Assembly: GCA_009697455.1 (NCBI GenBank)
Contig: SHUI01000004.1
Span: 1-50,117, forward strand
Length of the DNA stretch: 50,117 bases
DNA from: Bryobacterales bacterium
GTDB taxonomy: Bacteria > Acidobacteriota > Terriglobia > Bryobacterales > Bryobacteraceae
Direction of reading: 5' to 3'
This document shows positions 1 through 50,117 of this stretch, in pieces; within the stretch, counting starts at the first letter, position 1, and each line of letters opens with the position of its first letter. A model generated the notes under the pieces. It searched no databases. It saw only the letters and a program-made list of their open reading frames with translations, and had not been told where the DNA came from. A program made the translations under genes and the position numbers.

Positions 1-475
1 GAGATAGGGAGAAGTGTGCCCGAAAGCCGAAAGCACGCTCCTGACGCACGGCAGCCCTCGCAGATCCCTCGTTTTCGCATGCCAGGAGCGCGCCGCCTCG
101 CGATCTTGAGCGATTCCTGGTGCAAGGCGGCTTCGTAGCGGCCAGCAGCATAAAGCCGGTAACCTTTGAACTGGGCATCAAGCCGGTCTTTCCACCTGCG
201 TCATCTCAAAATCGCCTTCACGAAAGGCGAACGCAACTACGAACACGACCGGCCGCGGAGCAACGGATAGGCGGCGACTTTTCTTAGCAGTCCCGCGACA
301 GGTTCAAAAGATCGACTTTTTGGCCCGCCTGTGAGGATGTCTCCGGCAGCTACCGGGCAGCTCTCACGCCTGTGGTTCTCGACCGCGGTAACCTGAACGA
401 AGCGATGCGAGCGAAAATCATCCGGTCTCCTCTCGACACCTCCGAGCGTCTTAACCAGAGGGCATGGCTGTCATC

Positions 476-3400
476 CTACCTATCCACTTTGCCGATCACC
501 GTGTCGTTCCCATTGCCGTAGTGCTGGTATGCGCCCCAGGTATTGCCATAATCCCGGATCTGCTCACGGCCTGCCTTGAGGGCGTCGCCAATCATCTCCC
601 CACTCAGCAGTTTCTCGTAAAAGGTACGTGCAAGTCGTGTCGCCTGTTCGTCGTTGACTGGCCAGCCGCTGCCTATGTAATTGCCGACGCCACGTTCGAA
701 GAAGGCCTGAGCAATGCTGGCGAGCCCCTTCGAGTGCTCGTCGGTGGAGAGTGCTCGCCCCTTCGTCGTGACCGCGGAGAAGCAGGCGTTGGCGAACACC
801 AGACGAGGAACCTTACGCGCGCGGAAGATCTCCCGGGGGGAAAGGACGCAATCCTTACCGAAGATCCAGCCGCTTCCGGCCGGGTTGTCCTTGTCATAGT
901 TACCGTGACCAGCGTAGTGGACGATGTCGAATACTCCAGAAAGGAGCAGCGCGAGGATCTCGACCGGGTCGCATTCATCGGGCCCGATGTGCTCCTCGAC
1001 CTCGACGATACCATGGTCTTTCGCGCGGAAGTTGCGGAAGACGCGCGCCACTTCGCGTCCTTCGCGGCGCGCGCCTGGAAGTTGATACTCGGGCTCCCGC
1101 GCGGGGTCGGCGATGATCAGCACCTTGAGATCCTGATTGAGAGCCGGATTCATGCCTGGAGCGCTCGATAGCAGCGTTCGAAACTGGCGCGTCACTCGCA
1201 GTTCGACGCCAAGGCTCAAGACATCGTTCGGGTTCTGCGCGCGGCGAAAACACGCCATCTCCCAAGGATATGAGGCGGTGCTGCGGTCGAGGATGAGCTT
1301 GAGGGGTTTGCCGCCGTCGATCAACCGGTGGAAGTCTTCCGGTACGAGATAGGTGTATAGCAATTCGCCGAACTTTCGCTGCTCGTCTCGCGTGTTCGAG
1401 GCCATGAGCCGGTCGGCCGCGCCCCTGGCGAATGTCGCATTGATCTCGACGTCACGCACCGGGACGACAGCCGTTTCGGTGAGAGCAGAGAAGCGGAACG
1501 TACCCTCCTTCAACTGCTCGACAGTGAGCCGCGCTTCCCTGAGCCCGAGTCTCGATTCAGCGTCTGCCGGTTCCCGTTCGTTGGCCCTGGCCTCGCGCTT
1601 AACGGCCGAATGTTTGCCCTTCTTGATGGTGAGGGTGATCGGTGCGTCTCCCGCCCCTTTGGTTTCCGGCTTTGCCAGCAGAAGAAGCTGATCTTTAAGC
1701 CTCTTAAATGGGGCATCGTACTTCTCGACGATCGTGAGTGAGCGAGCCGCCGCCCTGGTGCTGCCGGACTCCTTCTCGAAGCGCTCGGCGCCTGCCGCAA
1801 CGCCCTCAAGGAATGCTTTGAGGGCACTTTCACGGTCGAGGTTGCCCTCACCGGAACCTATCAGCACGCTGGCGTAGCTCTTCATGCCGAGAGCTGAGAC
1901 GCCTTGAGTCACGTTCGACATGAGGAGCACCAGGTCATCGCGCGTGAACTTGCCGAACTCGCCCATGCCTGCCAGAACCGCGCCTTTGGCTTTGAAGCCA
2001 TTTGCGACGTTCGGTACGAAAAAGGTCTCGCCGAGATTTCCGCCGATCATGCCCAAGCGGCCGGCGCGCTCGATCCAATGGTTGAGCTTAGCATCGATAG
2101 CGGCGACCGCGCGTGTCGGGGGCACGCCCTTGTAATGGCCGACGACGACGAGCGGTGCGTCGACCTCTGTGATGTCGGCCTGAAGCAGCGTGATGTGGAT
2201 CGGCTTGATCTGGGCGCGAACTTCAGGTCGAGCGCGCGGTGAGGGGCGGCCGCGGCTGCCGAGCGCGGCCTTGACGATCGAGTCCTCCGCGAAACGGGCT
2301 TCTTCCAGAGTAAAAGTGCCTAGCGCATCCCGTTCCCCGGACTCGTCCACGTGGGCGCCAGCACCGCGGACAGAGATTTGGTGGGCCGCCTCGGCCCTCC
2401 GCGCGAGCCGGCCGAGATCTTCGATGAGGAGCCTGTCCTCGGGTGTGCGGTAATCACGCATCGTCGGCGTGGCACGTTCGGTTGCAGGCAGTACTTTAGT
2501 TCCGAGTGTGGCGGTGTGACCACGTTCGAGTAACTCATCGACGGCTGCGATTACGGATTCGTTCCGGGCGAGATCGCCATGTGCTTCGTCGACGAAATAT
2601 GCTGGCACGTTTTTCAAAAGGCCGAGGTCGTGCGGCACGCGCCCATCTCCGGCGTAGGTCAACTCGTAGTCGAAATCGCCGCGGTTGGCAATCTTTAACG
2701 CGGACAGCGTCGCCTGCCGGCACCCTGCGACGTAGATCATACGCGTTGGGTCGATGGTTGGCTCAGCGGCCTCGAGATCGTGATGAAATCGATAGGCCCG
2801 GTCGAGGTGGCGCTGCGATACCACGTCCGTATCCTCGCTCCATGTCTCACTCCGGTAAAGTTTTTGAAGCGCCGGAGCAAGCTTCGCCGGGGCCGGGAGC
2901 ATCATGTAACTGCCGACGAACGAGTTAGTGATCTTGAGGAGTTCGTTCAAGTTGTGTTTCACGTCGAGCGTCGCAAGCCTGCTGATCATGGTGTCCTGCC
3001 CGGTCATGACTTGCGGGATGGAGAACGAGCCGTAGTTCGGTGTGCCGAGCATGATGAGGCGCCCGCCGGAAACGAGTCCGGGGTCCTTAATGGAGGCCCA
3101 AAGATCGGGGTGCAAGCGGATGAAATTGCGGCCGACCAGCCCGCCCATCGAGTGGGCGACCAAGTGCACGGGCTTGCCTTGAAAGTCGCGGCGGATAAGA
3201 TCGGCGAGTTCGTTTGAGGAATCATCGATGTCTTTGCGCCAGTCGTAAGCAAAGGGCACAACGTTCCAGCGGCCGCCAAGGGCGAGTATGGCGCGGGCAT
3301 AGTAGCGCTTGTTTACCCCCATCGGCAACACGCGGAGAGCCGGATTAGCTTCCTTAGCGCCGTCCGCGGCCAGCTTGAGTTGATCGATGCGCCCGGCGAT

Positions 3401-3784
3401 CAGGCGGAAGAAGTTTACCCAGACGCCGTCGGGTTTTCCAGAACCCGCCGCGACACCAAGATCCGATCCGGTGATGCCATGGAGAAAGATCACGTTGCCG
3501 AGCGGCGCCGACCGGGAGCGCACGGTCCGGCTGAAACCGGCGAGCTGCTGAAGGTACTTGAGTTCTTCGTCGCCGAAGTAATCCCTAAGTTCGCTCTCGG
3601 CCGTACCGCTTGCGCCCCGGGTCGCGCCACCCAAAACGGCAGCGAGGTCCTTCCAATCGATCCCGGATACTCGTTGTTCGATCTCCACGGTCGCGGTGGT
3701 GCGAACCGAGTCCCGGGCGGCCGCGCGAGTCACGGGCTTCCGTGTAGTAACGGTGGACCGTTTCGTTTTCGTTGTTTTCTTCAT
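476..3784 (-). CDS. Alpha/beta-hydrolase (lipase-like) / M17_N (macro-like) / CHAT-domain fusion protein, 1102 aa
   Basis: N-terminal FLHGITGS...HLVAHSMGGLVGRN (nucleophile Ser212), later GDGRVP and EAHGD complete a lipase-type triad; middle segment DAPLVVVGHYKG...AAIDAKLNHWIERAGRLGMIGGNLGETFFVPN...VLAGMGEFGKF resembles the leucyl-aminopeptidase N-terminal domain; C-terminus has IVHYAGHG (His960) and FANACFS (Cys1001), the CHAT His/Cys dyad. Confidence 0.88.
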   Translation of the reverse strand: MKKTTKTKRSTVTTRKPVTRAAARDSVRTTATVEIEQRVSGIDWKDLAAVLGGATRGASGTAESELRDYFGDEELKYLQQLAGFSRTVRSRSAPLGNVIFLHGITGSDLGVAAGSGKPDGVWVNFFRLIAGRIDQLKLAADGAKEANPALRVLPMGVNKRYYARAILALGGRWNVVPFAYDWRKDIDDSSNELADLIRRDFQGKPVHLVAHSMGGLVGRNFIRLHPDLWASIKDPGLVSGGRLIMLGTPNYGSFSIPQVMTGQDTMISRLATLDVKHNLNELLKITNSFVGSYMMLPAPAKLAPALQKLYRSETWSEDTDVVSQRHLDRAYRFHHDLEAAEPTIDPTRMIYVAGCRQATLSALKIANRGDFDYELTYAGDGRVPHDLGLLKNVPAYFVDEAHGDLARNESVIAAVDELLERGHTATLGTKVLPATERATPTMRDYRTPEDRLLIEDLGRLARRAEAAHQISVRGAGAHVDESGERDALGTFTLEEARFAEDSIVKAALGSRGRPSPRARPEVRAQIKPIHITLLQADITEVDAPLVVVGHYKGVPPTRAVAAIDAKLNHWIERAGRLGMIGGNLGETFFVPNVANGFKAKGAVLAGMGEFGKFTRDDLVLLMSNVTQGVSALGMKSYASVLIGSGEGNLDRESALKAFLEGVAAGAERFEKESGSTRAAARSLTIVEKYDAPFKRLKDQLLLLAKPETKGAGDAPITLTIKKGKHSAVKREARANEREPADAESRLGLREARLTVEQLKEGTFRFSALTETAVVPVRDVEINATFARGAADRLMASNTRDEQRKFGELLYTYLVPEDFHRLIDGGKPLKLILDRSTASYPWEMACFRRAQNPNDVLSLGVELRVTRQFRTLLSSAPGMNPALNQDLKVLIIADPAREPEYQLPGARREGREVARVFRNFRAKDHGIVEVEEHIGPDECDPVEILALLLSGVFDIVHYAGHGNYDKDNPAGSGWIFGKDCVLSPREIFRARKVPRLVFANACFSAVTTKGRALSTDEHSKGLASIAQAFFERGVGNYIGSGWPVNDEQATRLARTFYEKLLSGEMIGDALKAGREQIRDYGNTWGAYQHYGNGNDTVIGKVDR

Positions 3785-3860
3785 TACCAGCCTTACGGGC
3801 TACAAATCCCAAATCAAGCGGCAATGGTAAGCGCCCCGGTTTGCGAACCGCTGCCGAGGG

Positions 3861-4730
3861 TCAATAGACGATCGCTTGTGCGCGGTTGCTGGCGTTGGCT
3901 TCCAACTGAGGGTTTTGCGCGAACTTACCCTTCATCAATGTGCGCATCTTCGCTACCACATCCTTGCGTGAAAGCTTGTTCTGGGTCTCGCGCACGACCT
4001 TCAGATAATAGTAGGTGAACGCACCGTTGTAGCGCCCGTCGAAGTAGGCGTCCGCGCTGGTTTCGTTGGCCTTGCAGCCAGTCCAGAGCGTGTGGTGCGC
4101 GCCCGCGGCGACTCCCTTTCCGGCTGCGACTGCGCCTTTCTTCGCGTTAGACGAGGGCGGGCGCGAAAGCGTAAATCCTCGCATCCTGGCAGTTTTCCGG
4201 CCGAACTCTTGCTCGGGCGGGGCGATGTACCGCGCCCGCGGTGCGTGCGGGCCGAAGTCCGCGCCGCGCAAACCTGTGCCGCTGTGGCAGGTATCGAGAT
4301 AAACCTCCAGGAGCGCGCCGGCTGGCAATTGCACAAACAGATCGTGGAGTTCATCGTCGCTAATGATGTGCGCTGGGTCCCAACCGCCACCCTTCTCGGC
4401 GATGTCATAGGGAACGAAGGCTTCGTCCATGTCGTCGGGCTCGTCGCCGCTGGTGTCATTCATCTGAGTGCCGTGAGAAGAAAGACTGAATACCAGATAG
4501 CTTAGCTTGCCCGATTTCGCGTCGGCGACCATTGTTTTCAGGTTCGACATTATGTTGGCCTTGGTCGCCTTGGCATCGGTGAGGGTGGTTATTTCGCCGG
4601 CCTTAAAACCCAGCAGATCCTTGTGCAGTGCCGCCATATCTTTGGCGTCATTGACGCAGCCATTTAGCGTGAACTGCGAGTAATTTGCAAATTTGTTGAT
4701 ACCCACCAAGAGGGCTTTCTTGCCTGCCAT
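3861..4730 (-). CDS. Caspase family protein (metacaspase-like, peptidase C14)
   Basis: KKALLVGINKFANYSQFTLNGCVNDAKDM start, catalytic His in LSSHGTQM and Cys in YLDTCHSGTG; start set at MAGKKALL rather than the longer ORF start. Confidence 0.92.
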   Translation of the reverse strand: MAGKKALLVGINKFANYSQFTLNGCVNDAKDMAALHKDLLGFKAGEITTLTDAKATKANIMSNLKTMVADAKSGKLSYLVFSLSSHGTQMNDTSGDEPDDMDEAFVPYDIAEKGGGWDPAHIISDDELHDLFVQLPAGALLEVYLDTCHSGTGLRGADFGPHAPRARYIAPPEQEFGRKTARMRGFTLSRPPSSNAKKGAVAAGKGVAAGAHHTLWTGCKANETSADAYFDGRYNGAFTYYYLKVVRETQNKLSRKDVVAKMRTLMKGKFAQNPQLEANASNRAQAIVY

Positions 4731-5123
4731 ACGTTTTCTCCGTTTAATTGCCAGCGCGCGGCGCAAACAGAATATTGTTTACACATGAACTATACACGAA
4801 CCGGGGGCATCGTGCGGTTATTTCGCCAAATTGACCCTCGCAATGGCTGGTGCTTACCCGCTCAATTTGCCGTAAAGGGCCCAGGCTGGAGGCCGAATCT
4901 CCCAGATTCATGGCGGGTGTCCATCAAGTCCTACGCATCTGAACCGCCTTCGCGGCTCAAGAAACCGCCGGCCTCGCGCCAAATTCTCGTGGACTGGAGC
5001 CGCATCTGCTACCAAAAGGTTTGGTTTCGTATATTGACCGCTTGCAGATGCGCGCGGTCCGGAATCGCAGCGGCATATCGAGCGGCGGCTCCGACGGGCT
5101 CGCGAACTCCCGGGCGCGTACGC

Positions 5124-6191
5124 CTAGCGGCCGCGAGGCGCTGCCGCCACTACGGGCCTGGACGCCACAGGCTCGGCGGCAGCCTCCGCGGGTTCTCTCG
5201 ACAGTCCCAACAGCCGACGCAATTCCGTGTCGAGCTTCTGCTTGATGTCCGGGTTGTCCTTCAAAAACTGGCGAGCGTTCTCGCGGCCCTGGCCGATGCG
5301 GTCACTTTTGTAGCTATACCATGACCCGCTTTTTTCGACCAGATTGTTCGCCGCTCCCAAATCGAGCAAGTCGCCTTCCTTTGAGATGCCTTCGCCATAG
5401 ATGATGTCGAATTCGGCTTCGCGAAACGGCGACGCCAGCTTGTTCTTCACCACTTTGACCTTGGTGCGATTCCCCGAAACCACGTCGCCGTCCTTGATCG
5501 CCGCGATGCGGCGGATATCCAAACGGACAGAGGAGTAGAACTTCAACGCGCGTCCTCCCGTAGTCGTTTCAGGATTGCCGAACATGACGCCGATCTTCTC
5601 GCGGATCTGGTTGATGAAAATCAGGCACGTTTTTGATTTCGACACCAGACCCGTCAACTTGCGCAGGGCCTGCGACATCAGGCGCGCCTGCAAGCCCATG
5701 TGGCTGTCGCCCATTTCGCCGTCAAGCTCGGCTTTGGGAACGAGCGCGGCGACCGAGTCTACGACAAGGACGTCAATCGAACCGGACGCAACCAGCGCAG
5801 CGGTGATTTCGAGCGCCTGTTCGCCGTAGTCTGGCTGCGAAACGAGCAGGTTGTCGATGTCAACTCCCAATTTGCGCGCGTAGATCGGATCAAGCGCGTG
5901 CTCGACGTCGATGAACGCCGCCATGCCGCCTTTCTTTTGGGCTTCCGCGATTACTTGCAGCGCGATGGTTGTCTTGCCGGACGATTCCGGTCCGAAGATT
6001 TCGTTGATGCGGCCCCTGGGAAATCCGCCGGTCCCGAGCGCCGCGTCGAGCGAAATGGATCCGGTGGAGATAACAGCGATCGGAATGATGGCTTCCTTCG
6101 ATCCAAGCCGGAGGATCGAACCCTTCCCGAACTGTTTTTCAATCTGTCCGAGCGTAAGTTCTAAAGCGCGTGCGCGTTCTTTTTCATCCAT
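5124..6191 (-). CDS. recA: Recombinase RecA
   Basis: [30 protein letters not shown], Walker [10 protein letters not shown], and canonical RecA sequence throughout. Confidence 0.99.
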
Positions 6192-6205
6192 GGGAATCAG
6201 TGCCG

Positions 6206-6211
6206 ATTATA
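6206..6211 (-). promoter_or_regulatory. Candidate -10 box (TATAAT) for recA
   Basis: Minus strand reads CGAACTGTTATAATCGGCACTGATTCCCATG; a perfect TATAAT lies about 14 nt before the recA ATG. No convincing TTGACA-like -35 box. Confidence 0.35.
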
Positions 6212-6418
6212 ACAGTTCGCTTTGACGTTGCTTGAAAATTGAATCGGCAGGCCGGGGCGATGCACGTGCCCGATTGGCGATACGATACGAATCCGCGGGC
6301 CGCGGCGTTGTATCTCGCTCGCATCGGAACGGCTCGGAATTGGGGACTGCCCGCAATTCCGCGTCAAGAGCAGCCAACGCCGCGCCGGTGCACAACACAA
6401 GTTCCGATTCTTTACAAG

Positions 6419-9400
6419 TCACCAGACGAGTTTCAGCGCGATCTGGCCCTGCCGTGCGGGAAAGCTCGACGTGATGAGTCCGAAACTGCCGTTGCTGCGG
6501 TTCGAGTCCGGCGCGAGTAAGTTGGTGCGGTTGAACAGGTTGAAAAACTCGCCGCGCAGCTCGAAGATCATTCCCTCCCGCGGAAGCGGGAATCGCTTGT
6601 GCAAGCCGAAATCGGTCCCAAAGTAATTAGGGGCGATCACCACATTGCGTCCGGCGGTGCCGTAGGGGTTTGCCAGTTCGTTCGCGCCCACTAGAACCTC
6701 TTTCACGCTGTCACGGCTCAAGAAATTGTTCGGATCCCCGCCCGGGACTTTCGGGTTCCCAACGAGATTTGCCCGAATATTCCCGATGGTACCCACCTGA
6801 AGGCGCGAGGTAGCGCTGTAGATCAGATTCACCGGCAGCCCGCTGTTCATCGTAGTCGTCTGGCTCAGGTTCCAGCCACCGAGAACCATGTTACCGAGGG
6901 CGGGCATGCTCGACCCGAATTTCTTGCCTTTGCCGAAGGGCAGTTCGTAAATCACCGTGAACGTGTCGTTGAAAGGCTGGTTATAGCCCGAGACACCCTT
7001 GTAGGAGCCGCGCCGGGTGAAGCTGATGCGCGAATCGTCGCCGCCCGAGGTTTCCAGATGCCCCGAGGCGTTATCGAGCGCCTTCGACCAGACAAACGTG
7101 TTCAGCAGCAGAAAGCCGTTCGTGAAACGCCGTTCGAGCTTGGCTTGCAGGGCATTGTAGTTGGAGAAGCCGGCGGGTTGGGCGATCTGGATCTGGCCGA
7201 AACCCTGAACCGGGCGGCGGGAGTTGATCGAGATGTTCTCGCCGGGATTGTTAAACCGCGCTTCGTTGTAGTCCGAAAGGATCACCAGTTTGTTGCTGCG
7301 GTTTCCAACGTAGGCGACGTCCAGCACGACGTTGCGGGCGATCTCCCGCTGAATGGTGAAGTGCCAGTTCATGGTGTACCCGGTGCGCGTGTCCGAGGGA
7401 ATGAAATTGGTGCGCGTATTCCCGGTGCTAGCCAGAGTGGGGCTCAGGATTCCCGCCGGATAGCCGTCCTGCGTAGGCCGGAAGCAATTCTGCGGCAACT
7501 GGCCCGCCGTGCAGCGGCCCTGGTTCGGAATCTGGTCGATGCCCACGCCGATAATGCCGGGCAGGTTGTAGGCAAGCAGATTCTCGCCACCCAGCCGGTT
7601 GAAGTGGATGAAGCTCACGCCGAAGCCTCCGCGCACCACAGTCTTGCGGTTGAGGTTATAGGCCATTCCAAATCGCGGCGCGAAGTTGTTGCGGTCCGGA
7701 TTGACCAGAGCGCGGCTCGACAGAGAGCCGCTCTTGGCCTGGACGATCGTTTTCGTGGCCGGGTCGAAGTTCGAAAGGATGTTATCCCGCTCCCACTGCG
7801 GAGTGGCAAACTCGTAGCGCAGGCCCATGTTGAGCGTGAGTTTCGAGCTAAGTTTGAAGTCGTCCTGCACGTAGCCGAAGTACATGCGCTGGCGGTAGTT
7901 TACAATCACGGCGTTGTTGAGCTGGTACCGGTTGCGAAGCCCAAGCATGAAGTCGGCCAGATTGTAGAGGTTGCTTGACGTGCCGGCAGGACCGGAGAAC
8001 CGGCTGCCGTAGTTGTCCTGCCCGTACTTGGGGTTGAAGTCGTCGATTGCGGTGTCGATGGCTTGATATTCGAAACCGAATTTCAGACTGTGACGTCCGG
8101 CCATGTGAGAGAAATTCCCCTTCGGGTTCAGCAGGAAGGGATTCTGGAACTGAGGGTTCGAGGACTGCTGTCCGAACTGAGTGAATCCGCCGACGCTCTG
8201 CGCATAGAGGCCTCCGGCGAAGCGCGGGTCTTCCGGAAGGCCGGTGATACCGTACGCCGCGGACGCGGGAGGCTGGCCGATGAATACCGGCAACTTGCCG
8301 CCTTCCGTCTGCGAAACGGCCATGCGGAACTCCGCCACGCTGCGAGACGACAGTGTGTAGGTGAGCCCGTAGGCGGCCTGATAATTCAGAACGCGCAGAT
8401 TGCCGTTCGCGTTGCCGCCCGACGGTCCGGGAATTCCCGGAGGCTCGAAGTTGTTGGCAAGCCGGTGCGAGTAGCGGCCGAACACCTGCACCTTATTGTT
8501 GACATACCAGTCGATTCGGAAATCGCCCTTGTCGTTCTGGTCCGTCTGGCGGGGCAGAAGTTCGTAGTTGTTGGCGAACAGGCCGTTCGAGGGGATGCCG
8601 GTGCGATTGGGCGCGGGCAGCTCGCTCAGCACTTTTCTCGCGAACGGAGTCATGTCGCTCTGTGGAATCACGCCGTTGGCGTAGGATACGCCAGTCAACG
8701 GATTGGTGACAGGCACGCCCAGGACGCCATTGCGCTGATCAAGCGTCGGAATGGTAGAGAGATTCAGAGCGCGGCGTACTCTGCGGTAACCCTCATAATC
8801 GGCGAAGAAGAAGATCTTGTCCTTCCTTATGGGTCCGCCGATCGTCGCGCCGAACTGATTCTGCTGAAGGGTCGGCTTGCGGTTCTCGCGGGGCTTGAAG
8901 AAGCCGACGGCATTGAGGTTCGTGTTGCGGATAAAGTTCCAGCCCGCGCCGTGGAACTGGTTCGATCCGCTCTTGACGGCCGCGTTGATGACTCCTCCGC
9001 CCACGCGTCCGTACTCGGCGCTAAAGCTGTTGGTTTCGATGCGGAACTCTTGGACCGCGTCCGGGGAAAGCTGAACAATTTGATTCGAGAAGCCCTGGTT
9101 GGAGGTGCCGTAGGCGTTGTTGTCGACGCCGTCGATGATGAAATTATTCAAGGCGCTGCGCATCCCGTTGATATTGTAGGAGGCGTCGCGGAGCGAGCCG
9201 CCATCCGGCGTTATGTTCAGTGTCGAGCGGCGCACTCCGGGAGCGAGAAGGGCGAGGTCGGCGTAAGAGCGCCCATTGAGCGGAAGGTTTACGATCTGTG
9301 TCGCGCTCATCGCGTGGCCGCGGGCGCTGGTGTCGGTTTCAAGGGCGGCTGCCAGGCCGGTGACGGTGACGGTCTCGGACACTGCCGCCACTTGCATCGT

Positions 9401-9709
9401 AAGGTCCACGCGCTGACGGGTACCTACCGTGACGACGAAGGGCGCGGCGCTTGCCGGCGAGAAGCCGGACCGGTCCGCCCGAAGCGTGTAGCTCGCGGGA
9501 CGGACGTTTACGAACTGAAAATTGCCATTGCCGTCGGTCTCCTGCTTCACCGCGACTGACGTCGAGACGTTCGTGAGCGTGACCGCGGCGCCGGGTACGG
9601 CAGCTTGGGCGGAGTCGCGAATGGTGCCGAGCACACTGGCGCTTTCAAACTGGGCGTTCGCGAGCGAGGAGAAAAGCAGTGCGGCCGCAAACGGGCGAAA
9701 ATACGTCAT
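6419..9709 (-). CDS. TonB-dependent receptor with N-terminal carboxypeptidase-regulatory-like domain
   Basis: Signal peptide MTYFRPFAAALLFSSLANAQ, then GTIRDSAQAAVPGAAVTLTNVSTSV, plug-like LPLNGRSYADLALLAPGV and long beta-rich barrel; RBS-like GGGAGG just upstream of the chosen start. Confidence 0.93.
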   Translation of the reverse strand: MTYFRPFAAALLFSSLANAQFESASVLGTIRDSAQAAVPGAAVTLTNVSTSVAVKQETDGNGNFQFVNVRPASYTLRADRSGFSPASAAPFVVTVGTRQRVDLTMQVAAVSETVTVTGLAAALETDTSARGHAMSATQIVNLPLNGRSYADLALLAPGVRRSTLNITPDGGSLRDASYNINGMRSALNNFIIDGVDNNAYGTSNQGFSNQIVQLSPDAVQEFRIETNSFSAEYGRVGGGVINAAVKSGSNQFHGAGWNFIRNTNLNAVGFFKPRENRKPTLQQNQFGATIGGPIRKDKIFFFADYEGYRRVRRALNLSTIPTLDQRNGVLGVPVTNPLTGVSYANGVIPQSDMTPFARKVLSELPAPNRTGIPSNGLFANNYELLPRQTDQNDKGDFRIDWYVNNKVQVFGRYSHRLANNFEPPGIPGPSGGNANGNLRVLNYQAAYGLTYTLSSRSVAEFRMAVSQTEGGKLPVFIGQPPASAAYGITGLPEDPRFAGGLYAQSVGGFTQFGQQSSNPQFQNPFLLNPKGNFSHMAGRHSLKFGFEYQAIDTAIDDFNPKYGQDNYGSRFSGPAGTSSNLYNLADFMLGLRNRYQLNNAVIVNYRQRMYFGYVQDDFKLSSKLTLNMGLRYEFATPQWERDNILSNFDPATKTIVQAKSGSLSSRALVNPDRNNFAPRFGMAYNLNRKTVVRGGFGVSFIHFNRLGGENLLAYNLPGIIGVGIDQIPNQGRCTAGQLPQNCFRPTQDGYPAGILSPTLASTGNTRTNFIPSDTRTGYTMNWHFTIQREIARNVVLDVAYVGNRSNKLVILSDYNEARFNNPGENISINSRRPVQGFGQIQIAQPAGFSNYNALQAKLERRFTNGFLLLNTFVWSKALDNASGHLETSGGDDSRISFTRRGSYKGVSGYNQPFNDTFTVIYELPFGKGKKFGSSMPALGNMVLGGWNLSQTTTMNSGLPVNLIYSATSRLQVGTIGNIRANLVGNPKVPGGDPNNFLSRDSVKEVLVGANELANPYGTAGRNVVIAPNYFGTDFGLHKRFPLPREGMIFELRGEFFNLFNRTNLLAPDSNRSNGSFGLITSSFPARQGQIALKLVW

Positions 9710-9871
9710 GGTGTAACCTCCCTGAGCTTTCTCCATCGTAGCGCAGGAATGTTTCGGTTGGATGACCGGCCGCGGACACTTCAACACGCGCCTGCAGGGC
9801 TTCAATGGTTGGATCGCCTGCCCAAATGCGGCGGCGCCACTATTTGATTTGTGGACGCCCTAGTCTCGCAG

Positions 9872-11104
9872 CTATCTCATCCCCAGCAGAATGGCCCGCA
9901 CGCGTTCCGCCACCACTTTCTCCTCGCCCGGCTTCAAACACGCAGCAAAAATGCCCAACCCCGGCCAGGACGGCCGAAACTTCGTCATATCGGCCGCTAC
10001 AATTGACGGCTGGCCAGCCTTCAGGCGGTTGTTCACATCGGCTACCGTCAATCCCAATTGTTTTTCATCCCACTGAATTGAAAGCCTCGGCGAATGGCTG
10101 TAGTCGAGGTTTGTGATGAACTCAGTCTTCACCGTCGACACGCCCGCCACCTGCGCCGCAACCCGTTTCAGCATGGCCTCCTGCGTGCGCCGTTCGCCCT
10201 TCTCATCTCGCTTCAACGCGACTTCAACAGCAGTTAACAAACCGGCGATCTCCTCTTTACCAACCTTCGCAATCCGCGCGAAAAGATTGTACGGAGCGCT
10301 ATTTGCATACGCGGCTTCAACAAGGTTCCTGCGCCCCAGTAGCAGTCCGGAACACTGGGGCCCGCGCAGATTCTTTCCACCGCTAAAAGCCACGAGGTCC
10401 GCACCCATCTTCAGGAACTTCTTCAAGTTCGAGGCCGGGGGAATTTCGGCAGCCGCATCCAGAATCAGCGGTAACCCGGCCTTGTGAGCAATCGCGATCA
10501 TCTCCTCCAACTCCAGCTTGTGGCCCTCGGAGTTATGGCTCAATACCATTCCTAAGGCCGCCGTCCGCGGACCGATAGCCGCGCGAATCTCGTCCGCGGT
10601 CTCGGCTGGAATCACCTTGGTTCCAATCATCCGCCAGTTTTGATCGTACGGATTGCCTGGCCCCGTATGCGCCTTCTGCATTACGATCTCGGTTTTCGAG
10701 TCCGTCAATTCCGGCAGCCGCCTGATCTTCGACAGATCGCCGCCCACGGTCACTGCGCAGGTTGCGAGGCAGATTGCGCAGGACGCGCCGGCCGTTACAA
10801 ATCCGGCCTCGGCGCCGGTCAGTTCCGCCAGCCTCTCCCCAACTCTCTTCTGCAGATCGTGAATCCCCACAAAGTGTTGAGACGCGTCGTCCATGGCGCG
10901 CTTCACCTCGGGATCCATTAGCGTTCCGCCAAGCGTCGTCAAAGTGCCGTAGGCATTGATGAACGTCTGCACGCCAAGCTTCTTGTAGATGGATTCGGGC
11001 GCCTTCGCAGGTACGGGTGCGGCGAATGCCGTCCCGCCGGCCAACGGCAGGACCAGCCCGGACTGCAACAAGCGGCGGCGGTTCAACTCGGCATTCTTCT
11101 TCAT
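9872..11104 (-). CDS. Tat-exported PLP-dependent enzyme, SelA-like / aminotransferase fold
   Basis: Tat-like NRRRLLQSGLVLPLAGG; YKKLGVQTFINAYGTLTTLGGTLMDPEV and FSGGKNLRGPQCSGLLLG (PLP Lys) typical of the SelA-like family. Confidence 0.85.
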   Translation of the reverse strand: MKKNAELNRRRLLQSGLVLPLAGGTAFAAPVPAKAPESIYKKLGVQTFINAYGTLTTLGGTLMDPEVKRAMDDASQHFVGIHDLQKRVGERLAELTGAEAGFVTAGASCAICLATCAVTVGGDLSKIRRLPELTDSKTEIVMQKAHTGPGNPYDQNWRMIGTKVIPAETADEIRAAIGPRTAALGMVLSHNSEGHKLELEEMIAIAHKAGLPLILDAAAEIPPASNLKKFLKMGADLVAFSGGKNLRGPQCSGLLLGRRNLVEAAYANSAPYNLFARIAKVGKEEIAGLLTAVEVALKRDEKGERRTQEAMLKRVAAQVAGVSTVKTEFITNLDYSHSPRLSIQWDEKQLGLTVADVNNRLKAGQPSIVAADMTKFRPSWPGLGIFAACLKPGEEKVVAERVRAILLGMR

Positions 11105-11164
11105 GATGTTTTCGCTCGAAGCAGAATCTTATCAAAGATTGAGTCGTTACTAAACTGAAGCCCG

Positions 11165-11488
11165 TCAGGAAATAACTGTTCCAAGTCGGTCTAGTTGAGC
11201 GGGGACTTCGATCGCTACTGGGCCTTCCACATCGCAAGAGACCAGCAGCGCCTTCATCCCGGCCACTGGAGCGTCGTCCTAAAGTAGCCACACCCAATTG
11301 GAACCGATGCTGTTTGCGGTGAAACCAGGGGACCCGTGGAATTTGTCCGCCGTATTCATCTTCTTGATAGGCGTTTCGCTCGGGGCCGCGTGGCAGCCCT
11401 CGCACCGCGCGGCCAACCTGGACCCCGCGCGGGCGCTGGGGCACGATTGAGTGTATGTTGCGCGCAAGTCGAGGGACGCGCGCTGCAT
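11165..11488 (-). pseudogene. Remnant of a CxxCH-containing protein interrupted by an in-frame TAG
   Basis: Reading frame ...CEGCHAAPSETPIKKMNTADKFHGSPGFTANSIGSNWVWLL*DDAPVAGMKALLVSCDVEGPVAIEVPAQLDRLGTVIS*; protein-like text continues in the same frame past the TAG at 11279-11281. Confidence 0.45.
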
Positions 11489-11574
11489 GGTCCTAACGAT
11501 TGTGGCGGATAGATGATGGTAGACTCCGGCCTGCGCCGCCGGTGACGTGATAGGATGAGCCTCAGGCAGAATCG

Positions 11575-13242
11575 ATGACGGCTCAGGAAGGCATCCTCAC
11601 GGCGCTGTTCGCGGCCGCTTGCGCCGCGTGGCTGGCGCGGGAAAGGCAGGCGCGCGCGGAGCGCCGCAATGTGCGCGGAATGTTCGGGCTCGGCGAAGCG
11701 ATCCTGAGTGCCTCATCTCCGCGGGAAATTCTTAGCCGCGTGGCGTGCGTGATCCCCGAAGTCCTGGGTAAAGTCGAAGTCCGTCTTTATCTTCACGACC
11801 GTCCGATGCGTAGCCTCGACCGGATTCTGAACAATCCTGATGACGAGGGCGAATCGATTTCGATCGAGTCGCCGCGCGGCATGGTCCAGCGAGGCGTCGT
11901 CGAGTGTTTCAAGAACAGGGCCCTGCTGGAGATTCGGGATACGCTTCTCAGCCCGTTCGCCGAGGACGATTCGCAACTGGTGGAACTGATGCCGCCGCGA
12001 GCGCTGCTGTTCGTGCCCATGTTCGCGCTGGAAGACGTCATCGGCGTGCTCGAGATTCGGGACAGCCACCGCACCAGAACTTTCTGCCCGGACGGCGGTG
12101 CCGTAGCCCAGCATTTGGCGAATCAGATGGCGCTGGCGATCCGTTTGCTGCGTCAGCACTCGATGCAGGAGAAACTTTCGAGAACGGAGAAACTGGCGGC
12201 CGTGGGCAGGCTCGTTGCGGGGGTCGTGAACGACCTTCAGGACCCGCTGTGTGAAATTTCCCGCATGGCTGAACGCGCGCTGCGGGATAGCGATGGATCT
12301 GACGCGGAGCTTCGACGGATGGCGAAAGAGGCGCGCAAGGCCCATGGAATCGTAACCAGACTGGTTGCCTTCGCGCGCGCCGGGCAGGACGAATCGCGAC
12401 CAGTAGAAATCAACAGGGTGTTGCGCGGCCTCGCCGAATACCGGGACCAGGACTGGATCGCCCGCGGAGTTCATGTCAATCTTGCGATCGGAGAGTACCC
12501 GTTGTACGTACTCGGCGCCGAAGGACAACTCGAACAAGTGCTCATGAATCTCCTGCTCTACGCGGAGCAAGTTCTCCCCGAAACTGATCCGAAATCAATC
12601 GGCATCCGTACCGCGTCGCTCGCGCACCGCGCCTTCATCGATATCGAGTTCAGTTGCGCCGGCGAAGGCAGCGATCCTTTCGCGGCGGGAGCGGAAGGCA
12701 GCGCGCTCGGTGTGTGCCGTAGCATCGTGGTGGGGCATGGTGGAGAAGTGACTCTCGCTCGGAAGGCGTCTGGCTTCTCGGCTTTCGAAGTAGTGCTGCC
12801 CTGCGCGCCGGAAGACGCCGTTTTGGCCATCGCTCCGTCTCACGAAGGAAAACCGGCGCCGCGCAGCCTGACAGCGCTTCTCATTGAACCTGACGAACTG
12901 GAGCAGGCGCGTCTGATGACGCTGCTGAGCGCGCGCGGCTACCGGGTGATACCGGTTCGCGGCGCTGACCAGGGCATCGACCTCGCGGAAAGGCTTCGCT
13001 TCGACGTCGCCTTCATATCGGCACGCTTGTCTGGCCGGAATTTCGAGGAAACGTATGCGACCATCCGCCCGCAGGTTAGCGCATTCGTACTGCTTGAGGA
13101 TGCCGAAAGCGCCGGCGCCGCGCTGAGCGTTGGAGTGGAAGGAAGATTTTTGCTGATGAAACCGGTCGAGGAGGACCGTCTCGATCACACCCTCGATGCG
13201 GTTGAAACTTATCTGCGTCAGTTGCCGGTGGCCCATGTTTAA
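11575..13242 (+). CDS. GAF/HisKA/HATPase-like hybrid sensor protein with C-terminal receiver-like domain (degenerate)
   Basis: GAF-like region, then EKLAAVGRLVAGVVNDLQDPL (H-box-like), EGQLEQVLMNLLLYAEQ (N-box-like), SALGVCRSIVVGHGGEV (G2-like) and receiver-like TALLIEPDELEQARLMTLLSARGYRV...FISARLSG...LMKPVE. Confidence 0.8.
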   Translation: MTAQEGILTALFAAACAAWLARERQARAERRNVRGMFGLGEAILSASSPREILSRVACVIPEVLGKVEVRLYLHDRPMRSLDRILNNPDDEGESISIESPRGMVQRGVVECFKNRALLEIRDTLLSPFAEDDSQLVELMPPRALLFVPMFALEDVIGVLEIRDSHRTRTFCPDGGAVAQHLANQMALAIRLLRQHSMQEKLSRTEKLAAVGRLVAGVVNDLQDPLCEISRMAERALRDSDGSDAELRRMAKEARKAHGIVTRLVAFARAGQDESRPVEINRVLRGLAEYRDQDWIARGVHVNLAIGEYPLYVLGAEGQLEQVLMNLLLYAEQVLPETDPKSIGIRTASLAHRAFIDIEFSCAGEGSDPFAAGAEGSALGVCRSIVVGHGGEVTLARKASGFSAFEVVLPCAPEDAVLAIAPSHEGKPAPRSLTALLIEPDELEQARLMTLLSARGYRVIPVRGADQGIDLAERLRFDVAFISARLSGRNFEETYATIRPQVSAFVLLEDAESAGAALSVGVEGRFLLMKPVEEDRLDHTLDAVETYLRQLPVAHV

Positions 13243-13260
13243 GGGACCGGGAGAAGTATC

Positions 13261-13743
13261 ATGAAACGCCGAATTGCCCTTTGTATTCTGTTTGCCTTGA
13301 TCGCTGCCGTACCGGGAAGAGCGGAGAAGTATTCAGGACCACGTCCGAAGAAGGCTGACGTTCCATACCTGTTGCACGGGGACGACTTGGCCGAAACCGA
13401 GTCGGCGGAAGCGCGGGAAGAGACGCGAAAAGACGACAAAGTTTACACAATTCAGGGTGCGAATTCGCCGGCTCGTACGCCGCTTGCGGGACCGATTTTT
13501 GTTCTCAAGACGGACAAGCTGGATGCGGCGCGTCTTGAGCTGTACCGGCTGGAATCGAAAAACGGCAGGCGAGAGGTGACGGTTTCGCGGAAGAAGAAGA
13601 ATGTGACACGCCCGCTTCGCCTCTCGGTCTCCCGTCTGGAGGAGGGTCTGTACCGGATTGAAGTGGACCAGAGCCTGGAAAATGGCGAGTACGCTTTAAC
13701 GCCATCGGAGTCGAACCAGAGTTTCTGCTTTCAGGTGTATTGA
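13261..13743 (+). CDS. Hypothetical secreted protein
   Basis: Signal peptide MKRRIALCILFALIAAVPGRA; starts 18 bp after the preceding gene; conserved-looking composition but no family recognised. Confidence 0.7.
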   Translation: MKRRIALCILFALIAAVPGRAEKYSGPRPKKADVPYLLHGDDLAETESAEAREETRKDDKVYTIQGANSPARTPLAGPIFVLKTDKLDAARLELYRLESKNGRREVTVSRKKKNVTRPLRLSVSRLEEGLYRIEVDQSLENGEYALTPSESNQSFCFQVY

Positions 13744-14040
13744 AGGGCCGTGGGAGGGTGCGGGAGCGCCGGTGGGCGCCTGCCGATTTTTTGCCGCGCC
13801 GCCGTCAGTTTTCGGCTTTCAATAGATCGCGCCGCTGTATGTACTGCTCCCCCCTGAGAGCGAACATCGCCTGCGGCTCGTCGGCCTCCAGCCGGTCGCC
13901 GGCGGCCTTCAGCTTGACCGACACCGAGTATTGGCCGCGCGCTCCATGCGCGCCAGGGCCACCGCAAATCGCTGAGTGGAGTGACGAGGTGAAAGGGATT
14001 CCCAATTGACTTAGTTCACTTAATAGTTCAAAATATAGTT

Positions 14041-14280
14041 GTGAATCGAGTCAATATCCATGACGCAAAAACCAATCTGTCGCGCTACTTGGCGGAACTG
14101 ACAGCCGGCGGGACATTGGTGATCTGCAACCGCAATCAACCCGTGGCGGAACTCCGGTCCCTTCGCAAAAAGGGGGTCCGTAAGCCGCGTATCGGTGTGG
14201 CTAAGGGCGAATTCGTGGTTCCAGGCTCGTTTTTCGAGCCCTTACCCGCCGAGATGATAAAAGCCTTCAGCGGCAAGTGA
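14041..14280 (+). CDS. Type II toxin-antitoxin system antitoxin, Phd/YefM (VapB-like)
   Basis: GTG start; VNIHDAKTNLSRYLAELTAGGTLVICNRNQPVAELRSL is a typical Phd/YefM N-terminus; partner PIN gene overlaps downstream. Confidence 0.9.
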   Translation: MNRVNIHDAKTNLSRYLAELTAGGTLVICNRNQPVAELRSLRKKGVRKPRIGVAKGEFVVPGSFFEPLPAEMIKAFSGK

Positions 14281-14294
14281 GGATTCCTCCCGCC

Positions 14295-14681
14295 ATGAAA
14301 TTTCTGGTGGACACCTGCACATTTCTCTGGATCGCTTCCGAATCGCCGCAGTTGAGCAAGACCGCCGCCGCGGTTTTTCTGGATCGGAACAACGAACACT
14401 ACCTCAGTTCCGCCTCTGCTTGGGAAATCGCCATCAAACATGCCGCAGGGCGCCTTCCCCTTCCTGGCAGGCCGGATTCTTATGTTCCGATGATCCGCGA
14501 AGCGAGCGGCATCGCCTCACTCGAAATCGATGAGGAATCCGCTCTCCACGCTGGAAGGCTGCCTGGGCTCCATTCAGATCCGTTTGACCGTATGTTGGTG
14601 GCGCAGGCAGTCGTCCATGGGATGACGATTCTTACGCCTGATCCGGAGATTCAACAGTATGCCGTGCGTGTCTTGTGGTGA
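14295..14681 (+). CDS. Type II toxin, PIN domain (VapC-like)
   Basis: MKFLVDTCTFLWIASE...LSSASAWEIAIKHAAGRL...HSDPFDRMLVAQAVVHGMTILTPD; acidic PIN residues present. Confidence 0.93.
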   Translation: MKFLVDTCTFLWIASESPQLSKTAAAVFLDRNNEHYLSSASAWEIAIKHAAGRLPLPGRPDSYVPMIREASGIASLEIDEESALHAGRLPGLHSDPFDRMLVAQAVVHGMTILTPDPEIQQYAVRVLW

Positions 14682-15010
14682 GAGCGGTTGAGGTCTCACT
14701 CTATGAGTCACGGACCTACAATTATTTCTATTCCTGTCCCGATCGTCATTTGGCCGTTGTCCCGCCGATTTCCCCGGCCTGCCGTACCGTATCCTGTGCC
14801 CAGCATGCTCATGAACGCGATCGCCCGGGCACCCTGCAATCTCCTCGAAAGACAAAGGGTTTACTCTCTACGTCACCCCTCTCAAACTATTGACAAAACA
14901 CCACTTGAATAGGAAAGCACCGACCCGTGCGCGCGGCGGGCCTTTCCCGAGGCACACGCCCCGAACTCGCCGGACATGCTAAATTTAAGTATCACGCCCC
15001 TTTCCCAACC

Positions 15011-15820
15011 ATGATAAACGGCGATACAGGCGAGAAGTTTCAGGCCCTCGTCGATCTGATGGCGCGCCTCCGTGCGCCGGACGGTTGCCCTTGGGATCGC
15101 GAGCAGACTTTCGACTCGATCAAGCCTTATCTCCTCGAAGAGACCTATGAGGTCATGGACGCTATCGACACCCGCGACTGGCCGTCCCTCGGGAGCGAAC
15201 TCGGCGACCTACTCCTCCAATCCGTCTTCTTCGCGCAGATGGCCTCCGAACAGGGTCTGTTCAACATCGGAGATTCCATCGACGCCATCAATCGGAAATT
15301 GGTGCGCCGCCATCCTCACGTTTTCGGAGAACAAACAGCTGAGACCGAAGCCGATGTCCGAAAGATCTGGAGCGAAGTGAAGGCCCAGGAGCGAAGCGAG
15401 GAGAAAGCTCGAAGCGACGAGAACAAGCCCGCATCTCTGCTCGCCTCGGTTCCCCGTTCCCTCCCCGCGCTCGTCGAAGCCCAGCAAATCAGTTCCCGCG
15501 CGGCCCAAACCGGATTCGACTGGGATTCGCCCGATCAGGTTGTCGACAAGCTGCACGAAGAACTGGCCGAGTTCAAGGAAGCAGCTCACAGCGGCACTCG
15601 CGAAGAAATCGAGGGCGAGTTGGGCGACCTTTTGTTCGTGCTCGTCAACCTCGCGCGGTTCGTGAAAGTCGATCCCGAACAGGCCCTTCGCAAAAGCAAC
15701 GCCAAATTCCGCGAGCGCTTCGGATACATCGAGCGAAAACTCGCGGAAACCGGGCGCGCGCCAAGGGACTCGACGATTACCGAGATGGAATCGCTCTGGC
15801 AGGAGGCGAAGAAGTCATGA
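15011..15820 (+). CDS. mazG: Nucleoside triphosphate pyrophosphohydrolase MazG
   Basis: FQALVDLMARLRAPDGCPWDREQTFDSIKPYLLEETYEVMDAID, ELGDLLLQSVFFAQMA, and second MazG repeat GELGDLLFVLVNLARF. Confidence 0.95.
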   Translation: MINGDTGEKFQALVDLMARLRAPDGCPWDREQTFDSIKPYLLEETYEVMDAIDTRDWPSLGSELGDLLLQSVFFAQMASEQGLFNIGDSIDAINRKLVRRHPHVFGEQTAETEADVRKIWSEVKAQERSEEKARSDENKPASLLASVPRSLPALVEAQQISSRAAQTGFDWDSPDQVVDKLHEELAEFKEAAHSGTREEIEGELGDLLFVLVNLARFVKVDPEQALRKSNAKFRERFGYIERKLAETGRAPRDSTITEMESLWQEAKKS

Positions 15821-16572
15821 GCGCGAAACCGGAAATCGACATTCGGGCGCTGACGACGCACCGCGAGTTCGCGGAAGCCGTCGAGATCCAGCGTGAAATC
15901 TGGGGATTCGCCGACCTCGAACTGCTGCCCGTCCGCCTGTTCGTCGTTGCGACGAAGGTCGGCGGGCACGTCTTCGGCGCCTATCACCGCTCCCGCATGG
16001 TCGCTTTTCTCCTCGCGATTCCGGGTCTAAAGGGCGGCGACAGATTCTACCTTCACAGCCACATGCTCGGCGTGCTGAAGGAATACAACGACCTCGGCAT
16101 CGGCAGGATGCTGAAGCTCAAGCAGCGCGAAGACGCCATCTCGCGCGGCATCGAACTCGTCGAATGGACCTTCGATCCGCTCGAGCTCAAGAACGCGTTT
16201 TTCAATGTGGAACGGTTGGGCGCGATCATCCGCCGATACGTCGAAAACCAGTACGGTACAAGCACCAGCTTCCTGCACGGCGGCTTGCCCACCGATCGCT
16301 GCACCGCCGAATGGTGGGTTTCGAGCGAGCGGGTAAAGGCAGTCCTGGAAAACCGTCCGGTGACAACGCCGCCCATCGTGGAGCGCATCGCGGTTCCCGT
16401 TTCCATCGGCGGCCTCAAGACGGAGAACCCGAAAGAAGCGAAGAAGGTGCAGGAATACGTCCGCGAAAGCTTTATCTCAGGATTCCGCCGCGGCCTCGCG
16501 GTCGTGGCATTCGAGAGATCCGAAGAGTTCGGCACTTACCTGTTGGCGCCGCATGACGGTGAGAAAGCATGA
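15817..16572 (+). CDS. GNAT-fold N-acyltransferase (COG3375-like)
   Basis: FAEAVEIQREIWGFADLELLPVRLFVVATKVGGHVFGAY...LHSHMLGVLKEYNDLGIGRMLKLKQREDAISRGIELVEWTFDPLELKNAFFNVERLGAI; ATGA overlap with mazG. Confidence 0.85.
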   Translation: MSAKPEIDIRALTTHREFAEAVEIQREIWGFADLELLPVRLFVVATKVGGHVFGAYHRSRMVAFLLAIPGLKGGDRFYLHSHMLGVLKEYNDLGIGRMLKLKQREDAISRGIELVEWTFDPLELKNAFFNVERLGAIIRRYVENQYGTSTSFLHGGLPTDRCTAEWWVSSERVKAVLENRPVTTPPIVERIAVPVSIGGLKTENPKEAKKVQEYVRESFISGFRRGLAVVAFERSEEFGTYLLAPHDGEKA

Positions 16573-17681
16573 TCCTTGAACAAATCGTCCTGCGCCAGAT
16601 CCGCATGCCTCTGGTCCACTTCTTCGAAACCAGTTTCGGCCGCACGTACTCGCGCGACATCGTGCTGGTGGAAGTGCGCTCGGGCGGCGTCTCCGGCTGG
16701 GGTGAAGTGACGGCGGGCGAGAATCCGTTCTACAACGAGGAATGGACCGAATCCGCGTGGATGATCCTGCGCGATTACGCAGCGCCGCGAGTTCTCGGCG
16801 GATACGAACTAACTACTGCCTCCGATGCCGCGCCGCGCTTCGCGCACATCCGCGGCCACCGCATGGCCACCGGCGGACTCGAGGCCGCCATCTGGGATCT
16901 GGAAGCGCGCATGGCCGGAAAGCCGCTCTACCAGCACATCGGCGGGGGCGCGCGCCCTGAAATTCCCTGCGGAGTGTCGATCGGCATTCAGGATTCCGTC
17001 TCCCAGCTTCTCGAAAAAATCGAGATCGAACTCGCCGCCGGCTATCAGCGCATCAAAATGAAGATCAAGCCGGGCTGGGATGTGGACGTCATTCGTCAGG
17101 TCCGCGAGCGCTTCCCTTCCGTGCGCCTCATAGCGGACGCCAATTCCGCGTACACGCTCGCCGATGCGGATCACCTGAAGAAGTTGGACGAGTTTTACCT
17201 CATGATGATCGAACAGCCATTGAGCCACGACGACATCATCGACCACGGCGTGCTGCAATCGAAGCTCGATACGCCCATATGCCTCGATGAGTGCATCCGC
17301 TCCGCCCGTCATGCGGAGCAGGCCATCCGGCTGCACGCCTGCGGCATCATTAACATCAAGCTCGGCCGCGTCGGCGGCTTTCGCGAAGCCATCCGCGTGC
17401 ATGACGTCGCGCAGGCGGCGGGCATCCCCGTCTGGTGCGGCGGGATGCTCGAAGCTGGCATCGGACGCGCGCATAACGTGGCGCTTTCCACCCTTCCCGG
17501 CTTCACGCTGCCCGGAGACGTCTCGGCAAGCAAACGTTATTGGGCCAGGGATATCATCGCCCCGCCCGTCGAGACCACACCTTGGGGCACCATCAAGGTT
17601 CGCGAAGGCGCCGGCTTTGGCTACGAGATCGATCACGATTTCCTGGGCTCGATCGGGGTAAGAGAGGAGACCATCGGTTGA
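16569..17681 (+). CDS. Enolase-superfamily o-succinylbenzoate synthase / N-succinylamino acid racemase
   Basis: LPLVHFFETSFG-like N-terminus, YQRIKMKIKPGWD, RLIADANSAY, MIEQPLSHDD, CLDECIRS, KLGRVGG, WCGGMLEAGIGRAHNVALSTLPGFTLPGDVSAS; ATGA overlap with GNAT gene. Confidence 0.9.
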   Translation: MILEQIVLRQIRMPLVHFFETSFGRTYSRDIVLVEVRSGGVSGWGEVTAGENPFYNEEWTESAWMILRDYAAPRVLGGYELTTASDAAPRFAHIRGHRMATGGLEAAIWDLEARMAGKPLYQHIGGGARPEIPCGVSIGIQDSVSQLLEKIEIELAAGYQRIKMKIKPGWDVDVIRQVRERFPSVRLIADANSAYTLADADHLKKLDEFYLMMIEQPLSHDDIIDHGVLQSKLDTPICLDECIRSARHAEQAIRLHACGIINIKLGRVGGFREAIRVHDVAQAAGIPVWCGGMLEAGIGRAHNVALSTLPGFTLPGDVSASKRYWARDIIAPPVETTPWGTIKVREGAGFGYEIDHDFLGSIGVREETIG

Positions 17682-18583
17682 AATCCGGTTTGAAGCCAGA
17701 TGCCAAAGCCGGCGCGCTTCTCTACTTCCTGATCGCGGTGATGGTGCTGCTCTGGTCTGCCAATTTCATCATCGGTAAGATCGCGCTCCGCCAGTTTCCG
17801 CCGCTTATCCTGGGCGGCTTGCGAGTCACTTTCGCGGGGCTTTTCATCCTGCCCCTTTATCTGCGTCAGTCGTGGCGCGAGGGCACGGCAGGGCACTGGG
17901 CGGACGCTCCGCTGCTGCTCCTGCTCGGCGTCATGGGAGTCGCGCTGAATCAATTTCTCTTCGTGCTCGGACTCAGCCAAACTACGGTCGCTCACTCCGC
18001 TATTATTATCGGACTCACGCCCATCTTCGTTCTGTTGATTGCCGCCGCGATGAAGCAGGAACGGATCACCGCGCGGCGGGCTGCCGGGATGGTGGTCGCT
18101 CTGGCAGGCGTCGCAATCCTGAATAGCGCCACGCAAACTGGCGGCGGTGGCCGATCCACGGCTACGGGGGACATCTTTATCATTTTTGCGGCGATTACGT
18201 TCGCCTGGTTTACCGTTGTGGGTAAGGGCGTGACTCACCGGCAGAACTCGATTACCGTGAACACGTTCGCCTACGTGGGCGCGGCGATCGCGTTCGCTCC
18301 GGTGATCTTTTGGCAGTCCCGCAGTTTCGATTTCCGTGAAGTAACCACCATGGGCTGGATTACAGTGGCTTACATGGCGCTGTTTCCGTCCGTCATCTGC
18401 TACCTGATCTACTATTGGGCGTTAACGAAAATTTCCGCGTCGAAACTGTCGGCGTTCACCTATTTCCAGCCGCTGCTCACCACGCTGATGGGTATGGCGG
18501 TGCTGGGCGAGCACATGACACCGCATCTAGTCGCCGGCGGAACCGTTATCTTCGGCGGCGTGTATTTGGCGGAGCGGAGTTAG
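17678..18583 (+). CDS. EamA/DMT family transporter
   Basis: TTG start overlapping upstream stop; LLWSANFIIGKIALRQFPPLILGGLRVTFAGL and repeated EamA domain with ~10 TM segments. Confidence 0.88.
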   Translation: MKSGLKPDAKAGALLYFLIAVMVLLWSANFIIGKIALRQFPPLILGGLRVTFAGLFILPLYLRQSWREGTAGHWADAPLLLLLGVMGVALNQFLFVLGLSQTTVAHSAIIIGLTPIFVLLIAAAMKQERITARRAAGMVVALAGVAILNSATQTGGGGRSTATGDIFIIFAAITFAWFTVVGKGVTHRQNSITVNTFAYVGAAIAFAPVIFWQSRSFDFREVTTMGWITVAYMALFPSVICYLIYYWALTKISASKLSAFTYFQPLLTTLMGMAVLGEHMTPHLVAGGTVIFGGVYLAERS

Positions 18584-18584
18584 C

Positions 18585-19880
18585 GTGGCTTCCTTCGCCC
18601 AACTGCTGCGCGCGAACCGGAACTACCGATTTACGTGGACCGGCCAGGTTGTCAGCGAGATCGGCGACCACTTCAACAACATCGCCGTCTTCAGCCTCGC
18701 GCTCGCCAACACGAAATCCGGCCTCGTCGTAAGTGGCGTGATGTTGTCGCGGGCTATTCCCGCCGTGCTTGCCGGGCCGCTCGCCGGAGTGCTGCTGGAC
18801 CGCCTGGACCGCAAGCGCGTCATGATTTGGAGCGACGTGGTTCGGGCGTTCGTCGCGCTCGGGTTCATCCTCACAGTGGGCCGCAACGACACATGGCTCC
18901 TCTACCTGCTGAGCGGTTTGCTGATGGGCGCGTCGCCCTTCTTCACCAGCGGCCGGGCGGCGATTCTGCCCGCGATCACGAGCAAGGAGGAGTTGCACAC
19001 GGCGAACTCCCTCACGCAGACCACGCAATGGACCACGCTCACCATTGGCACGTTTCTCGCCGGGGCAACGGTCACGCAATTCGGTTACCAATGGGCCTTC
19101 TTCCTCAACGCGCTCTCCTTCGCGTTTTCGGCGTGGTCCATTTCCAAGTTGCGCGTCGAGGGTGGCAGTTTCCGCGCGAAATCGGACGCGCTTACGGAGA
19201 ATGAAGTCGTACGCCCGTGGCACGAGTACAAGGAGGGGCTACGATACATGCGGTCCGCGCCGCTGGTGCTCGCGATCGCGCTCGTCGGAATGGGCTGGGC
19301 GACAGGCGGCGGCGCGGCGCAAATCCTGTTCAGCGTGTTCGGCGAACTGGTGTTCCAAAAGGGACCGTCGGGGATCGGCACGATCTGGGGTTGCGCGGGA
19401 ATCGGCCTGCTCATCGGAGGGGCGTTGGCGCACTGGCTGGGCCAGCGGATCGGATTCGAGGGCTACAAGCGTTCCATTATTTTCTGCTACATCGTCCACG
19501 GAGGCGCGTACATTTTGTTCAGCCAGGCCCGTGAGTTTTGGGTCGCCCTGATTTTCATAGGCCTTTCTCGCGCGGCCGTGGCTGTAAGCGCGGTCATGAA
19601 CTTCTCGCAATTGCTGCGGCACGTGCCCGACAAATTCCGCGGGCGCGTGTTCTCGACCGTCGAATCGCTGGTTTGGTCTACGATGATGGTTTCGATGGCG
19701 GTGGCGGGAATCGCGTCGCAGTCTTACAGCCCGCGAACAATCGGTGCATGGGCTGGCGCCCTCAGCTCCACGACGGCGATTTTCTGGGCGTGGGCTTACT
19801 GGACGGGGAAGTTGCCCGAGCCCCCAGTCGAAGGCGTGGAAGCGAAAGAGGTTGAGGTCCATGGCGAACCCACGGTCTAA
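18585..19880 (+). CDS. MFS transporter
   Basis: GTG start; NYRFTWTGQVVSEIGDHFNNIAVFSLALA, GPLAGVLLDRLDRKRVMIWSD; multiple TM segments. Confidence 0.92.
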   Translation: MASFAQLLRANRNYRFTWTGQVVSEIGDHFNNIAVFSLALANTKSGLVVSGVMLSRAIPAVLAGPLAGVLLDRLDRKRVMIWSDVVRAFVALGFILTVGRNDTWLLYLLSGLLMGASPFFTSGRAAILPAITSKEELHTANSLTQTTQWTTLTIGTFLAGATVTQFGYQWAFFLNALSFAFSAWSISKLRVEGGSFRAKSDALTENEVVRPWHEYKEGLRYMRSAPLVLAIALVGMGWATGGGAAQILFSVFGELVFQKGPSGIGTIWGCAGIGLLIGGALAHWLGQRIGFEGYKRSIIFCYIVHGGAYILFSQAREFWVALIFIGLSRAAVAVSAVMNFSQLLRHVPDKFRGRVFSTVESLVWSTMMVSMAVAGIASQSYSPRTIGAWAGALSSTTAIFWAWAYWTGKLPEPPVEGVEAKEVEVHGEPTV

Positions 19881-19945
19881 GGGCATATCACGGCATAAGT
19901 GCGGGTTGGTTGCAAGTGCCGTGAACGTTGCAGGTGAATTGGTGG

Positions 19946-19978
19946 GGCAGACGACCGTTTTTTGCCGTCTGCCTTTTT
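19946..19978 (+). terminator. Rho-independent terminator
   Basis: Perfect 8-bp stem GGCAGACG/CGTCTGCC with 12-nt loop followed by TTTTT, between the MFS stop and the next gene. Confidence 0.7.
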
Positions 19979-19991
19979 CGGGAGGCATTTC

Positions 19992-20729
19992 GTGACACAG
20001 CCTGAGTTAACAGGCAAGGTCATACTAGTCACGGGCGGCGCAAAACGCGTCGGACGCGGCATCGCCTTGCGCCTGGCCGCTGAAGGCGCGCGAGTCGTCA
20101 TCCACTACAACTCTTCGGAAACGGAAGCCCGCGCCACCGCGGCCGAGTGCGCATTCGAAGGCCAACCTGCGCCGCTTGTCCGTGCCAATCTCGAAAGCGT
20201 TCCGGATATCTCGCGGATGTTCGATGAGATCGCGGAGCGCTATGGCCGCATCGACGGGCTGGTCAACAACGCCGCCCGCTTCACGAGATTCGACCCGCTC
20301 GATATCACGGAGGCGGATTGGGACTTCATCCATTCCGTGAATCTGAAATCGGTGTTCTTCTGCTGCCAGAACGCGGCCCGCCTGATGCGGAAGTCGGGGG
20401 GCGGCCGGATAGTGAATATCAGTTCGCTCGGCGGCATCCGGCCCTGGGCGGAGCACGCGCACTACTGCGCGTCGAAGGCAGGCGTCATAATGCTCACGCG
20501 GTCGCTCGCGAAAGCGTTCGCGCCGGACATCACGGTGAACTCGGTTGCCCCGGGCGTGATCCCGTTCGGCGAGCCGGACGCGCGGGCGGCATCCATGATC
20601 CTCAACACACCCGCCGCGCGCGCCGGAACCGCCGCCGAGATTGCCGACGCGGTAGTCTACTTCCTGCGCGCCTCGAACTTCGTGACCGGTCAGATTCTCG
20701 CGGTGGACGGAGGCCTCAGCCAAAGATAG
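19992..20729 (+). CDS. SDR family oxidoreductase
   Basis: GTG start; LTGKVILVTGGAKRVGRGIALRLAAEGARVV, LVNNAARFT, ISSLGG...HYCASKAGV, GQILAVDGGLSQR. Confidence 0.92.
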   Translation: MTQPELTGKVILVTGGAKRVGRGIALRLAAEGARVVIHYNSSETEARATAAECAFEGQPAPLVRANLESVPDISRMFDEIAERYGRIDGLVNNAARFTRFDPLDITEADWDFIHSVNLKSVFFCCQNAARLMRKSGGGRIVNISSLGGIRPWAEHAHYCASKAGVIMLTRSLAKAFAPDITVNSVAPGVIPFGEPDARAASMILNTPAARAGTAAEIADAVVYFLRASNFVTGQILAVDGGLSQR

Positions 20730-20990
20730 GCGAATACCAGGTGCCGCCAACCACTGCAATGGAAGCGGTACTATACGTCAGCTTGAGGCCGCTTTCGAAC
20801 ACGGAGTCCTGCGGCCGCCTGAACCGCATTGCCTGCCGGAACATCAGCGCGTTCGCCTGACGCCGGAAGATCATCCGTTGCAGCAGAACGGGAACGCGCC
20901 TGCCTCCCACTGCAATGACCGCCGCGAAGAATTCCTGTAGCCGCCCAACGAATCCGGTCCATATGGGGGGCGATGGGTAGCGCTCGACGG
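20716..20990 (-). pseudogene. C-terminal fragment of an unidentified protein
   Basis: Minus-frame text RRQANALMFRQAMRFRRPQDSVFESGLKLTYSTASIAVVGGTWYSPIFG* looks protein-like and has no N-terminus; boundaries uncertain. Confidence 0.25.
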
Positions 20991-21110
20991 TATGCGTCTG
21001 GTGGAGTCTTGTATGGGCCAAGCTGGGTAGGGGCGTCAATCTACTCAGAAGTGCGACTTGATGCTGCAAAGTCCCACTTTGGCAAGCGAACAAGCGGGCA
21101 TCCAACGGCC

Positions 21111-22478
21111 CTACGCCATGAACCCCAGGTCCCGCACTCCGAAATTCTTTAAATTGGGAAATATCGCGTCCATGTTCGCATCCGCCACGCCGAACCATTT
21201 TGCGAGCGTCGCACCGTATTGATCGAGCCCCGTGGATGGCAGCAGCGCGCCGCGGTTACCGCTGTCGTCGGGTCCGCCAAGCGAGAGGTCCGGAAATTTT
21301 CCATAGATGTCGCCGCCCTTCACTGCGCCGCCCATCACCAGGAAATGATTTCCCCATCCGTGGTCGCTGCCACTGCCGCTCGGCTGGAGCGTCCGGCCGA
21401 ACTCAGATTCAAGGAACGTGGTCACGCCGTTCGCGATGCCCATTTCGCCCGAAGCCAGATACAGCGCATTCATCGCGGCCGACGCTTGCTTCAACAGGTC
21501 CCATTGCTGCCAGCTCTGCGCGCCGTGGGTGTCGAACCCGCCGAGCGAGCAGAAGAAGACCTGCCGCTTCATTCCCAAAGTGCTTCGCAGTTGCATGATC
21601 TGCGCAACCTGCTTCATCTGCTGGCCGATCTGCGTGCCCGGAAACACGGTGGCTAACTGCGGTCCTCCCGCCAGGCTCTTGAGCATCGCCGCGAGATCCA
21701 GGGCATCCTTCCGCACTTTGTTCGCCGCCTGGATGACCGCGAGACCGCTGTCCATAGTGAGGATCTGCTGAAGTTGGGCTTTCCTCGCCGCCGCCGCCGA
21801 GTCCGGCCAGATGTTCATCCCATAAGGATTCATGTCGTAACCCGGAATCAGGCTCGCCGATTGCACGATGTTCCCCGCGCAAAACAACTGTTGTCCCGCC
21901 ATCGATAGCGACGCGGGAAACGTCGCCGCGCCATTCATGGAACTGACCGCGTCCGCCGTGCGCCCCGCCCAACCCGTTCCGGACGACCCGCCGGCCATTG
22001 CCGTCTGCATCTGCACGATTTGGTCGGAGTGCGAGAACAGGTTCGCGGGCAGCGAAACGGCGGCCGACAGGTACTGCATTCGCGTTGTCGGCTGGACGAT
22101 GTTCCCCACATTCGACACGACGGCAAGCTTCTGCTGCGCCCAAAGAGGATGTATGGCCGCCAGGCCGTCGGTGAGGGCATAAGGGACGCCATTCGTGGGC
22201 ATGACGGGCAGCAACTTTGCGCTTACATCCGGCAGCGCGAGCCCTCCGCGCGCCGCTTTGTAAGCGTTCAACTGGGCGGCCGACTGTGGCACGACGACGT
22301 TGTGTCCGTCATTGCCGCCAAGCAGGAAGACGCAGACCAGCGCTTTGTAGTCGTTCGCCTGCGCATAGGCGTTCATCAGACCGAAGCGGGCCATCCCCGC
22401 CATGGGAGCGAGCGTGCCCGTTGCGAGCCGCAGGAAAGACCGCCGCGAAGAATTCACTTTCTCGTTAGACATGTTCAT
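21111..22478 (-). CDS. DUF1501 domain-containing protein (Tat-exported)
   Basis: NSSRRSFLRLATGTLAPMAG Tat-like signal; ALVCVFLLGGNDGHNVVVP, FFCSLGGFDTHGAQ, TFLESEFGRTLQPSGSGSDHGWGNHFLVMGG. Confidence 0.95.
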   Translation of the reverse strand: MNMSNEKVNSSRRSFLRLATGTLAPMAGMARFGLMNAYAQANDYKALVCVFLLGGNDGHNVVVPQSAAQLNAYKAARGGLALPDVSAKLLPVMPTNGVPYALTDGLAAIHPLWAQQKLAVVSNVGNIVQPTTRMQYLSAAVSLPANLFSHSDQIVQMQTAMAGGSSGTGWAGRTADAVSSMNGAATFPASLSMAGQQLFCAGNIVQSASLIPGYDMNPYGMNIWPDSAAAARKAQLQQILTMDSGLAVIQAANKVRKDALDLAAMLKSLAGGPQLATVFPGTQIGQQMKQVAQIMQLRSTLGMKRQVFFCSLGGFDTHGAQSWQQWDLLKQASAAMNALYLASGEMGIANGVTTFLESEFGRTLQPSGSGSDHGWGNHFLVMGGAVKGGDIYGKFPDLSLGGPDDSGNRGALLPSTGLDQYGATLAKWFGVADANMDAIFPNLKNFGVRDLGFMA

Positions 22479-22482
22479 CTCC

Positions 22483-25050
22483 TCAGTACTGAACCGCGTA
22501 ATAGCCGCTTAGCGCGGTCAGATAGAGCGCCGCGTTGACGCGCTGATTGTTGTCGTATGCGGCGGCGAGAGCCACCGCGAGGCTATCCTTCATCGATTGC
22601 GGCATCCGTCCGTAAAGAAGCGTGGCGTTCACCTGCTCGATTAACGCCGAAGCGTCGCCAGCCACGGCCTGAAACGGCGTCAGGTCTATTTTCAAATCGC
22701 TTGCGCCTGGCTGGTTGAGGATTTCGTAGAAGAAGTTCCCCCGCAGCATCGATTCCGTCGGCGAATAGATTTGGAACTCCGGCCCCGCCAAGGCCGGCAT
22801 ACTGGGAATCCGGTAGAGCAGTGAGTAATGGCCGAAAACCGAAGGCGGTGCCAGTGGAGCTTCGCCCATTTGCGTGAAATTCCAGCTGCGAAGGTTGTCC
22901 GGCGTCAGTGTTCCGTTCATCGCGCGGATGAAGGCCGCCATGTGGTACGTCGCATTTTTCAAGCGGCCCTGTTGAGGCGTCGCCTGATCCTGCCTCGCCT
23001 CGGCGTCGGTAAGGATGGCCGTCAGAACGGCCTTGAGATCTCCCTTCGCTCCGTTGCCGTTGTTGTTCCAAACGTTCACCACGCGCTGAACGTAGGGTCC
23101 CGATGGATTGCTCATCACCATATCCCGAATGAGGCGCGTGACAATGAACGGGGCCGTGTTCGGATGGTTGAACACACAGTCCATCGCCATGTTCGTTTCC
23201 TGAACGACGCCGAGGCCGGCTGGAATCGGACAGCCGCCGATCAACGTCTTCGCGGTCTTATCGTGATACTGGTCGCGGGGCTCCATCGCGGGAGCTGTAA
23301 AGGATTCCCAGTTGGAGACGCCCATCGCGCCTCCCGGAGGGGTTGGGTACGTCCAACCCGTTAGGGCCAAAGCCGTCTGGGCCACGACCGTCTGGTCATA
23401 GGACGGGACCGGCTTTCCTCCGCTGAGCACCACCGAGCCGTCCTGATTCAACATCACCAGTCCGTTGGCGAACAACTGCATCAGTTCGCGGGGATAATTC
23501 TCATTCGCAGACGCGCCCCCGCCCGGCTTCTTCGAGTTGGCGAGGTCCAGATACTTACCCATCTGCGGGCTAACCGTGATGTCGTAAAGAAGCTGCCGGT
23601 AACTGCCGAACGCGTTCTTGCTAAGGATCTGCCAATACGGCACCACTTCATTTCCGTAGGGTTTCTTCGCCGCCGACAGCACAATGATCTTCGCGAGCGC
23701 ATTCACCATCCGCTGCCGCAACTGATCCGGAGCATGAACCAGGCGGGACAGGTATTGCGTTTGAGCCGTGCCGATGGAATCGGGAACGGCGATGAACGTC
23801 TCGGACATGGCGAATTGCTGCGCGAGCCAGCCGTTGATTCCGAGTTGTCCGATGCTTTGCATGTCCACCGGCGACGGGCCGAACGCGGCCTGCTCCAGGA
23901 AGCGGGCGTGGCTGAGATTCGGCATGGCGGGCGGCGTGAGTTTCAGTGTGACCGCAGCCTGACCGAATGCGCTGGGAACGGCCACGCTCGTTGCGCGGAC
24001 GTTCACGGTGGCGGGAGACGGAAGAATCGCGGGCGCGGTGTAAAGGCCGGCCGCGGAAACAGTGCCCACTGCCGAATTGCCTCCGATGACTGCGTTTACG
24101 GACCACGTAACAGCGGTGTTGGCGTTGCCCAGGACGGCCGCGGCGAATTGCTGCGTCGCGCCCAGCACCAACTGTGCCGTCGGCGGCGAAACTGTAATGG
24201 TGACCGAAGGCTGTGTAAGCGTGATGGCCGCGGTAGCGGAGACCAGAGGATCCGCGACGCTCGTAGCTTTCACCGTTGCACTCGCCGGATTGGGCAAACT
24301 GGCCGGCGCCGTGTATACGCCTCCCGCCGTGATGGTTCCAGCGGTAGCCGACCAGGTGACAGCCGTGTTGGCTGCGCCCGTCACCGTAGCGGTAAAGGTC
24401 TGGGTCGCATTGACCGGAAGCGTCGCGCTCGCTGGCGACACCGAAACATTCACCGCCGAAGCAGTAACCGTGACGTTAATCGGTTGGCTCGTGGTTGAGC
24501 CCGGACCGGGATTTACCGCGCGAAATTGCGCGACGCCCGCCATTCTGGCGGGCACGTTCCCCATCACCTTCGCAGCCGTCGGGGAAATGTACGTCGTCGG
24601 CAGTGCCAGAGTGTTAAGCATCACTACCAGGCCCGGAACGAACCCCGCGCCGTTAATGCTTACATCCACAGCCCCCGCCGCGAACTTGTTCGGGTACGCA
24701 CTCCAGATCCAGGTCTGCGGCTGCGAAATCGATACCTTCGCCGTGCCGTATTTCGCGGGGAAGGCCGTGCTGGTGACCTTGATCGTGATTTGATTGGCAA
24801 CCGGGACAACCGCGGGCGCCGTGTATAATCCTGTCGGCGTAACGGTTCCGTAGGTTGCATCACCTCCCACGATGCCGTTTATCGCCCACGTGACGGTATT
24901 GGGCGCAATCGGTACATAGGCGGACATTTGCCGGCTGGTCCCTTTCTCTATCGTCGCCGGTCCTGGATATACAGTGATGGCGTTGGCTTGGGCAAACGCG
25001 GCGGAACACGCTCCAACCATGAGTACTAGAATCGCGGCGGCATTTCGCAT
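22483..25050 (-). CDS. DUF1800 domain-containing protein with N-terminal Ig-like and IPT/TIG-like repeats
   Basis: Signal peptide MRNAAAILVLMVGACSAAFAQ; repeats of VTWxxNGxxGG..GTVxxxGLYTAPA; C-terminal HARFLEQAAFGPSPVDMQ and NYPRELMQLFANGL; 4 bp from the DUF1501 gene. Confidence 0.95.
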   Translation of the reverse strand: MRNAAAILVLMVGACSAAFAQANAITVYPGPATIEKGTSRQMSAYVPIAPNTVTWAINGIVGGDATYGTVTPTGLYTAPAVVPVANQITIKVTSTAFPAKYGTAKVSISQPQTWIWSAYPNKFAAGAVDVSINGAGFVPGLVVMLNTLALPTTYISPTAAKVMGNVPARMAGVAQFRAVNPGPGSTTSQPINVTVTASAVNVSVSPASATLPVNATQTFTATVTGAANTAVTWSATAGTITAGGVYTAPASLPNPASATVKATSVADPLVSATAAITLTQPSVTITVSPPTAQLVLGATQQFAAAVLGNANTAVTWSVNAVIGGNSAVGTVSAAGLYTAPAILPSPATVNVRATSVAVPSAFGQAAVTLKLTPPAMPNLSHARFLEQAAFGPSPVDMQSIGQLGINGWLAQQFAMSETFIAVPDSIGTAQTQYLSRLVHAPDQLRQRMVNALAKIIVLSAAKKPYGNEVVPYWQILSKNAFGSYRQLLYDITVSPQMGKYLDLANSKKPGGGASANENYPRELMQLFANGLVMLNQDGSVVLSGGKPVPSYDQTVVAQTALALTGWTYPTPPGGAMGVSNWESFTAPAMEPRDQYHDKTAKTLIGGCPIPAGLGVVQETNMAMDCVFNHPNTAPFIVTRLIRDMVMSNPSGPYVQRVVNVWNNNGNGAKGDLKAVLTAILTDAEARQDQATPQQGRLKNATYHMAAFIRAMNGTLTPDNLRSWNFTQMGEAPLAPPSVFGHYSLLYRIPSMPALAGPEFQIYSPTESMLRGNFFYEILNQPGASDLKIDLTPFQAVAGDASALIEQVNATLLYGRMPQSMKDSLAVALAAAYDNNQRVNAALYLTALSGYYAVQY

Positions 25051-25175
25051 AGGGGTCTCCTGGACGATGGTCTCTGTTATATAAGTGCGAGAAATACCGG
25101 TCGAATTGATCATTGCCGGAAGAAATCTTTGCAGGAACCGCTCGAATTCACCACATTACTCTCAATTCAAAGCAC

Positions 25176-26975
25176 TTAAACACTCTTGCTCTCCAACTCG
25201 GCCCACCGGGCGTAGAGCGTCTCCACGGCCGCCTCCGCCGAAGTCATCCGCTCGAAGCACAAATGGAGCCGCGGCCCATCGGAAACCACTTCGGGCGCCT
25301 GCATCTCCGCGCGAATGGCGTCAAGTTCCAACTCCGCTTCCAGAATGCGCTGCTCCATCCCCTCCCACTCGCGGGTTTCCAGATAGGAGAGCCTCTTCTT
25401 TGCGGTGGGGGTGCCAGGCCTCACCGGCGAATCCCTCTTCCCGGCCTTGCGCGTCTCGCGCTCCTGCCCCGCCTGCTCCCACTGCCGGTAGTCCGCGAAG
25501 AGTTGTGTCCCGCCTTGGCCATCGAGACCCAGTACGGCTGTCGAGACCCGATCGAGAAGATAGCGGTCATGCGTCACCAGCACCAGCGCGCCGGGGAAAT
25601 CGAGCAGGCTCTCTTCGAGCACCTCGAGCGTCGGAATGTCGAGGTCGTTCGTCGGCTCGTCAAGCAGCAACAGATCGGCCGGCTGGAGCATGAGCCGGGC
25701 AATTAGGACGCGTGCCTGTTCGCCGCCCGAGAGGCTCGCAATGGGCCGGTCAAGTTGACCGGCGTCGAACAAAAAACGCTTCGCCCAGCCCGCCACGTGG
25801 ATGGGACGATCCTGGAAAATCACCAGGTCGCCCCGTGCGCCCAGCCCGTTGCGTAGCGTCTGGGACCGGTCGAGTTGCTCCCGTGCCTGGTCGAAGTAAA
25901 CGATTCGCAGCGACTGCGCGCGTTCCACGCACCCACCGTCGGGTTCCAGTTCGCCCGAGAGCAGGCGCAACAGCGTCGTCTTTCCCGTGCCGTTCAGGCC
26001 CAGCAATCCCAGCCGCGTGCCGGGAGTGAGCGTCAAGCTCAAATCGCGGAACAGCGTCCGCCCGCCCAGTTCCTTCGATAGCTTTTCAAGCGACAGCAGC
26101 CGCTTAGACTGCCGGTCGGTCGCCGTGAAATCGATCTGCGTGACGCCCTTCGTCGTCCGCTGGTCAAGCTCCGAGAGTACGCGTATCAGCCGTCCCGCGT
26201 CGTCAATTCGCGCCTTCGACTTCCCGGTTCGAGCCTTCGGTCCCCTCCGGAGCCACTCGACTTCGCGCCGCACGCGGTTGGCCAAGGCTTCCTGATGCGT
26301 CGATTGCGCCAGCAGAAACGCTTCCTTCTTTTCCAGGAATTGACTGTATCCGCCCTCCACGCGGAACAAGCCTTCGGGATAGACGCGGTCGATTTCAGCC
26401 ATGTCGTTGACCACGTTGTCGAGAAAATAGCGGTCGTGACTCACCACCACGCTTGCGAAGGCCGCGCCCTGGAGCAGTTTCTCGAGCCACACGATGCCCT
26501 CAAAATCCAGGTGATTGGTGGGCTCGTCGAGAAACAGGAGGTCGGGCAGCAGCGCGAGTTCGCGCGCGATCGCCAGGCGCCGTTTCCAGCCGCCCGAGAG
26601 CGATTCGGTGCGGGCGTTGCCATCGGTAAAGCCCGCGCGGCCGAGCGTCTGATTAATGCGAGCGGAGCGCTCCATCTCGTCGAGGTGTTCCCCGGCGATC
26701 GCCTCGGCAATGACATCAGTTGCCGTCAGGCCCGCTGGAAATTCGGCCTCCTGCGGAACGTAGCCGACGCGTGTATTGCGGCGCATGGAGACCGTGCCCG
26801 AATCAGGCTCGATCTGTCCTGCGAGAATCTTGAGCAGTGTGGATTTGCCCGCGCCGTTCGGGCCAATCAGGCCGAGCCGTTCACCCTCGGCGATGCCAAG
26901 CGAGATATTCTCAAACAGCGCGCGCGAGCCGTAGGATTTGGAGAGTGCGGTGCAGCTTTCAAGAAGGGAAGCCAA
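25176..26975 (-). CDS. ABC-F family ATP-binding protein (Uup-like)
   Basis: Two ATPase cassettes (GPNGAGKSTLLK, LLGLNGTGKTTLLR), LSGGWKRRLAIARELA and LSGGEQARVLIARLM signatures, and C-terminal coiled coil. Confidence 0.95.
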   Translation of the reverse strand: MASLLESCTALSKSYGSRALFENISLGIAEGERLGLIGPNGAGKSTLLKILAGQIEPDSGTVSMRRNTRVGYVPQEAEFPAGLTATDVIAEAIAGEHLDEMERSARINQTLGRAGFTDGNARTESLSGGWKRRLAIARELALLPDLLFLDEPTNHLDFEGIVWLEKLLQGAAFASVVVSHDRYFLDNVVNDMAEIDRVYPEGLFRVEGGYSQFLEKKEAFLLAQSTHQEALANRVRREVEWLRRGPKARTGKSKARIDDAGRLIRVLSELDQRTTKGVTQIDFTATDRQSKRLLSLEKLSKELGGRTLFRDLSLTLTPGTRLGLLGLNGTGKTTLLRLLSGELEPDGGCVERAQSLRIVYFDQAREQLDRSQTLRNGLGARGDLVIFQDRPIHVAGWAKRFLFDAGQLDRPIASLSGGEQARVLIARLMLQPADLLLLDEPTNDLDIPTLEVLEESLLDFPGALVLVTHDRYLLDRVSTAVLGLDGQGGTQLFADYRQWEQAGQERETRKAGKRDSPVRPGTPTAKKRLSYLETREWEGMEQRILEAELELDAIRAEMQAPEVVSDGPRLHLCFERMTSAEAAVETLYARWAELESKSV

Positions 26976-27043
26976 TAGCCATTATCGCCTCGAAGAGCGC
27001 GGACAAGAACGTGATATTGTGTTATCCGGTTTCTAAAGGCCCG

Positions 27044-28573
27044 ATGAACTTCCGTCCCATCGCCCGAAATGCGATCGCGGTTGCGTTAACTGCGATACTT
27101 CTCTGCCTCAACTCCGGCTGTACCGTCAAAAAGGTTCGAAAGTTGGACGTGTCCGCGGTGGCGCGGCCGGAAATGCATCACTTGGTTGGGATCACCACGA
27201 AGAAAGGGGAAGAGGTCAAGTTCGATCTGCCGGGCGCCAAAGTAGAGCAAGGGGTCATCAAAGCCAAGGTCAATAGCGCCGATTACAGCATCGCGATGCA
27301 GGACGTTCAGAGGCTGTGGGTTGAGATGCAAGGCGTTTCCGCATCCCGGAGCATCGGCCTTGCAGCTGCGATCGTCGTGGGCGCGGCCGCGGCTTTGGCT
27401 ATCGTACTATTGATTGCAATAGCGCTCAAGCAGTCGTGCCCCTTTGTGTACTCGTGGGACGGAACGCGGTACGTCTTTGATGCAGAGCCCTATGGCGGCG
27501 CGATCACGCGCGGTCTCGAGCGCGACGATTACGCGGAACTCGAACACCTGCGCGAGCAAGACGGTCTGTACCGCCTGCTGCTGACCAACGAAGTGGACGA
27601 GACCCAGTACACCAACCTGATGGAGTTACTTGTCGTCGACCATGCCAGCGGGTCGCGCGCGGTGACCAATGAAGCCGGAAACATCCGGGCTTTTACCGGA
27701 ATTCAACCCCTTGCAGCGGCGCGCGACCGCGAAGGCAACGATCTTTTGCCTTGGCTCGAAGCCACGGACCGCAAGATCTGGGAGCCCGACGCCGTCGCCG
27801 GACCGGGCGGAAACCTGCGTCAGGAAGTGATCCTGACGTTTGCGAAGCCCGCCGGGGTCACGCATGTCAACCTCCTTGCCAATGCTGCGACCGGACTGTG
27901 GGGGTCCTACATGATCAAGCGGATGGTCGAGTTGAACGGGAGGGATTCCTACAAATATCTCGCCTCGCTCGACAAAGACCCGGCGGCCGTCCGATACCTG
28001 CATGTCTTGGGTGAACGGGAAGGCATGTACCGGTTGCCGGTTGAAGTAGAAGAGGAGACGGGATGGGTCGCTCGTGGAACTTTGCCTCCGGGCGGTCCCC
28101 TTCTCGCGGAGGACCGGGCCATTCCCCTCGACGTGAGCCGCGCAATAGGGAACCAGTTGCGAATTCGCTTGCGCCCAGCTGCGGGTTTCTGGGCTCTGAA
28201 CTCCTTTCAAATCGCCCATGGAAAAGGTGAGGCGCCTCTCGTGAACAGCGTTGCCGCGAGCTCCGCCCGAACCTCCGAAGGCAAGGACGTCCTGGCGGTT
28301 TTGGCCGCGGCCGACAATCGCTACTATCCGATGCCGATGATGACGGATCGCGCTGAAGTGACATTTCCGGCGCCGCCACGCAAAGTGGGTTTGGATCGCA
28401 CGGTCTTCCTCCATAGCCGTGGATGGTATCAGCTGCATCTTCGCGACAACAGCGCGCCGGACTTGAGCGCGCTCAACAGGCTGCGCTCGGTTCCCGGGGC
28501 CGCGGTGCGATTTGCGGCAGACCGGTTTACCGAATGGCAGCGGGGCGACGGACCGCTTGGCCGTCAGCGTTAG
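27044..28573 (+). CDS. Hypothetical lipoprotein
   Basis: MNFRPIARNAIAVALTAILLCLNSGC lipobox; CPFVYSWDGTRYVFDAEPYGGAITRGLERDDYAELEHL; a second TM-like stretch. Confidence 0.8.
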   Translation: MNFRPIARNAIAVALTAILLCLNSGCTVKKVRKLDVSAVARPEMHHLVGITTKKGEEVKFDLPGAKVEQGVIKAKVNSADYSIAMQDVQRLWVEMQGVSASRSIGLAAAIVVGAAAALAIVLLIAIALKQSCPFVYSWDGTRYVFDAEPYGGAITRGLERDDYAELEHLREQDGLYRLLLTNEVDETQYTNLMELLVVDHASGSRAVTNEAGNIRAFTGIQPLAAARDREGNDLLPWLEATDRKIWEPDAVAGPGGNLRQEVILTFAKPAGVTHVNLLANAATGLWGSYMIKRMVELNGRDSYKYLASLDKDPAAVRYLHVLGEREGMYRLPVEVEEETGWVARGTLPPGGPLLAEDRAIPLDVSRAIGNQLRIRLRPAAGFWALNSFQIAHGKGEAPLVNSVAASSARTSEGKDVLAVLAAADNRYYPMPMMTDRAEVTFPAPPRKVGLDRTVFLHSRGWYQLHLRDNSAPDLSALNRLRSVPGAAVRFAADRFTEWQRGDGPLGRQR

Positions 28574-28877
28574 ATTTGAACGCAGTTTTCACCGTGTTTT
28601 CCAAGTGGCGTGCGGGCTGCGCGCCACCGCCCAAGCCGAAGCCCGTCGTGAATGCTCTGGCTGATCTACCCGTATATCTCCGTTAGCTCCTTCGCTTCGA
28701 AGCGGACTTCGTGCGTCTCCTCCTGTTAATAACGGCTAGATTTGCGCCAGGCTCAACTTCTCCGCACCCTGCATTTCGGCGTTCACGCTAACATGCGTCA
28801 ACCTCCGTTCAGCCAGGCGTGCATGAGTGAGACAGCGTCTTGCCTCGGAACCGTAATGTTCTAGAGACTGGGCGATC

Positions 28878-29066
28878 ATGGATCGAACCGATCAGGCAAC
28901 AGAACGGGTCAAGCTTCGTCACTTCGATATGACCGCCCATGCGGTTGAAGAGATGGCTGAGGACGATCTCAGCCTCGCCGGCGTTGAGCATGCTGTTCTT
29001 AACGGATCGTGTCGTGCAAATCCAAAGGGATGATCGAAGAGGGGTCTCAATAACGCCGCTAGGATT
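28878..29066 (+). pseudogene. DUF4258-like (RelE-superfamily-like toxin) gene, frameshifted
   Basis: Frame from ATG 28878: MDRTDQATERVKLRHFDMTAHAVEEMAEDDLSLAGVEHAVLNG; the expected continuation DRVVQIQRDDRRG is in the +1 frame from 29005. Confidence 0.6.
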
Positions 29067-29117
29067 TACATTCTTTTAAGCTCCTGCGCCGGAATACCGC
29101 GTCATAGAGGTTAGGAG

Positions 29118-29660
29118 ATGCTTTTCACCATGAAACAAAGACTCACGAAGTTGACGATGACAGCCGCGTTCACCGCGGCTGCAATAATGGCTCAGGGACA
29201 GGGCGGTCCCCCACAGGGTCAGACTCGCCAGCGTCCGGACCCGGTGCAGTTCCGCGTCGATTTCCTGGCAGGCAGTCTTAGCCTGAACGATATCCAGAAG
29301 AAGGACGCTTTGGCGATTTTCAAGGCGGCCGCCGATGCCGGCGAAGCCGTCCGCCAACAGTTTCCCGACAAGCACAAGGCCCTGCGAGACGCTGCGAAGA
29401 ACAACGCACCCGACAGCCAGATCGACGCGCTCGCTGCCGATCTTGGCGCGCTGCAGGCCAAGCAGTTGGCGATTCAAACCAAAGCCGAGGCGAAATTCTA
29501 CGTTTTGTTGACGAAAGAGCAGAAAGACAAGTTTGACGCGCAACAGGGCGGCCCCGGCGGGCGTCCTCAGTTTGGCGGACCGGGCGGACCGGGGGGACCG
29601 GGCGGACCTGGTGGGCCTGGAGGGATGGGTGGTCCCAGTGGAAGACCTCCTGGGAACTGA
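29118..29660 (+). CDS. Spy/CpxP-like (LTxxQ) periplasmic protein with Gly/Pro-rich tail
   Basis: Signal-like N-terminus, helical region ...AKFYVLLTKEQKDKFDAQQ, then GGPGGRPQFGGPGGPGGPGGPGGPGGMGG tail. Confidence 0.65.
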   Translation: MLFTMKQRLTKLTMTAAFTAAAIMAQGQGGPPQGQTRQRPDPVQFRVDFLAGSLSLNDIQKKDALAIFKAAADAGEAVRQQFPDKHKALRDAAKNNAPDSQIDALAADLGALQAKQLAIQTKAEAKFYVLLTKEQKDKFDAQQGGPGGRPQFGGPGGPGGPGGPGGPGGMGGPSGRPPGN

Positions 29661-29762
29661 TTCGCTTCTCCGGCGGAAGTCCGGGTGCCGCCTCCGGCCC
29701 GGGCCTCCGCCGTCAGGGCATCGCTGCGCCACGCGGTACAATGGAGTCCTGGAGGAATTTAC

Positions 29763-30026
29763 ATGGCTGAAGATGCCAGCGGAAAGGTAGTATGGTTTGT
29801 CGCGGGGGTTGCGATCGGCGCAACGGTTGCACTGCTTTATGCTCCTCAGCCGGGCAAGCAGACACGGCGCATCCTGGTAAAGAAGACGGCCGAGGGCCGC
29901 GATGCCGTCGTCGATACGAGTAAGGATGTCTACGAGCGGGGGAAGGAAATTTACGAGAAGAGCCTCGAAATTGCCGACGATGCCGCGGAATTGTTCGAGC
30001 GCGGAAAGAAACTGGTGCGTGGTTAG
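29763..30026 (+). CDS. YtxH domain-containing protein
   Basis: VVWFVAGVAIGATVALLYAPQPGKQTRRILVKKTAEGRDAV. Confidence 0.85.
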   Translation: MAEDASGKVVWFVAGVAIGATVALLYAPQPGKQTRRILVKKTAEGRDAVVDTSKDVYERGKEIYEKSLEIADDAAELFERGKKLVRG

Positions 30027-30050
30027 ATTCGGGAATGGTTAGGCTGGGAA

Positions 30051-30899
30051 TTGACTAAGGTCGGCCATTTCCAGGTCCGGATCGTCCGCGACGGAATCTA
30101 CCACTGGGATGGCGGCGCTATGTTCGGCGTCGTCCCGCGCACGCTGTGGGGCCGCAAGATTCCGCCCGACGAGTTGAACCGCATCCCTCTTGGTCTCAAC
30201 TGCTACCTGATTGAAACGGACGAGCACACCGTGCTCGTTGAGACCGGAGGCGGCGACAAGATGGATCCGCGGGCGCGAGAGCGCATGAAAATGCCTTCGC
30301 GGCCCGTGCCTTTGCGCGACACAATAGCGGCCTGCGGCGTGGACCCGGAATCGATCGACGTAGTCATCAACACTCACCTTCACTGGGACCATTGCAGCGG
30401 GAATACGAATCTCGATCTGTCCGCTGGAACGGCGCAGGCAGCGTTTCCACGAGCTACCTACTATACGCGTCGCGCCGAGTGGGAGCATGCGCACGAGAGA
30501 CATCCCCGGGACAGCGTCAGCTACATCGATGCGAACTACGATCCGCTTGTCGAATCTGGAAAGATGGTTCTGATCGACTCGGACCGCGAAATCGTGCCTG
30601 GAGTGAGCGTCGCACTCGCGCCTGGACACAATCGCGACATGATGGTCGTAACAGCAAGTTCCGCGGGCGAAACTTTCTGCTTCTTCTCGGACCTTGTTCC
30701 GACGGTGTTCCACCTGACTCCGACATGGGTCCCCGCGTTTGATCTATTCCCATTGCAGACCATTGAAACCCGAACGCGGCTGCTCGAACGGGCGGCTCGC
30801 GAAAACTGGCTTTGCGGATTCGGGCACGACGCAATCGTCTCCTTCGCACGCGTGGCACTGGACGGCGGAAAATTCAGCGCCGTCGACGAAATTTCATAG
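30051..30899 (+). CDS. MBL-fold metallo-hydrolase
   Basis: TTG start; NTHLHWDHCSGN metal motif, GHNRDMMVV, FFSDLVPT. Confidence 0.9.
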   Translation: MTKVGHFQVRIVRDGIYHWDGGAMFGVVPRTLWGRKIPPDELNRIPLGLNCYLIETDEHTVLVETGGGDKMDPRARERMKMPSRPVPLRDTIAACGVDPESIDVVINTHLHWDHCSGNTNLDLSAGTAQAAFPRATYYTRRAEWEHAHERHPRDSVSYIDANYDPLVESGKMVLIDSDREIVPGVSVALAPGHNRDMMVVTASSAGETFCFFSDLVPTVFHLTPTWVPAFDLFPLQTIETRTRLLERAARENWLCGFGHDAIVSFARVALDGGKFSAVDEIS

Positions 30900-30902
30900 A
30901 AT

Positions 30903-31262
30903 ATGCCGATTCTGATCGCACAGCCCACTCGAATCGAAGCCGCTGGCAACAAACCAAAACTCATCGATGAATATGTCGGACGCGTGAATTCAGAGACACC
31001 CGGCGTGAGCGTTGCGCACATGCGGAGTCCCGGGGGATGGGTTGAGCCTGGGCAGACTCCGGAATTCGACGAATTCACGGTCGTGCTGAAAGGCTCGCTG
31101 CGCGTGGAGCATGCGGGTGGATTCCTCGATGTTGCGGCAGGGCAGGCTGTGATCACGCAGGCCGGAGAGTGGGTGCGCTACAGCACGCCTGGCGAGAGCG
31201 GCGCGGAATACATCGCCGTTTGCCTTCCGGCTTTTTGCCCGAATACGGTGCATCGCGATTAG
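30903..31262 (+). CDS. Cupin domain-containing protein
   Basis: Small beta-rich ORF: EFDEFTVVLKGSLRVEHAGGFLDVAAGQAVITQAGEWVRYSTPGESGAEYIAVCLPAF. Confidence 0.8.
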   Translation: MPILIAQPTRIEAAGNKPKLIDEYVGRVNSETPGVSVAHMRSPGGWVEPGQTPEFDEFTVVLKGSLRVEHAGGFLDVAAGQAVITQAGEWVRYSTPGESGAEYIAVCLPAFCPNTVHRD

Positions 31263-31486
31263 GCCTCGCTACGGGCAGCGTGGAAGGCTTCCGTTTCATC
31301 CGACGCTCTACTGCTGCTCGCAATGAAAACGCCCGAGCGGCGGACAATCCCGCCAAACGGAATTCTAAGTCGCAGCAGCCTATTTTGGTTGCTGGCTACG
31401 TCCATGCGATTGGTGCGCACGCGCTGCCGGCGGCCAACCGCATTGTTCAGACCGCCGGTTTTGGGATACGCTTGCGTCCGTCAGCG

Positions 31487-31563
31487 CCTGACTGAGGCAC
31501 AGGACATATCCGTCGGGATCGTGAACGTCGAACTCGGCTTCACCGTGGAACGTCCGTTCTTAA
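31487..31563 (-). pseudogene. VOC/glyoxalase C-terminal remnant
   Basis: Minus frame: ERTFHGEAEFDVHDPDGYVLCLSQ, typical VOC C-terminus, bounded upstream by an in-frame TAA and with no N-terminal half. Confidence 0.5.
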
Positions 31564-31681
31564 CTTAATCCGTTCTATATCGCGGGTGACAACACCGTGG
31601 TCCTTTGACTTGGCATTAGTCAGGCACCAGCCAGGGCGATTGTTGAGTCGCGGTTGCGTCGAGAAACCGGGTGCAACGCTA

Positions 31682-32584
31682 CTACGCGTCCAAGGCCGCC
31701 ATCTCCGCGCTCACGGCAGCCCCGATGACCGCCATCGCGTCGCTCGCGGGCATCACTTCCATCTTGCTGCCGGTGAGCGGGCCGATCTTCACCATTTCGG
31801 CGAGGTAGAGCGCCAGTAGATTAGTATCGACGTGTTTGGCGTTCGATCCCGAGATAAAGAACCGCCCTGGCCCGTCCATGTGGACGGCAGTGGCGGTCGC
31901 GGCCGCAATCGCACGGTGCCAGTAGCGCACGAAGTCACGGCAGCGCACATCTCCGGCCAAAGCATTGTCGAAGACCTCCTCCGGCTCCAAATCCAGGAAG
32001 CGAAGCCGCATCGCACGGTTGCCCACGATCCCCTCCAGGTGGCCTACGCCGCCACACTGGCAAAATCTCTCCTTCGGATCGAGGGATACCACGGAATGTC
32101 CGCCTTCCCAGACACCGTCCCGGCGCGGATAACGGCCATAGCCGACGCCTCGGCCAAGGGTCCAAACGCGCACGAACTTGTCCATATATCCCTGGGTCAC
32201 CGCGATTCCGGCCGCCAATGCATCCGCGTTGTTAAGGATCAGTATCGGGACGAAACTGTCATCCGTCCGGAAAGCCTGTAACAACTCGATCTCCAGATTC
32301 AGACCCTTGACTTGGGGGAGGTTGGGCGACTCTTCGATGATCCCGTCGCGGACTACGCCCGGAACGCCGACTCCAATAGCATCGATTTTCTTGCCTCCGG
32401 CCACGATCCGGATCTGCTCCACGACTCCCTGAACAATGCTCTCGGCGGGAGTTCCCAAAAGCCCCTCGATGCCGCTGCCATCCTCGGGATAAATCCGAAT
32501 CGCTCCCGAAATCTCGCGGTTCTCCACTAAACCGACCGCGATATGTTCGGATGCCATCACGCCGATTGTTCTACTCACTGTCAA
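31682..32584 (-). CDS. ROK family protein with degenerate catalytic motifs
   Basis: IGVGVPGVVRDGIIEESPNLPQVKGLNLEIEL, WTLGRGVGYG, FCQCGGVGHLEGIVG, FFISGSNAK: ROK-like order of motifs. Confidence 0.8.
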   Translation of the reverse strand: MTVSRTIGVMASEHIAVGLVENREISGAIRIYPEDGSGIEGLLGTPAESIVQGVVEQIRIVAGGKKIDAIGVGVPGVVRDGIIEESPNLPQVKGLNLEIELLQAFRTDDSFVPILILNNADALAAGIAVTQGYMDKFVRVWTLGRGVGYGRYPRRDGVWEGGHSVVSLDPKERFCQCGGVGHLEGIVGNRAMRLRFLDLEPEEVFDNALAGDVRCRDFVRYWHRAIAAATATAVHMDGPGRFFISGSNAKHVDTNLLALYLAEMVKIGPLTGSKMEVMPASDAMAVIGAAVSAEMAALDA

Positions 32585-32593
32585 GCTCCCATG

Positions 32594-33982
32594 CTACAAC
32601 CGGGCAAGTTTGTTGAGCCCATTGAACGCGGCGGCCTTGTAACATTCCGCGAGCGTTGGATAGTTGAAGACCGTGTTCACGAAATAGTCGACAGTGCCGT
32701 TCAGAATGATTACGGCCTGACCTATGTGCAGCAACTCCGAAGCCCCCTCGCCGATGATGTGCACGCCCAGGATCTTGCGCGTTTCGCGGTGAAAAATCAG
32801 CTTGAGGCGCCCCGTCGTATCTCCACGGATTTGACCGCGCGCGATTTCACGGTAGTAAGCCACGCCCACCTCATAGGGTACGTCCTCATCCGTCAGTTGC
32901 TCCTCTGTCTTGCCGATAAATGAAATCTCCGGAATCGTATAGATGCCATACGGGTAGTACTCGGGGTTCGACTTTACAGGAGAACCGAAAGCATGCGCGG
33001 CCGCCATCCGGCCCTGCTCCATGGAAACCGATGCGAGGCTGGGAAACCCGATTACGTCTCCCACCGCGAAAATGTGCGGCTGTTTGGTGCGGTATTCGGA
33101 ATCGACGGCAATCCGGCCGCGCGAATCGGCTTCGATGCCGGCGGCGGCAAGATTCAAGTCGTCGACGTTTCCCGACCGCCCCACCGCGTAAAGCAGTGCG
33201 TCGCCGGAAATCCTCTTATTGCTCTGGAGCGTGGCGACAACCGTGCCATCCGGCATCTCCTCGACGCTTGCCACCTCTTCGTTCAGGCGCATGGTCACGC
33301 GGTGGTCGCGCAGATGGTATGACAGAGCCTCCACCATTTCGGAATCGGCGAACTCTAGCAGACGGGGTCTCTTCTCGACCAGGATTACCCGCACGCCGAG
33401 CGTTGCGAACATGCAGGTATATTCAACCCCGATCACCCCGCCGCCCACGACGATAAATGTCTTCGGAACAAACGCCATCTCCAGAACCTGATCGCTGTTT
33501 ATGATCGTTCGTCCGTTGATCGGCACCTTGGCCGAAACCGCCGGCTTCGTGCCTGTGGCGATGACGATCACGCCAGCCTCAAACTCGGCCGTTCCCCGCG
33601 AATTTTCCACTTTGATGTGGTGCGGGTCGATAAACGACGCCGCGCCCGTGAGCACTTCGATTCCGTTGCGCGAGAGCTGCGCTTGCGTGACGTCGATCTC
33701 CGTCTTGATCACGTGCTGCACACGGAACATCAGATCGGCCATGGAAATCTTTTCCTTGACCCGGTAGTTGATGCCGTAGATGTTCTGATACTGATAGCCG
33801 GAAAGGTGTAGCACGGCTTCGCGCATGGTCTTGCTCGGGATGGTGCCGCTATTGATGCAGGAGCCGCCCAATACTTCGCGCTTTTCGACTAAAGCCACGC
33901 GTTTTCCGGATTTTGCGCCCTGAATTGCTGCGCGTTGTCCGGCCGGACCGGAACCGATCACAAATAGGTCGTAGGTCGTCAT
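32594..33982 (-). CDS. sthA: Si-specific (soluble) NAD(P)+ transhydrogenase
   Basis: MTTYDLFVIGSGPAGQRAAIQGAKSGKRVALVEK; GGSCINSGTIPSKT with a single Cys (no CxxxxC disulfide); FAVGDVIGFPSLASVSMEQGR. Confidence 0.9.
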   Translation of the reverse strand: MTTYDLFVIGSGPAGQRAAIQGAKSGKRVALVEKREVLGGSCINSGTIPSKTMREAVLHLSGYQYQNIYGINYRVKEKISMADLMFRVQHVIKTEIDVTQAQLSRNGIEVLTGAASFIDPHHIKVENSRGTAEFEAGVIVIATGTKPAVSAKVPINGRTIINSDQVLEMAFVPKTFIVVGGGVIGVEYTCMFATLGVRVILVEKRPRLLEFADSEMVEALSYHLRDHRVTMRLNEEVASVEEMPDGTVVATLQSNKRISGDALLYAVGRSGNVDDLNLAAAGIEADSRGRIAVDSEYRTKQPHIFAVGDVIGFPSLASVSMEQGRMAAAHAFGSPVKSNPEYYPYGIYTIPEISFIGKTEEQLTDEDVPYEVGVAYYREIARGQIRGDTTGRLKLIFHRETRKILGVHIIGEGASELLHIGQAVIILNGTVDYFVNTVFNYPTLAECYKAAAFNGLNKLARL

Positions 33983-34117
33983 GCGAGATGATCTATTCTA
34001 CCTTGCAATACTATCGGCGGATTCGTCGGAAAACATTCGGGGCGCGGGTACTTGGATTTTCAGGCCAGCCGGCGTCGACACGCCAGAAAATGAGAACGCG
34101 GTAGGATGGGACACTCG

Positions 34118-34249
34118 ATGACGTTAGACGAACGAATCGAGCGCCTGGTGCAGTCGATTGAATCTCAAGACCGCCAGATTGGCGAACTGACCAGCCAAGT
34201 CGGCGAGTTGACCAGATCGGCCAATAAGCTTGTAACCGTGAGCTACTAA
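34118..34249 (+). CDS. Short coiled-coil ORF, possibly truncated
   Basis: MTLDERIERLVQSIESQDRQIGELTSQVGELTRSANKLVTVSY*; same frame continues DATAIRTLARVAEAPS*. Confidence 0.35.
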   Translation: MTLDERIERLVQSIESQDRQIGELTSQVGELTRSANKLVTVSY

Positions 34250-34301
34250 GACGCTACCGCTATCAGAACGCTGGCCCGGGTCGCGGAGGCTCCGTCATAG
34301 A

Positions 34302-35009
34302 CTAACGGACTCGGCGGCGGAATTTCGCCGCCAGACCAATGAGCGCTAATCCACTCAGCACGAGAGTGCCCGGCTCCGGTATCGCTGGAGTTGATGGCGT
34401 TAACGTTCCACCGATCGAGAAGAATCCACCGGCCGCCTGATTAATGTCCGCAATGGCAGCCGCGTTCAATGTGATGACCAGCGGTGACGGATACGGGCCT
34501 ACCCCAATCGTAGCGTAGTTCGTTCCGGATCCGAGATCCGTGAAAATAGCCGCGCTCGGCCCGGTATTAAAGCTTAGGACAGCCGCGCTCGTGCTGACGT
34601 CCCACAACGAGTAGGTTACCGGCAACCCGGATGTGGTGGTGCCAGCGGTCTGAATTGTCAGCGTTGCAGACGTTGCCGCGTGATCCAACGACGCTAGATC
34701 GAAGGTAAAGAAGTTGTTGAAAGTTTCCCCTTCGAAACTCCCCACGACGTAATTGTCGATGATGTTGTGACCAGAAGCGGTAGCCGACCACCAACCCTGA
34801 TTGCGAATGTGGGGAGTGAACTCCGACGTGGCCGTGTTAAATGTGTCCGTGCCGTTAATGGTCAGGACCTGCGCCGAATGAGTGTTGCTGAATGCGAAGA
34901 GAACGCCGGCATGCGCCGGCTCCGACAACGACAAAAACCCGATAGAGACCGCTAAGAGTAGTGTTTTCAATAGTTTTCCTCCGAGAGAGCAAGTACTTGG
35001 CATTTTCAT
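34302..35009 (-). CDS. PEP-CTERM sorting domain-containing protein
   Basis: N-terminal signal peptide; C-terminal AIPEPGTLVLSGLALIGLAAKFRRRVR. Confidence 0.93.
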   Translation of the reverse strand: MKMPSTCSLGGKLLKTLLLAVSIGFLSLSEPAHAGVLFAFSNTHSAQVLTINGTDTFNTATSEFTPHIRNQGWWSATASGHNIIDNYVVGSFEGETFNNFFTFDLASLDHAATSATLTIQTAGTTTSGLPVTYSLWDVSTSAAVLSFNTGPSAAIFTDLGSGTNYATIGVGPYPSPLVITLNAAAIADINQAAGGFFSIGGTLTPSTPAIPEPGTLVLSGLALIGLAAKFRRRVR

Positions 35010-35156
35010 ATGCGAATCACACTAAACAAGGCCGCCGGGTTCAGCGTCAATGCGGAGTCTTATCTCACCTATCTCATGCAAGATGAGCCTGGGCGGAAGG
35101 TCGGTTTCTCACGCAAGGAGAGCCCGGGGGGAGGGGGACCGGTGAAGCTGGGACAT

Positions 35157-35575
35157 GATCATCGAAATGAGGCACCGGAAGGAATAAGCCTGGAGGAGAT
35201 CCGGGCGCTATTAGAGGGGAGCGACACGCTGGAATTTGAGAGCCGGAACCGGGAGGAGAAGTACGGTTGGGTGAACAGAGCGCTGCGGCAAGCCAAATTC
35301 GAGGAATCGAAGCGGAGCGGACGGGGACTGGTGAGGCAATACATCGGGAAGATGACAGGGATGAGCCGGGCGCAGGTGACACGGCTGATCCAGGTGTACG
35401 CCAAGGGAGAGGAGGTTAAGGTACAACCGTACCAGCGGCACCAGTTTCCGGGGCGGTACAGGCGGGAAGATATCGAGTTTCTGGCGAAGGTGGACGAAGG
35501 GCACGAGACGGGCGGGACCAGCCACGAAAAGGATACTGGAGCACGAGTTCCGAGCCATTCGGCTAAACTGCTTAG
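35157..35575 (+). pseudogene. Transposase/integrase N-terminal (HTH) remnant
   Basis: WVNRALRQAKFEESKRSGRGLVRQYIGKMTGMSRAQVTRLIQVYAKGEEVKVQPYQRHQFPGRYRREDIEFLAKVDEGHET, then frame change to AGPATKRILEHEFRAIRLN; no DDE catalytic region follows. Confidence 0.65.
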
Positions 35576-35580
35576 TGGTA

Positions 35581-36838
35581 ATGGCCTTGCAGGTTCCACC
35601 AGGCGACGACGGGTACCGCGAAATGGGAGCGTCGCTGCGAGCCCTTCTCGAAGCGAGTCCATTAGCGGCTTTTGTTGTAAATTCCAAAGGGTGAAGTCAC
35701 GTTTTGGAACAAAAGCTCGGAACGGATGTTCGGCTGGACCGAGGCTGAAACGCTGGGCGGCCTTCCGCCCGTGATCCCGCCCGCGGAGATCGGCGGCTTC
35801 CACCAGACCCTAGCCAGGCAGTTTGGCGGCGATTCGATTTCAGGTGTGCAATGCAACAGGATCCGAAAAGATGGATCGACAATTGACGTCACATTATGTT
35901 CCTGGCCACTATCCGGACCGGCGGGCGGCATTATCGGAATCGTCGCCATGCACGCGGACCTTACGCGCGAGAAACTCGCGGCGGAAGCGCGCGCGGAAGC
36001 CCGATTTCGCCGGGTATTTGAAGCAACCGCGGACGCCATTCTGAAAGTGGACGGCGCCGGCCGTATCCTGCTCGCCAACACGAGCGCGGAGCGAATGTTC
36101 GGCTACGAACCGGGCATGCTTGTCGGAGAATCGGTTGAGGCCCTTATTCCCGATCGATTCCGCGAGAAGCATCCACAACACCGCGGATCCTATTCTCGCG
36201 GACCAGTGATGCGGCCAATGGGCACCGGTCTTGCGCTTTGGGCTCGCCGCGCTGACGGCACCGAGTTACCGGTCGACGTGAACCTCAGCCCCGTTCAGGA
36301 CGACGCCGGCCCGGAGGTCGTCTGCACTATCCGTGACATGACCGACCGCCGGCGAATTGAGGCGGAGATCCTGGCGCTCAACGAACACCTGACACAAACG
36401 GCTGCGGAGTTGGCTGCTACGAATACGGAACTCCAACTCCGCAACCGCGAGGTGGAGCGGGCGGGCCGCCTCAAAAGCGAGTTCCTGGCTAGCATGAGCC
36501 ACGAACTGCGCACGCCGCTCAACGCGATTATCGGTTTCTCCGACCTGCTTGCAGAGCAGACCGCCGGTCCCATAAACGAGAAGCAGCGGCGGTTCGTCTC
36601 CCACATCACGCAAGGCGCGCGGCATCTGGTCGATCTGATCAAGGCGCCGCCTGAAGCACCCATTCCGCGGGAATTGGCTGGCGCGCCCGGCGATGGTGTT
36701 TCGCTCGATGAGCGTGAGCGACGTTTGCTCGCGAACGCTCTTGAGAAGACCAGCGGCAATCAGGCGCAAGCGGCGCGGTTGCTTGGCATCACGCGGGACC
36801 GGCTGCGGTACAAGATGAAGAAGTTCCAGTTGGTATAG
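35581..36838 (+). pseudogene. PAS-PAS-HisKA protein fused to a Fis-type HTH, frameshifted in the first PAS domain
   Basis: 35581 frame: MALQVPPGDDGYREMGASLRALLEASPLAAFVVNSKG*; 35693 frame: EVTFWNKSSERMFGWTEAE...; HisKA FLASMSHELRTPLNAIIGFSDLL; no HATPase; C-terminal LLANALEKTSGNQAQAARLLGITRDRLRYKMKKFQL. Confidence 0.7.
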
Positions 36839-36850
36839 ATAGAGTGATTG

Positions 36851-36872
36851 ACCTGGGCGCTCCGGCCCAGGT
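36851..36872. other. Perfect 8-bp hairpin between convergent genes
   Basis: ACCTGGGC-GCTCCG-GCCCAGGT; no T-tract, located between a + strand and a - strand gene. Confidence 0.4.
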
Positions 36873-37000
36873 AAACCCTTGGCTAACGCGTAACGTGAAA
36901 ATGCATCCAAGACCGCCCTGTGAGCGGATCATGATCGGACGCGCCCCAGTAATCCGTATCGGAGCCGCCACCACTGTGAACGGCCTTCCCTGAGGCGCCC

Positions 37001-37765
37001 TTACACCATGAACATGCCGCCGTTGATCTCAATGGTCTGGCCGTGTATGTAGCGCGCCGCGTGCGAGCACAGGAACACAATGGTGTCGGCCACTTCTTCG
37101 TTTGTGCCCAACGTTCCCGCCGGTGTCTGCGCGATCACGGAATCGAGAATCTGCCGGTTCGAGAATTTGACATGGAAGTCGTTATCCACTGTCCCCGGTG
37201 AGACCGCGTTCACCCGCACGCCCTTCGGCGCGAGTTCCTTCGCCAGCCCTTTCGTAATCGCCGCGACCGCTGCCTTCGACGCGGCGTAGATGGTCGCGCC
37301 CGGACCGCCGCCATTGCGCGCCGCAATCGAACTCAAGTTGATGATGCATCCTCTGCCGCGCTCGATCATCCCGGGCGCAAGCGCCTGTGAGAGCAGCCAC
37401 GTGCTGCGAACGTTCAAGTTCATCACATCGTCATATAGCTCGTCCGTATACTCGGCGAGACGCGCGCGCTTGACAAGCGAACCTGCGTTGTTCACCAGCA
37501 GATCGACCGCCGCGCCGGACGCTTTCACCAGAGCGATAAGGGAATGAATGCCTTCGACCTTCGCAAGGTCGGCTTGAAACGCGGAGGTCTCCGCTCCTGC
37601 CTCGCGGACAGCCGCCATCGTCTCCTCGATACCGGCCGCATGACTGTTGTAGTGCACCAGCACCTTGGGCGCGCCCGCGCGCGCCAGGGCGATTGCCGCC
37701 GCTCGTCCAATGCCTCGGGAAGCGCCCGTCACGAGCGCGGTTCGATCTTGAAATTCGTTTGCCAA
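37001..37765 (-). CDS. SDR family oxidoreductase
   Basis: FQDRTALVTGASRGIGRAAAIALARAGA, LVNNAGSL, YAASKAAVAAITKGLAKELAPKGVRVNAVSPG, GQTIEINGGMFMV. Confidence 0.93.
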   Translation of the reverse strand: MANEFQDRTALVTGASRGIGRAAAIALARAGAPKVLVHYNSHAAGIEETMAAVREAGAETSAFQADLAKVEGIHSLIALVKASGAAVDLLVNNAGSLVKRARLAEYTDELYDDVMNLNVRSTWLLSQALAPGMIERGRGCIINLSSIAARNGGGPGATIYAASKAAVAAITKGLAKELAPKGVRVNAVSPGTVDNDFHVKFSNRQILDSVIAQTPAGTLGTNEEVADTIVFLCSHAARYIHGQTIEINGGMFMV

Positions 37766-37951
37766 GTTGAATCCTCTCGATCTAGTTTTACACCAAACGC
37801 GTTTCGAAGCAGCCGTTGAGGTGCCCCGGTCGTCTGAATCTCGCCAAGCGCTTCCGCCGGGGTTGGCGGGATTCGCAAACGGTCAGTGCCTCGGTTCGAG
37901 GACCGGCAAGTTGCCGTCCCGGCTGGCCGCTTTTCGCGATAAGCTTCCTTA

Positions 37952-38464
37952 ATGAGTAGTGAAGCCATTCCTGCCGGTTCGCTGGCCATACGCCCAGCCG
38001 TGCCGGACGATGCCCGGGGAATCGCCCGCGTCTTCCTTGAGAGCGCGGAGCACCATGCCCGCTTGGACGCCGAACGCTATGCCGTGCCCGATTTCAACCC
38101 GGTGGAGGCCCGCTATTCACGGCCGGACCGCCAGCATGATTCGCCTGACGGAGAGGAAGTGACGTTCGTCGCGGATCTGGGAGGCGACATCGCCGGTTTC
38201 GTCGACGTTCGGCTCGACCGCCCTCCGGACATCATGCACCGCAACCTGATCTATTGCCATATCGTTGAGATTGCCGTGAGTTCCGCTTGCCGTGGTCAGG
38301 GCATCGGCGCCAGGCTTCTTCGGACGGCGGAAGAGTGGGGGAGCACGCGAGGAGCCGAGTTTGCTTCGCTCGAATACAACGCGGCAAACACGCGCGCCGC
38401 GTCGTTCTATACGGATCGCATGGGCTATCGCGTTGCGGCACATACGGCAATCAAACGCCTCTGA
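37952..38464 (+). CDS. GNAT family N-acetyltransferase
   Basis: LAIRPAVPDDARGIARVFLES, IVEIAVSSACRGQGIGARLLRTAEEW, EYNAANTRAASFYTDRMGYR. Confidence 0.92.
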   Translation: MSSEAIPAGSLAIRPAVPDDARGIARVFLESAEHHARLDAERYAVPDFNPVEARYSRPDRQHDSPDGEEVTFVADLGGDIAGFVDVRLDRPPDIMHRNLIYCHIVEIAVSSACRGQGIGARLLRTAEEWGSTRGAEFASLEYNAANTRAASFYTDRMGYRVAAHTAIKRL

Positions 38465-39082
38465 CGTTCCGTTTCGCGCCAGCCATGATCAGCACTTCAT
38501 TGGCCGCGCCTGGATGAAGCGCACCTGAAGCCGCTCCGGTCATCACACCAAGGCCAGTACCCCTGGTACGGTCTTCATCTCAGGGTGGGAAATATCTTCC
38601 GGCTCGATGACAGATTTTCCGGCGGCTTCGCGCATGTATATATGAGGCATAACTACCAATTAAGATTTTCGGTACTGTCATTTTCCTGTTTCCCTAGCTG
38701 CGTCCCACGCAATGGCTGCGACATTGGGCCAAGCCGGTACGCCCGCCGGCGCGGCTTTCGTCAGCGCTTGCGCCGGCACCCGGATGCCCAGCTCGATCGA
38801 GCCCGGATCCTCTGCCAAGACAGCCTTTAGCCTTCAATACGCGAATTGCCAGACTGGGGCGTCGCCGATTGGCGGAGCGGCGTTCGCGAACGTTTCGAAC
38901 GCCGGATCAGTCTTCGGACATCCTTTGATCAATTCCGCATCGAGCCTGGCCGTATGGAGCTCCCTTCGAGGCGGGCTTCCACGCGAGCGCGCCTTGTCGG
39001 GTGAAAATGCAGGCGGCGGAGCGTCGACGACAGCCACGCCACGCTTCCCGAACCCTCCACCGTGACGGCGCTCGCGCTCGGG

Positions 39083-40273
39083 CTATGCGGTCTTGCCTTG
39101 TTGAGGCGGCGTTTGATTCCGGACAGAAGTCAGCAGCAATAGCGCCGCCGCGGCTGCTGCCGCCGCGCCCCAGCGCATCAGGGCTTCAATGCCATAGGTA
39201 TCCTTCCACGCGCCGGCGAAGAGAATTGCCATCCCGCCGGCTGAGCCTCCCACCATGGTTAGGATGCCAGCGGCGAGACCGTAAGATCGTTCCGGCACCA
39301 TGTCATAAGCCGCGGCCATGGTATTCGACAACATGATGCCCGCGAAGACGCCGAATGCCCCCGCGGCTGCCTCGGCGGTCTGCAACTCGCGCGCGGATAG
39401 AACCCACACGGCAAACGGAGACGCCAACAGCAGTCCGCCACCGACCAATCCCAACCGGCCCAGGCGATGCCTCTTATTTGCCCAATCGCCCGCGACGCCG
39501 CCTCCCAGAATCCCGGCGAGCGATCCCAGTTGCAGGAAGATAGTGGCGTGAAGTCCGCTTTGGCTGAGGCTCAGCCCGTACCTTTCGTGAAGGAAGAGCG
39601 GCAGCCAGGCGTATAGCATCCACAACATGACGCACATTCCAAAGAACGCCGTCGAGAGAGTGATGTAACCCCGGCTTCGGAGGTCGGCGAGCCGCCCCGG
39701 TTTCCGCTCTGTCACCGTGCGCGTCGCACTCCGCCTGAGCGCCATCCACAAGGGCACGGACCACAGTACGCCTCCCGCCGTCAGATACCAGAAGCCGCTG
39801 CGCCATCCGAATTGTTCCGCCATCCATCCGCCGAACCATCCTCCGGCGGCGATGCCCGCAAACTGCGCGGAGCCATGCAGCGAGATCGCGCGCGACCGCA
39901 TGCTCTGGGGATGCACCGCGCCGAGCAGACTTACCGCCGCGGGAAAATACAGAGCCTCCGTAACGCCCGTCATCGCTCGCCAAAAAAGCAGTGGAACCAC
40001 CGAACCGCTTAGACCCGTCCCCAGCGTTGCGCCGCTCCACAGCAGCAGGCTCGCCACGATGATGCGCCCCGGACCGTAGCGGTCGGCCAGCCTGCCGCCG
40101 AGCGGCGAAGCCAGCGAATAAAACCAGATAAAGAGCGACCCCAGAAATCCAAGTTCCAAGTTGCTCATCGCGATTTCCGCCCGCAGGGCGGGCAGCAGCG
40201 AGAAAATGACCTGCCGGTCGACGTAGTTGAGAAAGTACGTCAGCCAGAGCACCGCGATTAGAGTCCATTTCAT
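39083..40273 (-). CDS. MFS transporter
   Basis: MKWTLIAVLWLTYFLNYVDRQVIFSLLPALRAEI, GGRLADRYGPGRIIV; 12-TM profile. Confidence 0.92.
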   Translation of the reverse strand: MKWTLIAVLWLTYFLNYVDRQVIFSLLPALRAEIAMSNLELGFLGSLFIWFYSLASPLGGRLADRYGPGRIIVASLLLWSGATLGTGLSGSVVPLLFWRAMTGVTEALYFPAAVSLLGAVHPQSMRSRAISLHGSAQFAGIAAGGWFGGWMAEQFGWRSGFWYLTAGGVLWSVPLWMALRRSATRTVTERKPGRLADLRSRGYITLSTAFFGMCVMLWMLYAWLPLFLHERYGLSLSQSGLHATIFLQLGSLAGILGGGVAGDWANKRHRLGRLGLVGGGLLLASPFAVWVLSARELQTAEAAAGAFGVFAGIMLSNTMAAAYDMVPERSYGLAAGILTMVGGSAGGMAILFAGAWKDTYGIEALMRWGAAAAAAAALLLLTSVRNQTPPQQGKTA

Positions 40274-40299
40274 CCGATACAATTCATGAAGTGTATCCA

Positions 40300-41958
40300 A
40301 TGTTGAACCTCAACCGCCGGGAATTCCTAGCTCTGACCGCGGCCACCGCCGCCGCGCGATCCCTGTCCGAGGGCCGCGAGGTGCGTGGCAGTTACGGAGT
40401 GGTAGCCGCCGAGCCCCCCGATGCCGCTCGCGCCGGAGCGAGTATTTTGCAAGCCGGCGGCAACGCCATGGACGCGGCGGCGGCCGCTTGTATCGCCGCC
40501 TGCATGCTGGAACCGCACTCGGTGGATCTGGGCGGATACGTCTGTTGCGCGGTTGTGCTCGAAGGCAAGACAGGACGGGTCTTCAACGTGGATGCCAACT
40601 CCGTTTCCCCCGCGGCGGCGAGCGAGAACATGTACCGCTTGCTGCCAAAAGGCCCCGTCGCCGGCATCAACGAGAACGAGTATCAATGCTCGGTCGAGAA
40701 CAACGCCAACGTCAATGGCCCTCTCGCGGTGGGCGTGCCCGGCGTGATGGGAGGCATTGGCCGCATCCACGAAAAGTGGGGCCGCGCCAAGTGGGCGTCG
40801 CTTTTTCAGCCTTCGCTCGAATTGCTCGATCGCGGCTTTCCTTACGATTCGGTGGCGGGTGCCATCCGTGCCCGCGAATCCGTAATTCGCGCGCTTCCCG
40901 AAGCTCAGAAGCACCTCATGCCCAGTGGAAAGCTTCCGTCGCCGCGGGATCGATGGCACAGGCGCGGCATGGAGACAACGCTTCAGCGCCTGTCTCAAAA
41001 CGGTTGGCGCGATTTCTATGAAGGTGAACTTGGCCGCAAGATCGCCGATCACGTGCGGAGTCTCGGAGGCATTCTGACGCGCGACGACATGAAGCGCTTC
41101 GATCCGCGCATCGTGCAGCCTTACGAGAGCACGTTCCGCGGGGCCAGGGTTTATAGCGCCATCCTCGCCAACGGCGGCCTCAGCGCAGCGCAGTTGCTCA
41201 ACATGTGGGAGTGTCTTCCCACCGCCACGCTCACAGACGCGATCTACTGGCACCAACTCGCGGAAGCTGGAAAGCTCGCCTGGCGCGATCGCCTGCACTT
41301 CTTCGGCGACGGCGCGGATCCGAATCGCTTCCTCGGCAAAGACTACGCCGCGGGCCGCGTCGAACACATTCGGCAGTATCCGCGCTCGGTTGACCGTCAG
41401 ACGGCGTTCGCGGCCGCCGCGAGTCCAGGCACGATCAATCTCACATCCGCCGACGCCGAAGGCAACATGGTTGCCGTCACAATCTCTCACGGCGGATCGT
41501 TCGGCTCGTGCGTCACGGTTCCCGGAACCGGGATCACGCTGGGCCACGGCATGTGCCGCTTCGATCCGCGTCCCGGCCGGCCGAATTCCGTCGGGCCGGG
41601 CAAGCGCCCTCTCAACAACGTGTGCCCGACGATCCTTCGAATGCCGGACCGCGACGTCGCCTGCGGGTTGCGCGGCGGACGCCGCATCGTCAGCGTCGCC
41701 GCGCATCTTTGCCGCCAGATCGTCGAGCACAAAGCCACCGGCCTCGAGGCGGTCAGCGCGCCCCGCCTGCATGTCGAAGAGCAAGGGCCGATCGAGGTTT
41801 CGAGCAGCCTCGATCCGCGCCTCGTGGCCGAACTGAAGGCCATCGGCCATGAAGTCAAGCTTGCCGAGAGCGTCGGCGGCCACGCTAATGCCTGCGAGCG
41901 TCTTAAAGATGGTACATTGCGCGGCGCGAGCAACGTCTGGGCCGCGGCGGTGAGCTAA
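40300..41958 (+). CDS. Gamma-glutamyltransferase family protein, Tat-type signal
   Basis: NLNRREFLALTAATAAA; AGASILQAGGNAMDAAAAACIAACMLEPHSVDLGGY; PGTINLTSADAEGNMVAVT; GLRGGRRIVS. Confidence 0.88.
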   Translation: MLNLNRREFLALTAATAAARSLSEGREVRGSYGVVAAEPPDAARAGASILQAGGNAMDAAAAACIAACMLEPHSVDLGGYVCCAVVLEGKTGRVFNVDANSVSPAAASENMYRLLPKGPVAGINENEYQCSVENNANVNGPLAVGVPGVMGGIGRIHEKWGRAKWASLFQPSLELLDRGFPYDSVAGAIRARESVIRALPEAQKHLMPSGKLPSPRDRWHRRGMETTLQRLSQNGWRDFYEGELGRKIADHVRSLGGILTRDDMKRFDPRIVQPYESTFRGARVYSAILANGGLSAAQLLNMWECLPTATLTDAIYWHQLAEAGKLAWRDRLHFFGDGADPNRFLGKDYAAGRVEHIRQYPRSVDRQTAFAAAASPGTINLTSADAEGNMVAVTISHGGSFGSCVTVPGTGITLGHGMCRFDPRPGRPNSVGPGKRPLNNVCPTILRMPDRDVACGLRGGRRIVSVAAHLCRQIVEHKATGLEAVSAPRLHVEEQGPIEVSSSLDPRLVAELKAIGHEVKLAESVGGHANACERLKDGTLRGASNVWAAAVS

Positions 41959-41973
41959 GGAAGTCAGCCAATA

Positions 41974-42708
41974 ATGACACTTGAGACGCTTACCTGGCCG
42001 GAAGCCCGGTCGCTCGGCGGCGAAAGCGATAGGGTGTTCGTCGTCCCCCTCGGATCCTTCGAACAGCACGGCCGTCATCTGCCGATGATCACGGACACTG
42101 CTATCATTACCGAAATCGCGCGTCGCGTCGAATCCGCCGCCCCGGATTCCGTTGTCCTCACTCCCACGCTGTGGATTGGCCACTCGCCGCATCACCGCGC
42201 CTTCGCCTGTATCAGCCTCGACGTGCGGCCGTACATGGATCTCATCGCCGCCGTCTGCCGGTCGCTCATCGCCTTGGGCGCTCGCCGCATTATGCTGCTC
42301 AATGGGCACGGCGGCAACGATATACCCGCGAAGGCCGCGATGCGCGAACTGAAATCGGAGTCCCCGGCTACGCGCATCTACTTTGCCTCTTACTGGCAAC
42401 TCGCGGCTCCCCGGTTTCAGGAGATCCGGACCTCACCGCATGGCGGCATGAATCACGCCTGTGAGATGGAAACCTCCGTCATGCTGGCGATTCAGCCCGA
42501 TGCGGTCGATATGGCGCGAGCCTCCGACAACGCGCTCTCGAGCGACATGCTCTCCAGCCGCCCATTCTACGTCGTCAACGATTTCGACGAAATTTCGGAA
42601 AGCGGAACGGTCGGGTCGCCGAGCCACGCGACGGCTGAGAAGGGGGAGCGCTTTCTCGCCGCCGCCGCCGAAGCCACCCTCGCCTTCCTCCGCGGCGTGT
42701 TCAACTGA
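41974..42708 (+). CDS. Creatininase family protein
   Basis: FVVPLGSFEQHGRHLPMITDTAI, PTLWIGHSPHH, ARRIMLLNGHGGND, HACEMETSVML. Confidence 0.92.
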   Translation: MTLETLTWPEARSLGGESDRVFVVPLGSFEQHGRHLPMITDTAIITEIARRVESAAPDSVVLTPTLWIGHSPHHRAFACISLDVRPYMDLIAAVCRSLIALGARRIMLLNGHGGNDIPAKAAMRELKSESPATRIYFASYWQLAAPRFQEIRTSPHGGMNHACEMETSVMLAIQPDAVDMARASDNALSSDMLSSRPFYVVNDFDEISESGTVGSPSHATAEKGERFLAAAAEATLAFLRGVFN

Positions 42709-42709
42709 C

Positions 42710-42982
42710 ATGTGCAGAAACATCAAGACCCTCTTCAACTTCGATCCCCCAGTCACGGACGAAGAGATTCGCGCCGCCTCGCTCCAATTCGTTCGAAAGA
42801 TCAGCGGGCTGAACAAGCCGTCGAAATTTAACGAAGGCTTGTTCCTCGCCGCTGTTGACGACGTAGCCGGTATCTCGACCCGCCTTCTCCGCTCGCTCAG
42901 CACCGATGCGACCCCGAAAAACCGGGAAGCCGAGGCCGCCAAGGCGAAGGCTCGTGCAATGCGGCGCTTCGAAACCGGCTAA
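42710..42982 (+). CDS. DUF2277 domain-containing protein
   Basis: MCRNIKTLFNFDPPVTDEEIRAASLQFVRKISGLNKPSKFNEGLF. Confidence 0.92.
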   Translation: MCRNIKTLFNFDPPVTDEEIRAASLQFVRKISGLNKPSKFNEGLFLAAVDDVAGISTRLLRSLSTDATPKNREAEAAKAKARAMRRFETG

Positions 42983-43021
42983 TGTCTCCGCTGCGTCGAG
43001 TGTGCTACATTGCAGGTAACT

Positions 43022-43507
43022 ATGGCATCCCGCAGTGTAAATAAGGTAATTCTCGTTGGTCACCTCGGCCGTGACGCCGAGACTAAATTCACGCCCGGCG
43101 GCGCCGCGCGAACGTCGTTTTCGGTCGCCACCAGCCGGCGCTGGAAAGACCAGCAGACTGGCGACTGGAAAGAAGAAACCGATTGGGCGAATATCACCCT
43201 ATGGCGCAGTGAAAACCTCGCGCCCTATCTGCTGAAAGGAAAACAGGTCTACGTCGAGGGACGTCTGCGCACTCGCAGTTATGAGGACAAGGACGGAAAG
43301 AAAGTGTACGCGACCGAGGTCGTGGCCGAGGAAGTGATCCTGCTCGGAGGCCGCGGTGGTGATCAAGGTCCCGGCGGTAGCGGCGGCGACGATTACCAGC
43401 AGCCCGCCTCCATGCCGCGTAGCGCCCCGCGTCCCGCGGCCCAACCTGCCCAGGTGGACGACTCGCCGTTCAATCAGGGCATCACCGACGACGACGTGCC
43501 GTTTTGA
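43022..43507 (+). CDS. ssb: Single-stranded DNA-binding protein
   Basis: SVNKVILVGHLGRDAETKFTPGGAARTSFSVATSRRWKD...; acidic tip DDDVPF. Confidence 0.97.
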   Translation: MASRSVNKVILVGHLGRDAETKFTPGGAARTSFSVATSRRWKDQQTGDWKEETDWANITLWRSENLAPYLLKGKQVYVEGRLRTRSYEDKDGKKVYATEVVAEEVILLGGRGGDQGPGGSGGDDYQQPASMPRSAPRPAAQPAQVDDSPFNQGITDDDVPF

Positions 43508-43599
43508 GGCTCGTCTCCATCGCCCCGGCTGGCGCGAGGTTCCTTGCGTCCGCAGGGCAATGATGGTAATCTCTATAGAGTAAGGGGGATTGACCACCT

Positions 43600-45381
43600 A
43601 TGGCTACCATCGCTGAGGAAACCCTGGCTGCCCGCGACTCCTTTGAGCGCGAGCACGATCGCACCGTTCGCGTTGAAATCGAAAAGTTCCGCACCTTCGC
43701 CGCATCCTATCTTGCGGGCACGATCACGGAAGACGAATTCCGCGGTTTCCGCCTTCGCTATGGCATCTACGGCCAGCGGCAGCCCGGCGTCCAAATGATT
43801 CGCTGCAAGTTTCCCGGCGGCATCCTTACAAGCAAGCAGGTCATGCAACTTGCTCGCGTTTCGGATGAGTACGGCGGGGGTCGCGCCCACCTCACCACAC
43901 GCCAGAATATTCAGTTTCACTTCGTCCCGCTCGCTCAGTGCGCCGACGCTATGCATCTGCTCGCCGACGAAGGCATGACTACGCGCGAGGCCTGCTTCAA
44001 CACCGTCCGGAACGTCACGGGCGATCCGCTCGCCGGTCTGCGCCGCAACGAAGCGTTTGACGTCCGCCCCTATACCCAGAAAGTCGCATACGCGTTCCTG
44101 CGCAAGGCGCTGACCGACAACCTGCCTCGCAAGTTCAAAATCGCATTCTCGGGCGATCCCGAAGACAGCATGTTGGGAACCATCCACGACGTAGGCCTTC
44201 GCGCCGTAATCAAGGATGGACGCCACGGTTTCAGGGTTCTTGTCGGCGGAGGGCTCGGACCGCTCCCCGTTGAAGCGCAAGTGCTCGACGAATTTCTTCC
44301 CGTGGAAAACGTGGTCAGCCGCATTGAGGCCGTGATCCGAGTCTTCAACAAACACGGCAACCGCGCCAACCGCAACAAGGCGCGCTTCAAGTTCGTGGTA
44401 AAAGAGCGCGGATTTGAGTGGGTTCGAGAGGCGATCGATAAAGAGTACGCCGATATTCTGGAGAGTGGCGGCATTCCGACGCCGGAACAGGTGCCTGAGG
44501 GTTTTGGCGGTTACCAGTCGCATCCGCAACCGCTCGGCCAAGGCGCGCTGTTGCCCGTGCTCGACGCGCACTCTCCGAACCACACCGAATACGACCGCTG
44601 GCTTGAGACGAACGTCTTCGAACAGCGCCAGACGGGTTACGCTTCGGCCGTTGTGCGGGTTGAGCAGGGTAACCTCACGAGCGAACAACTGCGCGGACTT
44701 GCGCGCCTCGCGGAAGACGCCGGAGACGGCGTGGTTCGGATCAATATCGACCAGAACCTGATTCTTTCGTTCATCCCGCTCGGACGCCTGAAAGCGTTTC
44801 ACGCGGCGCTCGCGCAGATTGGTCTGGGCGAAGGCGGCGCAAGGGAGATTTCGGACGTCGTCACCTGCCCAGGCGCTTACTCCTGTAATCTGGCGCTGAC
44901 CAAGTCGATGAACCTGGGCGCGGCGCTCTACAACGCGGTGAGGCATTTCGACGATCCGCAAGTGCGCAAGCTTTCCATCAAAGTAAGCGGATGCCCGAAC
45001 TCCTGCGGCCAGCACTGGACGGCCGATTTCGGCTTCTACGGCAACGCCCGCAAGGTGGCAGGACGCGATATTCCCTACTACCAGATGCTGCTTGGCGGCG
45101 CGCACGACGACACGGGAATCATGCGCTTCGGACTCGCGGTCCAAAGCATCCCCGCGCGCCTCGCGCCCGAAGCCGTGAAGCGCGTGGTGGATCACTACGC
45201 GAAGGACCGGCAGGCGGGAGAGAAGTTCCGCGACTACGTGCTCCGCCACAAGGTGGAGTTCTTCCGCAATCTCACGAGCGATCTCGCGAAGCCGCCCGAG
45301 TTGTTCCCCGAGATCTACCAGGATTGGGGCGACGACACCGCATTCTCGCTGCAACTTGGGCGCGGCGAGTGCGCGGCGTAA
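43600..45381 (+). CDS. Nitrite/sulfite reductase (siroheme/4Fe-4S)
   Basis: CPGAYSCNL and GCPNSCGQHWTADFGFYG form the Cx5C...Cx3C cluster motif; RAHLTTRQNIQFHFV. Confidence 0.93.
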   Translation: MATIAEETLAARDSFEREHDRTVRVEIEKFRTFAASYLAGTITEDEFRGFRLRYGIYGQRQPGVQMIRCKFPGGILTSKQVMQLARVSDEYGGGRAHLTTRQNIQFHFVPLAQCADAMHLLADEGMTTREACFNTVRNVTGDPLAGLRRNEAFDVRPYTQKVAYAFLRKALTDNLPRKFKIAFSGDPEDSMLGTIHDVGLRAVIKDGRHGFRVLVGGGLGPLPVEAQVLDEFLPVENVVSRIEAVIRVFNKHGNRANRNKARFKFVVKERGFEWVREAIDKEYADILESGGIPTPEQVPEGFGGYQSHPQPLGQGALLPVLDAHSPNHTEYDRWLETNVFEQRQTGYASAVVRVEQGNLTSEQLRGLARLAEDAGDGVVRINIDQNLILSFIPLGRLKAFHAALAQIGLGEGGAREISDVVTCPGAYSCNLALTKSMNLGAALYNAVRHFDDPQVRKLSIKVSGCPNSCGQHWTADFGFYGNARKVAGRDIPYYQMLLGGAHDDTGIMRFGLAVQSIPARLAPEAVKRVVDHYAKDRQAGEKFRDYVLRHKVEFFRNLTSDLAKPPELFPEIYQDWGDDTAFSLQLGRGECAA

Positions 45382-45552
45382 GCACTGGCAGGAACTGTGG
45401 TAGTGGGGCAGGCTATCGTCGTTTGTGGCCCGCTGCATTTGCGGCAGATGGCAGGCGGCGAAAAACGATGTCCCTCGCGCAGCAGTATGCCGATGACTTT
45501 GCGCGGACCCGGAACCGATTCTCTTCTTCATGACGTTTGCGGAAGTGCGCGG

Positions 45553-45678
45553 AGCGCGCTGATGCACGCGCGGGACGCCTGGATCGCCGCCACGGCGTTG
45601 ACGCTCGAAGGCCCACTGGCGACAAACAACCGGCGCGATTTTGAGCACATTCAGAAACTCCGGTTGCTCTCACTTTGA
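45553..45678 (+). pseudogene. VapC-like PIN-domain C-terminal remnant
   Basis: ALMHARDAWIAATALTLEGPLATNNRRDFEHIQKLRLLSL* matches a VapC C-terminus (D-x-x-I-A-A-T-A, TNN-x-x-DF); no PIN N-terminus in frame. Confidence 0.65.
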
Positions 45679-45708
45679 TGCAACGCGTAAGCCGGTATAC
45701 TTCAAAAG

Positions 45709-47250
45709 ATGCCGAAAATTGAACGTGTCTTGTTGAGCGTTACCGACAAGACGGGATTAATTGATTTCGCGCGCGGGCTGCGCGATCTGGGAGCGGAACT
45801 GCTCTCGACCGGAGGCACCGCGAAACTGCTGCGCGACTCGGGAATCGAGGTCCGCGACGTTTCCGAAGTGACCGGTTTCCCCGAAATGCTCGACGGCCGC
45901 GTCAAGACTATGCACCCGAAAATCACCGGCGGGATTCTCGCCGTGCGCGGGAACGAAGCGCACATGGCGGCGCTCGCCGCGCACGGGATCGCAGCCATCG
46001 ACATGGTGGTGGTCAACCTCTACGCTTTCGAGAAGGCCGCGGCGAAGCCTGACGCCGAAATCGCCGAACTGATCGAGAACATCGACATCGGCGGCCCAAC
46101 CATGATCCGCTCCGCTGCGAAGAATTTCCAGGACGTCGCCGTGGTCGTATCGCCCTCCGACTACACGCCGCTGCTCGAGGAGATGCGGGCGAACGCCGGC
46201 GCGCTTTCGCGCGATACCTGCTGGGAACTGGCGAAAAAGGCGTTCCGGACGACCGCGGATTACGACCGCGCGATCAGCGCAAGGCTTGCCCGCGTGGGCG
46301 AAACGGAAGCGTCCCCGCTGCCGCCGCTGCTCGACCTCCGCGCGGCGAGACTCGCCGGCCTGCGTTACGGCGAGAATCCGCATCAATCCGCCGCCCTCTA
46401 TGGCACGCCGGGTGAGGGAATCGCCGGAGCGGAGCAGTTTCAAGGCAAAGAGCTTTCCTACAATAACCTGGTTGATCTCGATGCCGCCTGGCAACTGGTC
46501 AATGAATTCGACGAACCTGCGTCCGCCATCGTCAAGCACACGAACCCCTGCGGGTGCGCGGAAGATCCAGGCGGCACGTTGGCCGCGAGCTACCGCAAGG
46601 CGTTCGCGTGCGATCCGGTTTCGGCGTTCGGCGGCGTGCTCGCGTTCAACCGCGCGCTTGACGGAGAGACGGCCGCCGAAGTCTCGAAGACTTTCATCGA
46701 GGCCATCGCCGCTCCCGGTTACACCGCCGAAGCGCGAGCCGCGCTCGCCTCGAAGAAAAATCTGCGCCTGCTTCGCGTCCCCGCGGGCGAGCCGGGCTTG
46801 GTCGTAAAGTCGATTTCGGGCGGCTTCCTTGCGCAGACGGCCGATGTGCACAGGCTCGGCCGTGAGCAGTGCGCGGTGAAGACAAAGCGCGCCCCGACGG
46901 ACGCGGAATGGGCGTCGCTCGAATTCGCCTGGAAAGTCGCCAAGCACGTGAAGTCGAACGCCGTCGTATATGCGCGCGACGGGCAGTCCGTTGGAGTAGG
47001 CGCGGGCCAGATGAGCCGCGTGGATTCAGTCAAGATCGGCGCTTCGAAAGCCGTGTTGCCGCTCGCGGGTTCGGTGATCGGCTCGGACGCCTTTTTCCCA
47101 TTTCCCGACGGGCTTGAAGAAGCGGCAAAGCACGGAATCACGGCCGCGATTCAGCCGGGCGGGTCCATCCGCGATGAAGACGTTATCGCCGCCGCGGACC
47201 GACTTGGGCTCGCGATGGTGTTTACCGGTGTGAGGCACTTCAGGCACTGA
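45709..47250 (+). CDS. purH: Bifunctional AICAR transformylase/IMP cyclohydrolase
   Basis: RVLLSVTDKTGLIDFARGLRDLGAELLSTGGTAKLL, GRVKTMHPKITGGIL, KHTNPCGCA, QPGGSIRDEDVIAAADRLGLAMVFTGVRHFRH. Confidence 0.98.
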   Translation: MPKIERVLLSVTDKTGLIDFARGLRDLGAELLSTGGTAKLLRDSGIEVRDVSEVTGFPEMLDGRVKTMHPKITGGILAVRGNEAHMAALAAHGIAAIDMVVVNLYAFEKAAAKPDAEIAELIENIDIGGPTMIRSAAKNFQDVAVVVSPSDYTPLLEEMRANAGALSRDTCWELAKKAFRTTADYDRAISARLARVGETEASPLPPLLDLRAARLAGLRYGENPHQSAALYGTPGEGIAGAEQFQGKELSYNNLVDLDAAWQLVNEFDEPASAIVKHTNPCGCAEDPGGTLAASYRKAFACDPVSAFGGVLAFNRALDGETAAEVSKTFIEAIAAPGYTAEARAALASKKNLRLLRVPAGEPGLVVKSISGGFLAQTADVHRLGREQCAVKTKRAPTDAEWASLEFAWKVAKHVKSNAVVYARDGQSVGVGAGQMSRVDSVKIGASKAVLPLAGSVIGSDAFFPFPDGLEEAAKHGITAAIQPGGSIRDEDVIAAADRLGLAMVFTGVRHFRH

Positions 47251-47278
47251 GTGAGCCGCGTGGGGTATCCTGTCTTGA

Positions 47279-49345
47279 GTGAGCCTGACCTGGCTTCATA
47301 TCTCCGACTTCCACATCCGCGCCGGCGACCCGTATGATCGCGACGTCGTCCTGCACGCATTGGTCCAGTCTGTCGCCGGGTATGCCAAGCGCGGACGTGC
47401 TCCGGATCTGATCTTCGCCACCGGCGACATTGCCAATTCAGGAAAAGTGGATGAATACGAACTCGCCGGGCAGTTCTTCGACGACCTGCTCCGCGCCGCA
47501 AATCTGAACAAGACGCGCCTGTTCGTAATCCCTGGCAATCACGACGTGGATCGTGACTTTGGCGTGGGCCTTCAGCGGACTCTCGAGTCGCGCGAACAGG
47601 CCGACACCTACTTCCGCCCGGACCATCCCAAACCGCATCTCACCCAGAAAATGCGGGCATTTCTCGACTGGCACAACCGCTACTTCGACGGCATTCGCAT
47701 TGCGCCGCACAACTCCACCTGCGGTCCCGCGGAACGGGTCGACATCAACGGCCACCGGCTCGGCATTGTTCCCATCAATAGCGCGTTGTTCTGCCAAGGC
47801 GACGATGATAACGACAAGCTTTGGATTGGACGCCGTTGTCTCGATGCCGCCCTTGCCGAACTGCGGGCCCTCGAAACCGAGCTGAGTATCGCGCTGATTC
47901 ATCACCCGCTCGAATGGCTGAGCGAGATAGAAGGAGAGAACATTCAGGCGGCGTTAAGAGCCTCCGTCCACATTCTGCTGCGTGGGCATCTGCATAAGGC
48001 TCAAATTGACTCCGTCGCCTCGGCGGAAGGCGAGTTGCTTCGCTGTGCAGCCGGCGCCGCCTACCAAACCCGCAAGTGGCCGAATCGTGCGCTCTACGCC
48101 ACGTTCTCGAATGGATCGTTGACGGTCCACCCCATCCGCTACGAAGATTCTCCGCTCCCCACCTGGACCACCGACCCAAGCGTCTTTCCCCACCATGACA
48201 AACATGAGCGAAGCTTTCCGGTCCCGCGGCTGACCCCGTCCCACGCGGCCCCCGCGCCACCCGCTTCGGCGTCCCGCGTCTCCCCGCCGCCTCGATTCCG
48301 GAGCAATATCCCATCGCGCGGCAATCGTCCATTCGTCGGCCGCGAGGATCTGATCGCCCGCCTTGCAACCGTGCTGGGCGACCCCGGCGAGGGCGAGAAA
48401 GTCGTGGTTCTGCATGGCGAGCCCGGCGTTGGCAAGAGTGAGCTTGCGCGCGAGTACGCGCGGCGGCATCGCGGCAATTATGGCGGCGGTGCATTTTGGG
48501 TGGACGCCTCCACGGACTCAATCGCCATCCATCTTGCCGGCATCGGCAAGACGATTCTGGACCTCGATTTCCCTTCCGGTCTGCAACTGGAGGAACAGGG
48601 GCAAAGAACGTTTCTTAGCGTCGGACCCGAGCCTGTCCTTCTGATCTACGACAATGTGGTCTCCTTCGAGAAAACACAACAGTGGCTGCCGTTGAGCGGC
48701 ATGCCGTGTCACGTTCTCATCACAACGCTCGCGAACACCGAAGACGCGGCCTGGCCCTGGATCAGGGTCGATCCGCTGTCACGCGCGCAGTCCCTCGATT
48801 TAGTGAAGGAACTGACGGATGCCGGGTTTGCCGCGCGTTACGGGGAAACGATTACCGCGCACGCCGGCGGTCTTCCCGTGCAGATCGTCCCGGAGACCAC
48901 GACTCTGGCTTATGAACGGCGTCGCGGGCGCAGCCCCTCTCCGGGATCGGGTCTGGCGCGCGAGGCCGGAGACAGTTTTGACCGGGCCTACCAGCGGCTG
49001 GATCAACCTCCCCGGCTTCTTCTTCACGCCGCCGCGATCCTCAACCCGCAGCGCATACCGGCGGCTGAGCTCGCCCGGCACCTTCGCGACGGAATCGCTT
49101 GGAGTGACGCGGACGTGACACGAGCTCTCGATGCCTGCCTCGACCTTCACCTCCTCGACGGTACGCCCGATCCGCGCATGCACCAGTTGTTCGCCGGCTT
49201 CCTCCGTAAGAGGGTGCCTTCCGCCGATGACCAGACGGCATTGTCCCTGATTAGAGCGGCCCAAAAAGCGCGTTTCGTGGAACTCGCGGAAGCTCTCGCG
49301 GCGAATCCGGCGGACCCTGAGACGGCTGCCACCTTACTCAGCTAA
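47279..49345 (+). CDS. Calcineurin-like metallophosphoesterase fused to a STAND (NB-ARC-like) NTPase, 688 aa up to first stop
   Basis: GTG start; LHISDFH, FATGDIANSG, IPGNHDVDRD, LIHHPLEW, LRGHLHKA (full phosphoesterase motif set); FVGREDLIARL, LHGEPGVGKSELA (Walker A), VLLIYDNV (Walker B); winged-helix-like LLLHAAAILNPQRIPAAELARHL. Confidence 0.9.
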   Translation: MSLTWLHISDFHIRAGDPYDRDVVLHALVQSVAGYAKRGRAPDLIFATGDIANSGKVDEYELAGQFFDDLLRAANLNKTRLFVIPGNHDVDRDFGVGLQRTLESREQADTYFRPDHPKPHLTQKMRAFLDWHNRYFDGIRIAPHNSTCGPAERVDINGHRLGIVPINSALFCQGDDDNDKLWIGRRCLDAALAELRALETELSIALIHHPLEWLSEIEGENIQAALRASVHILLRGHLHKAQIDSVASAEGELLRCAAGAAYQTRKWPNRALYATFSNGSLTVHPIRYEDSPLPTWTTDPSVFPHHDKHERSFPVPRLTPSHAAPAPPASASRVSPPPRFRSNIPSRGNRPFVGREDLIARLATVLGDPGEGEKVVVLHGEPGVGKSELAREYARRHRGNYGGGAFWVDASTDSIAIHLAGIGKTILDLDFPSGLQLEEQGQRTFLSVGPEPVLLIYDNVVSFEKTQQWLPLSGMPCHVLITTLANTEDAAWPWIRVDPLSRAQSLDLVKELTDAGFAARYGETITAHAGGLPVQIVPETTTLAYERRRGRSPSPGSGLAREAGDSFDRAYQRLDQPPRLLLHAAAILNPQRIPAAELARHLRDGIAWSDADVTRALDACLDLHLLDGTPDPRMHQLFAGFLRKRVPSADDQTALSLIRAAQKARFVELAEALAANPADPETAATLLS

Positions 49346-49435
49346 CCGGTAGCCTCGGAACTCTGGGAGGATGCCGGGTGTCCGGTTTTGGTCGAGGAAG
49401 GGCGCACAATCGGTCGCGCTCTTAATGAGATCGGC

Positions 49436-50117
49436 CGATTCGCGGAAGCGCGGCCGTGGTACGAACGCGCGGTGGCGCAGGCCGAAAAAGGGGGCGTGCA
49501 CGGGCGCATCGACCTCGCGAGGCTGGGCAGCAGCCTGTATTAGGTGGGCTACTGCCTGTCGAGCACGGGGCAGTATGCGGAAGCGCGGCCGTGGTACGAA
49601 CGCGCGGTGGCGGAGGCCGAAAAAGGGGACGTGCACGGGCGCATCGACCACGAGAGCCTGGGCAGCAGCCTGCATCAGGTGGGCGACTGCCGGTTGAGCA
49701 CGGGGCAGTATGCGGAAGCGCGGCCGTGGTTCGAACGCGCGGTGGCGGAGAAAGAAAGAGGGGACGTGCACGGGCGCATCGACCACGCGAGCCTGGGCCG
49801 CAGCCTGCATCAGGTGGGCGACTGCCTGGCGAGAACGGGGCAGTATGCGAAAGCGCGGCCGTGGTTCGAACGCGCGGTGGCGGAGGCCGAAAAAGGGGAC
49901 ATGCACGGGCGCATCGACCACGCGAGCCTGGGCATCAGCCTGGGTTACGTGGGCAGCTGCCTGGCGAGCATGGGGCAGTATGCGGAAGCGCGACCGTGGT
50001 TCGAACGCGCGGTGGCGGAGAAGGAAAAAGGGGACGTGCACGGGCGCATCGACCACGCGAGCCTGGGCCGCAGCCTGCATCAGGTGGGCGACTGCCTGGC
50101 GAGAACGGGGCAGTATG
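49436..50117 (+). repeat. 135-bp tandem repeat array encoding 45-aa TPR units (5 complete units plus start of a sixth, truncated by window end)
   Basis: Unit starts at 49436, 49571, 49706, 49841, 49976, 50111 (exactly 135 bp apart); consensus QYAEARPWFERAVAEAEKGDVHGRIDHASLGRSLHQVGDCLARTG; same reading frame as the 47279 ORF. Confidence 0.95.

Follow-up and report, generated by a model that had tools for sequence, protein, structure and literature searches.

The window, by which we mean the whole 50,117-nt stretch of Bryobacterales DNA analysed here, encodes a genuine, maintained pseudo-histidine kinase that ends in a pseudo-receiver and for which a signalling role is predicted from the sequence. 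The gene sits in a recurrent cluster with those for a HAD phosphatase and a small secreted protein (SSP). Its reading frame (11575-13242, + strand) is open over 555 codons, and the following parts can be distinguished:

11575..13242, + strand: pseudo-hybrid-histidine-kinase ORF, 555 aa, with the architecture TM-GAF-DHp-CA-pseudo-receiver
11596..11640, + strand: single N-terminal transmembrane (TM) helix, about residues 8-22, recognised from the sequence
11719..12141, + strand: GAF domain, residues 49-189 (Pfam PF01590, E=1e-6, above cut-off)
12163..12399, + strand: degenerate DHp (HisKA-like) domain
12400..12810, + strand: degenerate CA (HATPase) domain
12868..13209, + strand: pseudo-receiver domain, residues 432-545

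GAF is the only Pfam domain above its cut-off in the window protein; HATPase_c and Response_reg fall far below theirs, and the PF00072 match is weak (E=0.024), while it is clear in a canonical homologue (L080). Homology of the DHp-CA region to HisKA-type sensor histidine kinases is nevertheless evident from profile matches to the solved structures of ZraS (9jfj, E 1e-36), a FixL chimaera (4gcz, E 3.5e-30), and other HisKA kinases. AlphaFold2 models of the whole protein (two input sequences, pLDDT 36) and of the pseudo-receiver alone (pLDDT 61, no significant PDB match) were discarded. In 59 of 101 loci, a signal peptide and an additional domain with a weak match to the OB fold (PF01336) precede the TM helix; the window protein lacks both, and a search upstream of its gene for a remnant of the OB-fold-like domain found none.

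The residues on which phosphate chemistry depends are replaced in both halves of the protein, and the receiver Lys is kept:

12229..12231, + strand: Asn219 (AAC), replacing the phospho-acceptor His of the H-box
12559..12561, + strand: Tyr329, replacing the N-box Asn (NLLLYAEQ)
12649..12651, + strand: Phe359, replacing the D-box (ATP-binding) Asp
12889..12891, + strand: Pro439, at the second position of the receiver's acidic pair, in place of an acid
13018..13020, + strand: Ser482 (TCG), replacing the receiver phospho-acceptor Asp
13159..13161, + strand: Lys529 of LMKPVE, the retained receiver Lys

The preliminary description had reported the His to Asn exchange, the replaced N-box Asn, the Asp to Ser exchange, and the kept Lys, all of which we found in place, the Asn and Ser at the codons it named. 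The exchanges to F359 and P439 are two further losses, the latter leaving an acidic pair that reads E-P. The window protein thus lacks the H-box His, N-box Asn, and D-box Asp of a HisKA-type kinase as well as the phospho-acceptor Asp and acidic pair of a receiver domain, and Ser482 and Pro439 identify the latter as a pseudo-receiver. Autophosphorylation is predicted to be absent from this loss of residues.

Protein and profile searches recovered a single orthologue in each of 27 genomes among 61 relatives. In the family they occur as single copies in at least 137 of 237 genomes and in at least 46 of 76 genera, and in the order in at least 116 of 200 genomes; the family and order counts are lower bounds since only a few top candidates were scored per genome. 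In a class-wide sample, matches from outside the order were mostly longer kinases; twelve of these served as the outgroup, and all twelve possess the His. We fetched 100 loci with their flanks and scored 101 sequences for the His position, 97 of them from the window's own family. None of these 97 orthologues retains the H-box His, the N-box Asn, or the D-box Asp, and a single one (L083) retains the receiver Asp. According to published rates, 0.9% of HisKA domains lack the His and 2.0% of receivers lack the Asp (PMC12632262). Being rare by these frequencies and common to the whole orthologous group, the losses of catalytic residues are not due to chance.

The expectation of the preliminary description that Asn and Ser might themselves be conserved at the lost sites was not borne out. 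Across the 101 sequences, the His position is occupied by N (36), A (19), S (15), T (10), G (9), R (4), D (3), E (2), Q (2), and H (1), the sole His being that of L080 from a sister family, so that only the absence of His is common. Structural positions around it are kept, with an acid (E or D) following the His position in 96% and the H-box Pro in 91% of the sequences (weighted). The HGG glycines also persist (second Gly, 98% weighted). The N-box position is variable (H, L, Y, D, R, F), with His as its commonest residue (51% weighted), and no column inside the family's DHp domain reaches 15% His. Highly conserved positions that are not shared with the outgroup kinases include R457 (100%), T433 (97%), W490 (93%), P439 (89%, weighted), R262, and H180. 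Five of the clearest clade-specific residues (T433, P439, R457, P460, and W490) lie in the pseudo-receiver; the window protein itself deviates from W490 with a Phe.

More than 130 family matches have open frames, with one internal stop among them. One orthologue (L129 in G227, L181) has an internal TAG, and its frame then stops before the receiver. Pairwise dN/dS values range from 0.05 to 0.30 over many pairs and, pooled over 12 close pairs, amount to 0.17 for GAF, 0.12 for DHp, 0.18 for CA, and 0.19 for the receiver. Such low values in a dead core indicate purifying selection, contrary to plain decay. The earlier suggestion of a conserved pseudokinase rather than a decaying gene is therefore upheld by 97 of 97 family orthologues without the His, by their open frames, and by the proposed orthologue test for purifying selection, which gave dN/dS of 0.12-0.19 in every domain, the dead core included.

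One sequence records the ancestral state. L080, from that sister family, retains the canonical H-box His, N-box Asn, D-box, and receiver Asp, and its HisKA, HATPase_c, and Response_reg matches are all above cut-off, which implies that the ancestor was active and that activity was lost later. The preliminary description had held that canonical orthologues would speak against it; one such orthologue was found, outside the family, and as an ancestral state it leaves the finding standing. In the tree, the order forms one clade (support 100), as does the family (99), and L080 groups with His-less f3 sequences (97), so that the best tree requires two losses of the His; a single His-less clade is not rejected by the AU test (p 0.51). 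Partial states also occur in f3, where the receiver Asp is kept in L087 and the N-box Asn in L139, both sequences lacking the His.

Reduction has gone further in some lineages. We checked 58 SSP-bearing family genomes without a full-length pseudokinase match, of which 53 also have no receiver match and five have a recognisable pseudo-receiver. One of the five proteins (G180) is full length and very diverged; the whole DHp-CA core is absent from the other four genomes, which represent three genera (G128, G155, G178, and G179). The protein of G128 consists of a TM segment and the pseudo-receiver (233 aa), and those of G155, G178, and G179 of TM-GAF and part of the pseudo-receiver, the C-terminal half of which is partly eroded and under weaker selection (0.33). 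The SSP gene lies directly downstream in three of the four core-less genomes (G128, G155, and G179) and in G180. G178 and G179, the only close pair among the four, show a dN/dS of 0.21 at a pS of 0.57, and the core-less version is therefore still maintained. In several genomes, the pseudokinase gene is gone and the HAD gene abuts that of the SSP. Since some lineages have lost the core or the entire gene, the latter is not essential throughout the family.

The HAD hydrolase of the cluster resembles the beta-phosphoglucomutase group. In 74 of 101 loci its gene immediately precedes that of the pseudokinase, the stop codon usually lying within ~40 nt of a possible pseudokinase start. In the window's genus it is not adjacent to the pseudokinase, and a search for a HAD match yielded none in G000 and G002 and a weak one elsewhere in G001. 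The SSP gene follows directly downstream on the same strand in 45 of 101 loci, and the pseudokinase-SSP pair is kept, 18 nt apart, in the window's genus:

13261..13743, + strand: SSP, a 160-aa protein with a signal-peptide-like start, 18 nt downstream of the pseudokinase
13770..13785, + strand: terminator-like stem-loop with a trailing T run, behind the SSP gene, from a scan whose total was at chance level

The SSP family has no match in Pfam or NCBIfam. It is an order-level conserved protein that 205 of 257 genomes from the order carry, mostly in a single copy, with 17 invariant columns among 42 sequences. Since it also occurs in genomes without the pseudokinase, the link between the two is not obligate. 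Counted by hand, the SSP is present in 130 of 137 pseudokinase genomes versus 58 of 100 others, a co-occurrence that we do not take as proof because relatedness confounds such counts. Upstream neighbours vary by clade (L070, L071, L072, and others), with either CutA on the same strand and a divergent FtsB-like gene, or a divergent XdhC gene. Elsewhere in the window, we noted a SelA/aminotransferase-class-V-like PLP enzyme (9872-11104, - strand) with an N-terminus (NRRRLLQSG) resembling a Tat export signal, a VapC-like PIN-domain protein (14277-14681, + strand), and a large outer-membrane beta-barrel with a carboxypeptidase-regulatory-like plug (6419-9805, - strand; PF25183, PF13620).

Our preferred reading, to which we assign a probability of roughly 0.6, is that of a membrane-anchored signalling protein derived from a hybrid histidine kinase that works free of phosphorylation, with the pseudo-receiver as its likely output. 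We favour it because both halves have lost the residues of phosphate chemistry while selection maintains the protein, even where the core has been removed. Input would enter via the membrane segment and GAF, and in most relatives also through the periplasmic OB-fold-like domain. The degenerate DHp/CA core may serve as a structural link between the subunits of a putative dimer, and the pseudo-receiver, with conserved residues of its own, would be the most likely output surface, relaying the signal to a partner protein to which it binds. Candidate partners include active kinases and response regulators as well as the products of the neighbouring HAD and SSP genes.

A less likely but still credible reading, over which we favour the phosphorylation-free one, is that the protein regulates an active kinase through its DHp core: the dead DHp/CA would switch a canonical histidine kinase or response regulator by forming a heterodimer with it or docking on it, in the manner of DivL, RcsD, and the ChrS pseudokinase. 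Among the domains, dN/dS is lowest in the DHp (0.12), which keeps the H-box helix with its acid and Pro, and there is precedent in DivL, which binds DivK~P through a response-regulator docking interface without kinase activity (PMC4211667), and in the ChrS pseudokinase, which acts through HrrS and forms HrrS-ChrS heterodimers in BACTH assays (PMC9491836). However, DHp/CA is missing entirely from four related proteins, one pair of which is still under selection, the conserved neighbours include no recurrent kinase or regulator gene, and no close active paralogue was found in the window's genome (74% complete), the best other match reaching ~27% identity.

That the gene is in slow decay, losing its signalling function under relaxed selection en route to deletion, seems improbable to us. 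The free variation at catalytic sites (N/A/S/T/G/R at the His position), the absence of the gene from many family genomes, some with HAD beside SSP, and the existence of reduced forms would fit such a process, but neither the open frames in more than 130 matches nor dN/dS values far below 1, in many pairs as in each domain, would, and new invariant residues have appeared and the core-less pair is still constrained (0.21). Least probable of all is a cryptic enzyme that accepts phosphate at another residue or still binds and uses ATP. K529 and the HGG glycines persist, and His is the commonest residue at the N-box position, but the residues at this site are diverse (H, L, Y, D, R, F), the D-box has lost both its Asp and its glycines, the N-box Asn is missing in 97 of 97 orthologues, and no DHp column offers an alternative His in even 15% of the family.

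Pseudo-histidine kinases and pseudo-receivers are already known as kinds of protein, to which the window family adds a variant. RcsD is a phosphorelay intermediate with an Hpt domain. Like the window family, it is a membrane hybrid-type protein with a transmitter that lacks the conserved His (PMC3842833), whereas the window family has no visible Hpt and a dead receiver. The name pseudo-histidine kinase has been used for proteins with kinase homology that miss at least one catalytic function and are kept in signalling (PMC12632262); homology, residue loss, and purifying selection are all present here, where the signalling role is a predicted one. DivL of Caulobacter is likewise a His-less, lineage-conserved kinase-like protein without autokinase activity, measured for DivL and predicted here (PMC4211667, PMC5361649). 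This alphaproteobacterial protein differs, however, in its Tyr for His, PAS domains, weak binding of an ATP analogue, and known partner DivK~P, while the window family has a variable His position, has also lost the N-box and D-box, and combines a GAF input with a C-terminal pseudo-receiver; with Asn at the His position and a Pfam GAF instead of PAS, the window protein falls outside the DivL family. ShkA and CikA, like the window family, join a histidine-kinase module to a receiver that lacks key residues (PMC12632262), but in these kinases autophosphorylation is under the control of the pseudo-receiver (PsR), whereas here the kinase core is dead too. The ChrS pseudokinase of Corynebacterium is similar as an inactive kinase that still influences signalling (PMC9491836), yet it arose by a CA-domain frameshift in laboratory evolution, in contrast to the natural, family-wide state described here. 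A search of the full text of open-licence literature for a description of this family found none.

On balance, we lean towards seeing in this order a natural series that begins with an active hybrid histidine kinase, passes through a family-wide, doubly dead kinase-receiver, and ends in core-excised proteins, all in a phosphatase-pseudokinase-secreted-protein locus, in which two-component machinery may have turned into a phosphorylation-free membrane signalling family. Few bacterial pseudo-histidine kinases have been studied; PsRs act by binding proteins or ligands, and their switching in bacteria has been called a mystery (PMC12632262). With its single copies across dozens of genera, its two dead halves, a canonical sister, and descendants that lack the core, the family constitutes a natural mutant set with which to ask what a two-component protein does without phosphate chemistry.
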